Source: Anaerolineae bacterium (lineage in GTDB: Bacteria > Desulfobacterota > Desulfobacteria > Desulfobacterales > ETH-SRB1). Taken from it: a DNA stretch of 64,000 nt. A program made the position numbers and the translations under genes. Below, piece after piece: positions 1 to 64,000 of this stretch (position 1 is the stretch's first letter; each line of letters begins with the position of its first letter). Location of the stretch: assembly GCA_035529315.1 (NCBI GenBank), contig DATKWZ010000009.1, positions 1 to 64,000 of the forward strand. Reading direction: 5' to 3'. Under the pieces are notes generated by a model. That model made no database searches. It had not been told where the DNA came from and saw only the letters and a program-made list of their open reading frames with translations.

Positions 1-517
1 TCTCGAAATCCAGATGGAATCTTGCGATCTTATCGGCAAAGTAAGCAGTCTGATCCGCAGAATATTCCAGCAGAATCGTCTCCATCATGCCCTCCACCTG
101 TTCCGGCGCCGGAGCTATATGTGTTCCCACGCGAACATATTCACCCGCCGTGCGGAACCGCCCCGCAATGGCGTCATTGATGTTTCCCATGAGCATCGTG
201 TGCAGGAGCAGGATCATGTCTATGGAAAGCTCCGCTTCGCCGGCCTTACCTCTGGTGTATTCCATCACCCGCGCGAGATTTTTTGCTTCAAAAACCTCCC
301 GGACCGAGACATTACGGGAGACCTCAAGTTCAAGCAGAATACGCTCGGTCTCTTTGAGCGTCAGGGTCGAATTCTCGATAGCATTTGAATTGAAAACGCT
401 TTCCGAAAGCTCAGATTCATCAATGATCGCAAGCAAAGACTCCCTTCCCTTCCGAAGCTGATCGTATCGGGTTTTGAGAATCTTAATTTTGTCTTTTATA
501 GCATTGTTTGTCGCCAT
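1..517 (-). CDS. Fic family protein, 5' part (runs off left edge)
   Basis: The reading frame starts at the ATG at 517-515 and stays open to the left edge, giving about 172 residues with no stop. Seen: the N-terminal helix motif S44-N-A-I-E48-N49, which fits the Fic inhibitory motif (S/T)xxxE(G/N), and a last visible stretch KIARFHLDFE, which in Fic/DOC proteins directly precedes the catalytic HPFxxGNGR loop. That loop lies outside the window. Known: Fic enzymes transfer AMP (or another nucleotide part) to hydroxyl side chains of target proteins, and the N-terminal Glu blocks productive ATP binding, so this would be a self-inhibited class II-type enzyme. No Shine-Dalgarno is seen before the start; seven C residues stand there instead. 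The target is unknown. The family call is firm, but activity cannot be judged without the missing half. Confidence 0.85.
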   Translation of the reverse strand, partial: MATNNAIKDKIKILKTRYDQLRKGRESLLAIIDESELSESVFNSNAIENSTLTLKETERILLELEVSRNVSVREVFEAKNLARVMEYTRGKAGEAELSIDMILLLHTMLMGNINDAIAGRFRTAGEYVRVGTHIAPAPEQVEGMMETILLEYSADQTAYFADKIARFHLDFE

Positions 518-524
518 GGGGGGG

Positions 525-553
525 AGCATACACAATTAACGGCTATTTGTCAA
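525..553 (-). promoter_or_regulatory. Sigma-70-type promoter of the Fic gene, predicting a leaderless mRNA
   Basis: Read on the minus strand, TTGACA (553-548) and TATGCT (530-525) are separated by exactly 17 bases. The ATG of the Fic gene starts only 8 bases after the -10 box, so transcription would begin at or within about 2 bases of the start codon. This matches the absence of any ribosome binding site. Confidence 0.6.
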
Positions 554-593
554 GTATACGTTAATTTGACGGCAAAATGATGCAAATTAACGG
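533..593. promoter_or_regulatory. Probable operator repeats around the Fic promoter
   Basis: CGTTAATTTG (559-568) and CAAATTAACG (583-592) form a perfect 10-bp inverted repeat with a 14-base spacer just upstream of the -35 box. A third copy, CAATTAACGG (533-542), lies inside the -35/-10 spacer. Three copies of one motif on and next to a promoter suggest binding by a dimeric regulator. Which protein binds is unknown. Confidence 0.5.
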
Positions 594-612
594 TTTTTAG
601 GCCCGGCCAAAT

Positions 613-699
613 GCCGAAGTGGTGGAATATGGTAGACACGCTATCTTGAGGGGGTAGTGGCTTACGGCCGTGCCGGTTCAAGTCCGGCCTTCGGCACCA
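613..699 (+). tRNA. tRNA-Leu (anticodon GAG)
   Basis: The acceptor arms GCCGAAG and CTTCGGC pair, followed by discriminator A and an encoded CCA (697-699). The anticodon stem CTATC/GGTAG encloses the loop TTGAGGG, so the anticodon is GAG. The long variable arm typical of class II tRNAs is present, as is the T-loop GGTTCAAGTCC. Length is 87 nt. Confidence 0.95.
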
Positions 700-756
700 C
701 GTTTGTAACCAGCCTTTTTTATCCATCTTTTGAGATCGTTGAAAAACGCTTCTCAA

Positions 757-868
757 GTCATTGCGAGCAGCGAAGCGACGTGGCAATCTATTCGTAATTA
801 CAGGTAATTCGAGATTGCTTCACTGCGTTCTTGTATGCGTGTGGTCACGCATAGGCAGGCGCAATGAC
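757..868. repeat. Interspersed inverted-repeat element, GTCATTGCG type
   Basis: GTCATTGCG (757-765) and CGCAATGAC (860-868) are exact inverted ends of a gene-free element with internal complementary pieces (GGCAATCT and AGATTGCTTC). Flanking GTTGAAAAACGC and GGATTTTTCAAAGC extend the symmetry imperfectly. Related core sequence recurs at about 24691-24722. It looks like a non-coding, MITE- or REP-like element. Confidence 0.6.
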
Positions 869-1008
869 AGCATGCGGATTTTTCAAAGCCCTTCTTTTTT
901 GAACAGCTCTTATGCAGTCTTATTTATTCAGTAATTTCATGTCCACTATTTATTTTATTTGGTGCACTTGCAACTTGAATTCACCATAGCTAAAATTTTT
1001 ATGGATAT

Positions 1009-1295
1009 TGGGGACGCCCTTTAGTTTTGCAGTTTACAAATTATCATTTGGCTTTCGGGACATCCCTTTACATTTAAAGTTTTGAAATGATGGTTACGGG
1101 TTGCGGCAAGAAATCTACTATGTTATTGGGTGGTAAGAGACCCTTGTATTAGTATGGCTCAAATAGCAAGGCGATTGAATCTCTATTGGCCGGGGTGAGT
1201 CAGTTGGTAAAGCGAGGGGAGACAATAGTACAATAAAAGGGCTACAATCTCATCGATCCTTAAGCCCAAATGTGGAAATATAAAGGGCGTCCCCA
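1009..1295 (+). mobile_element. Decayed IS200-like/RAYT transposon remnant
   Basis: TGGGGACGCCCTTTA (1009-1023) and TAAAGGGCGTCCCCA (1281-1295) are perfect 15-bp inverted repeats. Between them, on the plus strand, is a broken reading frame. MAQIARRLNLYWPG starts at 1153 and, after a frame change, continues as GVSQLVKRGETIVQ, then a stop, then KGYNLIDP. This resembles the C-terminal helix-turn-helix tail of REP-associated tyrosine transposases. The frameshift and stop make it non-functional. The N-terminal catalytic part (HUH and Tyr) is not found. Confidence 0.5.
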
Positions 1296-1313
1296 AACTC
1301 TTTCTTCATCTAC

Positions 1314-1496
1314 CTATTTTCTACATTCTTCTTCGTCAAACAGGCCCCTCTTCTTTCCCAATTCCCTTTTTACGTGTTCCAAGGAAATTCCCTTCTTGTT
1401 ACCGGTCTCGATCTCCTTCAGCCTTTCATCAAGCACAGATACTATGGGATCCTTTTTTCTGTCGCATACCAATACCAAGGTTTCTTCTCGGACAGC
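1314..1496 (-). pseudogene. Short antitoxin-like remnant
   Basis: A 60-codon open frame on the minus strand lacks a convincing start (a stop lies directly upstream). It reads ...VSVLDERLKEIETGNKKG then ISLEHVKRELGKK. The pattern LDxRLxE...GxSxExVKxxL resembles the small 'addiction module component' proteins that act as type II antitoxins. No partner toxin is adjacent. It is probably a leftover of a toxin-antitoxin pair; the family match is weak. Confidence 0.3.
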
Positions 1497-1505
1497 CTAT
1501 CCCTC

Positions 1506-2987
1506 TTAGTCAAATAATGATACAGCCTTGCGCAAGCGCTCTACAACTCGCTTCTGCCCAATAGCAATAAGGATATCAAAAAGACCTGGCCCAACTGCCT
1601 GCCCTGTAACCGCCGCACGCATTCCATTTATCAAAACTCCCGCCTTTATGCCGAATTCTTCAGCCATATACCGTATCACATTCTCGGTTTCTTCAATAGA
1701 AAATGACTCTATAGCATCAATGCGGTCTGCCAAAATCGAAAACCAGTTTTTCAGGCCATCATGCTTTAAAATGTTTTTTTTCAGAGCTTTTTCTTCCATT
1801 TGATACTCATCGGAAAAATATGCTTTGCCAAGTGTGGCAAACTCTGTGGTAACATGATACCTGCTTCGAATAAGATCTATTGTAGCAAGGTACCAGTCAC
1901 GTTTTACTGATTCAAACTCAGGATTCCAAATTCCAGCCTTTTCCAGTTCTGCCTTAACATAAGGCTCAATTTCTTCAACAGGAAGATTCCGAATGTAATG
2001 TGTGTTTATGCTCAAAGCTTTTGGATCTGTAAAAAACTTTGGATCATTTTTATTAACATTAAAAATAGAATTAGCTCTGTTTATTCCCTCTAATGAAAAT
2101 GCTTCAACAAGTTCCTTTTTTGTAAAGATATCTCTGGAATCGGGTGTTGACCATCCAAGACGGACCAGAAAGTTTACTAAAGCCCAGGGCAAAAAGCCAT
2201 GCTCCCTGTAAAAATGTACTGCGACCAATTCTCCGTGAGTTCGTTTTGAAATCTTGGCCTTTTGGGGATCAAGCGTTAAAGACATATGGGCAAATTCTGG
2301 AACAGATGCTCCAAGAGCTTTGTACAGCAATATCTGCTTTGGAGTATTTCCCAAGCCATCCTGACCGCGTATAACATGTGTTATCCTATCCCTTATGTCA
2401 TCTACAGTATTGGAAAGAATATAAAGAGGCTTCCCATTAGATCGGACTATTACAAAATCATCTATATCTTCATACTTGTTTTCAATAAAACCATACACTA
2501 TGTCTTTAAAACATACAGAACCTTCAACATGGGGTACTTTCAGACGAATTGTGCATGGAATTCCGTCCGCCTCTTTTGCAGAAACCTCTTCTGATGTTAA
2601 ATTCCGGCATGTGCCATCGTAGTGTAATGAGCCTTTTTTCTTAAGAGATTCTTCACGCTTTCTATCAAGCGTCTCTTTAGTGCAAAAACATTTATATGCA
2701 TGTCCTGATTCCAAGAGTTTTTGTGCGGCAAACTGATGTTCTTTAATGAATTGAGACTGAAAATATGGTCCTTCATCCCAGGTAATCCCAAGCCATTTCA
2801 AGCTTTCAATAATTCCCTTAATAGATTCTTCTGTAGACCTCTCCGCATCGGTATCCTCTATTCTCAAAATCAGCTTACCGCCTGTTTTTTTGGCAAAAAG
2901 CCAGTTGAATATAGCTGTTCTGGCACCGCCGATATGTAAATATCCGGTCGGACTGGGTGGAAAGCGAACTATTACTTCCTGAGTCAT
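1506..2987 (-). CDS. gltX: Glutamate--tRNA ligase (GluRS)
   Basis: This 493-residue class I aminoacyl-tRNA synthetase charges tRNA-Glu in the cytoplasm. Seen: the HIGH-type signature PSPTGYLHIGGARTA at residues 11-25, the KMSKS-type motif KISKR near residue 245, and a CFC...Y..C cluster near residues 100-128 that in many GluRS enzymes binds zinc. Length is normal for the bacterial enzyme. Because glnS is also present at 9133-10848, this GluRS need not misacylate tRNA-Gln, but discrimination cannot be read from the sequence. The start ATG lies 22 bp from the IS4 element at 3009, so the native promoter has probably been replaced or lost. Confidence 0.97.
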   Translation of the reverse strand: MTQEVIVRFPPSPTGYLHIGGARTAIFNWLFAKKTGGKLILRIEDTDAERSTEESIKGIIESLKWLGITWDEGPYFQSQFIKEHQFAAQKLLESGHAYKCFCTKETLDRKREESLKKKGSLHYDGTCRNLTSEEVSAKEADGIPCTIRLKVPHVEGSVCFKDIVYGFIENKYEDIDDFVIVRSNGKPLYILSNTVDDIRDRITHVIRGQDGLGNTPKQILLYKALGASVPEFAHMSLTLDPQKAKISKRTHGELVAVHFYREHGFLPWALVNFLVRLGWSTPDSRDIFTKKELVEAFSLEGINRANSIFNVNKNDPKFFTDPKALSINTHYIRNLPVEEIEPYVKAELEKAGIWNPEFESVKRDWYLATIDLIRSRYHVTTEFATLGKAYFSDEYQMEEKALKKNILKHDGLKNWFSILADRIDAIESFSIEETENVIRYMAEEFGIKAGVLINGMRAAVTGQAVGPGLFDILIAIGQKRVVERLRKAVSLFD

Positions 2988-3008
2988 TTGCGATCACCTT
3001 TATATAAA

Positions 3009-4327
3009 TAGTGTCCGGTTAACATTCAAATAATTTCAATTGGATATGTCCGATAGTAATTTGGTTTTTGTAATCACTTTGCGCCAGCACCTTATAAATA
3101 GGCTTTTTCTCAAAAAGAGATATACTTAAAATCTGCAAAACAGTGTAGAGAGTCAAATCAATTTTCAGCCGTTTTTTCATTATGACAACCAGAACATACG
3201 TTGATATTGCGATCCATATTTGAGTTTTAACAGCATTTTCCGATGTGCCAAAGAATTTTTTGATTCTCAAATGCTGTTTGATCCATTTGAAAAATATTTC
3301 CACTCGCCACCGGTAACGATACAACTCGGCAATCGTTAACGCCGGAAGCGTGAATTGGTAAGGAAAATGAATGTTCTTTCTTGTTCAGCATCGAAATATT
3401 TTATGCGACGTAGCTTGGCCGAATAATCTTTTTTTGCATAAAACCCCATTGGTAAAACTATTTGATCATATCTAACTTCAGTGGTTTTATCAACTTTTTG
3501 TGAATATAAACGGCAAAGCCCTGTATTGGTTTTAGAACGAGTCATAAATACGGCCAAGTACTGGTGTATTTGGTAAAGCCGCTGAAAATCCAAATAGGCA
3601 CGATCCACGATATAGATTGCGCCCGGTTCCGGAATAAGATGATCGAGCACATTAACATCGTGAACTTTACCATCAGTAATTCAAATAAAAGTCGGGATAT
3701 CGCCGCGCAAATCCAGTAGCGTATGTAATTTTACGGCTGCCTTGGTTTTGCGAAATCGAGCCCATGGAAAAACCGAAAGGCATAGATCAATTGTCGATAA
3801 ATCAAGAGCATATACGGTCTCTTTCAATTCAAGGCCAAAATCATCTTCGACATACAGACTACGAGCTTCATGAATCAAAATTTGGGCAAAGTCGCTGTAT
3901 ATCTGCCAATCTCGAATTTCGTTGGCATCAGCCAAAGTGTTACGAGAGACCTTACCCCTTATACCAATATGGTAAAGTTTCTCCTGCATGGCCCGTAGAC
4001 AGCGCTCGATATCACGTAAGCTTTCACGGTATGCCAGTTGAGCAGCCATAAATAAAAATTGATTGTAGCATGTAAAAGAATGTATACAGTGATTATCACT
4101 ATAACGATTGACACATTGACTAAATTTTTTCTTTGGTAGAAAATCGATTGCCTGAGAGAAAATAGTTTGACCCTGGTTCATAGTGAGGCTCCTTTCGCAT
4201 GTTTTTCTGCAAAAGAACCATAAAACCAGGTTTATGGCAAATTCAAATCGATCCCTTTGGATTTCGTCAATATTTAATATATATTAATATAGTTAACCCA
4301 TGTTTCAAAAATCTTAACCGGACACTA
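3009..4327. mobile_element. IS4-family insertion sequence, inactive
   Basis: The element is bounded by perfect 14-bp inverted repeats TAGTGTCCGGTTAA (3009-3022) and TTAACCGGACACTA (4314-4327) and is about 1.3 kb long. It carries one leftward transposase frame that is broken twice. No clear target-site duplication is seen. It sits directly upstream of gltX. The intact ends could still be moved by a relative acting in trans. Confidence 0.85.
3019..4181 (-). pseudogene. IS4-family DDE transposase, nonsense and frameshift
   Basis: Three consecutive pieces form one transposase. The N-terminal piece (4181-3681) has a DUF4372-like region, SFTCYNQFLFMAAQLAYRES, then ALDLSTIDLCLS. The middle piece (3680-3336) has DHLIPEPGAIYIVDRAYLDF, and the C-terminal piece has YRYRWRVEIFFKWIK. 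That last motif fits the IS4 signature Y-(2)-R-(3)-E-(6)-K exactly. A TGA at 3683-3681 falls between PTFI and ITDGKVHDVN, which otherwise join in frame. The second break, near 3350, is a frameshift: LTNSRFRR then stop in one frame, FTLPALTIAELYRYRW in the next. The protein is therefore dead unless both breaks are bypassed. Confidence 0.9.
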
Positions 4328-4469
4328 CTGGTGTCGATTAAATCTTGAGCGAGGAAGAAAAGGGGTCTACGCTTGACCCTGAAGCAAAATGGGTGACCTT
4401 TTTTTTCATGGATGTCCCCGGAACTATGTATTTAAAAAAACTGCATTTAAAATAAAAATGGTGTTTGTA

Positions 4470-5300
4470 ATGACTGAAAATGTAAACTGGTTTCCAAAAC
4501 ATATGAAAGATTCTGAGGATCTTTTAAAAAAGAACTTGAAAGCAGTAAATATTGTTTTCGAGGTTTTGGATGCAAGGGCTCCCTTATCCAGTAAAGATAT
4601 GAATATTGATAGAATAATCGGGCAAAAAGCAAAAATTGTAATTTTGAATAAATGCGACCTTAGCAGTAATTATGGCAACAAAAAGTGGGTTTCCTTTTTT
4701 AACAAAGGGGATACCGAGGTTGCGTTGGTAAGTGCTGTTAAAGGTGATGGTTTAAAAAATATTACAAATTTAGCCCGTAAGGTAATTAATAAGGCTGGAA
4801 TTAAAAATAAAATCATAAGAGCCCTGGTGGTAGGTATACCCAATGTGGGTAAATCCACTTTGATAAATTGCATGGCCGGGAAAAAAAAGGCCAGGGCCGC
4901 CAATAAGCCTGGAGTTACACGGGCTAAACAGTGGATAGAGGCAAAATCACAATTTGAACTTCTGGATACTCCTGGAATTTTGCGCCCCAGAAAAGATAAA
5001 GAAACTTTTACAAATCTCGCCTTTATCGGAACCATAAATGATGATGTTCTGGATGTGACGACGCTTGCATCTAATCTTATAGAAAAACTGGTTGAAATTG
5101 CCCCGGAAGAATTATGTGCCAGATTCAAAATTGATATTAAAGATAAAACGCCCCTTGAAATTCTGGAAAATATTGCAGCCAAAAGGGGCTGCCTTTTGAA
5201 AGCTGGTATTGTCGATTACCTGCGAGTGTCCAGTATTGTTTTGGGTGAATTCAGGAAAGGGAAACTGGGTAAAATTACTTTAGAATATCCCGATTGTTAA
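4470..5300 (+). CDS. rbgA: RbgA/YlqF-type ribosome biogenesis GTPase
   Basis: This 276-residue protein is a circularly permuted GTPase. The order is the DAR motif (VLDARAPLSS), G4 NKCD, then G1 GIPNVGKST and G3 DTPG, with a C-terminal helical domain. Family members help late assembly of the 50S ribosomal subunit. An upstream ATG at 4389 gives 27 extra residues that do not look like the family; the ATG at 4470, followed by NWFPKHM as in YlqF, is preferred although its ribosome binding site is weak. The gene lies downstream of the IS4 element and upstream of another ribosome-linked GTPase, hflX, on the same strand with 162 bp between. Confidence 0.9.
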   Translation: MTENVNWFPKHMKDSEDLLKKNLKAVNIVFEVLDARAPLSSKDMNIDRIIGQKAKIVILNKCDLSSNYGNKKWVSFFNKGDTEVALVSAVKGDGLKNITNLARKVINKAGIKNKIIRALVVGIPNVGKSTLINCMAGKKKARAANKPGVTRAKQWIEAKSQFELLDTPGILRPRKDKETFTNLAFIGTINDDVLDVTTLASNLIEKLVEIAPEELCARFKIDIKDKTPLEILENIAAKRGCLLKAGIVDYLRVSSIVLGEFRKGKLGKITLEYPDC

Positions 5301-5462
5301 TGGAAACGAAGAAACCTATGACCTTGCAACGGGGATCGGTTAAGCTCACCTGCAGCTATGGGGAGCAAACCAGGATAGATTTGAAAAGATGAGATGACGA
5401 TAGATCCCCATAAAAATATAAAAACAACATTTTAAATTGAATACGGATGGTCAAACCAAAAG

Positions 5463-6860
5463 ATGATCGAACAATCAAATGATAACAAAGGAAAGAAAAC
5501 GGCGGTCTTGTTTTCAGTTCAAACTCATGGCGTTTCCGATGAGGAGAACGATTCGTCTCTTCTCGAACTCAGGCGCCTGGTTAAAACCATGGGCCTCAAG
5601 GTCGTCGCAACGCTAACGCAACGCCGCCCAAAACCTGATATGGGGACCTTATTGGGCGCTGGAAAATTAAAAGAACTTGCCGGCTATACCGGCGGCTCTG
5701 GAATTGTTGAAGGATTTAGCCGGAAATCAGAAGATGAAACCTGCGACGACATTGACGAAGATTATCCAGTCGGCAGTCTCGCCGGCTCAGATGAAGAGAG
5801 TTCAAGCGATGACCCAATGGCAAAAAACAGCGTGCAAGCCAATGTTGTCGTCTATGATGGTGAAATTTCCACTAAGCAATTGAAAAACCTTGAACAAGCG
5901 ACCGGCGTAGAAGTTTTGGACCGAACCGGTGTGATCCTCGAAATATTCAGCCGTCATGCCAAAAGCAGGGAAGCCCTTATTCAGGTTGAGATCGCCAAAC
6001 TGGCTTATTTGGCGCCAAGGATAAGAGCATCTCGTATTGGAGGTGATCGCCAAGGCGGCAGTCTTGGATCTAAAGGAGCAGGAGAGACTTCTCACGAGCT
6101 CGACAAACGTCGCATTCGAGACCGCATATCCGAGTTAAAGACACGCCTTGTTGGCATTCGCGACGAGCAAATTAGACGGCGCAGCCGCAGGAAAGAAAAT
6201 TTCCAGGTCTCTCTGGTTGGTTATACCAATGCCGGCAAGTCGTCGCTAATGCAAAAGCTGACCGGCAGCGATGTATTGGTACAGGATAAATTATTTGCAA
6301 CCCTTGATACCCGTGTAAAAGCTATGCAGCCAGAGGCTTTTCCGCCTGTACTCGTCTCCGACACCGTTGGATTTATCAAGAAATTACCTCACGATTTAGT
6401 TGCATCTTTCCAATCTACTCTTGATGAGGCGCTTGCCGCTTCGTTACTTTTGTTTACGGTCGATGTCTCCGATCCGGCTTTTCGATCTCAATTGGTTGTG
6501 ACGCAATCGGTCCTGAAAGAGATCGGTGGTGAAAAAATTCCAAGCCGGCTAATCCTGAACAAAATTGACAAACTCACAACCGGGGAGCTGGAAGAGCTAC
6601 ACCGTGAATTTCCCGATGGAATCTTCATCTCTGCGCATAACCCCGAGGATGTCGCATTTCTACGAAAGAAAATTCTTCAGTATTTCGAATCAAATATGAT
6701 CGAAACTACGATGGTGATCCCGTACGACAAAGGACACCTTTTAGGACAGTTAAGAACCAAAGCCGGCATCATAAATGAATCCTACGATGAAACAGGAACG
6801 GAAGTAACATTCAAGACTTTCCCGGAAACATTAACCTGGTTACAAAAAAAGATGGATTAA
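5463..6860 (+). CDS. hflX: GTPase HflX with an acidic insertion
   Basis: This 465-residue HflX protein rescues and splits stalled ribosomes in better-studied bacteria. Seen: an N-terminal HflX domain (GTLLGAGKLKEL at 61-72, VVVYDGEIS at 128-136), a GGxxxxxxxGxGE-type linker (GGSLGSKGAGET), then the G domain with G1 GYTNAGKSS, DTVGFI and NKID. Residues about 74-124 are an unusual insert between the GKLKEL strand and the VVYD strand, rich in Asp, Glu and Ser (DETCDDIDEDYP, GSDEESSSDDP). Most HflX proteins have only a short loop there. The ribosome binding site is weak. The family call is secure; the function of the insert is unknown. Confidence 0.93.
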   Translation: MIEQSNDNKGKKTAVLFSVQTHGVSDEENDSSLLELRRLVKTMGLKVVATLTQRRPKPDMGTLLGAGKLKELAGYTGGSGIVEGFSRKSEDETCDDIDEDYPVGSLAGSDEESSSDDPMAKNSVQANVVVYDGEISTKQLKNLEQATGVEVLDRTGVILEIFSRHAKSREALIQVEIAKLAYLAPRIRASRIGGDRQGGSLGSKGAGETSHELDKRRIRDRISELKTRLVGIRDEQIRRRSRRKENFQVSLVGYTNAGKSSLMQKLTGSDVLVQDKLFATLDTRVKAMQPEAFPPVLVSDTVGFIKKLPHDLVASFQSTLDEALAASLLLFTVDVSDPAFRSQLVVTQSVLKEIGGEKIPSRLILNKIDKLTTGELEELHREFPDGIFISAHNPEDVAFLRKKILQYFESNMIETTMVIPYDKGHLLGQLRTKAGIINESYDETGTEVTFKTFPETLTWLQKKMD

Positions 6861-6999
6861 ACAGATGGGAACTTGCTTTTTTCGGCGCAATCCATGGTAG
6901 AGATCCGTCGTCGAACGCAGCCTTAGGGAAGTAATGGAGAAATTATTGAATATGAAGCGGTATTTTATCGAACCTCGCCTTATTCAGTGAGGAATTATA

Positions 7000-7110
7000 G
7001 TGAAGAAAGTCTTTAAGGAAATACGGAAACTCGCTGAATTTGACAAAGATTTCAAGAACCTGGCGAAAAGGTTTAAACGCGCTCGCTATTGCGATTCAAT
7101 TAAAGTTTAA
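7000..7110 (+). pseudogene. RelE/ParE-type toxin fragment
   Basis: A 36-codon GTG-started frame with GAGGA upstream encodes KKVFKEIRKLAEF, then DKDFKNLAKRFKRAR. The pattern EFDKDFKxLxKRFK is the usual beginning of RelE-superfamily mRNA interferases, which run to about 90-120 residues. It ends abruptly after CGCTCGCTATTGCG, a string also present in a repeat at about 42605. No antitoxin gene is seen beside it. Probably a toxin gene cut short by a repeat insertion or deletion. Confidence 0.45.
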
Positions 7111-7119
7111 GATAACCAT

Positions 7120-8667
7120 ATGAATTCTAATCCCAACGAAAAAAACAGATTCAAGGAATCACTTCTAAACAAAAACGTGTTTGCCATAACGTGCGAACTG
7201 GTCCCGGGCAGAGGGTCCAGAGGCAGAGTCCAGGACAATCTCCTTGCTTTTGCTGAAAAGGCCGCCTTGGGAGGAAAAATCCAGGCCTTGAGCATTACGG
7301 AAAATGCAGGCGGGCATCCTGCCCTTAGCCCTGGGGTATTGGGGAAAGAGATCTTAAAGCTCGGAATCGATCCTCTTGTGCACTTGACGTGTAAGGATAG
7401 AAATCGAAATCAGATGGAAAGCCGTTTGTTTGCGCAAGGCAGAGAGAAAATGCACAATCTTCTTGTCATGGGCGGGGACTATCCTCGTTACGGTTTTAAA
7501 GGGTTTGCCAAACCGGTATTTGATCTGGACACGGTGCAGCTTATAGCAATGGTTGATGAGATGACCAGGGGATTTGAGGTGGAAAAGGATGCGCCCGGGG
7601 GTGGGACCAAACTCCCTCCTATCCCTTTTTTCAAGGGGTGTGTTATTTCTCCTTTTAAGAAGCTCGAAGCAGAATTAATGACCCAATATTTTAAGCTGCA
7701 CAAAAAGATTGCCGCCGGCGCCGATTTTGTCATTACCCAGGTAGGATTTGACGCGCGCAAGTTTGATGAGGCGCTCCGGTATATGCGACAAAACAGCATG
7801 GGCATCCCGATACTGGGAAATGTATATATACCGAGCACGACTGTGGCTTCAGTCATGCATCAGGGATCGGTTCCGGGCTGCGTAGTGACCGACAAACTGA
7901 TGTCCATGTATAAAGAGGAAGCCCGGCTTCCGGACAGAGGGAAAAAGAATCAATTAATTCGCGCCGCCAAGCTGCTTGCCATCCTTAAAGGTCTTGGGTT
8001 TGATGGTGTGCACATAGGAGGTTCCCAACTTACCTATGAAGATATAGACTTTGTACTGGAAAAGGGGGAAGAATTTTATCCCGACTGGCGGCAATGGGCA
8101 CGGGAGTTCTCTTTTCCGCAGGAAGGGGGTTTTTACTACTATGAACCGGATCGTAAAACAGGGCTGAACACGGATGCGCCGGTCAATCGACACCAAAGCG
8201 TCCCCCGAAGATCGGCAAGCTATCGTTTTAATAGATGGGTTCACAAAACAGTTTTTGACCAAAAGGGATGGTTATATCGTCCAACAAGAGCTGTTTGTCG
8301 TAAAATATCCGGAACATCTCTTGAAAAACTATTTACGCAGCTTGAATATATCATTAAATTTATCGGTTTTGAATGTCTGATGTGCGGAGACTGTACACTG
8401 TCTGAAACAGCCTTTTTATGCCCGCAATCGCAATGCGCAAAATATCTTCTTAATGGCCCCTGCGGCGGGAGTCGCAGTGGATGGTGCGAGGTCTATCCAG
8501 GGGTCAAACAGTGTATTTATGTTCAGGCTTATGAGCGCTTGAAATCGTTTGGTGAAGAAGGGAGCCTCAAGGAAAATATTGTCCCGCCAAGGGACTGGTC
8601 ATTAAACCGGAAGTCCTCCTGGATCAACCATTTTATGGGAAATCGAGGATCAATACAAACCCGTTGA
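7120..8667 (+). CDS. Methylenetetrahydrofolate reductase-like protein fused to a MetV-type C-terminal domain
   Basis: The 515-residue protein has two parts. The first ~300 residues are a MetF-like TIM barrel (FAITCELVPGRGSRG at the start, ITENAGGHPALSP, VHLTCKDRN, LLVMGGDYP, ITQVGFDARKF), which binds FAD and reduces methylene-THF to methyl-THF. The last ~130 residues match the MTHFR C-terminal/MetV domain: CLMCGDC, then CPQSQCAKYLLNGPCGG, then WCEV, a cysteine-rich module thought to hold metal or Fe-S. In acetogens MetF and MetV are separate proteins that receive electrons from ferredoxin or NADH; here they are one chain. This fits a reductive acetyl-CoA pathway together with the CooC-like gene at 15619. 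The start has little Shine-Dalgarno; ATG 7120 fits the family N-terminus. Confidence 0.85.
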   Translation: MNSNPNEKNRFKESLLNKNVFAITCELVPGRGSRGRVQDNLLAFAEKAALGGKIQALSITENAGGHPALSPGVLGKEILKLGIDPLVHLTCKDRNRNQMESRLFAQGREKMHNLLVMGGDYPRYGFKGFAKPVFDLDTVQLIAMVDEMTRGFEVEKDAPGGGTKLPPIPFFKGCVISPFKKLEAELMTQYFKLHKKIAAGADFVITQVGFDARKFDEALRYMRQNSMGIPILGNVYIPSTTVASVMHQGSVPGCVVTDKLMSMYKEEARLPDRGKKNQLIRAAKLLAILKGLGFDGVHIGGSQLTYEDIDFVLEKGEEFYPDWRQWAREFSFPQEGGFYYYEPDRKTGLNTDAPVNRHQSVPRRSASYRFNRWVHKTVFDQKGWLYRPTRAVCRKISGTSLEKLFTQLEYIIKFIGFECLMCGDCTLSETAFLCPQSQCAKYLLNGPCGGSRSGWCEVYPGVKQCIYVQAYERLKSFGEEGSLKENIVPPRDWSLNRKSSWINHFMGNRGSIQTR

Positions 8668-8682
8668 ATGATACCCACCAAA

Positions 8683-8883
8683 TTAATCGAGTGCTTTTAA
8701 AGCGTTGCGCAAAAAATCGTTACTTTTAGCCGCCATCTTTATCATTTCTTTGACGTGCTCCGAACTCTTGTTCTTTCCCGCTGTTTCCAGTTGTTTGGCA
8801 AGTATCTCATATTCCTTTTGATGATGATCATTGTGTGTGATCCAGTTCTCCATCCTAATTCTTGTCTTTTCAATAAAATCCAT
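8683..8883 (-). CDS. Small conserved protein of unknown function (HNDHH motif)
   Basis: The 66-residue soluble, mostly helical protein has a conserved-looking N-terminal MENWITHNDHHQKEYE and an alternating charged helix to the end. The His-rich HNDHH could bind metal, but that is inference. The ATG at 8883 is chosen because GGAGG ends 8 bases upstream; a TTG two codons earlier is less likely. It is convergent with the MetF-MetV gene and has 250 bp to glnS. No function is assigned. Confidence 0.6.
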   Translation of the reverse strand: MDFIEKTRIRMENWITHNDHHQKEYEILAKQLETAGKNKSSEHVKEMIKMAAKSNDFLRNALKALD

Positions 8884-8950
8884 TAACAAAGCCTCCCTTA
8901 TCTAATCTTCCACCAACAAAATACGGTGATCAACCAAATTCATCTCCCCT

Positions 8951-9136
8951 GTTTTTCACCTTCCCGGCTTTATTTTAGTCTCGAAATTTCTATCCGCCCC
9001 AGGCAGATTTGCCGGTGAAAAAATAGTTGATGAACCGGAAAAGAGAACCTATCTTTATGCATATAACACGAGGTTGCAGTTCTTTTCGTGGAGAGACTTT
9101 GGTGCCAAATCCTGCACTGTCAGGATAACAGGTTAA
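8951..9136 (+). other. Unassigned open frame, possible gene remnant
   Basis: On the plus strand a frame without an obvious start is open up to a TAA at 9134-9136 and overlaps the end of glnS by four bases. Its last ~43 residues (FAGEKIVDEPEKRTYLYA, then YNTRLQFFSWRDFGAKS) have a protein-like composition rather than the look of random translation. I do not recognise it. It may be the 3' end of a deleted gene. Confidence 0.2.
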
Positions 9137-10848
9137 GGCCGGCGGTCCTGTTTTTTTTCTATTTTTGCCCATGAATCACGCAGGGTTGCTGTCCTGTTAA
9201 ATACAAGCCCACCCTCATGAGAATCAACAGAATCCACGCAAAAATAACCAAGCCTTTCAAACTGATACCGGCTTTCCAGTTTTGCGCGCGCAAGGCATGG
9301 TTCAACATGGCAGGATGTTAGTGTTTCCAGGGAGTCTGGATTCAAATAATCCATAAAATCAGCTCCGGCTTTTACCCCTGTCGGGTTTTCTTTTATAAAC
9401 TGACGATCATACAAACGGACTTCAGCCTTGATTGAATGAGGCGCGGAAACCCAGTGAAGGGTTCCCTTGACCTTGCGTTCATCCGAAGACCAACCCCCTT
9501 TTGTGTCAGGATCATATGTGCAGCGCAGCTCAATAATTTTGCCGGTTTTTTCATCCTTTACCACCTGCTCACACTTGATATAATAGGCGTATCTCAATCT
9601 TACTTCACGGCCCGGCGCCAGTCGAAAAAACTTTTTGGGCGGATCTTCACGAAAATCCTCCTGTTCAATATACAGGACCCTGGAAAACGGAACCTTCCGG
9701 GTCCCCATGCCCGGATTTGTCGGATGATTCTGAGCCTCCAGTTCCTCTGTCAGGTCTTCAGGATAGTTGTCAATAACCACGCGAAGCGGTCGCAATACAC
9801 ACATAACCCTGGGGGATCGTTCGTTCAGATCTTCCCTTATGCAGTGTTCCAGCAATGCACAATCTACAATACTTTCCTTTTTGGCCACTCCGATGCGATC
9901 AGAAAATACCGTGATAGATTCCGGCGTATAACCGCGTCTCCGCAAGCCTGACAGGGTCGGCATCCGCGGATCATCCCATCCGGAAACATGCCCCTGTTCA
10001 ACCAGTTTTAAAAGCTTCCGCTTGCTCATCACTGTGTAGGTCATGTTGAGCCTGGCAAACTCAATCTGCTGAGGATGACAATCTACATTCAGCTCGTCAA
10101 GTATCCAGTCATAAAGCGGCCGGTGGTCTTCGAATTCAAGGGTGCAGAGGGAATGCGTAATCCCTTCGATGGAATCGGAAAGACAATGAGCATAATCATA
10201 CATCGGATAAATGCACCATGTGTTGCCGGTTCTGTGATGCGCCATGTGTTTAATCCGGTAAATAACAGGATCACGCATATTTAAATTCGGGGATTTCATA
10301 TCAATTTTTGCCCGAAGCACATGCTCACCGTCTTCAAATTCTCCTGCCCGCATCAGCTCAAACATTTCCAGGTTTTTTTCAATCAAACGGTTGCGCCAGG
10401 GGCTGTCTTCCCCAGGTTCGGTCAGAGTACCGCGATACTTTCTTATTTCTTCCGCACTCAGGCTGCACACATAGGCTTTACCCTTTTTTATAAGCTGAAC
10501 AGCACACCCGTATAGTTGATCAAAATAGTCTGATGTATAATAGAGCCGGTCACCCCAGTCAAATCCAAGCCACCTGACATCTGTTTTTATTGATTCAACG
10601 TATTCGACATCCTCCTTGCCGGGATTGGTATCATCAAATCGCAAATTGCAAATGCCTCCTTCATGTTCGGCGGCAATTCCAAAATTAAGACAGATCGACT
10701 TGGCGTGTCCGATATGCAGATAGCCGTTCGGTTCCGGCGGAAACCTTGTTACAATACGGCCGTTGTTTTTGTTCGCCTTCAAATCTTCAGCAATAATATT
10801 GCGGATAAAGTTTGACGGAAGAGAGGATTCTGTTGCATTATTATTCAT
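9133..10848 (-). CDS. glnS: Glutamine--tRNA ligase (GlnRS)
   Basis: This 571-residue class I synthetase makes Gln-tRNA-Gln directly in the cytoplasm. Seen: [17 protein letters not shown] (the HIGH motif) near residue 30, the KMSKS-type VMSKRKL near the middle, [11 protein letters not shown] in the Rossmann core, and the two C-terminal beta-barrel domains of GlnRS. ATG 10848 (MNNNATESS) is chosen because AGGGAA stands in front; an upstream ATG at 10899 and a longer frame to 10959 add atypical residues. GlnRS is sporadic in bacteria and suggests that the amidotransferase route is not needed for tRNA-Gln. Confidence 0.96.
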
Positions 10849-10955
10849 TAAACATTCCCTGTTTTTTTTTTGTGATGTGTTTTGAGATTTTTTTAGCATA
10901 AACTCTCTATAGGTGTAAATGCTTTTCCCATCAAAAGACCGCCGGGCTATTAAAA

Positions 10956-11081
10956 TCACAAACAGAGGGGATATTTACAGCAGCCCTATCTGAGCACAAT
11001 AAACACGCGCCTTCTCTAAAACTTCTAAAAACCATGGGAAATGCACTGGGGATTGACCTGAAAGACGTTGCTATCAAATAG
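10956..11081 (+). pseudogene. XRE/HigA-type helix-turn-helix fragment
   Basis: An open stretch on the plus strand without a start ends in LSEHNKHAPSLKLLKTMG, then NALGIDLKDVAIK and TAG. The pattern NxxPSLKxLxxxxxALGIDL is the second half of many XRE-type DNA-binding domains, including antitoxins of HigA type. Only about 40 residues remain. Likely a remnant. Confidence 0.3.
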
Positions 11082-11104
11082 GCTGGGGGCAGTGATGATA
11101 AAAG

Positions 11105-11182
11105 TGGCGTCCCCAACCGGATTTGAACCGGTGCTGCCGGCGTGAAAGGCCGGTGTCCTGGACCAGGCTAGACGATGGGGAC
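11105..11182 (-). tRNA. tRNA-Glu (anticodon TTC)
   Basis: On the minus strand the acceptor stem GTCCCCA/TGGGGAC, discriminator G and an encoded CCA frame a cloverleaf. The anticodon stem CCGGC/GCCGG has loop CTTTCAC, so the anticodon is TTC. The T arm is CCGGTTCAAATCCGG. Length is 78 nt. It lies 7 bases from tRNA-Lys on the same strand, so the two are probably co-transcribed. Confidence 0.95.
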
Positions 11183-11189
11183 ACATATA

Positions 11190-11265
11190 TGGTGGGCCGT
11201 GCGCGACTTGAACGCGCGACTCTCTGCTTAAAAGGCAGATACTCTACCAACTGAGTTAACGGCCC
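11190..11265 (-). tRNA. tRNA-Lys (anticodon TTT)
   Basis: On the minus strand the acceptor stem GGGCCGT/ACGGCCC, discriminator A and an encoded CCA are present. The anticodon loop CTTTTAA lies between TCTGC and GCAGA, giving anticodon TTT. The T arm is GCGCGTTCAAGTCGCGC. Length is 76 nt, and it is first in a tRNA-Lys/tRNA-Glu pair. Confidence 0.95.
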
Positions 11266-11321
11266 TGTTAAAAGAGTAAATACCTAATAGTAAATTCTAT
11301 GGTTGTCAATAAAAATAGTTG

Positions 11322-12770
11322 TTATTTGCGCCAGAATTCAGGTACAAAAAAAATTATTACCGTGTAAATTTCGAGCCTTCCCAAAAGCATGCACCATATA
11401 AGCAGCCATTTTCCGGCAAATGGTATTTGCGCGTAGTTGTCAACCGGCCCGACAATCCCAAAACCCGGTCCTATGTTTCCGATAGTGGCTGCAACTGCGC
11501 CAAAAGAGGTAATAAAATCCACCCCCATGCCCGCAAGCAGGATAGAGCAAAAAACAAAAAGGCTCATATAAAGGGCAAGAAACCCTAAAATACTTCTCAT
11601 TATATCATCTGAAACCGGTTTGCCTCCTATTTTTATTTGTGTAACCGCATGTGGATGAATAAGGGCAAACAGTTCTTTGTAACAATACTTAAAACAAAGC
11701 ATGACACGGATGCATTTCATACCTCCGCCGGTCGAACCTGCTGAAGCCCCCATAAACATGCAAAACAGAAGGATAAGCTGGGACATGGCAGGCCATTTTT
11801 CGTAATCAGCTGTTGCATAGCCCGTGGTCGTAATAATAGAGACCACCTGAAAAGCTCCAAAGCGAAATGCCTGGCCGATTTTTTCGTATATTGAGCCATA
11901 AACATTAAATGACACGACAACAATCAACAGAAAAACAAAGGTAAGAAAAAACCGGCATTCTGAATCGCGCCAGAAAGCGAGCGGTTTCCCTCTGAGCATT
12001 TGGTAATGAAGCGAAAAATTTATCCCGGCAAGCAGCATAAAAAAAATGATTACAATATCAAAATACAGGCTGTTGTAGTGAGCAATTGAAGCGTTTTTTA
12101 TTGAAAATCCACCTGTAGGCATTGTTGTGAATGTGTGGCACAAAGCTTCATAAAGATTCATTCCACCTATCAGCAGAAGAACAACTTCAGCCAGAGAAAT
12201 GATGGCATAAACCTTCCACAGAATCATGGCCGTATCCCTTATTCGTGGCTTTAGCTTGTCCGGGACAGGGGTTGGAACCTCTGCCTTGTAAAGCTGCATG
12301 CCGCCGACCCCTAAAAATGGAAGAATAGCCACAGACAAGAGTATGATACCCATACCGCCAAGCCACTGCATAAAGCTTCTCCAGAAAAGGAGCCCTTTTG
12401 ATACAGCCTCTACGTCGGTTAAAATCGATGCTCCGGTTGTAGTAAACCCGGAAACCGATTCAAAAAAAGCATCCACAAAACAACTTATTTCACCGCCCAG
12501 ATAAAACGGTAATGCTCCGAACAGTCCTGCAAGCGTCCATCCTACGGCCACGATTGCTATCCCTTCACGCTGGCTGATGAATTCCGCCTTAGCTTTCCTG
12601 AAAACCATGTGAAGCAAAAAACCTGAACATATTGTTATTCCAATAGACTTTAAAATAGGTATAACGCTTTGGTCGTTGAAATAAAGACCAGCCATAAGGG
12701 GGAATATCATGGTTAGCCCCAAAAAAATGGCCGACACACCAACGATATTAATTATATAACGCCAGCGCAT
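11322..12770 (-). CDS. trkH: Trk potassium uptake protein, membrane subunit TrkH
   Basis: The 482-residue inner-membrane protein has about ten hydrophobic segments and the four-fold pore repeats of the SKT family. Pore-loop signatures are visible as FTTTGAS, TTMPTGGFS, TTTGYATADY and IGNIGPGFG, each with the conserved Gly of the K+ selectivity filter. TrkH forms the K+ channel that is gated by the cytoplasmic ring protein TrkA. Its ATG follows the trkA stop codon directly (TAA-ATG), so the two are translationally linked. Length is normal. Confidence 0.95.
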   Translation of the reverse strand: MRWRYIINIVGVSAIFLGLTMIFPLMAGLYFNDQSVIPILKSIGITICSGFLLHMVFRKAKAEFISQREGIAIVAVGWTLAGLFGALPFYLGGEISCFVDAFFESVSGFTTTGASILTDVEAVSKGLLFWRSFMQWLGGMGIILLSVAILPFLGVGGMQLYKAEVPTPVPDKLKPRIRDTAMILWKVYAIISLAEVVLLLIGGMNLYEALCHTFTTMPTGGFSIKNASIAHYNSLYFDIVIIFFMLLAGINFSLHYQMLRGKPLAFWRDSECRFFLTFVFLLIVVVSFNVYGSIYEKIGQAFRFGAFQVVSIITTTGYATADYEKWPAMSQLILLFCMFMGASAGSTGGGMKCIRVMLCFKYCYKELFALIHPHAVTQIKIGGKPVSDDIMRSILGFLALYMSLFVFCSILLAGMGVDFITSFGAVAATIGNIGPGFGIVGPVDNYAQIPFAGKWLLIWCMLLGRLEIYTVIIFFVPEFWRK

Positions 12771-14135
12771 TTAAAAATATTCCAGTTTAACTGTGAGGAT
12801 TTTCTCAACATTCGGGATGGCTTTTTTTCTTGCAAATATTATTATCATGTCGCCGGGATTTATAATGGAATCGCCGGCAGGGATAATAAAATTCTCTTCA
12901 TGTATTATGCCGGCAACAAGCGCCCCCTTTGGAAAGGAAATATTCTTTAGAGGTTTGCCCACTATGTCTGAAGTTTCAAGAGCCATCGCCTCCATGAATT
13001 CAGCCTGCTCACCTTTAATTGATATGGAGGAAAGCACCTTGCCGCGACGAATATGCTGCAAAATTGTATTGATTGCGGAAAGTCGTGGGCTGACAACCTG
13101 TTCAATCCCAATGGCCGACATCAAGGGGAAATAGCTGAACTTGCTGATCTTTGTGATTGTTTTGCGCGCCCCCATTCGTTTGGCAAGCAGCGAAGCTAAA
13201 ATATTAATCTCCTCATCGTTTGTCAGCGTAACAACCACATCAATATCCTGGATGTTTTCCTCTTTCAGGAGTTCTTGATCGGAACCGTCTCCATGAAGCA
13301 CAACAACCTTATTCAATTTCGCGGCCAACTTGGCACATCGGTCGGGGTTTTTTTCAATTATTTTGGTATAAATAGATTTTTCATCAAGCAATTTGGCCAG
13401 TCTTAGTCCTATTTTTCCTCCTCCTATTATAAGAACGCGCTCTGCAGGCTCTGCATGCTTATCAAAAACAGCCAGAGTATCTAATAGTTTTTCCTCTTCA
13501 CAAATAAAATATACAAGGTCTCCGGCCAATAACGCGTCATCTCCACTGGGGATAATCAGCTTTTCCTCGCGGATAATGGCAATAATAAGAGGCCTTTGTT
13601 TTTCTGATATGCTGGAAAGCTCTGAGAGACGGGTCCCGGCCAATCGTGCATCCTTATCCAAACGAATTGCGATAAATTTGATACGACCATCTGAAAATTC
13701 TCCGACGTCAACGACACCGGGCATATTCATCATTCTGTCGATTGTTTTTACAACCTCGATCTCAGGATTGATTAAGGTGTCTATATGAGGAGCATGTTTG
13801 CGGAAATTGTCATGGTATTGATCAAAACCCGCATTCCGTATTCGGGCAAGTTTTTTTGTTGACGGAGAAAGTATGTCAGCAACAAGACATGCCACAAGAT
13901 TTGCTTCGTCACTGTTTGTCACGGCAAGGAGTATTTCAGCATCTTTGAGGCCTGCCTCCTCCAGTGATAAAGGGCTGCTTCCCGACCCGTTTACAACCTG
14001 AACGTCTAGATTATCGGATACGCGACGGATTGCTTCAGTATCTTTGTCAACAACAACCACATCTTTGTTTTCATTAACCAGGCGGCTTGCAACATGAAAA
14101 CCAACCTCGCCTGCACCTATAATTACTACTTTCAA
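12771..14135 (-). CDS. trkA: Trk system NAD-binding regulatory protein TrkA
   Basis: The 454-residue cytoplasmic protein has two RCK units in tandem. Each starts with a Rossmann nucleotide-binding motif: VVIIGAGEVGFHVASRL at residues 2-18 and VLIIGGGKIGLRLAKLL near residue 235. Each is followed by a TrkA-C subdomain with G-x-D ligand loops (VSPRLSAINTI, GALVAGIIHE). It binds NAD(H)/ATP and gates TrkH. It is the first gene of the trkA-trkH operon. Length and domain order match the four-domain proteobacterial TrkA. Confidence 0.95.
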   Translation of the reverse strand: MKVVIIGAGEVGFHVASRLVNENKDVVVVDKDTEAIRRVSDNLDVQVVNGSGSSPLSLEEAGLKDAEILLAVTNSDEANLVACLVADILSPSTKKLARIRNAGFDQYHDNFRKHAPHIDTLINPEIEVVKTIDRMMNMPGVVDVGEFSDGRIKFIAIRLDKDARLAGTRLSELSSISEKQRPLIIAIIREEKLIIPSGDDALLAGDLVYFICEEEKLLDTLAVFDKHAEPAERVLIIGGGKIGLRLAKLLDEKSIYTKIIEKNPDRCAKLAAKLNKVVVLHGDGSDQELLKEENIQDIDVVVTLTNDEEINILASLLAKRMGARKTITKISKFSYFPLMSAIGIEQVVSPRLSAINTILQHIRRGKVLSSISIKGEQAEFMEAMALETSDIVGKPLKNISFPKGALVAGIIHEENFIIPAGDSIINPGDMIIIFARKKAIPNVEKILTVKLEYF

Positions 14136-14296
14136 TTAAGTATGCTCCTTGTTGTAACATTTTTTTGTTCTTTCATGTTTTGCTTAAGAGCACACGCGCT
14201 TATGCAAAATTCACAATCCGCAACATCAACCTTTTTTTCATAACCGTGAACCGACAATTATAAATATTTACAGTTTACTATAGATAGGCTTATGTG

Positions 14297-14428
14297 TCAA
14301 TTGTTGACGAGCAGGACGATGGAAACCCGGCCTATTGGTATTGAAAGGTATGCGCCTGCGGCAATTAAGGCTGCAAAAAGTGAAGTATATGCTGCTTTGC
14401 GAAGCTGTATGGAACGATTTGTGTTCAC
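14297..14428 (-). pseudogene. bioY: Truncated biotin transporter BioY (N-terminal 43 residues)
   Basis: A GTG-started frame lies 12 bases downstream of the birA stop codon. It encodes MNTNRSIQLRKAAYTSL, then FAALIAAGAYLSIPIGR, VSIVLLVNN and a stop. The stretch SLFAALIAAGAYLSIPIG is the start of BioY, the substrate-binding subunit of biotin ECF transporters. A full BioY has about 180-200 residues and six membrane helices. The next part (normally LQNLFVLLAG...) is not found downstream in any frame, so the gene is deleted after the first helix. Position behind birA fits a birA-bioY operon. Confidence 0.75.
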
Positions 14429-14440
14429 ATCTATGTCCTC

Positions 14441-15361
14441 TTACACATGAAAACAGTCGCCGTATATAACCTTTTTAATTGATCCGTCCGCTAGTTCCAG
14501 AATCAGCGTTCCGTTTTCATCCACATCTATTGCGACCCCTTCGGATATATCATGACATGTTACTACCTTTACGCGCCGGTTAAGGGTTATTGTATGTTTT
14601 TTCCATTCAGAGATTACATTATCAAGGTTCGCATTATTAATGTAGCTTTCAAACTTATCAAGAAACTCAGAAAGGAGCTGTTTTCTTGATATTTTTTTGC
14701 CGAGAATACACCTTAATGAAGTAGCGGTGGGTTCTTTGGCGGCTGGATCGTTATTCACGTTTATACCAAGACCGATATTTATAAAAGAGACCCTGTCCGA
14801 TTCCGCCTCTATTTCAGACAGCATTCCGGATATCTTTCTGTTGTTGACCAGTATGTCGTTGGGCCACTTAACCACAGCATCAACACAAAACATTTGACGC
14901 AACAATTGAACAAGAACGAGTGAGGCTGCAAAATTGAGCCTCAGGCTTAATATAGGAGGTATCTGCGGCCTGAGCACGATGGTAAAATAAAGCCCCCCTT
15001 CTGAAGAATGCCAGATCCTCTTTAAACGACCTCTGCCCTTTTTCTGGCATCCGGCGATTACAACAGTAAAATGTGAGCATCCCTTCCTGGCAAGCTCTCC
15101 GGCAATATCCATTGTTGATGTTACTTCAGGAAAAAAGTGGATATTTGATTCTCTATCTGGAAATTCCCATGGGAAAAGAGCATCAATAGAGTCCATAAGA
15201 TGGTATCCTGTTGTGCTTGCAATAATATTATATCCTAAATCCTGAAGTTTGCGGACATGTTTCCATATAGAAACGCTTGATATCCCAAGCTCAGAACTAA
15301 GCCTCTCGCCTGAAACAATCCCTTTTTCTCTTTTGAATATTTTAAGTATCTGTCTCTTCAT
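14441..15361 (-). CDS. birA: Biotin--protein ligase and repressor BirA
   Basis: This 306-residue bifunctional protein has an N-terminal winged helix (residues 1-60, with SGERLSSELGISSVSIWKHV), a central ligase domain with the biotinyl-AMP loop KGRGRLKRIWHS, and VVKWPNDILVNNRKISGML, then a small C-terminal SH3-like domain. It attaches biotin to carboxylase carrier proteins and, as biotinyl-AMP complex, represses biotin genes. A BirA-type operator lies directly before its ATG, which suggests self-regulation. It is followed by a truncated bioY. Confidence 0.95.
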   Translation of the reverse strand: MKRQILKIFKREKGIVSGERLSSELGISSVSIWKHVRKLQDLGYNIIASTTGYHLMDSIDALFPWEFPDRESNIHFFPEVTSTMDIAGELARKGCSHFTVVIAGCQKKGRGRLKRIWHSSEGGLYFTIVLRPQIPPILSLRLNFAASLVLVQLLRQMFCVDAVVKWPNDILVNNRKISGMLSEIEAESDRVSFINIGLGINVNNDPAAKEPTATSLRCILGKKISRKQLLSEFLDKFESYINNANLDNVISEWKKHTITLNRRVKVVTCHDISEGVAIDVDENGTLILELADGSIKKVIYGDCFHV

Positions 15362-15363
15362 TC

Positions 15364-15395
15364 CGGTTAACCATTTAAATTTATAAAGTTAACGA
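15364..15395. promoter_or_regulatory. Predicted BirA operator
   Basis: CGGTTAACC (15364-15372), 14 AT-rich bases, and AGTTAACGA (15387-15395) form a site of the layout TTGTTAACC-N14/15-GGTTAACAA described for bacterial BirA. Seven of nine bases agree in each half. It ends two bases before the birA ATG, so binding would block transcription or translation start of birA-bioY. Confidence 0.65.
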
Positions 15396-15618
15396 GATGC
15401 GGGATATGTGTCAATAATATTCGACAGGCACAAAATTTAATATAACTTTGAGCAGATCGGTTTTTTACACAAAATCCATATCGAATTTTGTGATAAAATT
15501 TTAGGTTGACTGTTTCATTTATCTGACTTACTTATAAAAACTTCTTTAAAGCGTAAACCCCGTCTCGCGGGGCTCCAATCCGCCGCAAGCGGATTCGATC
15601 ATAAGGAAACCGGATAAT

Positions 15619-16368
15619 ATGCCTTTTGTAATCGCCCTTGCAGGAAAGGGAGGTACAGGAAAAACCACCTTAGCAGGTATGCTGATTAAATATTTAGTCA
15701 GCAAGGGGAAAATCCCTGTCCTTGCGATAGATGCCGATTCCAATGCCAACTTAAATGATGTGCTTGGCCTTGAAGTCGTCTATACGCTCGGTAATGCCCG
15801 CGAAGAGATGAAAAACGGCAACGTTCCCGTCGGTATGAGCAAGAATGTTTTTATGTCAATGAAACTGGAACGTGCTATAGTTGAAGCACACGGATATGAC
15901 CTGTTAGTTATGGGGCAGCCTGAAGGTTCAGGCTGTTATTGTGCTGCAAATAATCTTCTTGCAGGATTTATGGACAGACTGAGCGACAATTATCCTTATA
16001 TTGTCATGGATAATGAGGCTGGGATGGAACATATAAGCCGGTTGACCACAAAAAATGTTGATCTCCTTCTCGTTGTTTCCGACACATCAAAACGCGGTCT
16101 TCAGACTGCCTCAAGAATTAATGAACTCGCAAAAAATCTCAGCGCAGTGTCCGGTAAAAGCTATCTTGTTCTAAACAGGGCAAGTGAGGCTTTACCCGAT
16201 CCGGTCCGTAATATGATTAAAAATGAGGAGCTTGAGCTTGCGGGAACAATACCTGAGGATAGCGCGGTATACGAATTTGACTTAAATGGACGTCCGACAA
16301 TCGAACTGCCACATGATAATCAAGCCGTAAAAGCGGCCTTTATGATATTTGATACAATTATCAAGTAA
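15619..16368 (+). CDS. CooC/AcsF-like nickel-insertion ATPase
   Basis: The 249-residue P-loop protein of the MinD/SIMIBI class has the deviant Walker A GKGGTGKTT at residues 9-17, switch I IDADSNANL at 37-45, and the CooC-type CxC pair in PEGSGCYCAANN (C106, C108). It lacks membrane segments. In CooC/AcsF the CxC cysteines of a dimer bind metal, and ATP hydrolysis drives Ni insertion into CO dehydrogenase or acetyl-CoA synthase. No CODH gene is in this window, so the client is inferred. Two hairpins, CCCCG-CGGGG and AATCCGC-GCGGATT, precede the start at about 15557-15596. Confidence 0.85.
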   Translation: MPFVIALAGKGGTGKTTLAGMLIKYLVSKGKIPVLAIDADSNANLNDVLGLEVVYTLGNAREEMKNGNVPVGMSKNVFMSMKLERAIVEAHGYDLLVMGQPEGSGCYCAANNLLAGFMDRLSDNYPYIVMDNEAGMEHISRLTTKNVDLLLVVSDTSKRGLQTASRINELAKNLSAVSGKSYLVLNRASEALPDPVRNMIKNEELELAGTIPEDSAVYEFDLNGRPTIELPHDNQAVKAAFMIFDTIIK

Positions 16369-16561
16369 GATGAACTAGTAAAAAGTCATTTTGCGAGCGA
16401 CATTGAGCAATTTTGGAGAAAGATTCAGGTCGAGCCTGGCGTTAAAAATTGCAAGCTGTTTGAGGGCATTAGCCCGAGTTCTTGCAATTTAGCCGGGTGA
16501 AAGCTGAATCCCAAAATTGGTCACAGAGAGAGTAAAATTAGACTTTTTACGAGTTCATCAA
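16369..16561. repeat. Inverted-repeat element with GATGAACTMGTAAAAAGTC ends
   Basis: GATGAACTAGTAAAAAGTC (from 16369) and GACTTTTTACGAGTTCATC (16541-16559) are inverted ends of a ~190-bp gene-free element. Only one base differs between the ends. The interior contains a second inverted pair (CAATTTTGG...GATTCAG and CTGAATCCCAAAATTGG). Similar ends occur at 39375-39530 and 50026-50168 with different interiors. Confidence 0.7.
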
Positions 16562-16618
16562 GTAAGGCTATGTTATAAAATGTTCGACTCGCACTAACCA
16601 CAATTTGAAGAAAAGCAT

Positions 16619-17572
16619 ATGAAAAAAACAGGTTTTTTATTTGACGAAAGATATCTGCTTCACGATACCGGTTCCTATCATCCGGAAGTGCCTGCAAGAC
16701 TTCAGGCTGTTTATCAGGGGATAAAAGAGGCCGGCCTTCTTGCCGAGCTCACTTTGATTCATGCCAGCTTTTGTGATCTAAAATGGATCGAGGCTGTACA
16801 TGACAAAGAATATATTAAGCGTTTTAAAAAGGCTTGTGTTACAGGTAACTCGACATTCGACTGCCCCGACAACAGAATATGTCCGGCAACATATGAAACG
16901 GCGCTTCTGGCTGTCGGAGGTGTCCTTGATACAACACGTCTTGTCATGAATGGCGAAATCGATAATGCCTTCTGTGCTGTGCGACCTCCCGGGCACCATG
17001 CTGAAATCAACAAGGCAATGGGATTTTGCTATTTCAACAATGTAGCGATTGCAGCAAGGTATCTGCAAAAAGAATGGGGCATAAAAAGGGTTGGAATCGT
17101 TGATTTTGATGTTCATCATGGCAACGGTACGCAGCATATATTTGAAGATGACCCGGATATCTTTTATTATTCAATCCACCAGCACCCTTCATTTGCTTAT
17201 CCTGGCACAGGGAGAGAATTCGAAGAAGGGGAGGATGCTGGATTTGGATTTACCAAGAATTCTCCGGTATTACCCGGCAAGGGAGATGAAGAGTATAAGC
17301 GTCTTATAAAAAGGGACCTTTTTCCTGCCTTTGAATTATTTAAGCCCGAGGTAATCATTGTATCCTCTGGCTTTGACGGTCATGTGGATGATGACATGTC
17401 GGATATCAAGCTGTCAACTGAAGCATTTTCATGGATAATAAAAAGCGTGGTCGAAATGGCTGATAAGTATTCAAACGGAAGGTTGATCTCCGTTCTTGAA
17501 GGAGGATACTCCCTTAAACGTCTTCCCGAGCTTGCAAAAAACCATGTTGAAATTTTGCTGAATTACAAATAA
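16619..17572 (+). CDS. Histone deacetylase / acetylpolyamine amidohydrolase family protein
   Basis: This 317-residue zinc hydrolase of the arginase/deacetylase superfamily has the motifs RPPGHHAE (the catalytic His pair), GFCYFNNVAIAA, VGIVDFDVHHGNGTQ (zinc-ligand Asp and His) and SSGFDGHVDD. Length fits the bacterial class that removes acetyl groups from polyamines or other small amides; acetyl-lysine on acetyl-CoA synthetase (AcuC-like) is another option. The next gene downstream is an AcuB-like CBS protein. acuA/acuB/acuC occur together in Bacillus, which supports, but does not prove, an AcuC-type role. Confidence 0.88.
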   Translation: MKKTGFLFDERYLLHDTGSYHPEVPARLQAVYQGIKEAGLLAELTLIHASFCDLKWIEAVHDKEYIKRFKKACVTGNSTFDCPDNRICPATYETALLAVGGVLDTTRLVMNGEIDNAFCAVRPPGHHAEINKAMGFCYFNNVAIAARYLQKEWGIKRVGIVDFDVHHGNGTQHIFEDDPDIFYYSIHQHPSFAYPGTGREFEEGEDAGFGFTKNSPVLPGKGDEEYKRLIKRDLFPAFELFKPEVIIVSSGFDGHVDDDMSDIKLSTEAFSWIIKSVVEMADKYSNGRLISVLEGGYSLKRLPELAKNHVEILLNYK

Positions 17573-17601
17573 TAATGGAATTTAGCTTTTAAACAAAACT
17601 T

Positions 17602-17771
17602 AATAGTTCAGCCACAAAGGCACTAAGGCAACAAAGTTATAATATAATTCTCTTTATACCGTGTTACAGGATTTACGATATAAAATACAGAAAAGAACAG
17701 AGAATAATCCTGCATCATAAATAAAATTTAAAATTCATATCTCTTTTTTGAGCCTTGGTGGCTAAACTGTT
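17602..17771. repeat. Imperfect inverted repeat, GTTCAGCCACAAAGG type
   Basis: AATAGTTCAGCCACAAAGGC (17602-17621) and GCCTTGGTGGCTAAACTGTT (17752-17771) are imperfect inverted ends of a gene-free stretch between the deacetylase and the CBS gene. Related strings recur at 39331, 45767-46074 and about 61260. Confidence 0.45.
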
Positions 17772-17814
17772 GAAACAAGACAAGAGATTTTGAATAAAAG
17801 CAGTGGAGGGGAAA

Positions 17815-18483
17815 ATGTTTGTCAGCAAATCGATGACTAAAAAGATTATCACAATCAACAAAGATGCTGATATTTTTGAGGCAAGGGATAAAATGGCCGA
17901 GCATCGAATACGTCATCTTCCGGTTGTAACCATGGATTATCACCTTATCGGAATAGTTTCGGATCGTGATATTAGAAGCGCTATGCCTTTAAGCGATTAC
18001 AACAGCAAAAAAATGACTGCTAAAATTGCAAAACTCAAAATAAAGGACATAATGACAATAGATCCTGTTGCCATTTCTCCATTACATACCATTCAAGATG
18101 CCCTTGTGCTTATCCAGCAGACACGTGTTGGGGCGTTTCCTGTTGTAGATGAAAAGGGAAAGCTCATAGGTATTATCTCTGTGCGCGATCTTCTTCGCGC
18201 GTTTATCAATGTTATTGGTATGGAAGACCCCGGAATACTAATGTGCATCATTGTGGAAGAAAAACTCGGCCAGATGAAAAAAATTGTCGACGCAATAACT
18301 GAAGAAGGCATTTCTTTTGGAAGTATTATGGTAGCAAGATACTGGGATGAAGAAAAACGGGCGGTTTTTCCATATCTATTGACTCAAAACATAACCCCTT
18401 TAAAGAAAAAATTTAAAAACATGGGCTATGAGGTGCTTGACCCGATGAAATGGTATATTGATCAGCTGCCGAAAAACGACTGA
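17815..18483 (+). CDS. CBS-pair and ACT-domain protein, AcuB-like
   Basis: The 222-residue soluble protein has two CBS units: MFVSKSMTKKIITI with VVTMDYHLIGIVSDRDI, then IKDIMTIDPVAISP with VVDEKGKLIGIISVRDLL. About 60 residues with an ACT-like pattern follow. This is the AcuB architecture, in which CBS domains sense adenine nucleotides. ATG 17815 has GGAGGGG directly upstream; the GTG four codons earlier is part of that ribosome binding site. Its position after a deacetylase supports an acetate/acetyl-CoA control role, which is inference. Confidence 0.8.
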   Translation: MFVSKSMTKKIITINKDADIFEARDKMAEHRIRHLPVVTMDYHLIGIVSDRDIRSAMPLSDYNSKKMTAKIAKLKIKDIMTIDPVAISPLHTIQDALVLIQQTRVGAFPVVDEKGKLIGIISVRDLLRAFINVIGMEDPGILMCIIVEEKLGQMKKIVDAITEEGISFGSIMVARYWDEEKRAVFPYLLTQNITPLKKKFKNMGYEVLDPMKWYIDQLPKND

Positions 18484-18554
18484 AGCAGGCAGCTTTTATG
18501 TAAAATCAAATTTCCATTAAAGTTGGTTTTGCTTAAAAGGTTTTAAAGGTTAAA

Positions 18555-19394
18555 ATGCTTATAAAATGCTGGGGATCAAGAGGTTCCATTCCTGTTTCAG
18601 GTAAAGGATATCTCAAGTATGGCGGTGACACCGCATGTATAGAAATCAAGGCAAAAAGTAATGACATCATAATAATTGATGCCGGAACAGGGATTCGAAG
18701 GCTCGGCAATCAATTGATGGGAGAGAAAAACTCTACCTATAATATCATCTTTACCCATGCCCATTGGGATCACGTAATGGGACTTCCCTTTTTCAAACCT
18801 CTATATTCTAAAAGCGCCACTCTACGGATGCATAAATGTCCCTTTCACAATAAATTCGTGGAAAACATACTTCCCATGCTAATGTCTCCTCCTAATTTTC
18901 CTGTAAAATTCTCCAATTTAAAGGCAACTATATATTACGAAGAAGCATGCTCCAAAGAATTTAAGATCGGATCAGTATCTATAACCCCTATCCGTATCAG
19001 CCACCCCAACGGCGGCAGCGGATATAAATTCATTGAAAATAATAAAACTTTTGTTTTTCTGACAGACAATGAACTTGGTTTTGTCCATCCAGGAGGTCTT
19101 TCATATAAAGACTATCTGGAATTTTCTTCAGGTGCCGATCTGCTTATTCATGACGCCGAATACACGCCTGACGATTATGAAAACTATATAGGATGGGGCC
19201 ATTCTGAATATACTCGTGTGCTGGATCTGGCCTTTGAAGCCGGAGTAAAAAAATTAGGTCTATTCCATTTAAACCAGGAAAGAACAGACAGGGAAATGGA
19301 TGATATTGTCAAAAAATGCAATACCATCATAGCTGAAAGAGGAGAAAACCTTGAATGCTTTGGTGTTAGCAGCGATATGACCTTTGAGTTATAA
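18555..19394 (+). CDS. Metallo-beta-lactamase fold hydrolase
   Basis: The 279-residue protein begins MLIKCWGSRGSIPVSGKG, typical of a subfamily of MBL-fold phosphodiesterase-like enzymes. The metal motif THAHWDHVMGLPFF (HxHxDH) is intact, with later ligands ISHPNGGSG, LIHDAEY and GWGHSEY. No signal peptide is present, so it acts in the cytoplasm. The substrate is unknown; cyclic nucleotides or RNA ends are possible for relatives. It lies 71 bp after the AcuB-like gene and may share its transcript. Confidence 0.75.
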   Translation: MLIKCWGSRGSIPVSGKGYLKYGGDTACIEIKAKSNDIIIIDAGTGIRRLGNQLMGEKNSTYNIIFTHAHWDHVMGLPFFKPLYSKSATLRMHKCPFHNKFVENILPMLMSPPNFPVKFSNLKATIYYEEACSKEFKIGSVSITPIRISHPNGGSGYKFIENNKTFVFLTDNELGFVHPGGLSYKDYLEFSSGADLLIHDAEYTPDDYENYIGWGHSEYTRVLDLAFEAGVKKLGLFHLNQERTDREMDDIVKKCNTIIAERGENLECFGVSSDMTFEL

Positions 19395-19440
19395 ATATGA
19401 GACCTTGAACCGTGCACCTTGGAACCCTGAACCTGAGTAG

Positions 19441-20793
19441 TTACATGCTTTTCAGCTTTTTATACAGGTAGCTTTGCTTAACCCCTATTGATTCGGCTGT
19501 TTTTGCAACATTATTATCGTATTGCAAAAGTTTTTTTTGGATAAATGCTTTTTCAAAGGCCTTTTTTGCATCATTTAAGCAATCGATTATAAACAACCGT
19601 GATTCAACAAGCCCCAAACCTTGCCCAAGGTTTGAATTATATGGAGCCGGTATATCGGAAACATCAATTATATCGTTTCCCGCCATGATAGCCATCCGTT
19701 CCACAAGATTCTTCAGCTCTCTGACATTTCCAGGCCATGAGTAGGCGCATAAGGTATCGAGGGCTTCTCTGGTTATTTTCTTTCTTTTACTGTGATTTTG
19801 TTTTGTGCTTTCATCTAAAAAGGTTTCAACAAGAAGCGGAATATCCTCGCAACGATTCTTCAGGTTTGGGACTTCGATAGGTATTACATTCAACCGAAAG
19901 TAAAGATCCTCCCTAAAGCTTCCTTTTTCAATCTCCTTTTCAAGATCTTTGTTGCTGGCAGCAATTACCCTGGCATTGACGCTTAATGTTCTGCTTCCTC
20001 CAACACGCTGGAATTTTTGTTCCTGCAACACTCGAAGAATTTTGGCCTGTGTTTTTAAACTCATATCCCCTACTTCATCAAGGAAAATCGTTCCTTTGCT
20101 TGCCAGCTCAAATTTGCCTCTTTTCTTTTTGGTCGCTTCAGTAAACACCCCTTTCTCGTGGCCAAACAGCTCGCTTTCAATCATTTCTTCAGGAATTGCG
20201 GCGCAACTGACGCCAACAAAGGGTTGATCCGCCCTTGAGCTTAACTGGTGAATTGTACGTGCGACAAGCTCTTTGCCTGTGCCGTTTTCTCCTGTAATAA
20301 GTATCCATGCATCTGTCGGGGCTGCAATCGCTATCTGCTTTTTCAGCGCCACGGTTGGAGAGCTGTCTCCGTTTATCGAGTGCTTTTCTATTGTTTTTTT
20401 ACGAAGATATCTGTTTTCCTCTTCAAGCCTCCTGAAGTTTAGCGCATTATTAATCGCAACAATCACCTTGTCAATCGAAAGCGGTTTTTCAATTAAATCA
20501 AACGCTCCAAGCTTTGTGGCCTTAACAGCGGTCTCTATTGACCCGTGCCCCGATATTATTATTACCTGAATAAAAGCATTATTCTTTTTTATCTCCTTTA
20601 ATGTCTCAATTCCGTCGATACCCGGCATCCATATATCAAGCAAAACAAGATCCGGCGACTCGCTATCTATAATCTTTAAGGCTTCATAACCATTGGTTGC
20701 CGTTATGACCTCAAAACCTTCATCATAAAGCAGGCCGCTTAAAGACTGAACTATGGATGGTTCGTCGTCAACAATCAGAACAGATGGAAACAT
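19441..20793 (-). CDS. ntrX: NtrX-type sigma-54 response regulator with altered GAFTGA loop
   Basis: The 450-residue protein has a receiver domain (DD at 9-10, phospho-acceptor D53, K103 in EKP), an AAA+ domain with Walker A GENGTGKE (168-175) and Walker B TIFLDEVGDM, and a C-terminal Fis-type helix-turn-helix (AKTAESIGVKQSYLYKKL). The loop that normally reads GAFTGA and touches sigma-54 is GVFTEA at 215-220, so the key Gly is replaced by Glu. The protein may therefore act without sigma-54, or recognise a variant. It lies 26 bp downstream of its kinase ntrY, with AAGGAG before the start. Confidence 0.92.
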   Translation of the reverse strand: MFPSVLIVDDEPSIVQSLSGLLYDEGFEVITATNGYEALKIIDSESPDLVLLDIWMPGIDGIETLKEIKKNNAFIQVIIISGHGSIETAVKATKLGAFDLIEKPLSIDKVIVAINNALNFRRLEEENRYLRKKTIEKHSINGDSSPTVALKKQIAIAAPTDAWILITGENGTGKELVARTIHQLSSRADQPFVGVSCAAIPEEMIESELFGHEKGVFTEATKKKRGKFELASKGTIFLDEVGDMSLKTQAKILRVLQEQKFQRVGGSRTLSVNARVIAASNKDLEKEIEKGSFREDLYFRLNVIPIEVPNLKNRCEDIPLLVETFLDESTKQNHSKRKKITREALDTLCAYSWPGNVRELKNLVERMAIMAGNDIIDVSDIPAPYNSNLGQGLGLVESRLFIIDCLNDAKKAFEKAFIQKKLLQYDNNVAKTAESIGVKQSYLYKKLKSM

Positions 20794-20819
20794 ATTGCAA
20801 AACTCCTTCTATAAAAAAA

Positions 20820-23057
20820 TTACACAGGCAGTTCTATTACAAATTTGGCCCCCTGAGGCTGGTTATCCTGCACCTGTATCGTGCCGTTGTGATCAGCAAT
20901 AATCGTACTGACAATTGTCAGGCCTAATCCCATGCCTGTCTTTTTTGTTGAAAAATAGGGTTCAAAAAGATGCGTCTTGTCTTTATAAGAAATGCCCGGG
21001 CCATTATCAGCAACCTCTATCCGAACAATCTTTAAGATAGGATCGTTGGTCAATGTAATTAAAATTTTGCCGTTTGTCTTATTAATTGAAGCAATTGCAT
21101 TATCAACAAGATTAATCATAGCCTGCTTAATCTGCCTGCGATCAATATTTAAAGTCGGAATATCCTCTGTTATGCTGATTTTGAAATCTATATCTTGATG
21201 TCCTTCTTTGTATAGCGCCACGGTCTCTTCAATAATGGGCGGCAGATCGCAAAGCTCCGGATTTGCCGCCGGAAATCTTGCAAACGCGGAAAACTCATTT
21301 ACCAGGTTCCGGATCAAATCCACATGATCAATTATCATCTGAATGCATTCCTCAAAAACCGGTTCATTTATCTGCTTTGAATATCTTCTTTTTAGACGCT
21401 GAGCCGAAAGAGAGACCGGAGTTAAAGGGTTTTTGACTTCATGGGCAATCCTGCGCGCAACTTCACGCCATGCCGCAATGCGCTGGGCCTTTTCCAGTTC
21501 CGTAAGATCATCAAAGACCATTACTATGCCCATATGGTTCCCAGCGTCGTCTTTAAGCGCATTAACATGTATCATAAAACTACGCTGCTTTCCTTCTATT
21601 GTTAATCTAAGCGGAAGTGTGACATGATCCTCACGGGAGCTGGTCAGATTGTCGATTATTTCTTCCGCAAGGTTCAGATGCTGCTCTCTAAGCAGCTTTT
21701 TATAGTTTTTATTCAGCATGTCCTTTGGTCTAAGATTGAGCATCTTTTCAGCAGACTTGTTTATCGTTGATATAAGCCCGCTTGGGCCAAGAGTTATTAC
21801 TCCGGCAGAAACATTCTTTAATACTATTTCCATATACTGCCGTCTTTTTTCTATCTCAATGTTTTGTTCGCGAAGCATACCCGCGGAAAGCTCCAATTGT
21901 TCTCTGCTGATCCGCAAATCTTTTGTCATCTTATTAAATGAATCAACAAGAGTGCCGATTTCAGTATCAGCCACAGGGCCGATGCTGAACCCCAAATCTC
22001 CTTCCGCAACCCTTCGCGTCCCCTCGGCAAGCTCCATGATCGGTATTGTGATGGATTTCGCCAAATAAAACCCAAACCATATAGCGCAAAAAACAACAAG
22101 CAGCGCCACTATTGAAAGGGTTATATAATAGGTTGTCTGGATCGGTTTCTTAAGAAGTATTATCTGTTGATATTCCTCAAAACCTCTTGATATGGATGCC
22201 ATGTTTTCAGAAAGATCAGAGGCAATCAAAACCGACAATACAATAAAGCCTTCGGCATCTGTGTAATTTGCGCCAAAAGGAATAGTTCCGATCGTTCTTA
22301 TCAGCTCCCCTTCCGGAATTTTTTCAAAAACCGACCTTACCCCTTTTAGCTCCATATCCTTTTGAAAATCATCAGTAGGAATAATGCTGAAAGGCTCATC
22401 TTCCAGTTCCATGGCAAGAGCAAATGTAAGACGGTTTGTATTAACGCTATAAATTTCAACAGCATCAATATTAAATGCCCGCTGAACAACCTGAACATAG
22501 TGGGAAAGGGCTTTCCTTTTTTGTTCATCCAGAAGTTTTTTGGTGTTTATCTGGTAGGCTATTCTTTCCAGATAAAACCGGTTATTTTCTTCCGCATGAT
22601 CATACAAGCGCCTTCCTACAAGCAATGAGTTTTCAAGCGCCTGCTCTACTGGAACATTAAACCAAAATTCAATACTGGTTGTAATAAAGCTGATTGAAAA
22701 GAAAAAAAGTACAACCGTAGGCAAAAGACTAAGCGCAATAAAGGCGGCCACAAGTCTCGTGCGAAGCTTTGCCCCCATCACCTTGCGCTTTCTATCATAT
22801 AGCAACTTTACCAGATTTCTAAACACAAGAAATATCAACAGGATAAGCAGCAGCAAATTGATGTTGATTAATATGAACATCAATATTGTGTTGGAAACCG
22901 GAATCCCTGCCCCAAAATGTATTACCTTGTGCTCAGCAAAGGTCATGAGGGCAATGGCAAAAACAACTATGACAATCAGAATGCCTTCACGTTTCCGCCT
23001 TTTGAGTTCCTCTTCTAAGACATGAGATTTTGGGCTTTTGAATATATTATTGCTCAT
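20820..23057 (-). CDS. ntrY: NtrY-type sensor histidine kinase
   Basis: The 745-residue membrane kinase has N-terminal hydrophobic helices (near residues 28-45, 54-80 and 105-130), a periplasmic region of about 170 residues, another helix near 300-325, HAMP, PAS, the H box VARRIAHEVKNPLTPV, and N, G1 and G2 boxes (NLVDNAIASI, VADNGPGISY, GMGLGLTIV). It senses an unknown envelope or redox cue and phosphorylates NtrX. It sits directly after the DUF4390 gene, with lpxC further upstream. Length and order match NtrY. Confidence 0.93.
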   Translation of the reverse strand: MSNNIFKSPKSHVLEEELKRRKREGILIVIVVFAIALMTFAEHKVIHFGAGIPVSNTILMFILININLLLLILLIFLVFRNLVKLLYDRKRKVMGAKLRTRLVAAFIALSLLPTVVLFFFSISFITTSIEFWFNVPVEQALENSLLVGRRLYDHAEENNRFYLERIAYQINTKKLLDEQKRKALSHYVQVVQRAFNIDAVEIYSVNTNRLTFALAMELEDEPFSIIPTDDFQKDMELKGVRSVFEKIPEGELIRTIGTIPFGANYTDAEGFIVLSVLIASDLSENMASISRGFEEYQQIILLKKPIQTTYYITLSIVALLVVFCAIWFGFYLAKSITIPIMELAEGTRRVAEGDLGFSIGPVADTEIGTLVDSFNKMTKDLRISREQLELSAGMLREQNIEIEKRRQYMEIVLKNVSAGVITLGPSGLISTINKSAEKMLNLRPKDMLNKNYKKLLREQHLNLAEEIIDNLTSSREDHVTLPLRLTIEGKQRSFMIHVNALKDDAGNHMGIVMVFDDLTELEKAQRIAAWREVARRIAHEVKNPLTPVSLSAQRLKRRYSKQINEPVFEECIQMIIDHVDLIRNLVNEFSAFARFPAANPELCDLPPIIEETVALYKEGHQDIDFKISITEDIPTLNIDRRQIKQAMINLVDNAIASINKTNGKILITLTNDPILKIVRIEVADNGPGISYKDKTHLFEPYFSTKKTGMGLGLTIVSTIIADHNGTIQVQDNQPQGAKFVIELPV

Positions 23058-23082
23058 AATAGGTGCGAAAAAATTCCGGCTT

Positions 23083-23652
23083 TCAGTAGATAAAATCTAT
23101 TGTATACCAGTCTGTTTCAACGTCCCATAAAGAAACAAAGAACAGAATATAATGCAGATAAAAGGGAAGGGTTAGTTTGCCGAGCTCTGCCTTGGCTCTT
23201 ATTTGATACTGGCTGCCTTTCTGCAGGCTGCCAAGCGAAATAATTTTTAAGCTGTCAATTTCGGTCATCAGCTTTTTGGCCTCTTCAAAAGATTGTGCGA
23301 CAGACGGCTTATCCTTTTCCCATGACCGTGTAACAACAAATTCCTTCTTCAGGCTATTGTATTTAATCGTATGGGTTATCTTTATATCAGCCAGCTTAAT
23401 GTCAAACCACATATTGCGGGCCTGGTACAGGGTAATATAGAAGGAAAAGGTTGCCGGCACCCCTTTTAGAACAGCCTTTTTTATCTTATCATTAAAAGCC
23501 CCTTCGACATTAAGAAAAATCAAAAGATCATCGCGTGTGTTGGTGACAATTATATTGGTCAGCCCTGCCTCCGAGGCAAAGGCTGGATTTTGCATGATCA
23601 GCAATATGCAAAGAAATATGGTACTAATTTTACGGCAAATCAATGACAACAT
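23083..23652 (-). CDS. DUF4390 protein, exported
   Basis: The 189-residue protein has an N-terminal signal peptide (MLSLICRKISTIFLCILLI then MQNPAFASEA) and a mostly beta body with the family's end FVSLWDVETDWYTIDFIY. The function of DUF4390 is not known; it is found next to ntrY in related bacteria. The ATG at 23652 gives a good signal peptide but a poor ribosome binding site; a TTG at 23739 would add 29 residues. Context (lpxC, ntrYX) suggests an envelope-associated role, perhaps linked to NtrY sensing. Confidence 0.75.
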   Translation of the reverse strand: MLSLICRKISTIFLCILLIMQNPAFASEAGLTNIIVTNTRDDLLIFLNVEGAFNDKIKKAVLKGVPATFSFYITLYQARNMWFDIKLADIKITHTIKYNSLKKEFVVTRSWEKDKPSVAQSFEEAKKLMTEIDSLKIISLGSLQKGSQYQIRAKAELGKLTLPFYLHYILFFVSLWDVETDWYTIDFIY

Positions 23653-23768
23653 AATATATAAGCGGCAAACTAAAAAAGTTAAGGTGACAATTGAGGAAGA
23701 AAGTTTTCTGTTAATAACGGATACCTTCTTAAATGGCAAGTGATTTTAGAAAACAGGAGCTTTGTGCC

Positions 23769-24650
23769 TTATCCGGGCATTTTAACAACATCCTGTATTA
23801 TACTGGTTTCCCATGATTCTTTTTGGGCAAAGAATTTTTTCAAAAATGCATGATTAAAAAAATGGCCTGATCTGCTCACCTTAACATGGCCTAAAACCGG
23901 CATGCCGAGGAGAGAAAAATCGCCTATGCAGTCAAGGAGTTTATGCCGCACAAACTCATCCTTATACCGTAAACCATCTTTGTTGAGTATGTTTTCCTTA
24001 TCTATTACAATAACATTATCGAGCGAACCGCCTCGTGCAAGCCCAAAACTTTTCATCTCTTCATATTCATGCAGGAAACCAAAAGTTCTGGCTCTGCATA
24101 TTTCGCGCTCAAATACCTGGTCGGAAAGTTCTATGGTATAAGATTGTTTTTTAATCAGAGGATGATCGTAATCTATGTCGCATGTTATTTTAAATGAAGA
24201 TTCAGGATATATGCCGACAAATTTCCCGTTTTCTTTCAACTCAATCGGCTCTTTTACAACAAAAAAACAGCGTTGACCGGCTTGTTCCTTTATGCCTGCC
24301 GCAATTATTGATGAGGTAAATACTTCGGCGCTGCCATCCATTATCGGCATCTCGTAGCCGTCAATTTCAACCATAGCATTATCAATTGATAAACCTGCAA
24401 AGGTCGCCATAAGATGCTCTATGGTTGAAACAATAAATCCATCATATCCTATTACGGTTGCAAGGCTTGTATCCACAACCATATTAAAATGTGCGGATAT
24501 GCTCGGACAGTCTGGAAGGTCTATTCTTTTGAACTTAATGCCATGATTTATTGGCGCGGGCTTGATCGTCAGATTAACCTTTTTGCCTGAATGAATACCT
24601 ACGCCGGAGCAGTTGATTAATCCGGCAACGGTTCTTTGCTTGAAATGCAT
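23769..24650 (-). CDS. lpxC: UDP-3-O-acyl-N-acetylglucosamine deacetylase LpxC
   Basis: The 293-residue zinc enzyme performs the committed step of lipid A synthesis. Zinc and catalytic motifs are visible: STIEHLMATFAG (first His), RARTFGF, and FVRHKLLDCIGDFSLLG (His and Asp ligands), plus HFFNHAFLKK near the end. It confirms an outer membrane with LPS. It appears to be the first gene of lpxC-DUF4390-ntrY-ntrX, all leftward, with a 116-bp gap after it. A half copy of an inverted-repeat element lies just upstream and may carry or disrupt the promoter. Confidence 0.97.
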   Translation of the reverse strand: MHFKQRTVAGLINCSGVGIHSGKKVNLTIKPAPINHGIKFKRIDLPDCPSISAHFNMVVDTSLATVIGYDGFIVSTIEHLMATFAGLSIDNAMVEIDGYEMPIMDGSAEVFTSSIIAAGIKEQAGQRCFFVVKEPIELKENGKFVGIYPESSFKITCDIDYDHPLIKKQSYTIELSDQVFEREICRARTFGFLHEYEEMKSFGLARGGSLDNVIVIDKENILNKDGLRYKDEFVRHKLLDCIGDFSLLGMPVLGHVKVSRSGHFFNHAFLKKFFAQKESWETSIIQDVVKMPG

Positions 24651-24671
24651 ATAATTACTTGCTTTCTAATA

Positions 24672-24728
24672 TTTGATGAATTCGTAAAAAGTCATGTCCC
24701 AAGTCGTTGCGAGAAGTGCAGCGACAAA
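24672..24728. repeat. Partial copy of the GTAAAAAGTC-end repeat
   Basis: TTTGATGAATTCGTAAAAAG (from 24672) equals the left end of the element at 50026, and is followed by a GTCGTTGCGAG...GCAGCGACAAAGCGG core like that of the element at 757. The right end is missing. It fills the gap between carB and lpxC. Confidence 0.55.
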
Positions 24729-24734
24729 GCGGTC

Positions 24735-27700
24735 TTATTTGATATCCGCATGATAAGCCTGAAGAGATTTTACCCTGGTTTTTCCCGCTTTTCGAGCAGC
24801 AATGCCCTTGGCAGCTGCCAGCGCCGCAGCCGTAGTGGTAATATTTAAAATCTTATACTCGATCGCCGCCTTTCTTATATATGAATCATCATCCTTGCTC
24901 TCCTTTCCACTGGGCGTGTTGATAATCAGTTGTATTTCTCCATTTTTGACGGCATCCACAATATGCGGCCTGCCATATCCCAGTTTGCGGATAGTTTCCG
25001 ATTCAATGCCATGTTTTTGCAGAAAGTCATGTGTTCCATTTGTAGCCAAGATCTTGAACCCTAAATCACTAAACAACCGGGCCGGTTCCAGAACGCCCGG
25101 CTTGTCTTTGTCAACAACGGTAATAAGAACAGTCCCATCAATCGGCAGTGATAGTTGAGTTGCTTTCTGGGCTTTAAAATAAGCAAGGCCAAATGAATCA
25201 GCCAGCCCCAAAACTTCTCCGGTAGAACGCATTTCCGGCCCCAGAAGAGGATCGACTTCAGGAAACATTTTAAATGGGAGCACAGCCTCCTTAACACCGA
25301 AATAGGGGATATGTTTTGGTTTCAGATTGAGATCAGAGATTTTTTTGCCCATAACCACCTGGGTGGCAAGCCGTGCCATAGAGATATTGCAAACCTTGGA
25401 AACAATCGGCACGGTGCGTGAGGCCCTTGGATTGGCCTCCAGAATATAAACAGTGTCGTTTGTGATAGCATACTGGATATTCATAAGCCCGAGTACATTG
25501 AGCTCAATGGCAATCTTTTTTGTGTATTCGCAAATGGTCTCCAGGTGTTTCAAAGGGATGCTCACCGGAGGAATTACGCACGCGGAATCGCCGGAATGCA
25601 CACCTGCCAGTTCAATATGCTCCATAACCGTGGGAACAAAGGCATCGGTTCCATCGGCAATCGCATCTGCTTCAACTTCAATGGCGTTTTCCAGAAATTT
25701 GTCGATCATTATGGGGCGCTCCGGTGAAACATCTACGGCTGCCGACATATAATGTAAAAGCATTTCCTCGTCATAAACAACTTCCATGGCGCGTCCGCCC
25801 AAAACGTAAGATGGCCTGACTATTAATGGATATCCGATCCTTTCGGCTATTTTGAGGGCTTTTCCCGTGGTGCTGGCCATGCCGGATTCGGGTTGTGGAA
25901 TCCCCAGCTTGTGAATAACCTTACGGAACCGGTCCCGATCCTCTGCCAGATCTATTGTTTCAGGAGAAGTCCCTAAAATTTTGACACCTGCTTTTTCCAG
26001 GTCTCCGGCGATATTCAGGGGCGTTTGTCCACCGAACTGTATAATAACCCCTTCTGGTTTTTCCTTTTCATAAATACTTAAAACATCTTCAACAGTAAGC
26101 GGTTCAAAATAAAGCTTGTCCGAAGTATCATAATCGGTAGAGACTGTCTCAGGGTTGCAATTAACCATTATCGATTCATACCCTGCATCACGGATGGCAA
26201 ACGCGGCATGCACACAGCAGTAGTCGAACTCAATTCCCTGCCCTATACGATTGGGGCCTCCGCCAAGAACCATAATTTTTTTGCGGTCGCTTACCTCGAT
26301 TTTGCATGGCGCATTATAGGTGGAATAGTAATAGGCGGAGTTTTCAACACCGCTGACCGCCACAGATTCCCACGCTTCGACAACACCAAGCGAAATGCGC
26401 TTTTCCCTGATATCCTTTTCTGAAATCCCGAGAAGAAGGGAAAGATACCTGTCTGCGAATCCATCCTTTTTCGCACGGATGAGCATATCATCCGGAAGCA
26501 TCTTCCCTTTGTATGTTAGAATCTCTTCTTCAAGAGCCACCAGCTCCTTCATCTGTTTAATAAACCAGGGTTTAATATGTGTAAGCTCGTAAAGATCCTG
26601 GATGTCGGCTCCCTTGCGCAGAGCTTCATACATAATAAACTGGCGTTCGCTTGAGGGTATAACCAGCATATTCATTAATTCAGTTAGAGACTTTTTATTG
26701 AAGTTCTTGGCAAAACCAAGACCATAGCGGTTTATCTCAAGGGATCGGATTGCTTTTTGAAATGCCTCCTTGTAGTTTTTTCCGATGCTCATGACTTCGC
26801 CGACAGCGCGCATCTGGGTTCCAAGCTTATCTTCAGAGCCTTTGAATTTTTCAAAAGCCCATCTGGCGAATTTTACTACCACATAATCACCGGAAGGTGT
26901 GTATTTCTCAAGGGTGCCGTCACGCCAGTAGGGGATTTCATCCAGGGTTAGACCACAGGCAAGCAGGGCGGAAATAAAGGCGATCGGGAAACCGGTTGCC
27001 TTGGATGCCAGGGCCGACGACCTGGAAGTTCTCGGGTTAATTTCGATAATAACAACCCGGTCTGTTTTGGGATCATGCGCGAATTGAACATTTGTGCCGC
27101 CGATAACTTCAATCGCTTCAACAATGGTATAAGCATATTTCTCAAGACGCCTTTGCAGCTTGGGATCAATAGTCATCATCGGCGCGGTGCAAAAAGAATC
27201 GCCTGTGTGAACACCCATGGCATCGACATTTTCAATAAAGCAAACAGTAACCATCTGATTTTTAGCGTCCCGTACCACTTCCAGCTCAAGCTCTTCCCAT
27301 CCCAGGACCGACTCTTCAACCAGAATCTGGGTTATAAGGCTTTCATACAAACCGCGTTTAGCAATAATGCGAAGCTCTTCAATGTTATACACCAAGCCGC
27401 CGCCTGTGCCGCCCATTGTATAGGCCGGACGAATCACAACAGGGTAACCCAGTTCTGCAGCGACCTTTTCAGCCTCTTCGACATTGTTTACCGTTTGGCT
27501 CTTCGGCATTGCAATGCCAAGCCGCTCCATGGTTTCCTTGAAGGCTGTACGATCTTCTCCCCGCTTAATGGCATCAATATTTACACCGATGATCTTTACA
27601 TTATATTCATCCAGAACCCCTGCCTGCGCCAGTTCACATGATAAATTCAGGGCTGACTGGCCGCCTAAATTCGGCAGCAGGGCATCCGGCCGTTCTATCT

Positions 27701-27935
27701 TGATAATGTCTGTTAATACTTTAACGTTAAGAGGTTCGATATATGTAACATCAGCAGTGCCCGGATCTGTCATGATTGTTGCAGGATTCGAGTTTACCAG
27801 AACGATCTCATAACCAAGAGAACGAAGAGCTTTGCAGGCCTGGGTGCCGGAATAATCAAATTCACATGCCTGACCAATGATGATAGGGCCTGAACCTATG
27901 ATAAGTACCTTTTTCACATCGTCGCGTTTTGGCAT
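24735..27935 (-). CDS. carB: Carbamoyl-phosphate synthase large subunit
   Basis: The 1066-residue protein has two homologous ATP-grasp halves (KKVLIIGSGPIIIGQACEFD at the start, KIMVLGGGPNRIGQGIEFD in the second half), an oligomerisation segment, and a C-terminal MGS-like allosteric domain. It makes carbamoyl phosphate from ammonia, bicarbonate and two ATP for pyrimidines and arginine. ATG 27935 follows AAGGAG and starts MPKRDDVKKV; a longer frame to 28010 overlaps the ribosome binding site and is rejected. It follows a PurF-like gene by 13 bp, so the two are probably one transcript. carA is not in the window. Confidence 0.97.
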   Translation of the reverse strand: MPKRDDVKKVLIIGSGPIIIGQACEFDYSGTQACKALRSLGYEIVLVNSNPATIMTDPGTADVTYIEPLNVKVLTDIIKIERPDALLPNLGGQSALNLSCELAQAGVLDEYNVKIIGVNIDAIKRGEDRTAFKETMERLGIAMPKSQTVNNVEEAEKVAAELGYPVVIRPAYTMGGTGGGLVYNIEELRIIAKRGLYESLITQILVEESVLGWEELELEVVRDAKNQMVTVCFIENVDAMGVHTGDSFCTAPMMTIDPKLQRRLEKYAYTIVEAIEVIGGTNVQFAHDPKTDRVVIIEINPRTSRSSALASKATGFPIAFISALLACGLTLDEIPYWRDGTLEKYTPSGDYVVVKFARWAFEKFKGSEDKLGTQMRAVGEVMSIGKNYKEAFQKAIRSLEINRYGLGFAKNFNKKSLTELMNMLVIPSSERQFIMYEALRKGADIQDLYELTHIKPWFIKQMKELVALEEEILTYKGKMLPDDMLIRAKKDGFADRYLSLLLGISEKDIREKRISLGVVEAWESVAVSGVENSAYYYSTYNAPCKIEVSDRKKIMVLGGGPNRIGQGIEFDYCCVHAAFAIRDAGYESIMVNCNPETVSTDYDTSDKLYFEPLTVEDVLSIYEKEKPEGVIIQFGGQTPLNIAGDLEKAGVKILGTSPETIDLAEDRDRFRKVIHKLGIPQPESGMASTTGKALKIAERIGYPLIVRPSYVLGGRAMEVVYDEEMLLHYMSAAVDVSPERPIMIDKFLENAIEVEADAIADGTDAFVPTVMEHIELAGVHSGDSACVIPPVSIPLKHLETICEYTKKIAIELNVLGLMNIQYAITNDTVYILEANPRASRTVPIVSKVCNISMARLATQVVMGKKISDLNLKPKHIPYFGVKEAVLPFKMFPEVDPLLGPEMRSTGEVLGLADSFGLAYFKAQKATQLSLPIDGTVLITVVDKDKPGVLEPARLFSDLGFKILATNGTHDFLQKHGIESETIRKLGYGRPHIVDAVKNGEIQLIINTPSGKESKDDDSYIRKAAIEYKILNITTTAAALAAAKGIAARKAGKTRVKSLQAYHADIK

Positions 27936-27948
27936 TAAAAACTCCTTT

Positions 27949-29355
27949 TTATTTAAAATAACCGGACCCATCCCAGCAGTGGGTGCATAATTTATTTTTT
28001 GGCAGACCAACCGCCTTCACAAGGTCTTCCAGCTTTTGAAATTTTAATGATGTAAGTTTTAATTTTTTTCTTATTTCATCTATCATTGCCATATTTCTTT
28101 CTGATCCGCCTGTGGCATATTCATCCAGAAACTTATCATCTTTTCCTTCAAGTTCTCTAATTGCTTTTCGACTGGCAAGATCAAGTGTTGTCCGCGATGC
28201 TGAAAAATTGAGAAAGTTGCATGGATAAATTAAGGTCGGGCAGGCAGGGCGCATGTGCACCTCCAGCGCTCCGTAATCGAATAATACTTGAACATTATCC
28301 TGCAACTGGGTACCCCTTACAATTGAATCTTCACAAAAAAGAATCTTTTTACCCTCTATCATCGATCTAACCGGGATCAGTTTCATTTTTGCAACAATAT
28401 CTCTTCTGTGTTGATTTTGCGGCATAAAGCTTCTGGGCCAGGTTGGTGTGTATTTAACAAATGGGCGCTTATACGGGATTTTTTTTTCATTTGCATAGCC
28501 GATTGCATGAGCGATTCCAGAGTCCGGCACCCCTGCGGCAAAATCTACTTTTGTTTCGTCATTTTTTGCAAGGGCGTATCCACATCTATACCTGACCGAC
28601 TCCACATTGATTTCTTCGTAATCAGATGCCGGATAACCGTAATAGACCCACAGAAAAGTGCATATTTGCATTTTGCTTTCCGGCTTTTTTCTCTGCTCAT
28701 ATCCATCCGGCGTCAGAAAGACAATTTCGCCCGGCCCAAGATGTTTTTCAATATCATATCCAAGGTTGGGAAATGCGCATGTTTCTGAGGATGCTGCATA
28801 GGCGCCTTCTTTCTTTCCAATAGCAACAGGTGTTCTGCCTAATCTGTCCCTTACGGCAAAAATTCCGTTTTCCGTAAGCAAAAGCATTGAACATGAGCCT
28901 TGAATGAGTTGTTGAGCATTTTCAATTCCCTCTTCAAAGGAGCCTTTTTCACAAATTAACATTGCCGCCAGTTCCGTCGGGTTTGTCACGCCGCCGCTGG
29001 TCTCGGAAAAATGCATTTTTTTTGCAAATTCTTTCCTGACCAGCTCCTCAATGTTGTTAATTTTTCCAACCGTAACGATTGCGAATGATCCCAAATGCGA
29101 ACCAATAATAAGCGGCTGAGAATCGTTGTCACTGATAACTCCGATACCCTTGTTCCCCTTTAAAAATGGAAGATCAGGCTCAAACTTGGACCGGAAATAG
29201 TCGTTTTCAATGTTATGAATAGACCTTGTAAATCCTTTAGAATTTTTAACAGCCATGCCACCACGTTTTGTGCCGAGATGAGAATGATAATCGGTCCCGT
29301 AAAACAGATCATTGACACAATCTTCTTTTGAAACACTTCCAAATAAACCACCCAT
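27949..29355 (-). CDS. PurF-like amidophosphoribosyltransferase lacking the Cys nucleophile
   Basis: The 468-residue protein has the class II glutamine amidotransferase layout (YHSHLGTKRGGMAV, SIHNIENDYFR, GSFAIVTVGKINN) and a phosphoribosyltransferase domain with PRPP loop ILFCEDSIVRGTQL. In catalytic PurF the chain starts with Cys after Met removal (MCGI); here it starts MGGLFG, so the glutaminase nucleophile is absent. The C-terminus LCTHCWDGSGYF is Cys-rich. ATG 29355 has AGGGG upstream; a TTG three codons earlier is less likely. It may use free ammonia or have another job. It is upstream of carB with a 13-bp gap, an ammonia-using enzyme, which makes the loss of glutaminase interesting. 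Confidence 0.85.
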   Translation of the reverse strand: MGGLFGSVSKEDCVNDLFYGTDYHSHLGTKRGGMAVKNSKGFTRSIHNIENDYFRSKFEPDLPFLKGNKGIGVISDNDSQPLIIGSHLGSFAIVTVGKINNIEELVRKEFAKKMHFSETSGGVTNPTELAAMLICEKGSFEEGIENAQQLIQGSCSMLLLTENGIFAVRDRLGRTPVAIGKKEGAYAASSETCAFPNLGYDIEKHLGPGEIVFLTPDGYEQRKKPESKMQICTFLWVYYGYPASDYEEINVESVRYRCGYALAKNDETKVDFAAGVPDSGIAHAIGYANEKKIPYKRPFVKYTPTWPRSFMPQNQHRRDIVAKMKLIPVRSMIEGKKILFCEDSIVRGTQLQDNVQVLFDYGALEVHMRPACPTLIYPCNFLNFSASRTTLDLASRKAIRELEGKDDKFLDEYATGGSERNMAMIDEIRKKLKLTSLKFQKLEDLVKAVGLPKNKLCTHCWDGSGYFK

Positions 29356-29402
29356 GACGGACAACCCCTTTTTCTGCCTGTTCAGATCGCAGCTTTGTTT
29401 AA

Positions 29403-29805
29403 TCAGACCCTATAAATCCCAAAAAAGAATCGTTTATTAAAGAATATATACCTCGAAGGCCACAACTTGCTCAAATTATTGCGTTTTTTATTAAAGTGTT
29501 TCGCTTTCTCAACAAATTTGTCTAATTCATTCCAAAACCGCTTGCTGTGATCCTTAACCCGGGGGTATGCACTAACTTATGAAGGATAGTATAGTCAATC
29601 AATTCATCAGGCAATTTTATCAGCTTGACATTATAGCTCCAAATGGCACGGCAACTCGAACACCCTTGAAGGGGCTTACCGATAGGCTGATGTGCTTTGT
29701 CCTGCTGCTTCGTTCCAAAAGGATTTCACCAACACCCGTTATTTCGACTTTCCTGGATTTTACGTTAAAAGTGTTTCTCCACGTGATAGATAGGTAATAG
29801 ATAGC
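29403..29805 (-). pseudogene. Decayed YgjP-like (DUF45) metallopeptidase
   Basis: Three pieces of one protein are readable on the minus strand: RTKHISLSVSPFKGVRVAVPFGAI; then, after a deletion of roughly 100 codons, VKLIKLPDELIDYTILHKLVHT; then, in another frame, VKDHSKRFWNELDKFVEKAK. These match YgjP-like zinc peptidases, whose active site is HELxH. Here it reads HKLVH, so the catalytic Glu codon GAG has become AAG as well. Stop, deletion and frameshift make it dead. The rightward 72-codon frame at 29579-29797 is its shadow. Confidence 0.7.
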
Positions 29806-29812
29806 ACCCGCA

Positions 29813-30255
29813 GCTTTTTACGAACTGATTTTGTATGGTGATGTATCATATTTTATAATCATTTCAATGAGAAAACTTATTGCACGATCAATCTCCATGC
29901 ACGCTCTGCACAAACAACTCAAATTCATATATATTATAGGCTTTGTCCAATTTGTCAAGGATGTCGCCGAAGAATGTTTTTGAAGAACTCCTTACTTACG
30001 TTTTTCCGATGTTATTTATAAACTCGTAAAGTAAAAAATCAACGAATCTATTGTCTTTTGCTATGCTCTGCATGACCATCGGAAAACCATGGGGATGTTC
30101 GCATTTTTTGCCGCAAAACACTATATACAGATTTTTTACTTGACAAACAAACAATATATTGATTGATAACCATAAAATATTACACTTAAAATAGAGCATA
30201 CTGAGCTGAAAATGCACAGGGTTCCCGCGAACGCCGGAACCCTGAACAAGGTTAA
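29813..30255. other. Gene-free gap between the YgjP remnant and the J-domain gene
   Basis: No convincing gene is seen. GCTTTTTACGAACTGATT (29813-29830) resembles one end of the GTAAAAAGTC repeat. A small minus-strand frame of 36 codons follows TTGACA and an AT-rich stretch but has no family look. An 8-bp hairpin, AGGGTTCC/GGAACCCT (30218-30243), stands just before the next gene without a T tract. Confidence 0.4.
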
Positions 30256-31038
30256 ATGGGTTATATGAATTCCGATACATCATTGTCTTTTATGTCAAAA
30301 GCTAACCTTTTTAATGCCTATCATGTGCTGTTTGGCTACGAAAAGGAGGTTTCGATTGAGCTGCTAAAACAGCTTCGGCAGCCTGCGCTTAAAACAGTGT
30401 ACTGGAAGAAGGCTCTGGAAACACATCCGGATCGTTCAAAAGTACTGGGAAAAATCAAAGCTGAAATGGGTGAACGATTCAAGGAGGTGACCCTGGCCTA
30501 CGAAAACCTGAATTCTATTTTAAAAGATGATCGAATAGATATTTTGGATGATGAAACAGGTATTCAAAGAAAAAGCCCGGAGAGAAGCGCGAAGGTTAAT
30601 AAAAAAAGGTGGGGTTCAGATCGCTTTTACAAAGGTTGGCTTCCAAAACGCAGGCTGTTAATCGGTCAATTTCTCTATTACTCCGGCTGTATTTCATGGG
30701 GAAACCTTATTGGCGCAATAATCTGGCAGAAAAAGCAACGTCCGATGATTGGCCAGATAGCGCTTAACTGGGGGATGCTGTCGTCATGTGATATCAGGAG
30801 AATCCTGACAGAACGAAATAGAGAGCAAAGGCATAAAGAAAAATTCGGCGAATATGCCTGGAGAAAGGGGTATATAACCTCCTTTGAACTGCTGGCTCTT
30901 TTAGGCAAACAACGCCTTCTTCAACGCCGAATAGGAGAGTACTTCATAGAACAGGGACTACTTTGCGCATGGGAGATAGATGATATGGTAGCAAAACAAA
31001 ATGTCCATAACAGAAACACTTTTGAAATATTTTCTTAA
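30256..31038 (+). CDS. J-domain protein with two tandem MshEN-like modules
   Basis: The 260-residue soluble protein is not a standard DnaJ. Residues ~18-90 form a J domain with the HPD triad (H57-P58-D59 in ETHPDRS) and a helix IV-like AYENLNSIL. After a linker come four 24-residue units: 135-158, 164-187, 196-219 and 225-248. Units 1 and 2, and 3 and 4, are each separated by exactly five residues. Each has the pattern (hydrophobic or basic)-I/F-G-x-x-x-x-x-x-G-h-h...h-x-x-h-h-x-x-Q, and three end in Q (IIWQ, LGKQ, VAKQ). That is the layout of MshEN, a c-di-GMP-binding domain. A c-di-GMP-controlled DnaK co-chaperone is therefore an inference. It is transcribed alone, convergent with ychF. Confidence 0.75.
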   Translation: MGYMNSDTSLSFMSKANLFNAYHVLFGYEKEVSIELLKQLRQPALKTVYWKKALETHPDRSKVLGKIKAEMGERFKEVTLAYENLNSILKDDRIDILDDETGIQRKSPERSAKVNKKRWGSDRFYKGWLPKRRLLIGQFLYYSGCISWGNLIGAIIWQKKQRPMIGQIALNWGMLSSCDIRRILTERNREQRHKEKFGEYAWRKGYITSFELLALLGKQRLLQRRIGEYFIEQGLLCAWEIDDMVAKQNVHNRNTFEIFS

Positions 31039-31060
31039 ATTGCAGTTCAAAGGTCTTACA

Positions 31061-32095
31061 TCAAACATTAAAGCGAAAGTTAATTATATCCCCATCCCGC
31101 ACCTCGTAGGTTTTACCCTCTAGCCTTACAGTGCCCCTTTTTCTTGCTTCATGATATGTGCCGGCATTTATCAAATCCTCATACAAAACCACCTCTGCGC
31201 GTATGAATCCTTTTCTTATGTCTGTATGGATAACGCCTGCCGCATCAACGGCCTGAGTTCCTTTCTTTATTGTCCATGCCCTCACCTCATCTTCACCAAC
31301 TGTAAAAAATGATATAAGCCCCTGGAGTTCGTATGACCGGCTGATCACCCTGTCCATGGCAGATGCGGCAATATTAAATTCGGAAAGAAAGTCTTCTGCC
31401 TCTTCGTCAGACATATGGGCAAGCTCCTGTTCTAATTTGCCCCTTATTATCATGCAACTCTCCTTAGAAGTTATATCTTTCAGATTAGGCATGGTGTCAT
31501 CGTCATCTTCGTTATTAAAGAGAACAAGCCTGGGGTTGGCTGAAACAAAGGCAAATCCTTTAAGAGCAGGCGCAGAAGCAAACTCCGGATTTTTTCTAAG
31601 AGGGATTTCATTTTCGAGATTTTTCTGGCATTCGGTTAAAAGAGCAAGTTCTTCCTGGTCGATTTTTTTGTGCCTTTGTTTTTCTAATTCAATCCGTTCA
31701 AGGCGCTTTTCCACAACAACAAGATCGGCAAGAATCATTTCCTGATCAAGATTGAAAAAATCGTTGTATGGATCAGGGTTTTCAAAACCATATCCGCCGA
31801 AATTACGCACCACCTGTATCAAGGCGTCGCAATCTCTTACTTCATTCCAGACATTATAATCTTTTGCCGGTTCTTTGCCCTGTCCTTGAAATCCTGGAAG
31901 AAAGTATGCGACCTGAGCATAAATAGTTTTTTTGGGTTTATACATATTGCTTAATATGTCAACACGTTTATCAGGCACCTTGATTGTGCCTATACGGGTT
32001 TCCCCTTTATGCCCTGCATCAATTATATTGTGGGTTAATACTTCAAATATAGTTGTTTTCCCTGATCCGGGAAGACCGATAATCCCTATTTTCAT
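31061..32095 (-). CDS. YchF/OBG-family ATPase-like protein with altered G3 motif
   Basis: The 344-residue protein has P-loop GLPGSGKT (7-14), a coiled-coil insert (near 125-165), the purine-specificity region VSANPRLVLFNNEDD, and a C-terminal TGS-like domain ending EVRDGDIINFRFNV. In YchF the G3 motif is DxAG; here the segment is VAYFLPGFQG (62-71), with Phe where the Asp should be. It is shorter and more divergent than typical YchF (about 363 residues). It may bind but poorly hydrolyse nucleotide. It ends a leftward block of envelope genes, 35 bp after the deacetylase gene, with AAGGAT before its ATG. Confidence 0.8.
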   Translation of the reverse strand: MKIGIIGLPGSGKTTIFEVLTHNIIDAGHKGETRIGTIKVPDKRVDILSNMYKPKKTIYAQVAYFLPGFQGQGKEPAKDYNVWNEVRDCDALIQVVRNFGGYGFENPDPYNDFFNLDQEMILADLVVVEKRLERIELEKQRHKKIDQEELALLTECQKNLENEIPLRKNPEFASAPALKGFAFVSANPRLVLFNNEDDDDTMPNLKDITSKESCMIIRGKLEQELAHMSDEEAEDFLSEFNIAASAMDRVISRSYELQGLISFFTVGEDEVRAWTIKKGTQAVDAAGVIHTDIRKGFIRAEVVLYEDLINAGTYHEARKRGTVRLEGKTYEVRDGDIINFRFNV

Positions 32096-32130
32096 TATTT
32101 AATCCTTTTTGCAGGTGATTGGTGTTCGGG

Positions 32131-33078
32131 CTAATTAATGATCTGTACAATACTTGAGGCAGGAACAAGGCGCACCTTTTTTTGAAGTTCGGGGAGCTCT
32201 TCACGAAAAACCTCATATGTTACTTCATGCGGATGCGCAATCCCTACAGCTGTGCCATGAATTTCGGCAATGCGAATCAATCCTTTTATCTGCCTGCGAA
32301 TAAAGTCAGGCTCAGGCACATGATCAAGAAAAACATCCCGTTGACCAAAAGGAATCTTAAGCAGACGAGCCGATGGCTTGCAAAGGCTTTCAGACGTTGT
32401 AAGACTATCAACAAAAAAGAGCCCTCTTTGTTTCAGCACGGAAAAGATTTGATACATTCGGGTGGATTCGGTTGTCATTTTTGAACCCATATGGTTGTTG
32501 ACCCCTTTAATTAAAGGAACGGCATCCAGGTCTTTATTGAGCTGATCGATAAGTTCATCAGGAGACATGGATGTAAGTAAAGCGTCAGGACCCGGGTCAA
32601 CCTCAGGATATTCATTAGGCTCCATTGGCAGGTGAAGCATAATTTCAAACCCTTTTGCATGGGCTTCCCTGATAATTCTTTGCTGGAAAGGGGCCTGCGG
32701 AAACACGGAAAATGTAAGTACGGTATCAAGACTTAAAAATTCCTCAGCAACCTTTTGTTCATAGCCAATATCATCTATAATAATTGCCACTTTTGGCAGA
32801 GCTTTTGGTATAAGCTTTTGTTTATAATCAGGTTTGCGTAATACCTTGTCCGCTTTGGGATATATTTCAAAGACAGGTATTTTAAATGTCTGTTTTTTTT
32901 TGGCCGGCTGCGCAGGTTGCGTTCGCAACAATAAGTAATGCGCCAGAAAACCGGCGACAACTACCAGCACCACCAACAGAGACAGCCCTGCAATCGCCTT
33001 TTTTAAATATGTTTTTTTAGCTTTATTCTTGCTGAAAAATACTTTTTTTTGTTTTGTTTTCTTTGTTTTTATAGTCAT
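32131..33078 (-). CDS. Divergent polysaccharide deacetylase (YibQ-like)
   Basis: The 315-residue protein has a basic N-terminus, one membrane helix (AIAGLSLLVVLVVVAGFLA) and a periplasmic NodB-like barrel: KVAIIIDDIGYE, FSVFPQAPF, EIMLHLPMEP, GVNNHMGSKMT, FFVDSLTTSE and GIAHPHE. This family is regularly found beside envC and ctpA and is thought to act on peptidoglycan or surface sugar. Its ATG follows the ctpA stop directly, so translation is coupled. Confidence 0.88.
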   Translation of the reverse strand: MTIKTKKTKQKKVFFSKNKAKKTYLKKAIAGLSLLVVLVVVAGFLAHYLLLRTQPAQPAKKKQTFKIPVFEIYPKADKVLRKPDYKQKLIPKALPKVAIIIDDIGYEQKVAEEFLSLDTVLTFSVFPQAPFQQRIIREAHAKGFEIMLHLPMEPNEYPEVDPGPDALLTSMSPDELIDQLNKDLDAVPLIKGVNNHMGSKMTTESTRMYQIFSVLKQRGLFFVDSLTTSESLCKPSARLLKIPFGQRDVFLDHVPEPDFIRRQIKGLIRIAEIHGTAVGIAHPHEVTYEVFREELPELQKKVRLVPASSIVQIIN

Positions 33079-34413
33079 TTAACTGCTTAAAATCGCATAA
33101 CTTCTAAGGATATCAAGAGCTCGCATAACCTGGTTGTCTTCAAGCAGCCTTTCAAGCGTAAGGGACTCATGCATGGATGGATGCCCCTGTTTCTTCCCGG
33201 TATCCTTTTTTTCACCTGTGTCTTTTCTTGTATCCGGCTCTGCTTCAAGATGATTTTTTAAATCCTTTTCCTTCATCAGGTCCTTATCAGCCTCTTCCTG
33301 CTCTATGGTTCTTTGTTTTACCTCTATATCAGGTATAATACCCTGAGCCTGAATAGATCTTCCGCTCGGGGTATAATATCTGGCGATTGTAAATTTAAGC
33401 CCATATCCGTCTCTTAACGTTTCTACTGTTTGAACAGATCCCTTGCCGAAAGAGGTAGTCCCGATGATAATGGCTTTTTTATGATCCTGAAGCGCGCCTG
33501 CCACAATTTCGGATGCACTGGCGCTTCCCCCGTTAATCAGCACAACAATAGGATAGTCCCGTTTTACCTCGTTTGGATGAGCTCTGAAAATTTGTGTATG
33601 TTCTTTCAGCCGTCCTTTGATGGATACGATTTTACCCTTTTCAAGAAACAGGTCTGTCACCGAAATTGACTGGTTAAGAAGTCCGCCTGGATTGTCTCGA
33701 AGATCAAGAACAAGCCCTTTTAACGGGACATCACCGGATTCAAGCTTTGCCAGAGCCAGCTTTAGCTCATCGGTTGTGTTGTCCTGGAAATTGGTGATCC
33801 AGATATATCCATATCCGGGCTGCAAAACAAGCGACTTTACGCTTATAACCGGAATAATATCACGAATCAGCCTGAAATCTATCGGTTTTGATACTCCCTC
33901 CCTTATTATTGTTATAACTATCTGCTTTCCTTTTGGACCTCTCATCTTCTTAACAGCTTCCCACAGCATCATATCCTTGGTTAATTCACCGTCCACCTTG
34001 ATAATTTTATCTCCAGCCTTTATTCCGGCTTGGTAAGCAGGGGTGCCTTCGATTGGAGATATAACGGTAATAATACCTTGTTGCATGGTTATAACTATAC
34101 CAATGCCGCCGAATTCACCATGGGTACCGATCTGCAACTCTTCAAAAGCCTCGGGCGGAAGCAATGCAGAATGAGGGTCAAGACTGCTTACCATTCCCTG
34201 AATAGCCTTTTGAATTAATTCTTTTGTATCAACCTCATCAACATAGTTTTTTTCAACCAGTTCAATGACATCGGAAAACAGTTTAAGCCCTTTATATGTC
34301 TCATCGCTGCTTGCTGAAAGATCGTGGTAAAATCCGGGCCCGATCGACCAGAATATTAAAGCGATTATCATTATGAACCAAATTTTAATGTTTTGTTTTT
34401 TCTTTATTGTCAT
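33079..34413 (-). CDS. ctpA: Carboxy-terminal processing protease CtpA (S41)
   Basis: The 444-residue exported serine protease starts with a hydrophobic signal (WFIMIIALIFWSIGPGF), then an N-terminal helical part ending SLDPHSALL, a PDZ domain (GGIGIVITMQQGIITVI...), and the S41 core with the Ser-Lys dyad: Ser in GGSASASEIVAGA and Lys in TTSFGKGSVQT. ATG 34413 has AAGGAG upstream; the longer frame to 34551 is rejected. In related operons CtpA trims cell-wall hydrolases or lipoproteins. The C-terminal ~70 residues are Lys/Glu-rich and low in complexity. Confidence 0.93.
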   Translation of the reverse strand: MTIKKKQNIKIWFIMIIALIFWSIGPGFYHDLSASSDETYKGLKLFSDVIELVEKNYVDEVDTKELIQKAIQGMVSSLDPHSALLPPEAFEELQIGTHGEFGGIGIVITMQQGIITVISPIEGTPAYQAGIKAGDKIIKVDGELTKDMMLWEAVKKMRGPKGKQIVITIIREGVSKPIDFRLIRDIIPVISVKSLVLQPGYGYIWITNFQDNTTDELKLALAKLESGDVPLKGLVLDLRDNPGGLLNQSISVTDLFLEKGKIVSIKGRLKEHTQIFRAHPNEVKRDYPIVVLINGGSASASEIVAGALQDHKKAIIIGTTSFGKGSVQTVETLRDGYGLKFTIARYYTPSGRSIQAQGIIPDIEVKQRTIEQEEADKDLMKEKDLKNHLEAEPDTRKDTGEKKDTGKKQGHPSMHESLTLERLLEDNQVMRALDILRSYAILSS

Positions 34414-34732
34414 ACAGTTGCTCCTTAACTTTGAGGAATCAGCTTCAGTTGTGATTAAATTTAAATCAGAAAACTGTTTGAATGTATTAAAAATCGTTAA
34501 CAAAGAACCTGGCACAATGTCTTTATATATAAAAAATCGCTTGATTGGCACAATTGTTATTTTTATTATGTCCGGTTCTTTGTTTACGATTTGTTATACA
34601 TGAGTTTTTTCTGGTTTAAATTTAATTATAACTGATGCAACAAGCGCACAAAAACGTACTTTTTGCTCGAGCATAAGTTAAGTTATTTGAAAGTCCAAGA
34701 TCTTGCTATAAATAGTAGCCTAAAAAGTTTCA

Positions 34733-36142
34733 TCAACCCTTAAGCCACTCAAGCGGATTAACCGGTCTTCCGTGATGACGAAGCTCAAAATAGAGTTTCG
34801 GGCCGATCATTGAACCTGTATCGCCAACCGTGGCAACAACTTCACCCGCCTCAACATAATCGCCCTTTTCCTTAAAGAGCTCCTCAGCATGCGCATAGAC
34901 CGTGCAGAAATTATTTCCATGATCTACGATAATCATATTCCCATAACCTTTAAACCAGTTGGAAAAAAGTATATATCCATCATATACCGAACATATGGGT
35001 TCGCCTCTGTCGGCTTTAATATCAATACCTGTTTTGAAATTTACTGTTTTACTTTGGCTGTTGGTCTGTCGGCCAAAAAAATGTATTATTTTACCCTTAA
35101 CAGGCATTTTAAGCAACCCTTTAAAGGAGCTAAAAGTTCCATGCGATATGTTTTTAACCTTGTCAGGCATCCGGCTCAAGGATTGAATCGTCCGGTCCAG
35201 AGCATCTGCTGTCTGTTTTAATGCTTGAATGGCGGCTAATCCAAGCCTTTTTTTGCTTTGTATATCAAAAAGAAGTTTCGAGCGTTTTTTATTTTCATTA
35301 GACATAATGTGGATCTGTTTATTTAAGTCTGTTTCAAGCAAAAGCTTTTTTGTTTTTTGAGCATTCATTCTGTCCAACAGCCGTTGCAGACTATCCTTGT
35401 TTTTTACAAGTTTTCCCCAGGTTTTTCCATCATGAGCAAGTATCTGTTCCATGGTAATTTTACGCTGAAAAAAATCGTTGATCGATTCGGCAGATGCAAG
35501 AACATTCATTTTACCAATCAGGTTTAATTTATAGACAGCAACAAGACGATTGGATGCATAATCTTCGCTTGTTTTAATCATTTTCTGGAGGTCGTTGAAT
35601 GCACGAGTTGCTTTCTGAATGTCTGTTTCAAGTGAGGCAAGCTCGAATCGCAAGGCTGAAACACGCTTTACGGCATTGTTTAGGGCAATATCTGTCTCAT
35701 TTAAGCTGTTGATAACGGCAACCTCTTTTTCTGTAAAGTTTTGCAGCGCAATCTCTTGTTTTTCCAGTTTGCTGCTGACATCTTTTGCCTTTTGTTTGGC
35801 TGTTTTGATTTTAGTGTCAACATCACTTAAATTATCAATTGGTTCGCTTTGAACGATCCGAACATAGTGCTTTAGATATCTAATATAACCGATCTGATCA
35901 TTATGCTGAATTTTAAGCCAGTTATTGCAGTGTGTTAATATTATTACTTTTGTCCCTTTTTTAAGCGTTTTGATAAGAGGTTTATCAATTCCGGGTTCTG
36001 ATCGCATATTAAGCTTCGGCACGGTTATAATGCCTGTTTCATTTGATTGAAAACCGACAGCCACAGCAGAATGCAAAAACACAATACTGCCGGCAACAAT
36101 AAAAATTATAAAAACAAGCGATATAAAATAGGATTTTTTCAC
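34733..36142 (-). CDS. envC: EnvC-like murein hydrolase activator with SH3 domain
   Basis: The 469-residue exported protein has a signal helix (FISLVFIIFIVAGSIVFL), a bacterial SH3 domain (TVPKLNMRSEPGIDKPLI...GYIRYLKHYV), a long coiled coil, and a C-terminal LytM/M23 domain (FFGRQTNSQSKTVNFKTGI, YGNMIIVDHGNN, YAHAEEL, LYFELRHHG). The zinc residues are degenerate: Lys stands where the first His should be and Tyr where the LHFE His should be. That is expected for an EnvC activator rather than an active peptidase. The GTG at 36142 lies 5 bp after ftsX; an earlier start would overlap ftsX. FtsEX normally relays ATP hydrolysis to EnvC, which activates amidases at division. Confidence 0.9.
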   Translation of the reverse strand: MKKSYFISLVFIIFIVAGSIVFLHSAVAVGFQSNETGIITVPKLNMRSEPGIDKPLIKTLKKGTKVIILTHCNNWLKIQHNDQIGYIRYLKHYVRIVQSEPIDNLSDVDTKIKTAKQKAKDVSSKLEKQEIALQNFTEKEVAVINSLNETDIALNNAVKRVSALRFELASLETDIQKATRAFNDLQKMIKTSEDYASNRLVAVYKLNLIGKMNVLASAESINDFFQRKITMEQILAHDGKTWGKLVKNKDSLQRLLDRMNAQKTKKLLLETDLNKQIHIMSNENKKRSKLLFDIQSKKRLGLAAIQALKQTADALDRTIQSLSRMPDKVKNISHGTFSSFKGLLKMPVKGKIIHFFGRQTNSQSKTVNFKTGIDIKADRGEPICSVYDGYILFSNWFKGYGNMIIVDHGNNFCTVYAHAEELFKEKGDYVEAGEVVATVGDTGSMIGPKLYFELRHHGRPVNPLEWLKG

Positions 36143-36147
36143 GCGGT

Positions 36148-37026
36148 TTATTCTTTTAAAAATTGTCTCAGAGAAATAAAACAGCCTAACCATCCAACAA
36201 GCATACTGCACAATATTATTGTGCCGGACAGCCTGAGCGAAAGAAACCTGACGTGTAACAAATCGGAAGATAGCCCCTGTTCAACGTTGATTGATATATA
36301 TATATAAGCGGCAAATAATACGGCAAGCCCGATGATTCCTCCAAGCGCACCCTGAATAACGGCTTCAATGTAAAAGGGGGTCTTGATAAATCGGTCGGTA
36401 GCTCCAACCAGACGCATTATTTCAATCTCTTCACGCCTTGAATAGATTACAAGTCTGATAGTGTTGACTACGATAAAGACAGCGGCCATAAAGAAAATAC
36501 CGCTCATGGCATACCCTGTTAACCTGAACAGATCAAAGAGCTTAACAAATCGTCCGATCCATTTCCGGCCATATTCAACATCATCTATTTCAGGAAGTGA
36601 TTCAATCTTAACCGCCAGATTTTCAATCCTTTCACTGTTTGCAAACTGCCCTGTAAGACTTATTTCAAAGGCATGGGGAAGTGGATTCTCCTTGAGTCCA
36701 TTAAGAAGGGAAGATTGCCGTTTCATCTGCTCTCTAAGCCGCTTCATGGCTTCCTCTTTTGATATGAATTCGGCCTCGGCAACCCCATAGAGCCCCTGAA
36801 TCTTGTTTTTTATATCAACAAGGTTTGCTTCAACTATATCCGGTTTGAGGTATGCTATTATTCTTATTCCCTTTTTCCAGGAATTCATATAGTCGTTTGT
36901 GTTGAGAAAAAAAAGAACAAGAGCACTGACTATAAGTATTGACAGAAATATTGTAATAATTGTTACTGCATTCAGAAATTTGTTGGTTCGGATATCCTGA
37001 AAGGCTCTTTTAAAATAAAGAATCAT
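36148..37026 (-). CDS. ftsX: Cell division protein FtsX
   Basis: The 292-residue inner-membrane protein has four predicted helices (about 18-45, 170-198, 220-245 and 264-285) and a periplasmic domain after helix 1 (RIIAYLKPDIVEANLVDIKN...LPHAFEISLTGQF). It contains the FtsX/MacB-type motif EEIEIMRLVGATDRFIKTPF before helix 3. It pairs with FtsE to transmit ATPase action across the membrane to EnvC. The gene follows ftsE with a 90-bp gap that holds a GGGTTCAAGG-type inverted repeat. Confidence 0.95.
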   Translation of the reverse strand: MILYFKRAFQDIRTNKFLNAVTIITIFLSILIVSALVLFFLNTNDYMNSWKKGIRIIAYLKPDIVEANLVDIKNKIQGLYGVAEAEFISKEEAMKRLREQMKRQSSLLNGLKENPLPHAFEISLTGQFANSERIENLAVKIESLPEIDDVEYGRKWIGRFVKLFDLFRLTGYAMSGIFFMAAVFIVVNTIRLVIYSRREEIEIMRLVGATDRFIKTPFYIEAVIQGALGGIIGLAVLFAAYIYISINVEQGLSSDLLHVRFLSLRLSGTIILCSMLVGWLGCFISLRQFLKE

Positions 37027-37116
37027 ATTTCAGACCTTGTAAAAACTATTGGTTCTTCTCCCTGTTGGTTGATGCAAAGGATTCGAGGATTCAAGGGGCT
37101 TTCGAACCCTTGAACC

Positions 37117-37794
37117 CTATTTGGTTTGACGTCCCTCTTTAAGATGGATTGCCCTACAGCCTGTTTTGCGTATCAATTCCTGATCGTGGGTTGCAATAAG
37201 GAGTGTGCCTCCTCGCGCGTGGAACCCTTTAAGAAGATCAAAAACAGTGCCGGCCGATTCCGGGTCAAGGCTGCCGGTTGGTTCATCCGCCAGAATTATC
37301 TTAGGTGCCCCTACAACTGCTCTGGCCACTGCGATTCTTTGCTGTTCTCCGCCTGACAGGCTTTGAGGCATGGCATTAAACCTTTTTTCCATTCCTACCA
37401 TTCTCAGCACGCTGTTTACTTTTTTCTGCACAAACTGCCTATTTTTACCCATTGCCTCAAGCACTAAAGCAACATTGTCAAATACGGTTTTCGTGGGTAT
37501 CAGCTTGTAATCCTGGAATATTATCCCGAGCTTTCGCCTTAAAAGCGAAATCCGTTTGCGGGAAATTCTGGAAAGATTCATTCCGTCGATTAATATTTGC
37601 CCCTCTGATACAGGTTCTCCAAGATAAAGGAGCTTCAGCAGAGTGGATTTGCCTGCCCCGCTGGGACCGGTGATAAAAAGGAATTCATTTGGGGATACAT
37701 CGAGGTTTATATTGGTTAAAGCCTTGTTTGAGCCGTAATTCTTGTGGACCTGGAACATTCGAATTATTGCACTTTTGTCGTTTTTGTCGATCAT
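37117..37794 (-). CDS. ftsE: Cell division ATP-binding protein FtsE
   Basis: The 225-residue ABC ATPase has Walker A GPSGAGKST, Q-loop IFQDYKL, signature LSGGEQQR, Walker B IILADEPTG and the H-loop ATHD. The ATG at 37794 overlaps the tolC stop (ATGA), so translation is coupled to the outer-membrane protein upstream. A longer frame to 37836 is an overlap artefact. It forms a complex with FtsX. Confidence 0.95.
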   Translation of the reverse strand: MIDKNDKSAIIRMFQVHKNYGSNKALTNINLDVSPNEFLFITGPSGAGKSTLLKLLYLGEPVSEGQILIDGMNLSRISRKRISLLRRKLGIIFQDYKLIPTKTVFDNVALVLEAMGKNRQFVQKKVNSVLRMVGMEKRFNAMPQSLSGGEQQRIAVARAVVGAPKIILADEPTGSLDPESAGTVFDLLKGFHARGGTLLIATHDQELIRKTGCRAIHLKEGRQTK

Positions 37795-39140
37795 TCTAAG
37801 CCAGCCCCAACCTCTTGCGCCTGGCCCATTGCCCAATACAGATAGGCTTTTGATATTTTTAAATCATATAATGCATTGTAATAATTAGTCATGGTTCTGG
37901 AAAGAAGCGTTTGTGCATCCAGGACATCTGTTGAAGTGTCCATCTGTTCTTTATAGCGTTCTTCGCTGATTCTAAAGTTCTCTTTGGCCTGTTCAATGGC
38001 TTGTTTTACAGCCATAATATTTTGTTCAGACTCTTTGGTATTAAGATACGCCTGTTTTACCTCTAGATTAATATTATCAATGATCTCGGCAAGTTGATAT
38101 CGAGCCTGTGCAAGAGCGCTTAGTTTTTCCTTTACGCCGTATCTGGTTTTGCCCCATTCCCAGAAATTCCATGAAGCTGTGGCTGTAACATCCCAACTAT
38201 CAGGATCGCTTATTCCCTCTCCACCATCAACATCAAAATCGGTCCCGGCTTTATAATAATTACCTTCCACTTTTATTGATGGATAATAGTCTGCTTTCCC
38301 AAGCTTTAACTCTTTTTGTGCGATTTCAACCTGCAGTTCAGCCGCTTTTATTTCCAGACGGTTTTTTTCAGCCATATCAAAGCAAAAATCGATTTTCCTT
38401 TCAAAAAAATAATGATCAACAATATCCTTGAGTTCGACAGGGGCATTAATTTGCCTGCGCAACAAAATATTAAAATTCGATTTTGCTTTTTCCAGGTTGT
38501 TTTGAGCAACGATAAGATCCTGCCGGGCATTGGCCAGTTCAACCTGAGCTTTCAACAAATCATTTAACGGAGTCATTCCGACCTCATAGAAATTTTTTGC
38601 CACATCTTTGTGCGCTGAAATCTGCGTAACCGCTTCGCTTGCAATTGCCGCCAGCTTTTGCGCCTTTAATAGAGTAAAATATACTTTATTTGCTTCAAAG
38701 ACAACCGCCTGGCCGGTAGTCTTTTCATTAAGCCGCGCAAGGTCAAGATCAAGGGCTGCGACCTTATACTTGTTAATAAGGGAAAACCCTGTAAATACAG
38801 GCTGTGTGAATGTGCCGGTAAAAGTATACTTGTTTTTTGGAACCGTTGCGCCATCGTCCGCCGTGGTTTGCTCTTCATAGTTACGCTTGTATTTATAGGT
38901 TGCGCCCAGGGTTGGAAGAAAATTGCTTCGTTGTTTCAGCCTGGCGGAAGCTGCGGCATTTATATCCTCTCTGGAGGATTTAAGCCCGAGATTGGCCTTT
39001 ATTGCCTGCCTGATTGTTTGTTCAAGGGTAAAGGGCTCTTCGGCTTCGGCAACACAGGGTAAAACCGGAAAATACCCGATAATTATAAAAAAAACTAAAT
39101 ATTTATAGCAAAGCTTGTTGAAATGCAATGTATAGTCCAT
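37791..39140 (-). CDS. TolC-family outer membrane efflux protein
   Basis: The 449-residue protein has an N-terminal signal segment (YLVFFIIIGYFPVLPCVAEA) and two OEP repeats, each with long amphipathic helices and beta-hairpins (KQRSNFLPTLGATYKYKR; GKADYYPSIKVEGNYYKAG). It would form a trimeric barrel and tunnel through the outer membrane for an efflux pump or type I secretion. No pump gene is next to it; instead it is first in an operon with ftsE-ftsX-envC-ctpA. A strong terminator lies upstream at 39231-39281. Confidence 0.9.
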   Translation of the reverse strand: MDYTLHFNKLCYKYLVFFIIIGYFPVLPCVAEAEEPFTLEQTIRQAIKANLGLKSSREDINAAASARLKQRSNFLPTLGATYKYKRNYEEQTTADDGATVPKNKYTFTGTFTQPVFTGFSLINKYKVAALDLDLARLNEKTTGQAVVFEANKVYFTLLKAQKLAAIASEAVTQISAHKDVAKNFYEVGMTPLNDLLKAQVELANARQDLIVAQNNLEKAKSNFNILLRRQINAPVELKDIVDHYFFERKIDFCFDMAEKNRLEIKAAELQVEIAQKELKLGKADYYPSIKVEGNYYKAGTDFDVDGGEGISDPDSWDVTATASWNFWEWGKTRYGVKEKLSALAQARYQLAEIIDNINLEVKQAYLNTKESEQNIMAVKQAIEQAKENFRISEERYKEQMDTSTDVLDAQTLLSRTMTNYYNALYDLKISKAYLYWAMGQAQEVGAGLE

Positions 39141-39230
39141 CCTTTTTTTACATTGACCAAAATTAATTTTCTATGATATTAATTTTTTTAAAGTCAGGGA
39201 GTGCTGTTCCCAGTTTTCCCTACTCAAAAG

Positions 39231-39281
39231 CCTCCACTGAATCCCATAAACAGGCTTCTTCCAGTTCAGTGGAGGTTTTTT
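39231..39281. terminator. Intrinsic terminator
   Basis: CCTCCACTGAA (39231-39241) pairs perfectly with TTCAGTGGAGG (39265-39275), followed by TTTTTT on the plus strand, with AAAA before the left arm. The genes on both sides (tolC and pyrE) point away from it, so it may end a transcript of a lost gene or insulate the two promoters. Confidence 0.8.
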
Positions 39282-39374
39282 ATCTTATAATTGCCCTAAA
39301 ATCAACAAATACTTAAAAAACAGGAATAGTTCAGCCACAAAGACACTAATATCTAAAATGATTATTTATTTCTT

Positions 39375-39530
39375 ATGAACTAGTAAAAAGTCCAAAAACA
39401 CCGTTTTCCGTCATTCCGGCGAAAGCTGGACACGTAGTGAAGCTAAAGCGCTATCCAGTAAATTCAATGAGTTCTGGATGCCCGATCAGGTCCGGCATGA
39501 CGATTTCGAGACTTTTTACGAGACCATCAT
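39375..39530. repeat. Inverted-repeat element with ATGAACTAGTAAAAAGTC ends
   Basis: ATGAACTAGTAAAAAGTC (39375-39392) and GACTTTTTACGAGACCATCA (39510-39529) bound a gene-free element. Its interior is of the GTCATTCCGGCGAAAGCTGG type, ending TCCGGCATGACG, unlike the interiors at 16369 and 50026. It lies 58 bp upstream of pyrE. Confidence 0.7.
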
Positions 39531-39588
39531 TTCTTATGCATAGTAAAAAGCAATATCTATAAATTTTTTGAGAATGAGGATACAGTCC

Positions 39589-40146
39589 ATGAAACAGGAA
39601 CTCCTTGAAATGCTTTGTCGAAAATCTTTTAAATATAGCGACAAACCGACCTTTAAGCTTGTTTCAGGCAACATGAGCTGTTTTTATGTTAATTGTAAAC
39701 CAACCACCCTGAGCCCAAGAGGCATGTTTTTAATCGGTCACCTTGTGTTTGATGTGATTAAAGATCTGAATGTTGCGGCAATCGGCGGGCTTACATTCGG
39801 CGCAGATCCTATTGCCCTCGCGACCGCTTTTGCCTCTGAATTAAATCAAAAACCAATAAATGCCTTTTCAATACGCAAGACCAGGAAAGATCACGGCATT
39901 ATCAGATGGATCGAGGGGGATGTAAAACCAGGCGACAGGGTCGTAATAATAGATGATGTTGTTACAACAGGAGGCTCGACGATCAAGGCTATTGAGCGGG
40001 CAAGGGCTGAAGGTTTGGAGGTTGTTAAGGTCGTAATACTGATTGATCGCCAGGAAGGGGGGATTGAAAATATCCGCAAACAGGTGCGTAATGTTTCTGC
40101 AATTATTTCAAGGGATGAGCTTGTAAGTTGCGCACGCATCCTCTGA
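39589..40146 (+). CDS. pyrE: Orotate phosphoribosyltransferase
   Basis: The 185-residue enzyme joins PRPP and orotate to make OMP in pyrimidine synthesis. The PRPP motif [17 protein letters not shown] is clear, as are [11 protein letters not shown] (the flexible loop) and [14 protein letters not shown] 39589 (MKQELLEML) with GAGGA upstream is chosen over frames starting up to 21 bases earlier. Its 3' end overlaps the convergent queD gene by 39 bp. Confidence 0.95.
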
Positions 40147-40482
40147 TTCCCATGCTGTTACACTTGTAACCTTTATGTCCTTGTTTTTTATTATTGCCTG
40201 CAGTTCTTCGGCAATATAGAGTGCGATATTTTCAGAGGATGGATTGTTATCTTGAAAACAATCCAGTTCATTGAGGACACAGTGGTCAAGCTTTGCGGTA
40301 ATTTCAGCAACCTGCTTCTTTATCTCTCCGAAATCAATTATAATTCCGGCGCTGTTTAATCTTTTACTTCCCACACAAACCTCAATCTTCCAGTTATGAC
40401 CATGCATATTCTCACATTTTTTTGCCACCATATTGAGCCGGTGGGCTGCTGCAAAATGGGTAATAACCTTTAACTCAAACAT
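40108..40482 (-). CDS. queD: 6-carboxytetrahydropterin synthase QueD
   Basis: The 124-residue enzyme of the PTPS fold has zinc-binding HFAAAHRL and CENMHGHNW (Cys nucleophile plus two His), IIDFGEIKK, and the catalytic Asp/His region LDHCVLNE. The conserved Glu of [10 protein letters not shown] is near the end. It converts dihydroneopterin triphosphate to carboxytetrahydropterin on the way to queuosine. Its 3' end overlaps pyrE in the opposite direction. Confidence 0.93.
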
Positions 40483-40591
40483 GTTTACCTTTATTGTAAT
40501 GGTTTAAATGTTCAACGGTTGCCGGTTCTCGGCTCCGCAACCGATCCTTGTGCAATCTGTTTTTTCAACCGTGAACAGTTACTCTTTTTGT

Positions 40592-41704
40592 TTATCCGGA
40601 GGCTGTTTTGTTAGCGCCCTTGAATATATTTTTTAATTTTGTCGCCAGCTTGCTTGATTCGAGTTTTGCAAATTCCCTGAGAAGCTCTTCCTGTTTTTTG
40701 GAGAGATTGGTGGGTGTGTTAATGATAATTTGCATTATCTGGTCTCCGCGGCTGCCATTTCTGAGAGAGGGTATGCCCATTCCTGGAAAACGCAGTATAT
40801 CGCCAGGCTGTGTTCCTTTGGGGATTTCGAGCTTCTTTTCATTGTTTAATGTGGGTACCTTTATTTTATCTCCAAGCGCGGCCTGTATAAATGATATCGG
40901 TATCCGGCATATAACGTCCGTATTGTTGCGTTCAAAGAATTCATGGGGTCCCACGCTAATAAAAACATAAAGATCTCCCGGAGGACCGCCGTAAAGCCCG
41001 GCCTCTCCCTCGCCGGTCAGACGAAGCCTGGAGCCTGAATCCACACCCGCCGGTATTTTAACAGAAACCTTTTTGCTGACCATCACCTGCCCTGTTCCAT
41101 TGCAATGAGAGCATGGATGAGGTATGGACCGGCCTTGGCCGCGACATGTCGGGCAGGTAGTCCTTACCGTAAAAAAACCCTGAGAACTGGAGACCTGGCC
41201 TGCTCCGCCACAACGCTTGCAGTTTTCCGGCTGTGTGCCCGGCTTGCAAGCATTGCCGTTACATGTAGAACACACCTCCATCTTTTCAATATTTATTTCC
41301 GTGTCTGTCCCAAAGGCCGCTTCCATAAAGCTTAAGTTTAAATTATAACGAAGATCCGCCCCTCTCTGAACCCTTGTTCTGGACCCTGTTGTTCTGAATC
41401 CGAAAAAATCTTCAAAAATATCCCCAAAACTTGAAAAAATATCGTCAAAACCACCAAAACCTGAAAAACCGGTTCCTTCAATGCCCTGGTGTCCATATTG
41501 ATCATAAATATTGCGCTTCTGGGGGTCATGAAGCACCTCATAAGCTTCGGCAGCCTCTTTAAAGCTTTCCTCCGATGCTTTGTCGCCTGGATTTCTGTCA
41601 GGATGGTATTGAAGGGCCAGCTTGCGGTAGGCGGCCTTTATTTCACTTCCAGAGGCATTTCGGTTTATGCCTAAAATTTCATAGTAATCACGTTTAGCAG
41701 TCAT
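40592..41704 (-). CDS. dnaJ: Chaperone DnaJ
   Basis: The 370-residue co-chaperone has a J domain (residues 1-70, HPD in YHPDRNPG), a Gly/Phe region ([19 protein letters not shown]), four CxxCxGxG zinc repeats ([32 protein letters not shown]) and two C-terminal beta domains. It delivers clients to DnaK. The first zinc repeat is slightly irregular (GNA). AGGAAG precedes the ATG. dnaK is not in this window. Confidence 0.96.
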
Positions 41705-41817
41705 TTAGCTTCCTGATATTTTTACGGTTCTCATGTTGTCATGGCCTTTTTGATATGATAGATACATTTAACTTGAGTACTTAATTTGAAAACATAATAC
41801 ATAAGGCATACTTGTCA

Positions 41818-42531
41818 ATGAAGAATGTAGAACTTCACTTTATAAAAGAGATGTTTGAACAAATAGCGCCAAGGTATGATCTGTTAAACCGTCTTTTAAG
41901 CTGCAGGCAGGATGTTTACTGGAGAAGAATGATGGTGTCTGAAATAAAGGCCCCTGCCGGCGGGCTATTGCTGGATGTGGCCTGTGGAACCGGCGATGTT
42001 GCCATTGAAATAATCCGGCAAAAAGGGTCGTCTGTAAAAGTTTGCGGAATCGATTTTTCAACATCCATGCTCATGCTTGCCAGGAATAAAATAAGAGCTA
42101 TGCATGACGGCTCAAACATTCATCTACTTTCCGGAAACGCATTGAATCTTCCGTTTAAGGTGGAAACCTTTGACGCGCTTACAATTGCGTTCGGCATAAG
42201 GAACATTGTTGACAAGTTGTCGGCTCTGCAGGTTTTTTATAGAATGTTAACCACGGGCGGAATGATTCTTGTACTTGAATTGGCTTTTCCTGAAAAAGGA
42301 TTGCTGCCGGCCTTTTACCATTTTTATTTTAGGAAAATTCTGCCTGTTATAGGAAAGTTGTTTTCAAAAAATCTAATGGCATATCAATACCTTCCCTGTT
42401 CTGTTGAAAATTTTCCAGATCCTTATTCATTTGCCGCAACAATGCGTAAGGCAGGGTTTCAAGATGTCAGATGGAAAAAACTGGCGCTTGGAATTGCGGT
42501 ATTATATGTTGGCTATAAGAAAAAACCATAA
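41818..42531 (+). CDS. ubiE: Demethylmenaquinone/ubiquinone methyltransferase UbiE/MenG
   Basis: The 237-residue SAM methyltransferase has motif I LLLDVACGTGDVAIEI, motif II-type FDALTIAFGIRNI, and the UbiE signatures MFEQIAPRYDLLNRLLS and YQYLPCSVENFPDP. In an anaerobic Desulfobacterota it most likely methylates demethylmenaquinone to menaquinone. ATG 41818 follows AAGG; a TTG two codons earlier is less likely. It is followed by a terminator shared with the convergent ppaC. Confidence 0.92.
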   Translation: MKNVELHFIKEMFEQIAPRYDLLNRLLSCRQDVYWRRMMVSEIKAPAGGLLLDVACGTGDVAIEIIRQKGSSVKVCGIDFSTSMLMLARNKIRAMHDGSNIHLLSGNALNLPFKVETFDALTIAFGIRNIVDKLSALQVFYRMLTTGGMILVLELAFPEKGLLPAFYHFYFRKILPVIGKLFSKNLMAYQYLPCSVENFPDPYSFAATMRKAGFQDVRWKKLALGIAVLYVGYKKKP

Positions 42532-42573
42532 AAAAAGCCCTGCATGCAAAACAAAAACACACAGGGCTTTTTT
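42531..42573. terminator. Bidirectional terminator between ubiE and ppaC
   Basis: AAAAAAGCCCTG (42531-42542) pairs with CAGGGCTTTTTT (42562-42573). The A and T tracts on both sides serve both strands, as needed between convergent genes. A second hairpin, ATTCCCCG/CGGGGAAT, follows at about 42578-42602. Confidence 0.85.
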
Positions 42574-42644
42574 GAAGATTCCCCGCAGCAAGCTACGGGG
42601 AATGCGCTCGCTATTGCGGTTCAAAAATCTCTATTTGCGATCAT

Positions 42645-43568
42645 TTATTTGGCAAAGGCTTTTTCAAAATTGGGAACAACCTGTTTTTTGCGGCTCATAA
42701 CGCCGTCCAGCCACACTTTTCCTCCAGCAGGAGCTACGCCAAATGCCTTTTCCACTACAGAAGGATCATCAGAGATGATCAGCATTTCAGTGCCTTCTTT
42801 TATGATATCGGTCAGCAACAGGAAAACAGAATGTCTGTTTCCTTCTTTTTTAAGGGCCTTGATATCTTCAACCAGAGCCGGCTTAACACTATCCAGAAGA
42901 GACAAGTCTACAACTTCAAGCTGACCAATTCCTACCTTGTTTCCGCTCATATCAAAGTCTTTATAATCGCGTAATACCAATTCTCTGGCAGGAGTACCTT
43001 CAATAGCAGATTTTACCTTGAACATCGACATGCCAAGAGCTTTTAAATCAGATTCGCCACAAATCTTTGCCAGGGCTTCGCATGCCTCTTTATCATTATC
43101 CGTACAGGTAACGGATTTGAAGATAACGGTATCGCTTAAGATTGCGCAAAGCATAATCCCGGCAATGTCTTTGGGAATTTCAACTCCAAAGAAATCGTAC
43201 ATGGCCTTGAGCACGGTACAACTGCAACCAACCGGCCAGATCCAGGCTTCTAATGGATTGGGGGTAGTTACATCACCAAGCTTGTGATGATCCACGATTC
43301 CCAGGATTTCAGCTTTAGCCAGATCATCCAGACTCTGAGCAAGATCAGAATGATCAACAAGAATAACCTGCTTGCCCGCACCGCTGCTTAATAGCTCAGG
43401 AGCCTTAACGCCGAATTTTCCCAGAACAAACTTTGACTCAGGATTGAGATCCCCCTGTACCGCGGCTACAGCCTCCACACCAAGCTTGTTTTTGAGATCA
43501 GCCAGAGCGATAGCGGCACACACGGAATCGCTGTCAGGATTTTTATGCCCGAAAATATAAACTGCCAT
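42645..43568 (-). CDS. ppaC: Manganese-dependent inorganic pyrophosphatase
   Basis: The 307-residue family II pyrophosphatase of the DHH superfamily has metal ligands in GHKNPDSDS, VDHSD and VDHHKLGD, and the C-terminal DHHA2-type domain with SRKKQVVPNFEKAF near the end. It hydrolyses pyrophosphate in the cytoplasm. GGAGG precedes the ATG. Sulfate reducers need pyrophosphate removal for sulfate activation, which fits this lineage. Confidence 0.95.
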   Translation of the reverse strand: MAVYIFGHKNPDSDSVCAAIALADLKNKLGVEAVAAVQGDLNPESKFVLGKFGVKAPELLSSGAGKQVILVDHSDLAQSLDDLAKAEILGIVDHHKLGDVTTPNPLEAWIWPVGCSCTVLKAMYDFFGVEIPKDIAGIMLCAILSDTVIFKSVTCTDNDKEACEALAKICGESDLKALGMSMFKVKSAIEGTPARELVLRDYKDFDMSGNKVGIGQLEVVDLSLLDSVKPALVEDIKALKKEGNRHSVFLLLTDIIKEGTEMLIISDDPSVVEKAFGVAPAGGKVWLDGVMSRKKQVVPNFEKAFAK

Positions 43569-43773
43569 ATCAAACCTCCAAAAATTACAAAATTAATATT
43601 AACTTCACCGCTTGCCTTTTTTTAATAAATTTTGTAATAGTTAGCAAAAAATGCAGATTCTGTCAAGAAACAAAAGCATTTCCCCAGTTCATCATTGACA
43701 AACATAATTGAGGTGATTAAAATAAATAATGTGGATTAATAAATTTTGATATTACGTTATTAAGGAGGAAGTT

Positions 43774-44088
43774 ATGGTTGAGATTACAAACGCAGCAACA
43801 ACACAGATTGGTGAATATTTTAAAGACAGAGAGATATCGCCGATTCGGATTTTTTTAAACGCAGGAGGGTGAGGCGGACCTTCCCTTGCGATGACTCTGG
43901 ATGAGTTAAAAGACAGCGATAATATATATGAGGTTGACGGATTTAAATATGTTGTCGATAAAGTATTTATGGAGAAATCAAAACCGATTAAAGTAGATTT
44001 TAATCAGTTTGGGTTTAAAATAACATCGGGCATGGATTTAGGGGCTGGATGCTCAAGTTGTGGTACCACTAGCTCATGTTGTTCCTGA
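43774..44088 (+). CDS. IscA/HesB-family selenoprotein (in-frame UGA = Sec33)
   Basis: The 104-residue protein is coded by one frame with a TGA at 43870-43872, read here as selenocysteine at residue 33. Upstream: MVEITNAATTQIGEYFKD and IRIFLNAGG; downstream: GGPSLAMTLDEL, then FKYVVDK and the C-terminus GAGCSSCGTTSSCCS. The Sec sits where IscA-type proteins have their first conserved Cys, and C93/C96 fit the C-terminal cysteine pair. The family binds Fe-S clusters or iron; HesB-like selenoproteins are known in this lineage. AAGGAGG lies just before ATG 43774 and a terminator follows at 44106. I did not prove a SECIS hairpin after the TGA. A short 65-codon ORF starting at 43891 is a piece of it. 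Confidence 0.85.
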
Positions 44089-44105
44089 TAAAAAATACAT
44101 TTTAT

Positions 44106-44141
44106 AAAAAAGGGCATCACCATACGGTGATGCCCTTTTTT
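44106..44141. terminator. Intrinsic terminator after the selenoprotein gene
   Basis: GGGCATCACC and GGTGATGCCC pair perfectly around a short ATAC loop, with A residues before and six T residues after on the plus strand. It lies 18 bp after the stop codon. Confidence 0.9.
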
Positions 44142-44178
44142 ATTGTCCATTGAAAACAGATTATGATAAAAAATTAAA

Positions 44179-45174
44179 ATGGACCCCATAACACATATAA
44201 CCACAGGCGTTTTAGGCGCCCAGGTTGTACGCAAACCCTTTAACCGGCGTTTTATAATATTATTTTGCATTATTGCGGCATGGCTGCCCGATATAGACAA
44301 TCTGGTTACATTTCTTGGACCGGAACTGTATTTGATCCATCATCGGGGAATAACCCATTCCTTTGCGGGCAGCCTTATTCTTTCAATGCTACTGGTTGCG
44401 GTTTTCAGTCTCTTTACAAAATCTTTTCCAATCATCAAAGGATTAATTATATCCTTTTCAATAATCCTGATTCATATATATCTTGATCTTGTAACATCAT
44501 ACGGCACCCAGATATTTTATCCCTTTAATAATACCAGATATTCCTTAGACGCTGTTTATATCGTGGATTTGTTTTACACAGTTTCAACAGCAAGTATCTG
44601 CTTTTTTTCTTTTTTGAGCAAAAAACACAAACAAAGGGTTGTAATGCTGGGACTTGCCTGGCTATTTCTATATCCTGTTATATGCCTCGGCATAAAACAT
44701 GCGGCTTTATATCGTGTTGAACGCGAGCTTCAGAGAAACAGGATTCCATTTGAAAAGGTGCATATTTCACCGGAGCTCTTTACACCTTTCTTCTGGAAGG
44801 TTATTGTTGAAGATAGCGAGACCTATAAGATAGCCGGCTTTACCATTTTCAATACTTGCGTCACAAAAACCTTTATTGAATTTGATAAAGCCGAACCATA
44901 TGTATTTAAAAGGTTTGGGGGATGCGCATCTATTTTTAATACGTACGCCTGGTTTGCAAGCTATCCTGTAATAAAAACCGAAAAGTCTGGTCAATGCCAA
45001 TTAATTACATTTGGTGATTTAAGGTTTTACAGCACCATAGACTTTGTCCGTAAATTATTAAAAAACAATGAGCTTCCCTTTTCATTGACAGCAATGGTGA
45101 ATGAAAGCCGCAAAGTGATGGAATATTATTACTATAAACCCGGCGGAACAAAAGTAATACAGCACTTGGAATAA
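44179..45174 (+). CDS. Membrane metal-dependent hydrolase, YdjM/DUF457 type
   Basis: The 331-residue protein has an N-terminal MDPITHITTGVL, then HH-type motifs AAWLPDIDNL, LIHHRGITHSF and HIYLDLVTSYGTQ, which are the conserved His/Asp set of the LexA-regulated inner-membrane hydrolase family. Four to five hydrophobic helices occupy residues 25-180; the last ~150 residues are soluble. The substrate is unknown, perhaps a phospholipid. No Shine-Dalgarno is obvious. It lies between two terminator-flanked genes, probably transcribed alone or with the nitroreductase 45 bp downstream. Confidence 0.75.
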   Translation: MDPITHITTGVLGAQVVRKPFNRRFIILFCIIAAWLPDIDNLVTFLGPELYLIHHRGITHSFAGSLILSMLLVAVFSLFTKSFPIIKGLIISFSIILIHIYLDLVTSYGTQIFYPFNNTRYSLDAVYIVDLFYTVSTASICFFSFLSKKHKQRVVMLGLAWLFLYPVICLGIKHAALYRVERELQRNRIPFEKVHISPELFTPFFWKVIVEDSETYKIAGFTIFNTCVTKTFIEFDKAEPYVFKRFGGCASIFNTYAWFASYPVIKTEKSGQCQLITFGDLRFYSTIDFVRKLLKNNELPFSLTAMVNESRKVMEYYYYKPGGTKVIQHLE

Positions 45175-45219
45175 TAAACATAAAGCAGGTCGGCGAAGTT
45201 TAATTAAGGAGGGATTATA

Positions 45220-45762
45220 ATGACGGATCTTATGAGAGCTATAAAGGAAAGAAGAAGCATCCGCAAGTACGAGGAAAAAGATATTTCTGAAGAGCTTGTA
45301 GACAGGGTTCTTGATGCTGTCAGGTGGACGCCGTCATGGGTCAATACCCAGTGCTGGGAAATAATAAAGGTAACAGATCAATTATTAAAGAAAAAACTTC
45401 AAGCGACGATTTCCAAGGGCAATCCCGCATCAAAGGCTATTGTAGAGGCGCCGGTAGTTTTTGCCGTTTGCGGCGGGCTTGGCAAGTCAGGCTATTATAA
45501 AGACAGAGTTTCAACAAAATTCGGAGACTGGTCTATGTTTGACCTTGGGCTTGCCACACAGAATCTCTGTCTTATGGCCCATCATCTTGGCCTGGGAACA
45601 GTAATAGTAGGTTCGTTCAAGCATGATGAGGCAAAAGAGATTTTAAATGTGCCTGCAGGCTATGAACTGGTTGTCCTTATACCGATGGGGTATCCTGCCA
45701 AAACGCCATCGGCGCCGAAACGAAGGCAGATAAAGGAGTTTACGCATTATAATATGTTTTGA
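45220..45762 (+). CDS. Nitroreductase family flavoprotein
   Basis: The 180-residue FMN-dependent oxidoreductase begins MTDLMRAIKERRSIRKYEEK, with the FMN-binding RRSIRKY, then RWTPSWVNTQCWE, DLGLATQNLCLMAHHLGLGT and PMGYPAKTPSAPKRR. It reduces nitro compounds, quinones or similar substrates with NAD(P)H; the true substrate is not readable. A strong AAGGAGGG lies before the ATG. Confidence 0.9.
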   Translation: MTDLMRAIKERRSIRKYEEKDISEELVDRVLDAVRWTPSWVNTQCWEIIKVTDQLLKKKLQATISKGNPASKAIVEAPVVFAVCGGLGKSGYYKDRVSTKFGDWSMFDLGLATQNLCLMAHHLGLGTVIVGSFKHDEAKEILNVPAGYELVVLIPMGYPAKTPSAPKRRQIKEFTHYNMF

Positions 45763-45766
45763 GTAT

Positions 45767-46074
45767 CTATTCAGCCGCCGATTTACGCTGATCATCACTG
45801 ATATTTTTTTTATTATAATAGTTCGGCCCATCTTTTGAAAACTTGTAAGTATCCACCGCCAGTTTTGTTCAAGACACAAAGATCTCAAAGAAAATAAATA
45901 GTTATCCTTTCAGTTGAGCCAAGAGGAATAGGCTTTGCCTTCCACAAGGCAAGGAAGACAGAAGGGATAAAACTCTGATGCTTTGCGGTGGACTAATACC
46001 ACAAAAACTTCTAAGAACAACATTTGTGATTTAAACATATCTGCGTTCGTCTGTGTGAATCCGTGGCTGAATAG
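45767..46074. repeat. Repeat with CTATTCAGCC/GGCTGAATAG ends
   Basis: CTATTCAGCC (45767-45776) and GGCTGAATAG (46065-46074) are perfect inverted ends of a ~308-bp stretch between nitroreductase and the FmdE-like gene. Inside lie GATTTACGCTGATCATCACTG and TCTGCGTTCGTCTGTGTGAA, strings of the 'cgttcgtctgtgtgaatccgtggct' kind. No gene is seen in it. Confidence 0.5.
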
Positions 46075-46082
46075 TTGCTGTT

Positions 46083-46715
46083 TTAACAGGATTGTTGATC
46101 TTTTTTTGAACACGGCATGCAGACAAGTTTCCTGTCATCTGTGGAAACCATTTTTGTTGACATTGTCATTTCTCCGCAGACATTACAGGCTGCGGAACGC
46201 GCCAGAGGCGCATATGGTGGCATGGAAAACTCTATGCTGCTGGTTGAAAAAACTTCATCAAAGGGTCTTGAAAGGAGATCTTCCGACTTTAAATGTTTAT
46301 ACCGCCATCTTTCTCTGGTTGTTTCAGAGCCCTCGGAAATAGCGGCATCCAGCCTGGCAAACTCCTCTTTGTCTTTGCCCTTGTATGTGTAATGTTGTTT
46401 TCGGGAAAAGCGATAAGCCGTCTTGTCTGCCCGGTTCAGGATCGTATATGCGTTTTTACCGTAATCCTTTATAATAAGGTTGCCTTTGCCTGCTGTTGTG
46501 CCGAGGAGCACCTGGAGCGCATCAACAGCACATGAATCGTTTTCGCAGACAGCTACAATTTCTTCATCTCTTGACCGTTTGAGGTTAAGAATCTTTATAG
46601 CCTGCTTGGCGACCAGATAACCGTAAACAAGCCCCGGACATTGGTGTCCGTGAAACGCTATGCATTGTTTAAGATCCTCCGGTATTTTAGTGGTTGTGTT
46701 TTTTGTTTTTTCCAT
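46083..46715 (-). CDS. FmdE-like protein with C-terminal zinc ribbon
   Basis: The 210-residue protein has an FmdE core with Cys/His residues CIAFHGHQCPGLVYG (C18, H22, C26) and CENDSCAVDALQVLLGTTAG, and a C-terminal CNVCGEM...CMPC zinc ribbon. FmdE is named from formylmethanofuran dehydrogenase, but in sulfate reducers these proteins lack the other Fmd subunits, and a molybdenum-linked role is unproven. ATG 46715 is chosen because GGAGAC lies before it; the frame open to 46778 adds 21 atypical residues. Confidence 0.85.
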   Translation of the reverse strand: MEKTKNTTTKIPEDLKQCIAFHGHQCPGLVYGYLVAKQAIKILNLKRSRDEEIVAVCENDSCAVDALQVLLGTTAGKGNLIIKDYGKNAYTILNRADKTAYRFSRKQHYTYKGKDKEEFARLDAAISEGSETTRERWRYKHLKSEDLLSRPFDEVFSTSSIEFSMPPYAPLARSAACNVCGEMTMSTKMVSTDDRKLVCMPCSKKDQQSC

Positions 46716-46740
46716 GATGCTGTCTCCTTTGAATTGAAAT

Positions 46741-46816
46741 AACTCAGGTTTCGCACCCTTGATTTTTATCAAGCTCAAGGCGGTAAAGGAGCCAAATTTA
46801 TTTTGGCTCCTTTACC
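46741..46816. repeat. Interspersed repeat and 15-bp perfect hairpin
   Basis: AACTCAGGTTTCGCACCCTT (46741-46760) and what follows closely match AACTCAAGTTTCGCCGCCTT at 55426. Its right half is a perfect hairpin: GGTAAAGGAGCCAAA (46782-46796) with TTTGGCTCCTTTACC (46802-46816) and loop TTTAT. It lies between fmdE-like and the LysE fragment. Confidence 0.65.
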
Positions 46817-46851
46817 GTGCTCAGTCTATTTATATTACAAAACAGGATTGT

Positions 46852-47250
46852 ATGGCAAATGAGTTAATAAATATTGTTTCTTCATTATGGGTGATTTTTT
46901 CCTTTTCCTTTCTGGTAGCATTGCCCGGAACCATGGCACCTAGCCCGCTGTTTACATATACGATTATCAAGTCGGTACAATCCGGCAGGCGCGGCTATCT
47001 GATAGGTTTATGGATTATAATGGGTCATGCCGTACTTGAAATGGTAATTATCATATTTCTGCTTTTTGGCTTCTCATTTATTCTGCAAAATATTATCGTT
47101 TTGAGAACCATAGGAGTTGCAGACGGAGCTTTGCTTATCTATTTCGGCTTATCCATAATCCTGAATGTATATAAAGACAATCTCCTGATATTTTTTTTAA
47201 ACCCTGTCAATAGACCGGATCACGATGAACTGGGAAAAACAAAAAATTGA
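46852..47250 (+). pseudogene. Truncated LysE/RhtB-family exporter
   Basis: The 132-residue frame has an N-terminal helix (ELINIVSSLWVIFSFSFLVALPG) and the family motif APSPLFTYTIIKSVQSGRRGYLIGL, then GHAVLEMVIIIFLLFGF and VADGALLIYFGLSIIL. Full LysE-type amino-acid exporters have about 200 residues and six helices; this stops after about three. No continuation is readable downstream. Either a gene fragment or an unusual short member. The start ATG 46852 has AGGA upstream; a longer frame from 46759 crosses a hairpin and is rejected. Confidence 0.55.
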
Positions 47251-47382
47251 CTCTGCAATGAACGTGAAAATATCTTGTAATAAAATATAAAATGTGGTAT
47301 AAACTTTATTTAAAACCTGCCTAATCTGGCTTGTTACAGGTTTATCAAGTATTAGATGACGTTTTAAAAGGAGGAAGAAAAA

Positions 47383-47898
47383 ATGGCGCAGGATAACAAT
47401 CGCTCAATAATATCTATGGTAGCAGCAGTTGTAATAATAGGATTCATATTGCAGGTGGCTTTTATTTATGCCGAGAATATAGATTCGCCACACAAAGCTG
47501 CTCTTGAATTTTCCAAGGCATATTTCCTGCTTGACAAAGCAACAATGAACGAACGGCTCTGCAATGCACAAAAAACAATAGATGAAGTTAATATTATAGA
47601 CGAATATATTCAGCAGACAGCTACTAAAGCCAGGGAAATGGGTTTTGAGTTAAAGTATATGAAAAACAATATGTACTATATTAAAACCCATACAATCCCC
47701 CTGGAAGATGCAAAAGCCAACGTCATGTTAACCTGTAAAATAAGGAAAAGCATAAACCCGCTCTTTGCAACAGTCGCAAAAATCTTTCATTTAGGGGAAA
47801 CCCATGAGATTGATGCGATAATTCCGGTTATAAAAGAAAACGAAACATGGAAGGTTTGTGGAAAGGTTTTTACTTTGCCCGCTCCTGATCTTTCATAG
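47383..47898 (+). CDS. Hypothetical protein, membrane-anchored, exported
   Basis: The 171-residue protein has one N-terminal hydrophobic helix (SIISMVAAVVIIGFILQVAFIY) and a soluble body of helix plus beta strands, with KAALEFSKAYFLLDKATM and DAIIPVIKENETWKVCGKVF near the end. The pattern recalls NTF2/DUF4878-type folds, but I do not assign a family. AAAGGAGGAAG precedes the ATG. It is bounded by a perfect hairpin at 47928. No function is proposed. Confidence 0.6.
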   Translation: MAQDNNRSIISMVAAVVIIGFILQVAFIYAENIDSPHKAALEFSKAYFLLDKATMNERLCNAQKTIDEVNIIDEYIQQTATKAREMGFELKYMKNNMYYIKTHTIPLEDAKANVMLTCKIRKSINPLFATVAKIFHLGETHEIDAIIPVIKENETWKVCGKVFTLPAPDLS

Positions 47899-47927
47899 TT
47901 TTATAACAAGCAACGACACATCATCTA

Positions 47928-47961
47928 GAGGCCTTTGAAAATACACATTTTCAAAGGCCTC
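47928..47961. terminator. Perfect 15-bp hairpin, probable transcript end
   Basis: GAGGCCTTTGAAAAT (47928-47942) and ATTTTCAAAGGCCTC (47947-47961) with loop ACAC. No U-rich tail follows on either strand, so it may work as a stabilising hairpin or Rho-linked end between two convergent genes. Confidence 0.55.
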
Positions 47962-47985
47962 GCTATATAGGCTTGATAGATTTCT

Positions 47986-48813
47986 TTAAGCTTTTTTTTC
48001 AAACACCATTGCGCCCCAACCTTTCTCTACCTCTTTTCTTTCTAATTTAAGAAATTTCTGTGTATAGAGTTTTTGAATATCCGGCATTTCAGATGCCTTA
48101 AGACCTGAAATTACAACTACTGCTTTATGCTTTGTAATACGGTTTAGTCTGGAGTATAGCTTTTTCAGGGTAGGATAGCGCAGGTTCGCGATTATCAGGG
48201 AAAACTGCTGGTTGATATCATCTATGGACCGGTTATGTATACTAATCCTGTTGGATAGATTGTTGAGTGAAATGTTTTTTTTAGCTTCCGCTCTTGCAAC
48301 AGGATCAATATCAAGTCCGATTGCCCTGTTTATGCCAAACAGGACTGCCGTAATTGCAAGAACCCCTGAGCCTGTTCCAATATCAAGGGCAAATCTGTTT
48401 TGTTTGTCTCTTAAAAATCTGTCTGAAGATAATGCGTGCTCAACACCTCTGGTTGCCAGCCTCGTAGTTGGATGCTCTCCATTGCCAAACGACGATCCCT
48501 GCAGCATCTCAACTACCAGATCGCCGGCTTTACGCCTGTATGTAATGCCCGGCGGCTTAAGGACAACCCGTTTTGATATTCGCACCGGCTTGTTAAAGGA
48601 TTTTTCCAGGAAGGTGTGGCCATATTTATAAGTATATGCCAGAGTCTGTTCTGCAACCAAGGCCTTGATTGCCTGTTTTGTCTGTTTTTTGGGATAAAAG
48701 TATCTGTTTGCTATTTCCTTTTCTATATCCAACTGGGTCAAGCATCTATCTGATTCAAATACAGTTTCGGCTACTTTTTGTTTCAGCAAATTGTACTTGT
48801 TTACAGAGGTCAC
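47986..48813 (-). CDS. PrmA-like methyltransferase
   Basis: The 275-residue protein has a winged-helix-like N-terminus (residues 1-75), then a class I SAM fold with GSSFGNGEHPTTRLAT (PrmA has FGTGxHPTT), ALDIGTGSGVLAITAV (motif I), IGLDIDPVA and IIANLRYPTL (motif IV, N-x-x-Y). PrmA methylates ribosomal protein L11, but the changed N-terminus and NLRYP motif suggest a related substrate. It starts with GTG overlapping the TGA of the gene before it (GTGA), so the two are coupled. Confidence 0.72.
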   Translation of the reverse strand: MTSVNKYNLLKQKVAETVFESDRCLTQLDIEKEIANRYFYPKKQTKQAIKALVAEQTLAYTYKYGHTFLEKSFNKPVRISKRVVLKPPGITYRRKAGDLVVEMLQGSSFGNGEHPTTRLATRGVEHALSSDRFLRDKQNRFALDIGTGSGVLAITAVLFGINRAIGLDIDPVARAEAKKNISLNNLSNRISIHNRSIDDINQQFSLIIANLRYPTLKKLYSRLNRITKHKAVVVISGLKASEMPDIQKLYTQKFLKLERKEVEKGWGAMVFEKKA

Positions 48814-49160
48814 TCAATATGCCCTTCCTTTTTCAAGAGATCCTTATACCAGCATGCAAACTCAAACATGCCTCTAAACGTTTCATTGTTGTTCATTATA
48901 CCGTGGCAAATCTCAAAAGCCCCCCTCCCGAATTCGTTAGTATATTCCTCAGGGCTGCATGCCTGCATAAACTCCCTTACAAGCATCTGGGTTGTGCGTT
49001 TTGTCACATCTTTTCTGATATCTATCGGATCTTTTGGCTTGATAAAAGGATCCCATTCGTCATAACCTTTTTTCAGGATATGTTTCCGACGCCTAGGAGA
49101 CATGCCGTCAAGTATGGCCTTTTTTCTTCTTTTCTCCTCTTCAGGGGAAATTTCCGTCAT
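48810..49160 (-). CDS. Conserved hypothetical protein, 116 residues
   Basis: The soluble, charged protein (MTEISPEEEKRRKKAILDG, MSPRRRKHILKKGYDEWDPF, VREFMQACSPEEYTNEFGRG) has helix-rich composition and three Cys. I do not recognise it from a named family. It lies between a YkgJ-like cysteine-cluster gene and a PrmA-like methyltransferase, with AAGGAG before the ATG and a stop overlapping the next start. The tight packing suggests the three act together. Confidence 0.65.
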   Translation of the reverse strand: MTEISPEEEKRRKKAILDGMSPRRRKHILKKGYDEWDPFIKPKDPIDIRKDVTKRTTQMLVREFMQACSPEEYTNEFGRGAFEICHGIMNNNETFRGMFEFACWYKDLLKKEGHIE

Positions 49161-49174
49161 TTTTTCTACTCCTT

Positions 49175-49861
49175 TTAGGCGTTCTGCTTCTCTTTTGGGC
49201 TGTCTTTCTTAATGGTTTTCAGTCCAAAAAACTCTTCATCATAATTGGTAAGAATAGCCATGGATAAAGGCACAAGCAGGTCCGCCATGTTCACATAACT
49301 GGATTTAATTTCTTTTACAAGCTCAGCAGATATTTTGTAAAGATTATTCTGGAGTATATCCAGGTTTACCGTGGAATACTGCTTACCCTCAACAAAGCCG
49401 GATTTGCCACAGGTATGACCCGATCCACCAATACTGCCTGGAATCCCGTACACCCGGCATGTTATGGGCCGGTATTGATATATATCGCAAAGATTATGCT
49501 CGTTTAGCAGCGGGCATCTAATCCGTTTCTCTGCTATGTCCATTATTATGTCATCCTCTTTTTTTCCTGCTTCAAAATCTCTATATGCCTTTTTCTTTAT
49601 TCTGCATCCCTCTCGATCAGCTTTGTTTGACTTATCAATAATCCTGTCCCTTTCTTTTCCTTTAATTTTTTTGTTGAATTGATAGTTTATATATAATCCT
49701 TCAATCAAACTAAGATCAAAAAGAGCATAACAACAGTCGCAGCACTCCTGTTTACATGTTATACATTCCGGATGTTCTTTTTTTACGCGCTCAAAAACAG
49801 CATCCGCCATTGTCACAATCTCTTCATATTTCCTGAAAAAAGGTGAAAAATCTATATCCAT
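49175..49861 (-). CDS. YkgJ-type cysteine cluster protein
   Basis: The 228-residue protein has CITCKQECCDCCYALFDLS near residues 35-52 and later RCPLLNEHNLCDIYQYRP and ITCRVYGIPGSIGGSGHTCG. This is the CxxxCxxC / CPxL...C...RPxxCR layout of YkgJ proteins, which bind zinc or Fe-S. ATG 49861 is chosen because GGAG lies 7 bases upstream; the ATG two codons earlier is too close. It heads a three-gene leftward cluster. Function unknown; relatives occur in many sulfate reducers. Confidence 0.8.
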   Translation of the reverse strand: MDIDFSPFFRKYEEIVTMADAVFERVKKEHPECITCKQECCDCCYALFDLSLIEGLYINYQFNKKIKGKERDRIIDKSNKADREGCRIKKKAYRDFEAGKKEDDIIMDIAEKRIRCPLLNEHNLCDIYQYRPITCRVYGIPGSIGGSGHTCGKSGFVEGKQYSTVNLDILQNNLYKISAELVKEIKSSYVNMADLLVPLSMAILTNYDEEFFGLKTIKKDSPKEKQNA

Positions 49862-50011
49862 AACCATTCTCCTAACCCGGGCAGGCCGGTTGAAACGAAG
49901 CGAAAACCCCGATTTATCGGGAAACTAAACAGGATTTGTTTATCACAAAAGCACGAAAATATGACACAAAATTTTAGTTCGCTTTAAACTTTTATAAGCG
50001 TTCACGGAACA

Positions 50012-50247
50012 TTGAAATTGGAAATTTGATGAATTCGTAAAAAGCCAAATTCGTTGGATGTGTCATTTCGACCGCAGGGGAAACCCTTATCTTTTCAATA
50101 GATTGCAGAATAAAGATTTCTCGTTTCCCTCGAAATGACACGCCAGAGAGACTTTTTACGAGGCCATCAAATTTGGCCTTCATGCTTTTGCACTGTCAAC
50201 CCGTAAACTCGTTTCATCTATCCCAAGTTGCTAATTTCCAATTTCAA
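50012..50247. repeat. Nested inverted repeats beside parS
   Basis: TTGAAATTGGAAATT (50012-50026) and AATTTCCAATTTCAA (50233-50247) are perfect 15-bp inverted arms. Nested inside are the ends of the GTAAAAAGTC family: TTGATGAATTCGTAAAAAGCC (from 50027) and GACTTTTTACGAGGCCATCAA (50150-50170), around a GTCATTTCGACC...GAAATGACA core. The gap 49870-50272 holds no gene. Confidence 0.75.
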
Positions 50248-50272
50248 GCCGTGAAGGGCTGCAAGCTGTTTC

Positions 50273-50288
50273 TGTTTCACGTGAAACA
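50273..50288. promoter_or_regulatory. parS site (ParB/Spo0J binding)
   Basis: TGTTTCACGTGAAACA is a perfect 16-bp palindrome identical to the parS consensus. It lies directly next to the mnmE stop codon, in the origin-proximal cluster. ParB would load here and spread, organising chromosome segregation with ParA and SMC. No parA/parB gene is in the window. Confidence 0.93.
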
Positions 50289-51704
50289 TTATTTACCTAT
50301 ACAGAATCTGCCGAAGATCCTGTCAAGCATGTCTTCGTTGGCAATAACACCTGTAATTTCTTCCAGCGAATCGACAGCCTCCTTAATATCTATGGAAATC
50401 AACTCAAACGGTGTTTGCATACGCATTCCTTTAACAGCTGATGATGCGGCCTGAAGACTTCTCTCGAGAGCTATCTTGTGCCTTAAATTCGGAACAATTG
50501 TATGTTCAGAGTCGAAACCCTGTTCACTAAGAGATGTTTTTGCTATCAAATCCTTAAGCCTGTCAAGCCCGTGGCCATAAAGGGCTGATATTTTAACTTG
50601 CGGAATATTAATCCAGGAATCCGGCATGTCAAGCCCGTGTTCATCATCTACAAGATCTGATTTGTTTATAACTATTATCAGCTTTCTGTCGCCGATCCTT
50701 TCATATATCTTATAGTCCTCCCCTGTTATCCGGCAGCCTGCATCAAGCACAAATAAAACCAGATCAGACAGGTCGGTGTGCTCATAAGTCTTTTTTATGC
50801 CCATAACCTCTACAGGATCATCTGTTTCATGCAGACCCGCGGTGTCTGTAATAATTACAGGGATGCCCCTGATGCCTAACGGCTCTTCTATAAAGTCTCT
50901 TGTAGTGCCTGGCATTGAGGAAACAATAGCTCGCTCCTTTTGGAGCAAACGATTCATAAGGCTCGACTTCCCGACGTTTGGGCGACCCACAACAACCAGC
51001 TTGAGGCCGTCTCTCAAAACATGAGCGTTTTCATACCACTCAATCAGGTCGTTTAATCTTGCAATGACCTTGTCCTGGAGTGTTTTGATTATTGTATCAA
51101 TATCAACAATCTCTGCAACATCATCCGGGAAATCTATGGCTGCATTTATTTCAGCAAAAACATCAGACAGCGGACACCTTATTGTTTCAATGCTCATTCG
51201 CATATCACCCTTTAGCTGAGCAGTGGCTATTTCGAGCGATTTGTTTGTCCTGGCATTGATAATATCAACAACCGCCTCAGCCTGTGTAAGATCAATGCGG
51301 CCATTTATATATGCTCTCTTTGTAAACTCGCCAGGCTCGGCAAGCCTGGCGCCGTTTTTTAAGACCAGCTCCAGAATAGAGCTCAATACAACAGGCCCTG
51401 AATGAGCCTGTATCTCTACGACATCCTCACCAGTATATGAACGTGGCGCCTTCATAATTGCCAAAAGAATCTCGTCGAGCTGCCGCCCGTTTGCCGGATC
51501 AACAACATATCCATAGTATAGCCTGTGATATTTAGATTTTGCAAAAGAAAAGTCGCATGTAGCTGCATGTTGATCAGAGGCAAAAGAAGAGCTTTTAAAA
51601 ATAGTTGCGGCTATCCTTAAAGCCTTTTCGCCGGAAATTCTGATAATACCGATACCACCGCGACCTATTGGCGTCGCAACAGCAGCAATGGTTGGATTGT
51701 CCAT
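50289..51704 (-). CDS. mnmE: tRNA modification GTPase MnmE (TrmE)
   Basis: The 471-residue protein has an N-terminal formyl-THF-binding domain (DNPTIAAVATPIGRGGIGIIRISG), a helical domain, an inserted G domain with GRPNVGKSSLMN, GTTRDFIEE, DTAGLHET and NKSD, and the C-terminal CIGK. With MnmG it makes the cmnm5 modification on U34 of some tRNAs. It is the last gene of rpmH-rnpA-yidD-yidC-jag-mnmE, the classic origin-proximal order. mnmG is not in the window. Confidence 0.97.
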   Translation of the reverse strand: MDNPTIAAVATPIGRGGIGIIRISGEKALRIAATIFKSSSFASDQHAATCDFSFAKSKYHRLYYGYVVDPANGRQLDEILLAIMKAPRSYTGEDVVEIQAHSGPVVLSSILELVLKNGARLAEPGEFTKRAYINGRIDLTQAEAVVDIINARTNKSLEIATAQLKGDMRMSIETIRCPLSDVFAEINAAIDFPDDVAEIVDIDTIIKTLQDKVIARLNDLIEWYENAHVLRDGLKLVVVGRPNVGKSSLMNRLLQKERAIVSSMPGTTRDFIEEPLGIRGIPVIITDTAGLHETDDPVEVMGIKKTYEHTDLSDLVLFVLDAGCRITGEDYKIYERIGDRKLIIVINKSDLVDDEHGLDMPDSWINIPQVKISALYGHGLDRLKDLIAKTSLSEQGFDSEHTIVPNLRHKIALERSLQAASSAVKGMRMQTPFELISIDIKEAVDSLEEITGVIANEDMLDRIFGRFCIGK

Positions 51705-51738
51705 TTGAAACCTTTGGCAATATGATTATGAAAGCGGC

Positions 51739-52533
51739 TTAACCAGAGACTTTCTTAATAGAATTTTTTCTGGGAAATATCATCAACTTCTTGATATAAC
51801 CGTTGCCGATACTCTTGGTTCTAATTTCGCTATCATCCTTTAGGGCAAGATGTACAATTCTCCTGTCATAAGCATTCATTTGGCCTATTGTCACGGGCTT
51901 CCCTGTTTGCTTCGCTTTTTTAGCAAGCCGTCCAACCAGTTTTTGCAAACTTGCCTGTCTGTTTTCCAGATAACCATCCACATCTACCTGTATGCGTATT
52001 CTTTGCTCGCTATTCTTGTTGATGATTTTTTCAACCAAATATTGTATGGCTTCAAGCGTCTGTCCGTGTTTTCCGATTAGAAGCGCAGGGTTGCCCCCCT
52101 TTACCCTTAATAACATTCTGTCTTCATCCGGTTCAATCGATATTGTTGTATCAGTAGTAATGCAATCAATTATATGCTGTAAAACATCCCTTCCAAGATC
52201 GACCGGTTTAAAATCATCGTGAGTTGTTGTCGTGCTTACAGGTGTTTCTGTTGTAGCTGCTTCTGTTACGGGTGCTTCTGTTAATGATTTATCATCATCA
52301 CCAATATTGCTCGGCTGCTTTTTGCAAGCCGTTTTCGGCGTGATCTTGGGCAAAGGCTCGGGCGTCTTAACCCGTATCTTTGCTTTCTTGGCTCCGACCA
52401 ACCCGAAAATACCGGTAGATCCATAAGAAATAACATCATGTTTGAGTTTTCCCCTGGGGATATTAAGCGCATCACAGGCATTCTTGACCGCCTGCTCAAT
52501 ATCTTTACCTTCAAATTCCAAAGAAGGCGACAT
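51739..52533 (-). CDS. Jag/KhpB-like RNA-binding protein
   Basis: The 264-residue protein has a Jag-N domain (MSPSLEFEGKDIEQAVKNAC...VISYGSTGIFGLVGAKKAKI), a linker, a KH domain (GGNPALLIGKHGQTLEAIQY) and an R3H domain (MNAYDRRIVHLALKDDSEI). The linker holds a repetitive Thr/Glu/Pro/Ala-rich stretch (TEAPVTEAATTETPVST). Jag partners YidC in this operon in many bacteria and binds small RNAs in others. GGAGG precedes the ATG. Confidence 0.93.
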   Translation of the reverse strand: MSPSLEFEGKDIEQAVKNACDALNIPRGKLKHDVISYGSTGIFGLVGAKKAKIRVKTPEPLPKITPKTACKKQPSNIGDDDKSLTEAPVTEAATTETPVSTTTTHDDFKPVDLGRDVLQHIIDCITTDTTISIEPDEDRMLLRVKGGNPALLIGKHGQTLEAIQYLVEKIINKNSEQRIRIQVDVDGYLENRQASLQKLVGRLAKKAKQTGKPVTIGQMNAYDRRIVHLALKDDSEIRTKSIGNGYIKKLMIFPRKNSIKKVSG

Positions 52534-52548
52534 ATATAACCTCCGTTA

Positions 52549-54225
52549 TTAAGCTCTTTTTTCTGTAATATAATGCTGTTGCGCAATAGACAGAATGTTG
52601 TTTGTCAACCAGTACAAAACAAGTCCGGAAGAAAAATTTATAAATATCGCAGTAAAAACAATCGGCATAAACTTCATCATCTTTGCCTGGGCAGGATCAC
52701 CCACGGCCGGCGACATTTGCTGCTGCAGAAACATGGTGGCGCCCATAATAATAGTTAATACAGGAATGCCGTAAGGTGGCTGCATCAGCGGGATAGAGAA
52801 ACTAAAATGAAAAAGGCGATCCGGAGCAGACAGGTCTGTGATCCAGCCAAAAAAAGGCGCGTGCCTGAGCTCTATGGCTTCATACAACATACGATAAAGG
52901 GCAAAAAATACAGGTAGCTGCACGATCATTGGCAGACATCCGCCCACAGGATTTACCTTGTATGTTTTATATAATGCCATAATTTCTTCATTCATCTTCT
53001 TTTTATCATTCTTGTATTTTTCTTTTATTCCCATCATCAGCGGCTGAATTTTCTTCATTTCAGCCATGGATCTATAGCTCTTTGTTCCAAGAGGCCAGAG
53101 TATAATCTTCGTGCCTATGGTTAAAATAATAATGGCCACGCCATAATTGGGGATAATGCTGTATAAAAAATTCATAAACCAGAGGCATGGTTTGGCGATA
53201 AAATCAAACATCCCAAAATCAATCGCCCTGTTAAGCTTATAGTCGCATTGTTTGAGAACTCTCGTACTCTTAGGCCCAAAAAAGAGTTTGTACTCATAAC
53301 TATGCTGCATCCCGGGTTGTATAACTGTTTCAGGCTGCATGTACTGGGCTTCCAACACGTCGTCCTGCGACAGGAAAAGTCGCATGCTCGCTTCAACAGG
53401 CTTAGCCGGAATAATGCTGGACATAAAATAACGATCCTGAACCGTGACCCATTGCAGAACTCCCGTATATGTGTTTTTATCTTTTATTTTTTTAGCCTTG
53501 ATCTGCTCAAGCGAATCGTTAATCAAAGCGCTCGGGCCTTCAAATCCATACATGGTCTTTGTTTTAGAATAGGTTTTCATTAACGACAGTATTAGATTGT
53601 CCTGTATTGTTTGATGAGAATTGTTTTTAATTATTACATTCAATCCAATCAGGTATGTTTCTGGAAAAAAGATAAATCTCTTTTCTACAACTACGCCGTT
53701 TTCAGATACCCAGGAAAATGTGATTTCTTCCGATTGATCGTTAATGTTCACAAATTCGCTGTCGCGATTTACATTAAAAACTGCGTGGTTAAGGCCTGGA
53801 AGGCTGTTGCCGGCAAGCCCGAGCAGAACCGTTCCCTTGTCATGAATTTCCGGAGATATCATTTGATATAAAGGTGAATCATCATCGCTGTTTTCCTTGT
53901 AATCTTTCAGAACAAACCCATTAAACATCGCCCCCTTTTCTGAAATTTTAACCGAATATAAAGGCGTATTTACAGTAATTATTCTTGCTGCTTTTACCGG
54001 TTTCAACAGGTCGTCCTTACCAGACATCAAATCGGGCATCACCGTCTTAGTAGCGACAATATCCTTCTCAATATCTTTATTAAACAGATCCTCTTTTGTC
54101 ATCTGTTCAGCCAGTCGGCTTTTGCTTGGGGGCTGAATAGCTTCCCTGTCAATAAAGAATATCTCCCACAAAACAAAAACAAGAAAACAAAGAACAATAG
54201 CTATAGCTAAACGAGGAACATCCAT
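52549..54225 (-). CDS. yidC: Membrane protein insertase YidC
   Basis: The 558-residue inner-membrane insertase of Gram-negative type has an N-terminal helix (LAIAIVLCFLVFVLWEIFF), a large periplasmic beta domain (residues ~60-340), and the five conserved helices with the groove region NYGVAIIILTIGTKIILWPL, KYKNDKKKMNEEIMALYK and GGCLPMIVQLPVFFALYRML. It inserts proteins alone or with SecYEG. AGGAG precedes the ATG. It is followed closely by jag (15 bp). Confidence 0.97.
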   Translation of the reverse strand: MDVPRLAIAIVLCFLVFVLWEIFFIDREAIQPPSKSRLAEQMTKEDLFNKDIEKDIVATKTVMPDLMSGKDDLLKPVKAARIITVNTPLYSVKISEKGAMFNGFVLKDYKENSDDDSPLYQMISPEIHDKGTVLLGLAGNSLPGLNHAVFNVNRDSEFVNINDQSEEITFSWVSENGVVVEKRFIFFPETYLIGLNVIIKNNSHQTIQDNLILSLMKTYSKTKTMYGFEGPSALINDSLEQIKAKKIKDKNTYTGVLQWVTVQDRYFMSSIIPAKPVEASMRLFLSQDDVLEAQYMQPETVIQPGMQHSYEYKLFFGPKSTRVLKQCDYKLNRAIDFGMFDFIAKPCLWFMNFLYSIIPNYGVAIIILTIGTKIILWPLGTKSYRSMAEMKKIQPLMMGIKEKYKNDKKKMNEEIMALYKTYKVNPVGGCLPMIVQLPVFFALYRMLYEAIELRHAPFFGWITDLSAPDRLFHFSFSIPLMQPPYGIPVLTIIMGATMFLQQQMSPAVGDPAQAKMMKFMPIVFTAIFINFSSGLVLYWLTNNILSIAQQHYITEKRA

Positions 54226-54424
54226 AATATACTCCTAAATTTTATACTTGATAAAAAGTATTACCGGTTCAAGTGCATTGGAACCGGCTGAAACAGGTTG
54301 GTTTTGGTTGTATCGGCAGAATCTTTGAGTGGCCTATTAGGGGATACAATGATCTCTAATATTAAATAAGTCTGACAGCACAGGCCTGCCAGACCCGTTA
54401 ATATTTATATTCACGGCCATCCGG

Positions 54425-54637
54425 TTAAGGGACACGATCAACTCCACCCGGATTAAACGGGTGGCATCGCAGAATTCTTTTTAAAGCAAGGAATGATCCC
54501 TTTAGCGATCCATAACGTAAAACAGCCTGATAGGCATACTCGGAACAGGTTGGATAAAAACGACACGACGGACTCAAAACAGGAGACAAAACATATTGAT
54601 ATGCCCTTATAGTAAACAGGGCAAGCATCTGAAACAT
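54425..54637 (-). CDS. yidD: Membrane protein insertion efficiency factor YidD
   Basis: The 70-residue protein has the family core [34 protein letters not shown] and [19 protein letters not shown] 54637 lies just after the rnpA stop; a longer frame to 54682 overlaps rnpA and is less likely. It peripherally binds the membrane and aids YidC. A gap of 199 bp with no feature separates it from yidC. Confidence 0.92.
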
Positions 54638-54641
54638 TTTA

Positions 54642-55004
54642 TTAATGGTAAAAAATCCTTGTAGTTTTTGTAATTTTGTCAAAAATGTTTTGCAGGGACA
54701 AAAAAGCCTGGGCTGATGACAGGTTTACAGCCTCCTTCTTTGCTATAATATTTATATCCAAAATCCCTGTATTTTTGTGCCTGTTGAGTCGATAATATTC
54801 ACGGATAACGCGTTTAATTCTGTTGCGAACGACTGCGTTTCCAACCTTTCTCGAAACGGTAATACCAATGCGCGTTCTTTCAGTTTTACCCGGAGCAAAA
54901 ACTGCAATAAAGTTGTTATTTTGGCATCGCCTGCTTTTTGCCGTCAACCTTAGAAAATCTGGGCGTTTTAACAGTCTATCCACCTTGGTAAAAAAAAATC
55001 TCAC
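54642..55004 (-). CDS. rnpA: Ribonuclease P protein component
   Basis: The 120-residue basic protein has the RnpA signature [21 protein letters not shown], followed by [10 protein letters not shown]. It helps the P RNA cut the 5' leader of tRNA precursors. It starts with GTG at 55004, with GGCGGAT in front. It lies 53 bp downstream of rpmH, the usual pair. Confidence 0.95.
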
Positions 55005-55057
55005 AAGATATCCGCCCTGAAACCCTTACAACCAACCGATTTTATTGTGTATTACAC

Positions 55058-55192
55058 CTAAACGCTCAGGCGGTTTCTGCCTTTAGCCCTACGCCTGTTA
55101 ATAATTCTTCTACCCTGTTTTGTTGACATCCTTTTTAAAAAGCCGTGCGTTCTGGCACGCTTTATCCTGCTTGGCTGATAGGTTCTTTTCAT
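55058..55192 (-). CDS. rpmH: 50S ribosomal protein L34
   Basis: The 44-residue protein reads [20 protein letters not shown], then [19 protein letters not shown] and NRLSV, which is L34 over its whole length. GGGGAT precedes the ATG at 55192. It is first in the operon and has the Arg/Lys content expected. Too short for routine ORF listing. Confidence 0.97.
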
Positions 55193-55531
55193 ATTAAATA
55201 TCCCCTAAATTATGTGTTTATTGAGACCGTTTGCCTTATGTTTAACTCATTATCAGGTTTAATACCGCTTTTAGCGGAAAACATTTTTCAAAGGTCTCAC
55301 AGCAAAAATGCCTGGTCAGTTATTTTTAAACTTATAAAATAATCACAAGTCAAATATAAAGTCAAGTATCAAAAATTGAGCATTGTTAACAATTTATCAT
55401 CTAACGAAATTTTTTGAAAAACATCAACTCAAGTTTCGCCGCCTTGATTTCTATCAAAGTCAAGGCGGTAAAAGAGCGGAAACAACAACAATCAGGCAGT
55501 TGCGACTTTTTACGAGCTCATTAATTTTTGA
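55193..55531. other. Intergenic region upstream of rpmH
   Basis: This 339-bp AT-rich stretch should contain the rpmH promoter. It holds a copy of the repeat also seen at 46741 (55425-55479) and one end of the GTAAAAAGTC family, GACTTTTTACGAGCTCATTAA (55504-55524). I saw no cluster of TTATCCACA boxes, so it is not called as oriC. Confidence 0.45.
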
Positions 55532-58039
55532 TCATTGCTTTATTATTGTTGCCTGTTTCATTATCTCTTCGGAAAGATTAAAAATTCCCTTTATAATCTC
55601 AAACGGCCGTGCCGTTCTACCGGGTTCTAACCTGAGCCTTATCATCATTCTGCAAGGGTCGGTTAAATCAATCTTTAAAACCATGTCCTTAAAATCTATC
55701 CTTTTTACCTTGCCTTTTCGATTAACACGGGTTTGCACAAAATCGGCACTTTTTATAAAATCGTTTAATTTTTGCTTATCAAAACAACCCTCTTTTAGTT
55801 TAACCAGATATGTGGCCGATTTTTCCTGTTTAGTGTCCGGCTTTGAAGAAGATATTTGACACTCTTTCACTAAAAGACCTTCCGGAAGATGGTTGTTTAA
55901 AGCGGTTGTCACCGCGTCTGGTTTAACACTGCCGCAAATCATCAAAGAGAATGATTCATTCAGGCTTTCCATGCCTATTGGAAGAGCATCATCAAAAGAC
56001 ATCTTAGGCATGGGATGAAAACCTTCTGTAAACTTTACCGATATGCCTGCCCGCCTCAAGGCGCGTACAAAGATATTTACAAGCTCCAGGTGCCCGAAAT
56101 ATTTTGCCGAACCCTGTTTTGAATAAAAAACCCTAACCCTTGTGTAAAACCCGGCTTTTTCACCTGACGCACCTCCTTTGTTGTATAAAAGCTCATTAAT
56201 AGTATTAATGCCGGATTCAAGCATCTGACAATGCACTCGTTTTTGCGGTTCAAACACCTTTGGCTCAACGGTTTTAAAGTCGCATACTCCACAGGTGTTA
56301 CAAACACCCTGGCGACAGTCCAGCGTATGTTCTCCGCACTCTGCCTTTTCCCATTCAAGCTTCAAAAACTCTTTTGTTACTCCGATGTCAATATGATCCC
56401 ATGGCAACCGGTCTGTAACCTCCCTTAAACGGGTTATATAACGATCTACATCAAGCCCTTGATCAAAAAAAGCCTTTTCCCATAATCCATACTGAAACCT
56501 GTCACCCCAGCCGTCAAACTTACACCCTTTTTCGTATGCATCTACCAGCAAACCGCTAAGCCGCCTGTCGCCCCGTGCAAAAAGACCCTCGACCATACTC
56601 ACTTCAGGATTTTGCCACTTAAAATGGATTCCGGGCATCTTTAAGTTGGCCCGTAGCATTTCTATCTTTTCCCTTGATTCAGCCAGAGATATCTGCGGCG
56701 CCCATTGAAAAGGGGTATGCGGTTTGGGAATAAATGTCGCCACGCTGACATTTATCTGGCCCTTGCGCCCTGGTGCTTTAATCTTGCGAAGCCTCTTAAC
56801 AAGCTCAACAATCGCCAGAAGATCCTCTTCGGTTTCTGATGGAAGGCCTATCATAAAATATAATTTTATCACCAGCCAACCCAGACCAAAGACATCCTGT
56901 ACCGTGTCAACGATTTCCTTTTCTGTAATATTCTTATTTATAACATCCCTAAGCCTCTGGCTGCCGGCTTCAGGGGCAATAGTAAATCCTGTTTTTCTGA
57001 CCTTTTTTATGATATTAATCAGTTCAGGAGTCAATGTGCCGGCACGTAGCGAAGGTAAAGAAACAGCAATATGTCCGGGTTCACATCGAGACATGAGCTG
57101 ATTCATCAGGGGGATAATAGAACTATAATCTGCGGTACTCAGCGACAATAACGAGAGATCTTCGTAACCTGTAGCCGCACATGAAGTATCAAACAGATTA
57201 AGCAATTTCTTTACCGATCGTTCACGCACAGGTCGATATATCATCCCTGCCTGACAAAATCGGCAGCCCCTGGTACATCCTCTTGCGATCTCAAGACGAA
57301 GCCGATCGTGTACAGGTTTGCCGAACGGGATTATCGGAGCATCAGGAAAAAGAGCTGTGTCAAGATCCGCTATTATTTCCCTTGTAACAACCTTATAGTC
57401 TGAAAATCTGGGTTGCGGAGTTTGAGGCACATAAACCCCTTTAATTAACGATAATTGTTTTAAAAGAATATTCTTGTCTTCACTGCCATCCTCTTTCCAT
57501 GCAAGCCAGGCCATGGATATATCGACTATCACATTTTCGCCATCTCCGACCACCAAGGCGTCAAAAAAATCAGCAACAGGCTCTGGATTGCACGTACAGG
57601 GGCCACCAGCTATAATCAGCGGGAACGAACCATCCCTTTTTGAAGAAAGAAACGGGATGCCGGAAAGGTCGAGCATTGTAAGAACATTAGTATAATTTAG
57701 CTCGTAAAGCAGGCTGAAACCGATAATATCAAAACTTTTAATAGGGTTATGTGATTCCATGGACACAAGTGGCATATGTGACGATCTCAAATAGGACTCC
57801 ATATCAAGGTCTGGAGCATAAACCCTTTCAGCAGCTATCTCTTTATGTTGATTGAGGATATGATAAAGTATCTGAAGCCCGAAATGTGATGTGCCTATTT
57901 CATATAGATCAGGAAACGCAAGGGCAACCCTTAGCCTGACCTTGTCCGGATCTTTTTTTATGGAGTTTATCTCCGTGCCCAGATATCGGCTCGGCCGGTC
58001 TACCAGCGGCAGGATGTCTTGAAATGTTTTAATTTTCAT
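55532..58039 (-). CDS. B12-binding-type radical SAM protein with TIGR03936/DUF2344 C-terminal domain
   Basis: The 835-residue protein has an N-terminal Rossmann-like region (VRLRVALAFPDLYEIGTSHFG), the radical SAM cluster motif ARGCTRGCRFCQAG (CxxxCxxC), and TIAPEAGSQRLRDVINKN later in the barrel. A Cys-rich bridge (CGEHTLDCRQGVCNTCGVCD) leads to a C-terminal DUF2344-like domain (RVFYSKQGSAKYFGHLELVN). In many bacteria this gene sits before rne/rng and is linked to tRNA or ribosome modification, though the reaction is not known to me. It stands alone here. Both N- and C-terminal regions are complete for this family. Confidence 0.88.
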   Translation of the reverse strand: MKIKTFQDILPLVDRPSRYLGTEINSIKKDPDKVRLRVALAFPDLYEIGTSHFGLQILYHILNQHKEIAAERVYAPDLDMESYLRSSHMPLVSMESHNPIKSFDIIGFSLLYELNYTNVLTMLDLSGIPFLSSKRDGSFPLIIAGGPCTCNPEPVADFFDALVVGDGENVIVDISMAWLAWKEDGSEDKNILLKQLSLIKGVYVPQTPQPRFSDYKVVTREIIADLDTALFPDAPIIPFGKPVHDRLRLEIARGCTRGCRFCQAGMIYRPVRERSVKKLLNLFDTSCAATGYEDLSLLSLSTADYSSIIPLMNQLMSRCEPGHIAVSLPSLRAGTLTPELINIIKKVRKTGFTIAPEAGSQRLRDVINKNITEKEIVDTVQDVFGLGWLVIKLYFMIGLPSETEEDLLAIVELVKRLRKIKAPGRKGQINVSVATFIPKPHTPFQWAPQISLAESREKIEMLRANLKMPGIHFKWQNPEVSMVEGLFARGDRRLSGLLVDAYEKGCKFDGWGDRFQYGLWEKAFFDQGLDVDRYITRLREVTDRLPWDHIDIGVTKEFLKLEWEKAECGEHTLDCRQGVCNTCGVCDFKTVEPKVFEPQKRVHCQMLESGINTINELLYNKGGASGEKAGFYTRVRVFYSKQGSAKYFGHLELVNIFVRALRRAGISVKFTEGFHPMPKMSFDDALPIGMESLNESFSLMICGSVKPDAVTTALNNHLPEGLLVKECQISSSKPDTKQEKSATYLVKLKEGCFDKQKLNDFIKSADFVQTRVNRKGKVKRIDFKDMVLKIDLTDPCRMMIRLRLEPGRTARPFEIIKGIFNLSEEIMKQATIIKQ

Positions 58040-58191
58040 GATATTATATTATTATTTTTATCACAGAGTTTTTTGACTTTTTACAAAGCCGTAAAACTTA
58101 AACTATAATCACTTTACAAGCTTATACAAACCTTTTTTGTAACGGTTTACAGTTAACGGTTGATTAATACACAAAAGCAAGAGTCTCGATT

Positions 58192-59583
58192 ATGATACAC
58201 ATATATAAAAAATTTATCCATTTAATTATAGCCTTTATTGCAATACTAATCATTTCATTTCCATGCTCTGCAGCGGAATATGAACGGGAAAATCCTGTTG
58301 TCAGGGCTGTGCGCAAGGTCAGCCCCGCGGTTGTGAACATAAATTCGGAATATGAGGTTCGCGGGCGCACCAATCCTTTCTCCGGATTCATGATGGATCC
58401 TTTGTTTGATTCCTTTTTCAAAGACTTTTTTGACCCTGGTTTTGAACAGCAACACAAAAGAACAAGCCTTGGATCAGGAGTTATTATTGATGGAAAACGG
58501 GGCCTTATTCTCACAAATGCGCACGTGCTTGCAAAAAGCACAAGCATAACGGTTGTTTTAAATGATGAACGGAAATTTGATGCCAGGATTATAGGCACTG
58601 ATCCTGATTCCGATCTGGCGGTGCTGCGAATATCATCAAAAGATTCTCTTCCCTCTATAGAAATGGGCGGCTCCGACGACCTTATGATAGGGGAAACTAT
58701 TATAGCCATAGGAAACCCGTTCGGATTTTCCAACACAGTAACAACAGGGGTTATAAGCGCAGTAAACCGAAGCATCAGGACAGACAACGCTGTTTATCAT
58801 GATTTTATACAGTTAGACGCATCCATTAATCCCGGCAACAGCGGAGGAGCCCTGCTTAATATAAACGGCGAACTTATCGGCATTAATACTGCAATTTATG
58901 CAAAAGCCCAGGGAATAGGCTTTGCCATACCCATTAACAAGGCAAAAAGGATTGTGTCAGACCTTATTCGATACGGAGAGGTTGTTCAAATATGGCTTGG
59001 CATAACTGTGCAGAATCTTGATAAAAAGCTTGCCCAATACCTGAAAGCTCCTGAACACAAGGGTGTGGTTGTCAAAGAGGTCTCAAGTGGAGGGCCCGGT
59101 AATAAAGCAGACATCCAGGACGGTGATATTATCCTGTCTGTCGGCTCCAGGAGCACCCCTTCGATTGAGCATTACCATACAGCCATGAAAAATTATGCCA
59201 AGGGGGATATGATCAAAATAAAGCTCTGGCGAAACAACAAAGTAATTAGTGTTTCAACAAAAGCCGATGTGTTCCCTGAAAAGCTGGCCATGGAACTTGG
59301 CTTCAAACTTCTTGGGGTAAAGGTTGAAAACCTGTCTTTAACAAAACGTTTTCAATATAAAACATCCGAAAAAACAGGTGTGGTGATTTCATCAATTAAC
59401 GGTCAATCCCATCTGGCACGTATCGGGGTAAAACCCGGTGATATAATACGGCAAATTGATGAAATGGCTGTAAGCAGCGTAAAGGATTTTGAAAAAGCGG
59501 TTGTAAAATACCGCAATAAAAGATCGGTAGTCCTTTTATTGCAGCGCGGCGATCAAAGCTATTATATAACCATAAAATTATAA
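58192..59583 (+). CDS. HtrA/DegP-type serine protease
   Basis: The 463-residue exported protease has a signal peptide (IIAFIAILIISFPCSAAE), a trypsin-like domain with triad H111 (TNAHVL), D141 (DSDLAVL) and S217 (GNSGGAL), and two PDZ domains (about 265-350 and 370-460). It handles misfolded proteins in the periplasm. The long LA loop (MMDPLFDSFFKDFFDPGF) is typical of DegP/DegQ. It is transcribed away from the radical SAM gene across a 152-bp gap. Confidence 0.94.
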   Translation: MIHIYKKFIHLIIAFIAILIISFPCSAAEYERENPVVRAVRKVSPAVVNINSEYEVRGRTNPFSGFMMDPLFDSFFKDFFDPGFEQQHKRTSLGSGVIIDGKRGLILTNAHVLAKSTSITVVLNDERKFDARIIGTDPDSDLAVLRISSKDSLPSIEMGGSDDLMIGETIIAIGNPFGFSNTVTTGVISAVNRSIRTDNAVYHDFIQLDASINPGNSGGALLNINGELIGINTAIYAKAQGIGFAIPINKAKRIVSDLIRYGEVVQIWLGITVQNLDKKLAQYLKAPEHKGVVVKEVSSGGPGNKADIQDGDIILSVGSRSTPSIEHYHTAMKNYAKGDMIKIKLWRNNKVISVSTKADVFPEKLAMELGFKLLGVKVENLSLTKRFQYKTSEKTGVVISSINGQSHLARIGVKPGDIIRQIDEMAVSSVKDFEKAVVKYRNKRSVVLLLQRGDQSYYITIKL

Positions 59584-59799
59584 TGATTGTCTTTTCATGT
59601 TGTTCATTACGAAGAGCCGAATGAGGGAATGGGCTCCTACAAAAACCGGCAATCGCTACCGTTGTCATACACGCCCCGGGCATTAGGCGAAAAACTCGCC
59701 ATAAACCAGGGCGCAGAGGTTTATTTAGCAAAAAAGCTCTGTGTTCTCAGCGATCTCTGTGGTAAAAAAAGACACTTTAAATGGGGATTATCCGATAAG

Positions 59800-61182
59800 A
59801 TGAAGCGCATTAGAATATTAAATCTTTTAAAGTCAGACAAACCCATAGGTAATGTAATTATAATGGGGTGGATCAGAACCCGGCGTGATTCAAAGGGCTT
59901 TTCCTTTTTAGAAATTAACGACGGGTCATGCCTTAAAAACATACAGGTGGTTGCAGACAGCTCCCTTGCTAATTATGAAGAAATAACAAAGATTTCAACA
60001 GGATCGGCGGTAAGTGTAACCGGTTCCTTAATGGAATCTCAGGGAAAAGGACAAAGATGGGAGTTAAAAGCAGATGGTATGGAAATACTCGGCTTTGCCC
60101 CTGATACATTCCCGCTGCAAAAAAAACGGCATGGCGACGAGTTTTTAAGAACCATCGCTCATTTAAGACCAAGAACCAACAAATACGGAGCTATCTTTCG
60201 TATAAGATCGGAGCTGTCCTTTGCAATACATAAATTCTTTAAAGACAGAGGCTTTAAATATATTCATACTCCGGCTTTAACCGCTTCTGACTGCGAAGGT
60301 GCCGGGGAAATGTTTAAGGTAACCACGCTGGATTTAGATAATGTTCCAAAAAAGGATGGAAAAACCGACTTTTCGCTCGATTTTTTCGGCGCTGCAACAA
60401 ATCTGACGGTATCTGGACAGCTTTCAGCAGAGATGTTTGCCCTGGCATTAGGCGATGTTTATACGTTCGGCCCGACTTTCAGAGCTGAAAACTCAAATAC
60501 AAGCAGGCATGTTGCTGAATTCTGGATGGTTGAACCTGAGATGGCCTTTAGCGATCTAAACGACGCCATGGATTTGAGCGAAGAATTTTTGAAATATCTG
60601 ACAGGATATGTAATGGATGAATGCGGGGCTGATCTGGAACTTTTTGCAAAGTATGTTGACAAAAACCTTATGACAACACTGGAAAGTTTAATCTCGTCCG
60701 GTTTTACAAGGCTTTCATACAAAGAGGCTGTGAAGATTTTAAGTAAATCAGGACAAGATTTTGAGTTTGAGGCAGGCTTCGGCAAAGACTTGCAGTCCGA
60801 GCACGAAAAATATCTTACCGAACACTATTTTAAAAACCCTGTGATTGTCTATGATTATCCCAAAGACATAAAGCCTTTTTATATGAGAATAAATGACGAT
60901 AATAAAACCGTTGCCGCCATGGATGTTCTTGTGCCGAAAATAGGGGAGATAATAGGCGGAAGCCAGCGCGAAGAACGGCTGAATATTCTTGAAGCAAGGA
61001 TGGACAAACAGGGATTGTTAAAAAAGGATTACTGGTGGTATATCGAATCCAGAAAATACGGCTCTGCTTTCCACAGTGGATTTGGCCTGGGTTTTGAACG
61101 TTTGCTGATGTTTTTAACAGGCACAACCAATATCAGGGATGTCATACCCTTTCCAAGAACCCCGAACAATATTTCTTTTTAA
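59800..61182 (+). CDS. asnS: Asparagine--tRNA ligase (AsnRS)
   Basis: The 460-residue class II synthetase has an N-terminal OB-fold (IGNVIIMGWIRTRRDSKGFS) and the three class II motifs: FRIRSELSFAIHKFF, FRAENSNTSRHVAEFWMVEPE, and GFGLGFERLLMFLTG. It charges tRNA-Asn directly. ATG 59800 starts MKRIRILNLL, as in the family; the frame open to 59587 adds 71 residues of repeat-like, non-conserved sequence and is rejected. Confidence 0.96.
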   Translation: MKRIRILNLLKSDKPIGNVIIMGWIRTRRDSKGFSFLEINDGSCLKNIQVVADSSLANYEEITKISTGSAVSVTGSLMESQGKGQRWELKADGMEILGFAPDTFPLQKKRHGDEFLRTIAHLRPRTNKYGAIFRIRSELSFAIHKFFKDRGFKYIHTPALTASDCEGAGEMFKVTTLDLDNVPKKDGKTDFSLDFFGAATNLTVSGQLSAEMFALALGDVYTFGPTFRAENSNTSRHVAEFWMVEPEMAFSDLNDAMDLSEEFLKYLTGYVMDECGADLELFAKYVDKNLMTTLESLISSGFTRLSYKEAVKILSKSGQDFEFEAGFGKDLQSEHEKYLTEHYFKNPVIVYDYPKDIKPFYMRINDDNKTVAAMDVLVPKIGEIIGGSQREERLNILEARMDKQGLLKKDYWWYIESRKYGSAFHSGFGLGFERLLMFLTGTTNIRDVIPFPRTPNNISF

Positions 61183-61320
61183 AACATCGTGTTGTAGCTA
61201 TTCACATTTATCGGTTCAAAGTTCACGGTTTCTTCAATGAATATCTATGTTCGTCAGTGTGTGTCTGTGGCTAAGAATTGATTTCTGTAAGGCTTTTATT
61301 AATAATAATATGTTTGTTTT

Positions 61321-63750
61321 TCATATGTCGAGTACGCTGACATTAAGCGCATTGTTTTGAATAAACTCTCTTCGCGGCTCAACCTCTTCTCCCATAAGGA
61401 TTGTAAAAATTTCATCCGCTTCGACCACATCATCAATCTTTATCTGCAGCAAAGCTCTGTTGTTGGGATCCATGGTAGTCTCCCATAGCTGGCCTGGATT
61501 CATTTCGCCAAGACCCTTATATCTCTGAACAGCCAGACCTTTCTTGCCATCTTCTATTAAAAAGGATAAAAGATCTTTTTTGTCCTTTTTAACAACATCG
61601 GTACCTGTTTTGTCATTATTAAAGATCAAAAACGGAGGGTAATTAAATTTTAATATATTTTTTCCTGCAACAAGACATCTCTGATAATCCGACGAACACA
61701 CAAATCCTCTGCCGATTTTAACCGGTTTTATTTCCCTGTCTGATATGGCTGTTGCCAAAACATCCTGATGTATACTGTCTTTAAGGCTAACCATAATTTC
61801 ATATATATCTCTTTCCTGATTCCAGATCGGCCCACCAACACTGTAACCATCTTTTAACAACTGGTCGTTGAGATATGTCATTTGCTGTTTGTCTTTTAAA
61901 AATTTTATGTTTTCAACCCCTTGTTTTATCAACAACTCAACAAAATCCTGTTTTATACCACGGGACTCAAGTTTTGACATGTTTTCAAAATATTCTGCAA
62001 GATCGCATAAAAAAAGATAAAGATTATGTTCGGACAGTGTTTTTTCATCCTTTGCAATTTTTACACTTTTATTATTACAAGCCCGTTTTAAAACATGATC
62101 ATTAAAACTGGTCTCATCCTTAATATAAACCGCTGATTTTCCTTTACCTAACTTAAATAATGGGGGCTGAGCAATATACAAATATCCTTTCTCGATTATA
62201 TTGGGCATCTGTCGATAAAAGAGTGTTAATAAAAGAGTTCTTATGTGAGAACCGTCAACATCGGCATCAGTCATAATAATTATCTTATGATATCTAATGT
62301 TTTCAATGTTATATTCTTCTTTCCCGACCCCTGTGCCAAGCACGGTAATTATATTTCTAATTTCCTCGCTGCGCAAAATTTTATCAAAACGGGATTTTTC
62401 AACATTTAATATCTTCCCTTTTAACGGCAAAATAGCCTGGAACTTTCTATCTCTACCCTGTTTTGCGCTGCCACCGGCGGAATCACCCTCTACAATAAAG
62501 AGTTCTCTTTCTGAAGGTTCTGAAAATTGGCACTCAGCCAACTTGCCGGGAAGTGTTGAATCAAGCAATGATCCCTGTTTCCTTGCCAGGTCCCTTGCCC
62601 GTTTTGCGGCATCTCTCGCCCTTGCAGCATCAACCGCTTTTTCTATAATCTTTTTAGCAATAGAAGGATCTTCTTCTAAAAACATACTTAACTTTTCATT
62701 AACAAGAGATTCAACAAGTCCCTTTACTTCACTGTTGCCTAATTTGGTTTTTGTCTGTCCTTCAAATTGAGGGTTCTTTATTCTGATGCTTATTATTGCG
62801 GTCAATCCTTCCCGAACATCATCACCGCTAATTTTTACATGAAGGTTTTTAGGCAGGTTTGCTGTGGATGTATACTGATTTAATGTACGCGTAAGGGCGG
62901 CCTTAAATCCGATTAAATGAAAACCACCCTCTACTGTATTAATATTGTTTGCAAAGGAAAATATATTTTCTTTAAAAGTATCATTATATTGTATTACTAT
63001 TTCAATTTGAACATCATTTTTTTCTCCTTGAATAAATATAGGCTTGTGAAGGGATGTGTGTCTCCTGTTAAGATATTCAACAAAAGAGACTATTCCTCCT
63101 TCGTAAAAAAAACTTTCTTTTGTATCGGAACGTTCATCCTCAATAGTTATATTTAAGCCTTTATTTAAAAAAGCAAGCTCCCTGACTCTTCTGTTAAGTA
63201 TTTCATATATGAAATTATTTGTATTAAAAATATCAAGATCAGGAGAAAAATGAATCTTGGTGCCCTTCTTATCTGTATTTCCTGTTATACTTAACTCGCT
63301 ATTCTTTATCCCTTTTTTATATATTTGATAATAAATTTTGTTGTCTTTATATATTTCTACTTCAAAAACTGCTGAAAGAGCATTTACAACCGATATTCCA
63401 ACACCATGCAGCCCGCCGGACACTTTATAAGAATCGTTATCGAATTTTCCTCCTGCATGAAGCTTTGTTAAAACAACCTCAACAGCAGGCACTTTTTCGG
63501 TTTTATGAATACCAACAGGAATACCCCTGCCATTATCTTCAACGCTGATACTGTTATCTGTATGGATAGTGACCTTAATTAAATCACAATATCCGGCCAT
63601 GGCTTCATCAATACTGTTGTCAATAATCTCATAAACAAGATGATGAAGACCTTCAACATCCACATTCCCGATATACATTGAAGGCCTCAATTTCACAGCT
63701 TCAAGGCCTTCAAGTACATCTATACTGCTTTCATCGTAAATATTTTCCAT
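61321..63750 (-). CDS. gyrB: DNA gyrase subunit B
   Basis: The 809-residue protein has the GHKL ATPase domain (EIIDNSIDEAMAG, VEDNGRGIPVGIH, GGLHGVGISVVNALS), a transducer domain, and the Toprim domain (FIVEGDSAGGSAKQGRDRK, DADVDGSHIRTLLLT) with an insert typical of the proteobacterial type. With GyrA it adds negative supercoils to DNA. Its ATG overlaps the dnaN stop (TAATG), so translation is coupled. gyrA is not in the window. Confidence 0.97.
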   Translation of the reverse strand: MENIYDESSIDVLEGLEAVKLRPSMYIGNVDVEGLHHLVYEIIDNSIDEAMAGYCDLIKVTIHTDNSISVEDNGRGIPVGIHKTEKVPAVEVVLTKLHAGGKFDNDSYKVSGGLHGVGISVVNALSAVFEVEIYKDNKIYYQIYKKGIKNSELSITGNTDKKGTKIHFSPDLDIFNTNNFIYEILNRRVRELAFLNKGLNITIEDERSDTKESFFYEGGIVSFVEYLNRRHTSLHKPIFIQGEKNDVQIEIVIQYNDTFKENIFSFANNINTVEGGFHLIGFKAALTRTLNQYTSTANLPKNLHVKISGDDVREGLTAIISIRIKNPQFEGQTKTKLGNSEVKGLVESLVNEKLSMFLEEDPSIAKKIIEKAVDAARARDAAKRARDLARKQGSLLDSTLPGKLAECQFSEPSERELFIVEGDSAGGSAKQGRDRKFQAILPLKGKILNVEKSRFDKILRSEEIRNIITVLGTGVGKEEYNIENIRYHKIIIMTDADVDGSHIRTLLLTLFYRQMPNIIEKGYLYIAQPPLFKLGKGKSAVYIKDETSFNDHVLKRACNNKSVKIAKDEKTLSEHNLYLFLCDLAEYFENMSKLESRGIKQDFVELLIKQGVENIKFLKDKQQMTYLNDQLLKDGYSVGGPIWNQERDIYEIMVSLKDSIHQDVLATAISDREIKPVKIGRGFVCSSDYQRCLVAGKNILKFNYPPFLIFNNDKTGTDVVKKDKKDLLSFLIEDGKKGLAVQRYKGLGEMNPGQLWETTMDPNNRALLQIKIDDVVEADEIFTILMGEEVEPRREFIQNNALNVSVLDI

Positions 63751-64000
63751 TAAATTCTCATCGGCATAATAACACTTAAAAACTGTTTATCCTCTTTTCC
63801 CTCAATAAAACATGGTTTCTGTTCATCAATTATATTTAAAACAATATTATCCTCATTAATTACATTTAATGTGTCTATAAAGAATTTTGGATTAAATGCT
63901 GTCTCAATTGTATTCCCTTTATAATCTATGTCCATATCCTCTTTTGATTCACCTAAATCAGGATTGGTGGCGGTAATTATTATTTTATCTTTCTGAAAAT
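63750..64000 (-). CDS. dnaN: DNA polymerase III beta subunit (sliding clamp), 3' end
   Basis: About 82 codons are visible before the right edge, with the C-terminal clamp sequence IDYKGNTIETAFNPKFFIDT and the end FLSVIMPMRI, which matches the usual MPMRL end of DnaN. The frame stays open to the edge. The dnaN-gyrB order (often with recF between) marks the origin region; recF is absent between them here. Confidence 0.95.
   Translation of the reverse strand, partial: FQKDKIIITATNPDLGESKEDMDIDYKGNTIETAFNPKFFIDTLNVINEDNIVLNIIDEQKPCFIEGKEDKQFLSVIMPMRI

Follow-up and report, generated by a model that had tools for sequence, protein, structure and literature searches.

A Predicted Selenocysteine-Containing Protein of the IscA/HesB Family Encoded Across an In-Frame TGA in a Member of the Desulfobacterales

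Introduction

Positions 43774-44088 of the forward strand almost certainly encode a selenocysteine (Sec)-containing protein of the IscA/HesB family, predicted to adopt the A-type (IscA/SufA/HesB) fold, whose frame is interrupted by a TGA codon at the site of a conserved cysteine. The part of this reading that is established computationally comprises the frame, its homology, the fold, the Sec machinery of the genome and the conservation of a SECIS hairpin, whereas Sec insertion in the cell at UGA 43870 is what we infer. That the protein binds an Fe-S cluster and acts as a carrier is reasonably likely, and less certain than the existence of the Sec protein itself.

HesB-like selenoproteins had been described by 2006, in a list of 11 selenoproteins, several in Deltaproteobacteria (PMC1794560); they are known from Deltaproteobacteria and Clostridia (PMC1794560, PMC13188914), and their motif is given as UxGP (PMC13188914, 2026). 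The protein described here also carries UxGP and thus belongs to an already known kind of selenoprotein. No literature was found under the model name NF038090, to which we assign it below.

The Gene and Its Signals

The window, i.e., the whole stretch of 64,000 nucleotides that was analyzed, contains a 104-codon frame whose sole interruption is the TGA at 43870-43872. The following features were assigned:

43774..44088, forward strand: gene for a 104-residue Sec-containing member of the IscA/HesB family (NF038090), closed by the TGA stop at 44086, predicted from frame, profile, homologues and fold
43762..43768, forward strand: strong Shine-Dalgarno sequence AAGGAGG, 5 nt before the ATG at 43774, from the sequence
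43870..43872, forward strand: predicted Sec codon UGA for residue 33, at the alignment position of the first cluster-binding Cys in IscA, within the motif GG-U-GGP (UxGP)
43892..43908, forward strand: predicted bacterial SECIS hairpin, 6-bp stem UGACUC/GAGUUA and loop UGGAU, from folding, comparison and the constraints of PMC13188914
44050..44085, forward strand: C-terminal Cys-rich tail CSSCGTTSSCCS, holding the remaining thiol ligands (predicted), from sequence and alignment
44104..44143, forward strand: intrinsic terminator hairpin, -28.1 kcal/mol, z -10

When the TGA is translated as U, the read-through protein begins MVEITNAATTQIGEYFKDREISPIRIFLNAGG-U-GGPSLAMTLDEL. The standard open reading frame listing holds only a 65-residue fragment (43891-44088) that starts at the ATG at 43891, after the TGA, in agreement with a preliminary description of this DNA, according to which the gene had been missed by ordinary ORF calling. 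The same description had noted a 104-codon frame cut only by the TGA at 43870, a Shine-Dalgarno sequence, an intact C-terminal CSSC and a terminator directly after the gene, and each of these was recovered here.

When the window was screened with a loose motif for further Sec-type TGAs, 21 matches came up, and inspection by eye recognized a Sec context only at TGA 43870. TGA 3683, a candidate from this screen, was rejected as a Sec codon, as it sits in a broken transposase and reflects decay. This transposase (3019-4181, reverse strand) is split by stops into three ORFs that contain pieces of DUF4372 and DDE_Tnp_1. A plasmid search returned no match.

Family Membership, Fold and Possible Role

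The curated cut-off of NF038090 (IscA_HesB_Se, NCBIfam) is 85 bits, and the read-through protein clearly exceeds it with 114.9 bits (E 1.7e-33), residues 1-95 aligning with profile positions 1-101. This match, together with the conservation, in homologues from many genera, of the sequence before and after the same TGA, indicates that the TGA-spanning frame does not arise by chance. With TIGR01911, the HesB-like selenoprotein model, it scores 32.3 bits, under the cut-off of 66.35, and it was therefore assigned to NF038090, the sister model, instead. The score with TIGR00049 (A-type Fe-S carriers) is 35.6 bits, again under the cut-off (58.8), and Pfam models gave no match to the read-through protein at E values up to 1.

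Sequence comparison with solved structures aligns U33 with the first Cys in IscA and in the related proteins AQ_1857 and HI1723, which bears out the earlier placement of the TGA at the first metal-binding Cys. An AlphaFold2 model, for which 41 window and locus sequences were used and Sec was entered as Cys, has a mean pLDDT of 84.6, with residues 93-104 of the tail unordered, and Foldseek relates it to IscA and SufA structures with a probability of 1.00.

As a member of NF038090 the window gene is ordinary: it matches over the full length above cut-off, Sec or Cys occupies the same site, UxGP is common to both and no notable difference was seen. With the HesB-like selenoproteins of TIGR01911 (PMC1794560, PMC13188914) it shares the fold family, the UxGP motif and a downstream SECIS, but falls below the cut-off of that model. 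It resembles the Escherichia coli A-type carriers IscA and SufA (1S98, 1R94, 2D2A) in fold and in the position of the first Cys, but differs from them in having Sec for that Cys and another C-terminal Cys pattern; it is ~24% identical to them and lies under the TIGR00049 cut-off. The preliminary view that HesB-like selenoproteins are known in related bacteria, and that the gene calls for a corrected annotation rather than a new family, is upheld; the gene is a clear member of a known family.

In the mechanism that we propose, UGA 43870 would be decoded as Sec by SelB with Sec-tRNA(Sec), under the direction of the hairpin that lies just downstream inside the coding sequence. A-type carriers have three conserved Cys, the first of which Sec33 would replace; together with the CSSC/CC thiols of the C-terminus, Sec33 would probably bind an Fe-S cluster or iron, which may then be passed on to client enzymes. 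A Sec protein of the same fold could instead serve in selenium or metal binding or in redox sensing. Such a role is possible though not favored: the tail CSSCGTTSSCCS is unlike the canonical CxCG ending of IscA, the family lies under the canonical TIGR00049 cut-off and the literature examined gave no function for HesB-like selenoproteins, but the fold and the arrangement of three thiols (one a selenol) agree with A-type carriers, and the genome yielded no other A-type candidate.

The SECIS Element

The published bacterial SECIS model (PMC13188914) describes a loop of 3-9 nt, an upper stem of 4-16 bp, a G within the first two loop positions, a distance of 16-37 nt from the UGA and a minimum free energy of at most -7.5 kcal/mol. 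The hairpin UGACUC-UGGAU-GAGUUA at 43892-43908 agrees with all of these: its loop has 5 nt with G at position 2 and lies 25 nt past the UGA, its stem has 6 bp, and the stretch 43870-43920 folds at -8.9 kcal/mol. The folding energy alone is unexceptional against shuffled sequences, and the case for the SECIS therefore rests on comparison. The inner five pairs are formed in 32 of 33 distinct Sec genes versus none of 15 Cys homologues, and both groups encode nearly the same ALDE peptide in this stretch. Changes on both sides occur at three of the six pairs, and the covariation score was reached by none of 500 shuffles, counts that are not to be read as probabilities since the Sec and Cys sets are both made of related sequences. 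The window hairpin itself has one compensatory pair, A-U for the usual G-C, brought about by Ala-to-Thr and Pro-to-Leu codon changes; the outermost pair is not conserved. A covarying hairpin is thus present after the TGA, where the preliminary description had suggested looking for it.

Conservation and the Nature of the TGA

The class was represented by 147 genomes, and 138 of them have an NF038090 match above cut-off. Nearly all of the matches listed contain a single in-frame stop, which is TGA in every case and never TAA or TAG, and about two dozen are stop-free; all 15 of the stop-free homologues that were read have Cys at the Sec33 position. The sequence on either side of the TGA is conserved in homologues, and the TGA itself is kept across most genera of the class. 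Downstream of it, dN/dS is 0.07-0.40 (against genus and family relatives where computable), indicating purifying selection. The YdjM-like, nitroreductase and FmdE-like genes that come after the gene are the same in close relatives. Two MAGs, one of Candidatus Desulfaltia (L019) and one of Desulfobacteraceae (L018), are its nearest relatives with a name. One further genome (L042) carries Cys and Sec paralogues in tandem (1501-1881 and 2015-2329), a natural pair for comparing Sec with Cys.

A single base change separates the TGA from TGC and TGT, which both encode Cys, and under the standard code the TGA breaks the frame, as a nonsense mutation in a pseudogene would. Such decay is extremely improbable given the same TGA across most genera, with both flanks conserved, the purifying selection past it, the covarying SECIS and the lack of any other lesion in the frame. 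Nor is the TGA at all likely to be a true stop followed by a separate small protein of 65 residues from the ATG at 43891, shortly after it, as the A-type fold of the AlphaFold2 model spans the TGA, the Cys homologues run unbroken through its position and an ATG is missing at that place from many Sec homologues. Both readings were rejected because the TGA is kept from genus to genus. The preliminary arguments for a Sec protein, namely that conserved sequence flanks the TGA, that there is no second lesion and that homologues should have Cys or Sec at that site, have held up, both residues being found at exactly this position.

Selenocysteine Machinery of the Genome

All the sel genes for which the preliminary description suggested searching are present in the same genome: selA (616.9 bits), selB (378.5 bits), the gene for tRNA-Sec (RF01852, 72.5 bits; tRNA-SeC with anticodon TCA by ARAGORN) and selD (383.7 bits). 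The selD gene (L022) contains one in-frame TGA, and selenophosphate synthetase is therefore probably a selenoprotein as well.

Implications for Fe-S Cluster Delivery

The correction itself matters for annotation, as plain code-11 gene calling truncates the gene and simple callers would split it in two. Beyond this, a search of its own genome (97.8% complete) brought up no TIGR00049-like protein other than the window protein. Canonical IscA/SufA/ErpA proteins, taken as TIGR00049 matches above cut-off, were not found in any of the 147 class genomes, and a phylum sample of 198 genomes yielded them in only 7. These counts are limited in that divergent carriers can escape curated cut-offs and in that many of the genomes are MAGs and incomplete; all eight matching control genomes match above cut-off. 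Since no sampled genome of the class exceeds the cut-off, the Sec protein may be the only A-type carrier of its lineage. The counts suggest that the NF038090 selenoproteins may substitute for the canonical carriers. We advance only tentatively, as a rather doubtful proposal, that the class lacks canonical IscA/SufA/ErpA and has this mostly Sec-containing subfamily as its only A-type carrier, so that much of the lineage would depend on selenium for its Fe-S delivery. If true, this wider pattern would tie Fe-S cluster delivery in relatives of sulfate reducers to the supply of selenium.
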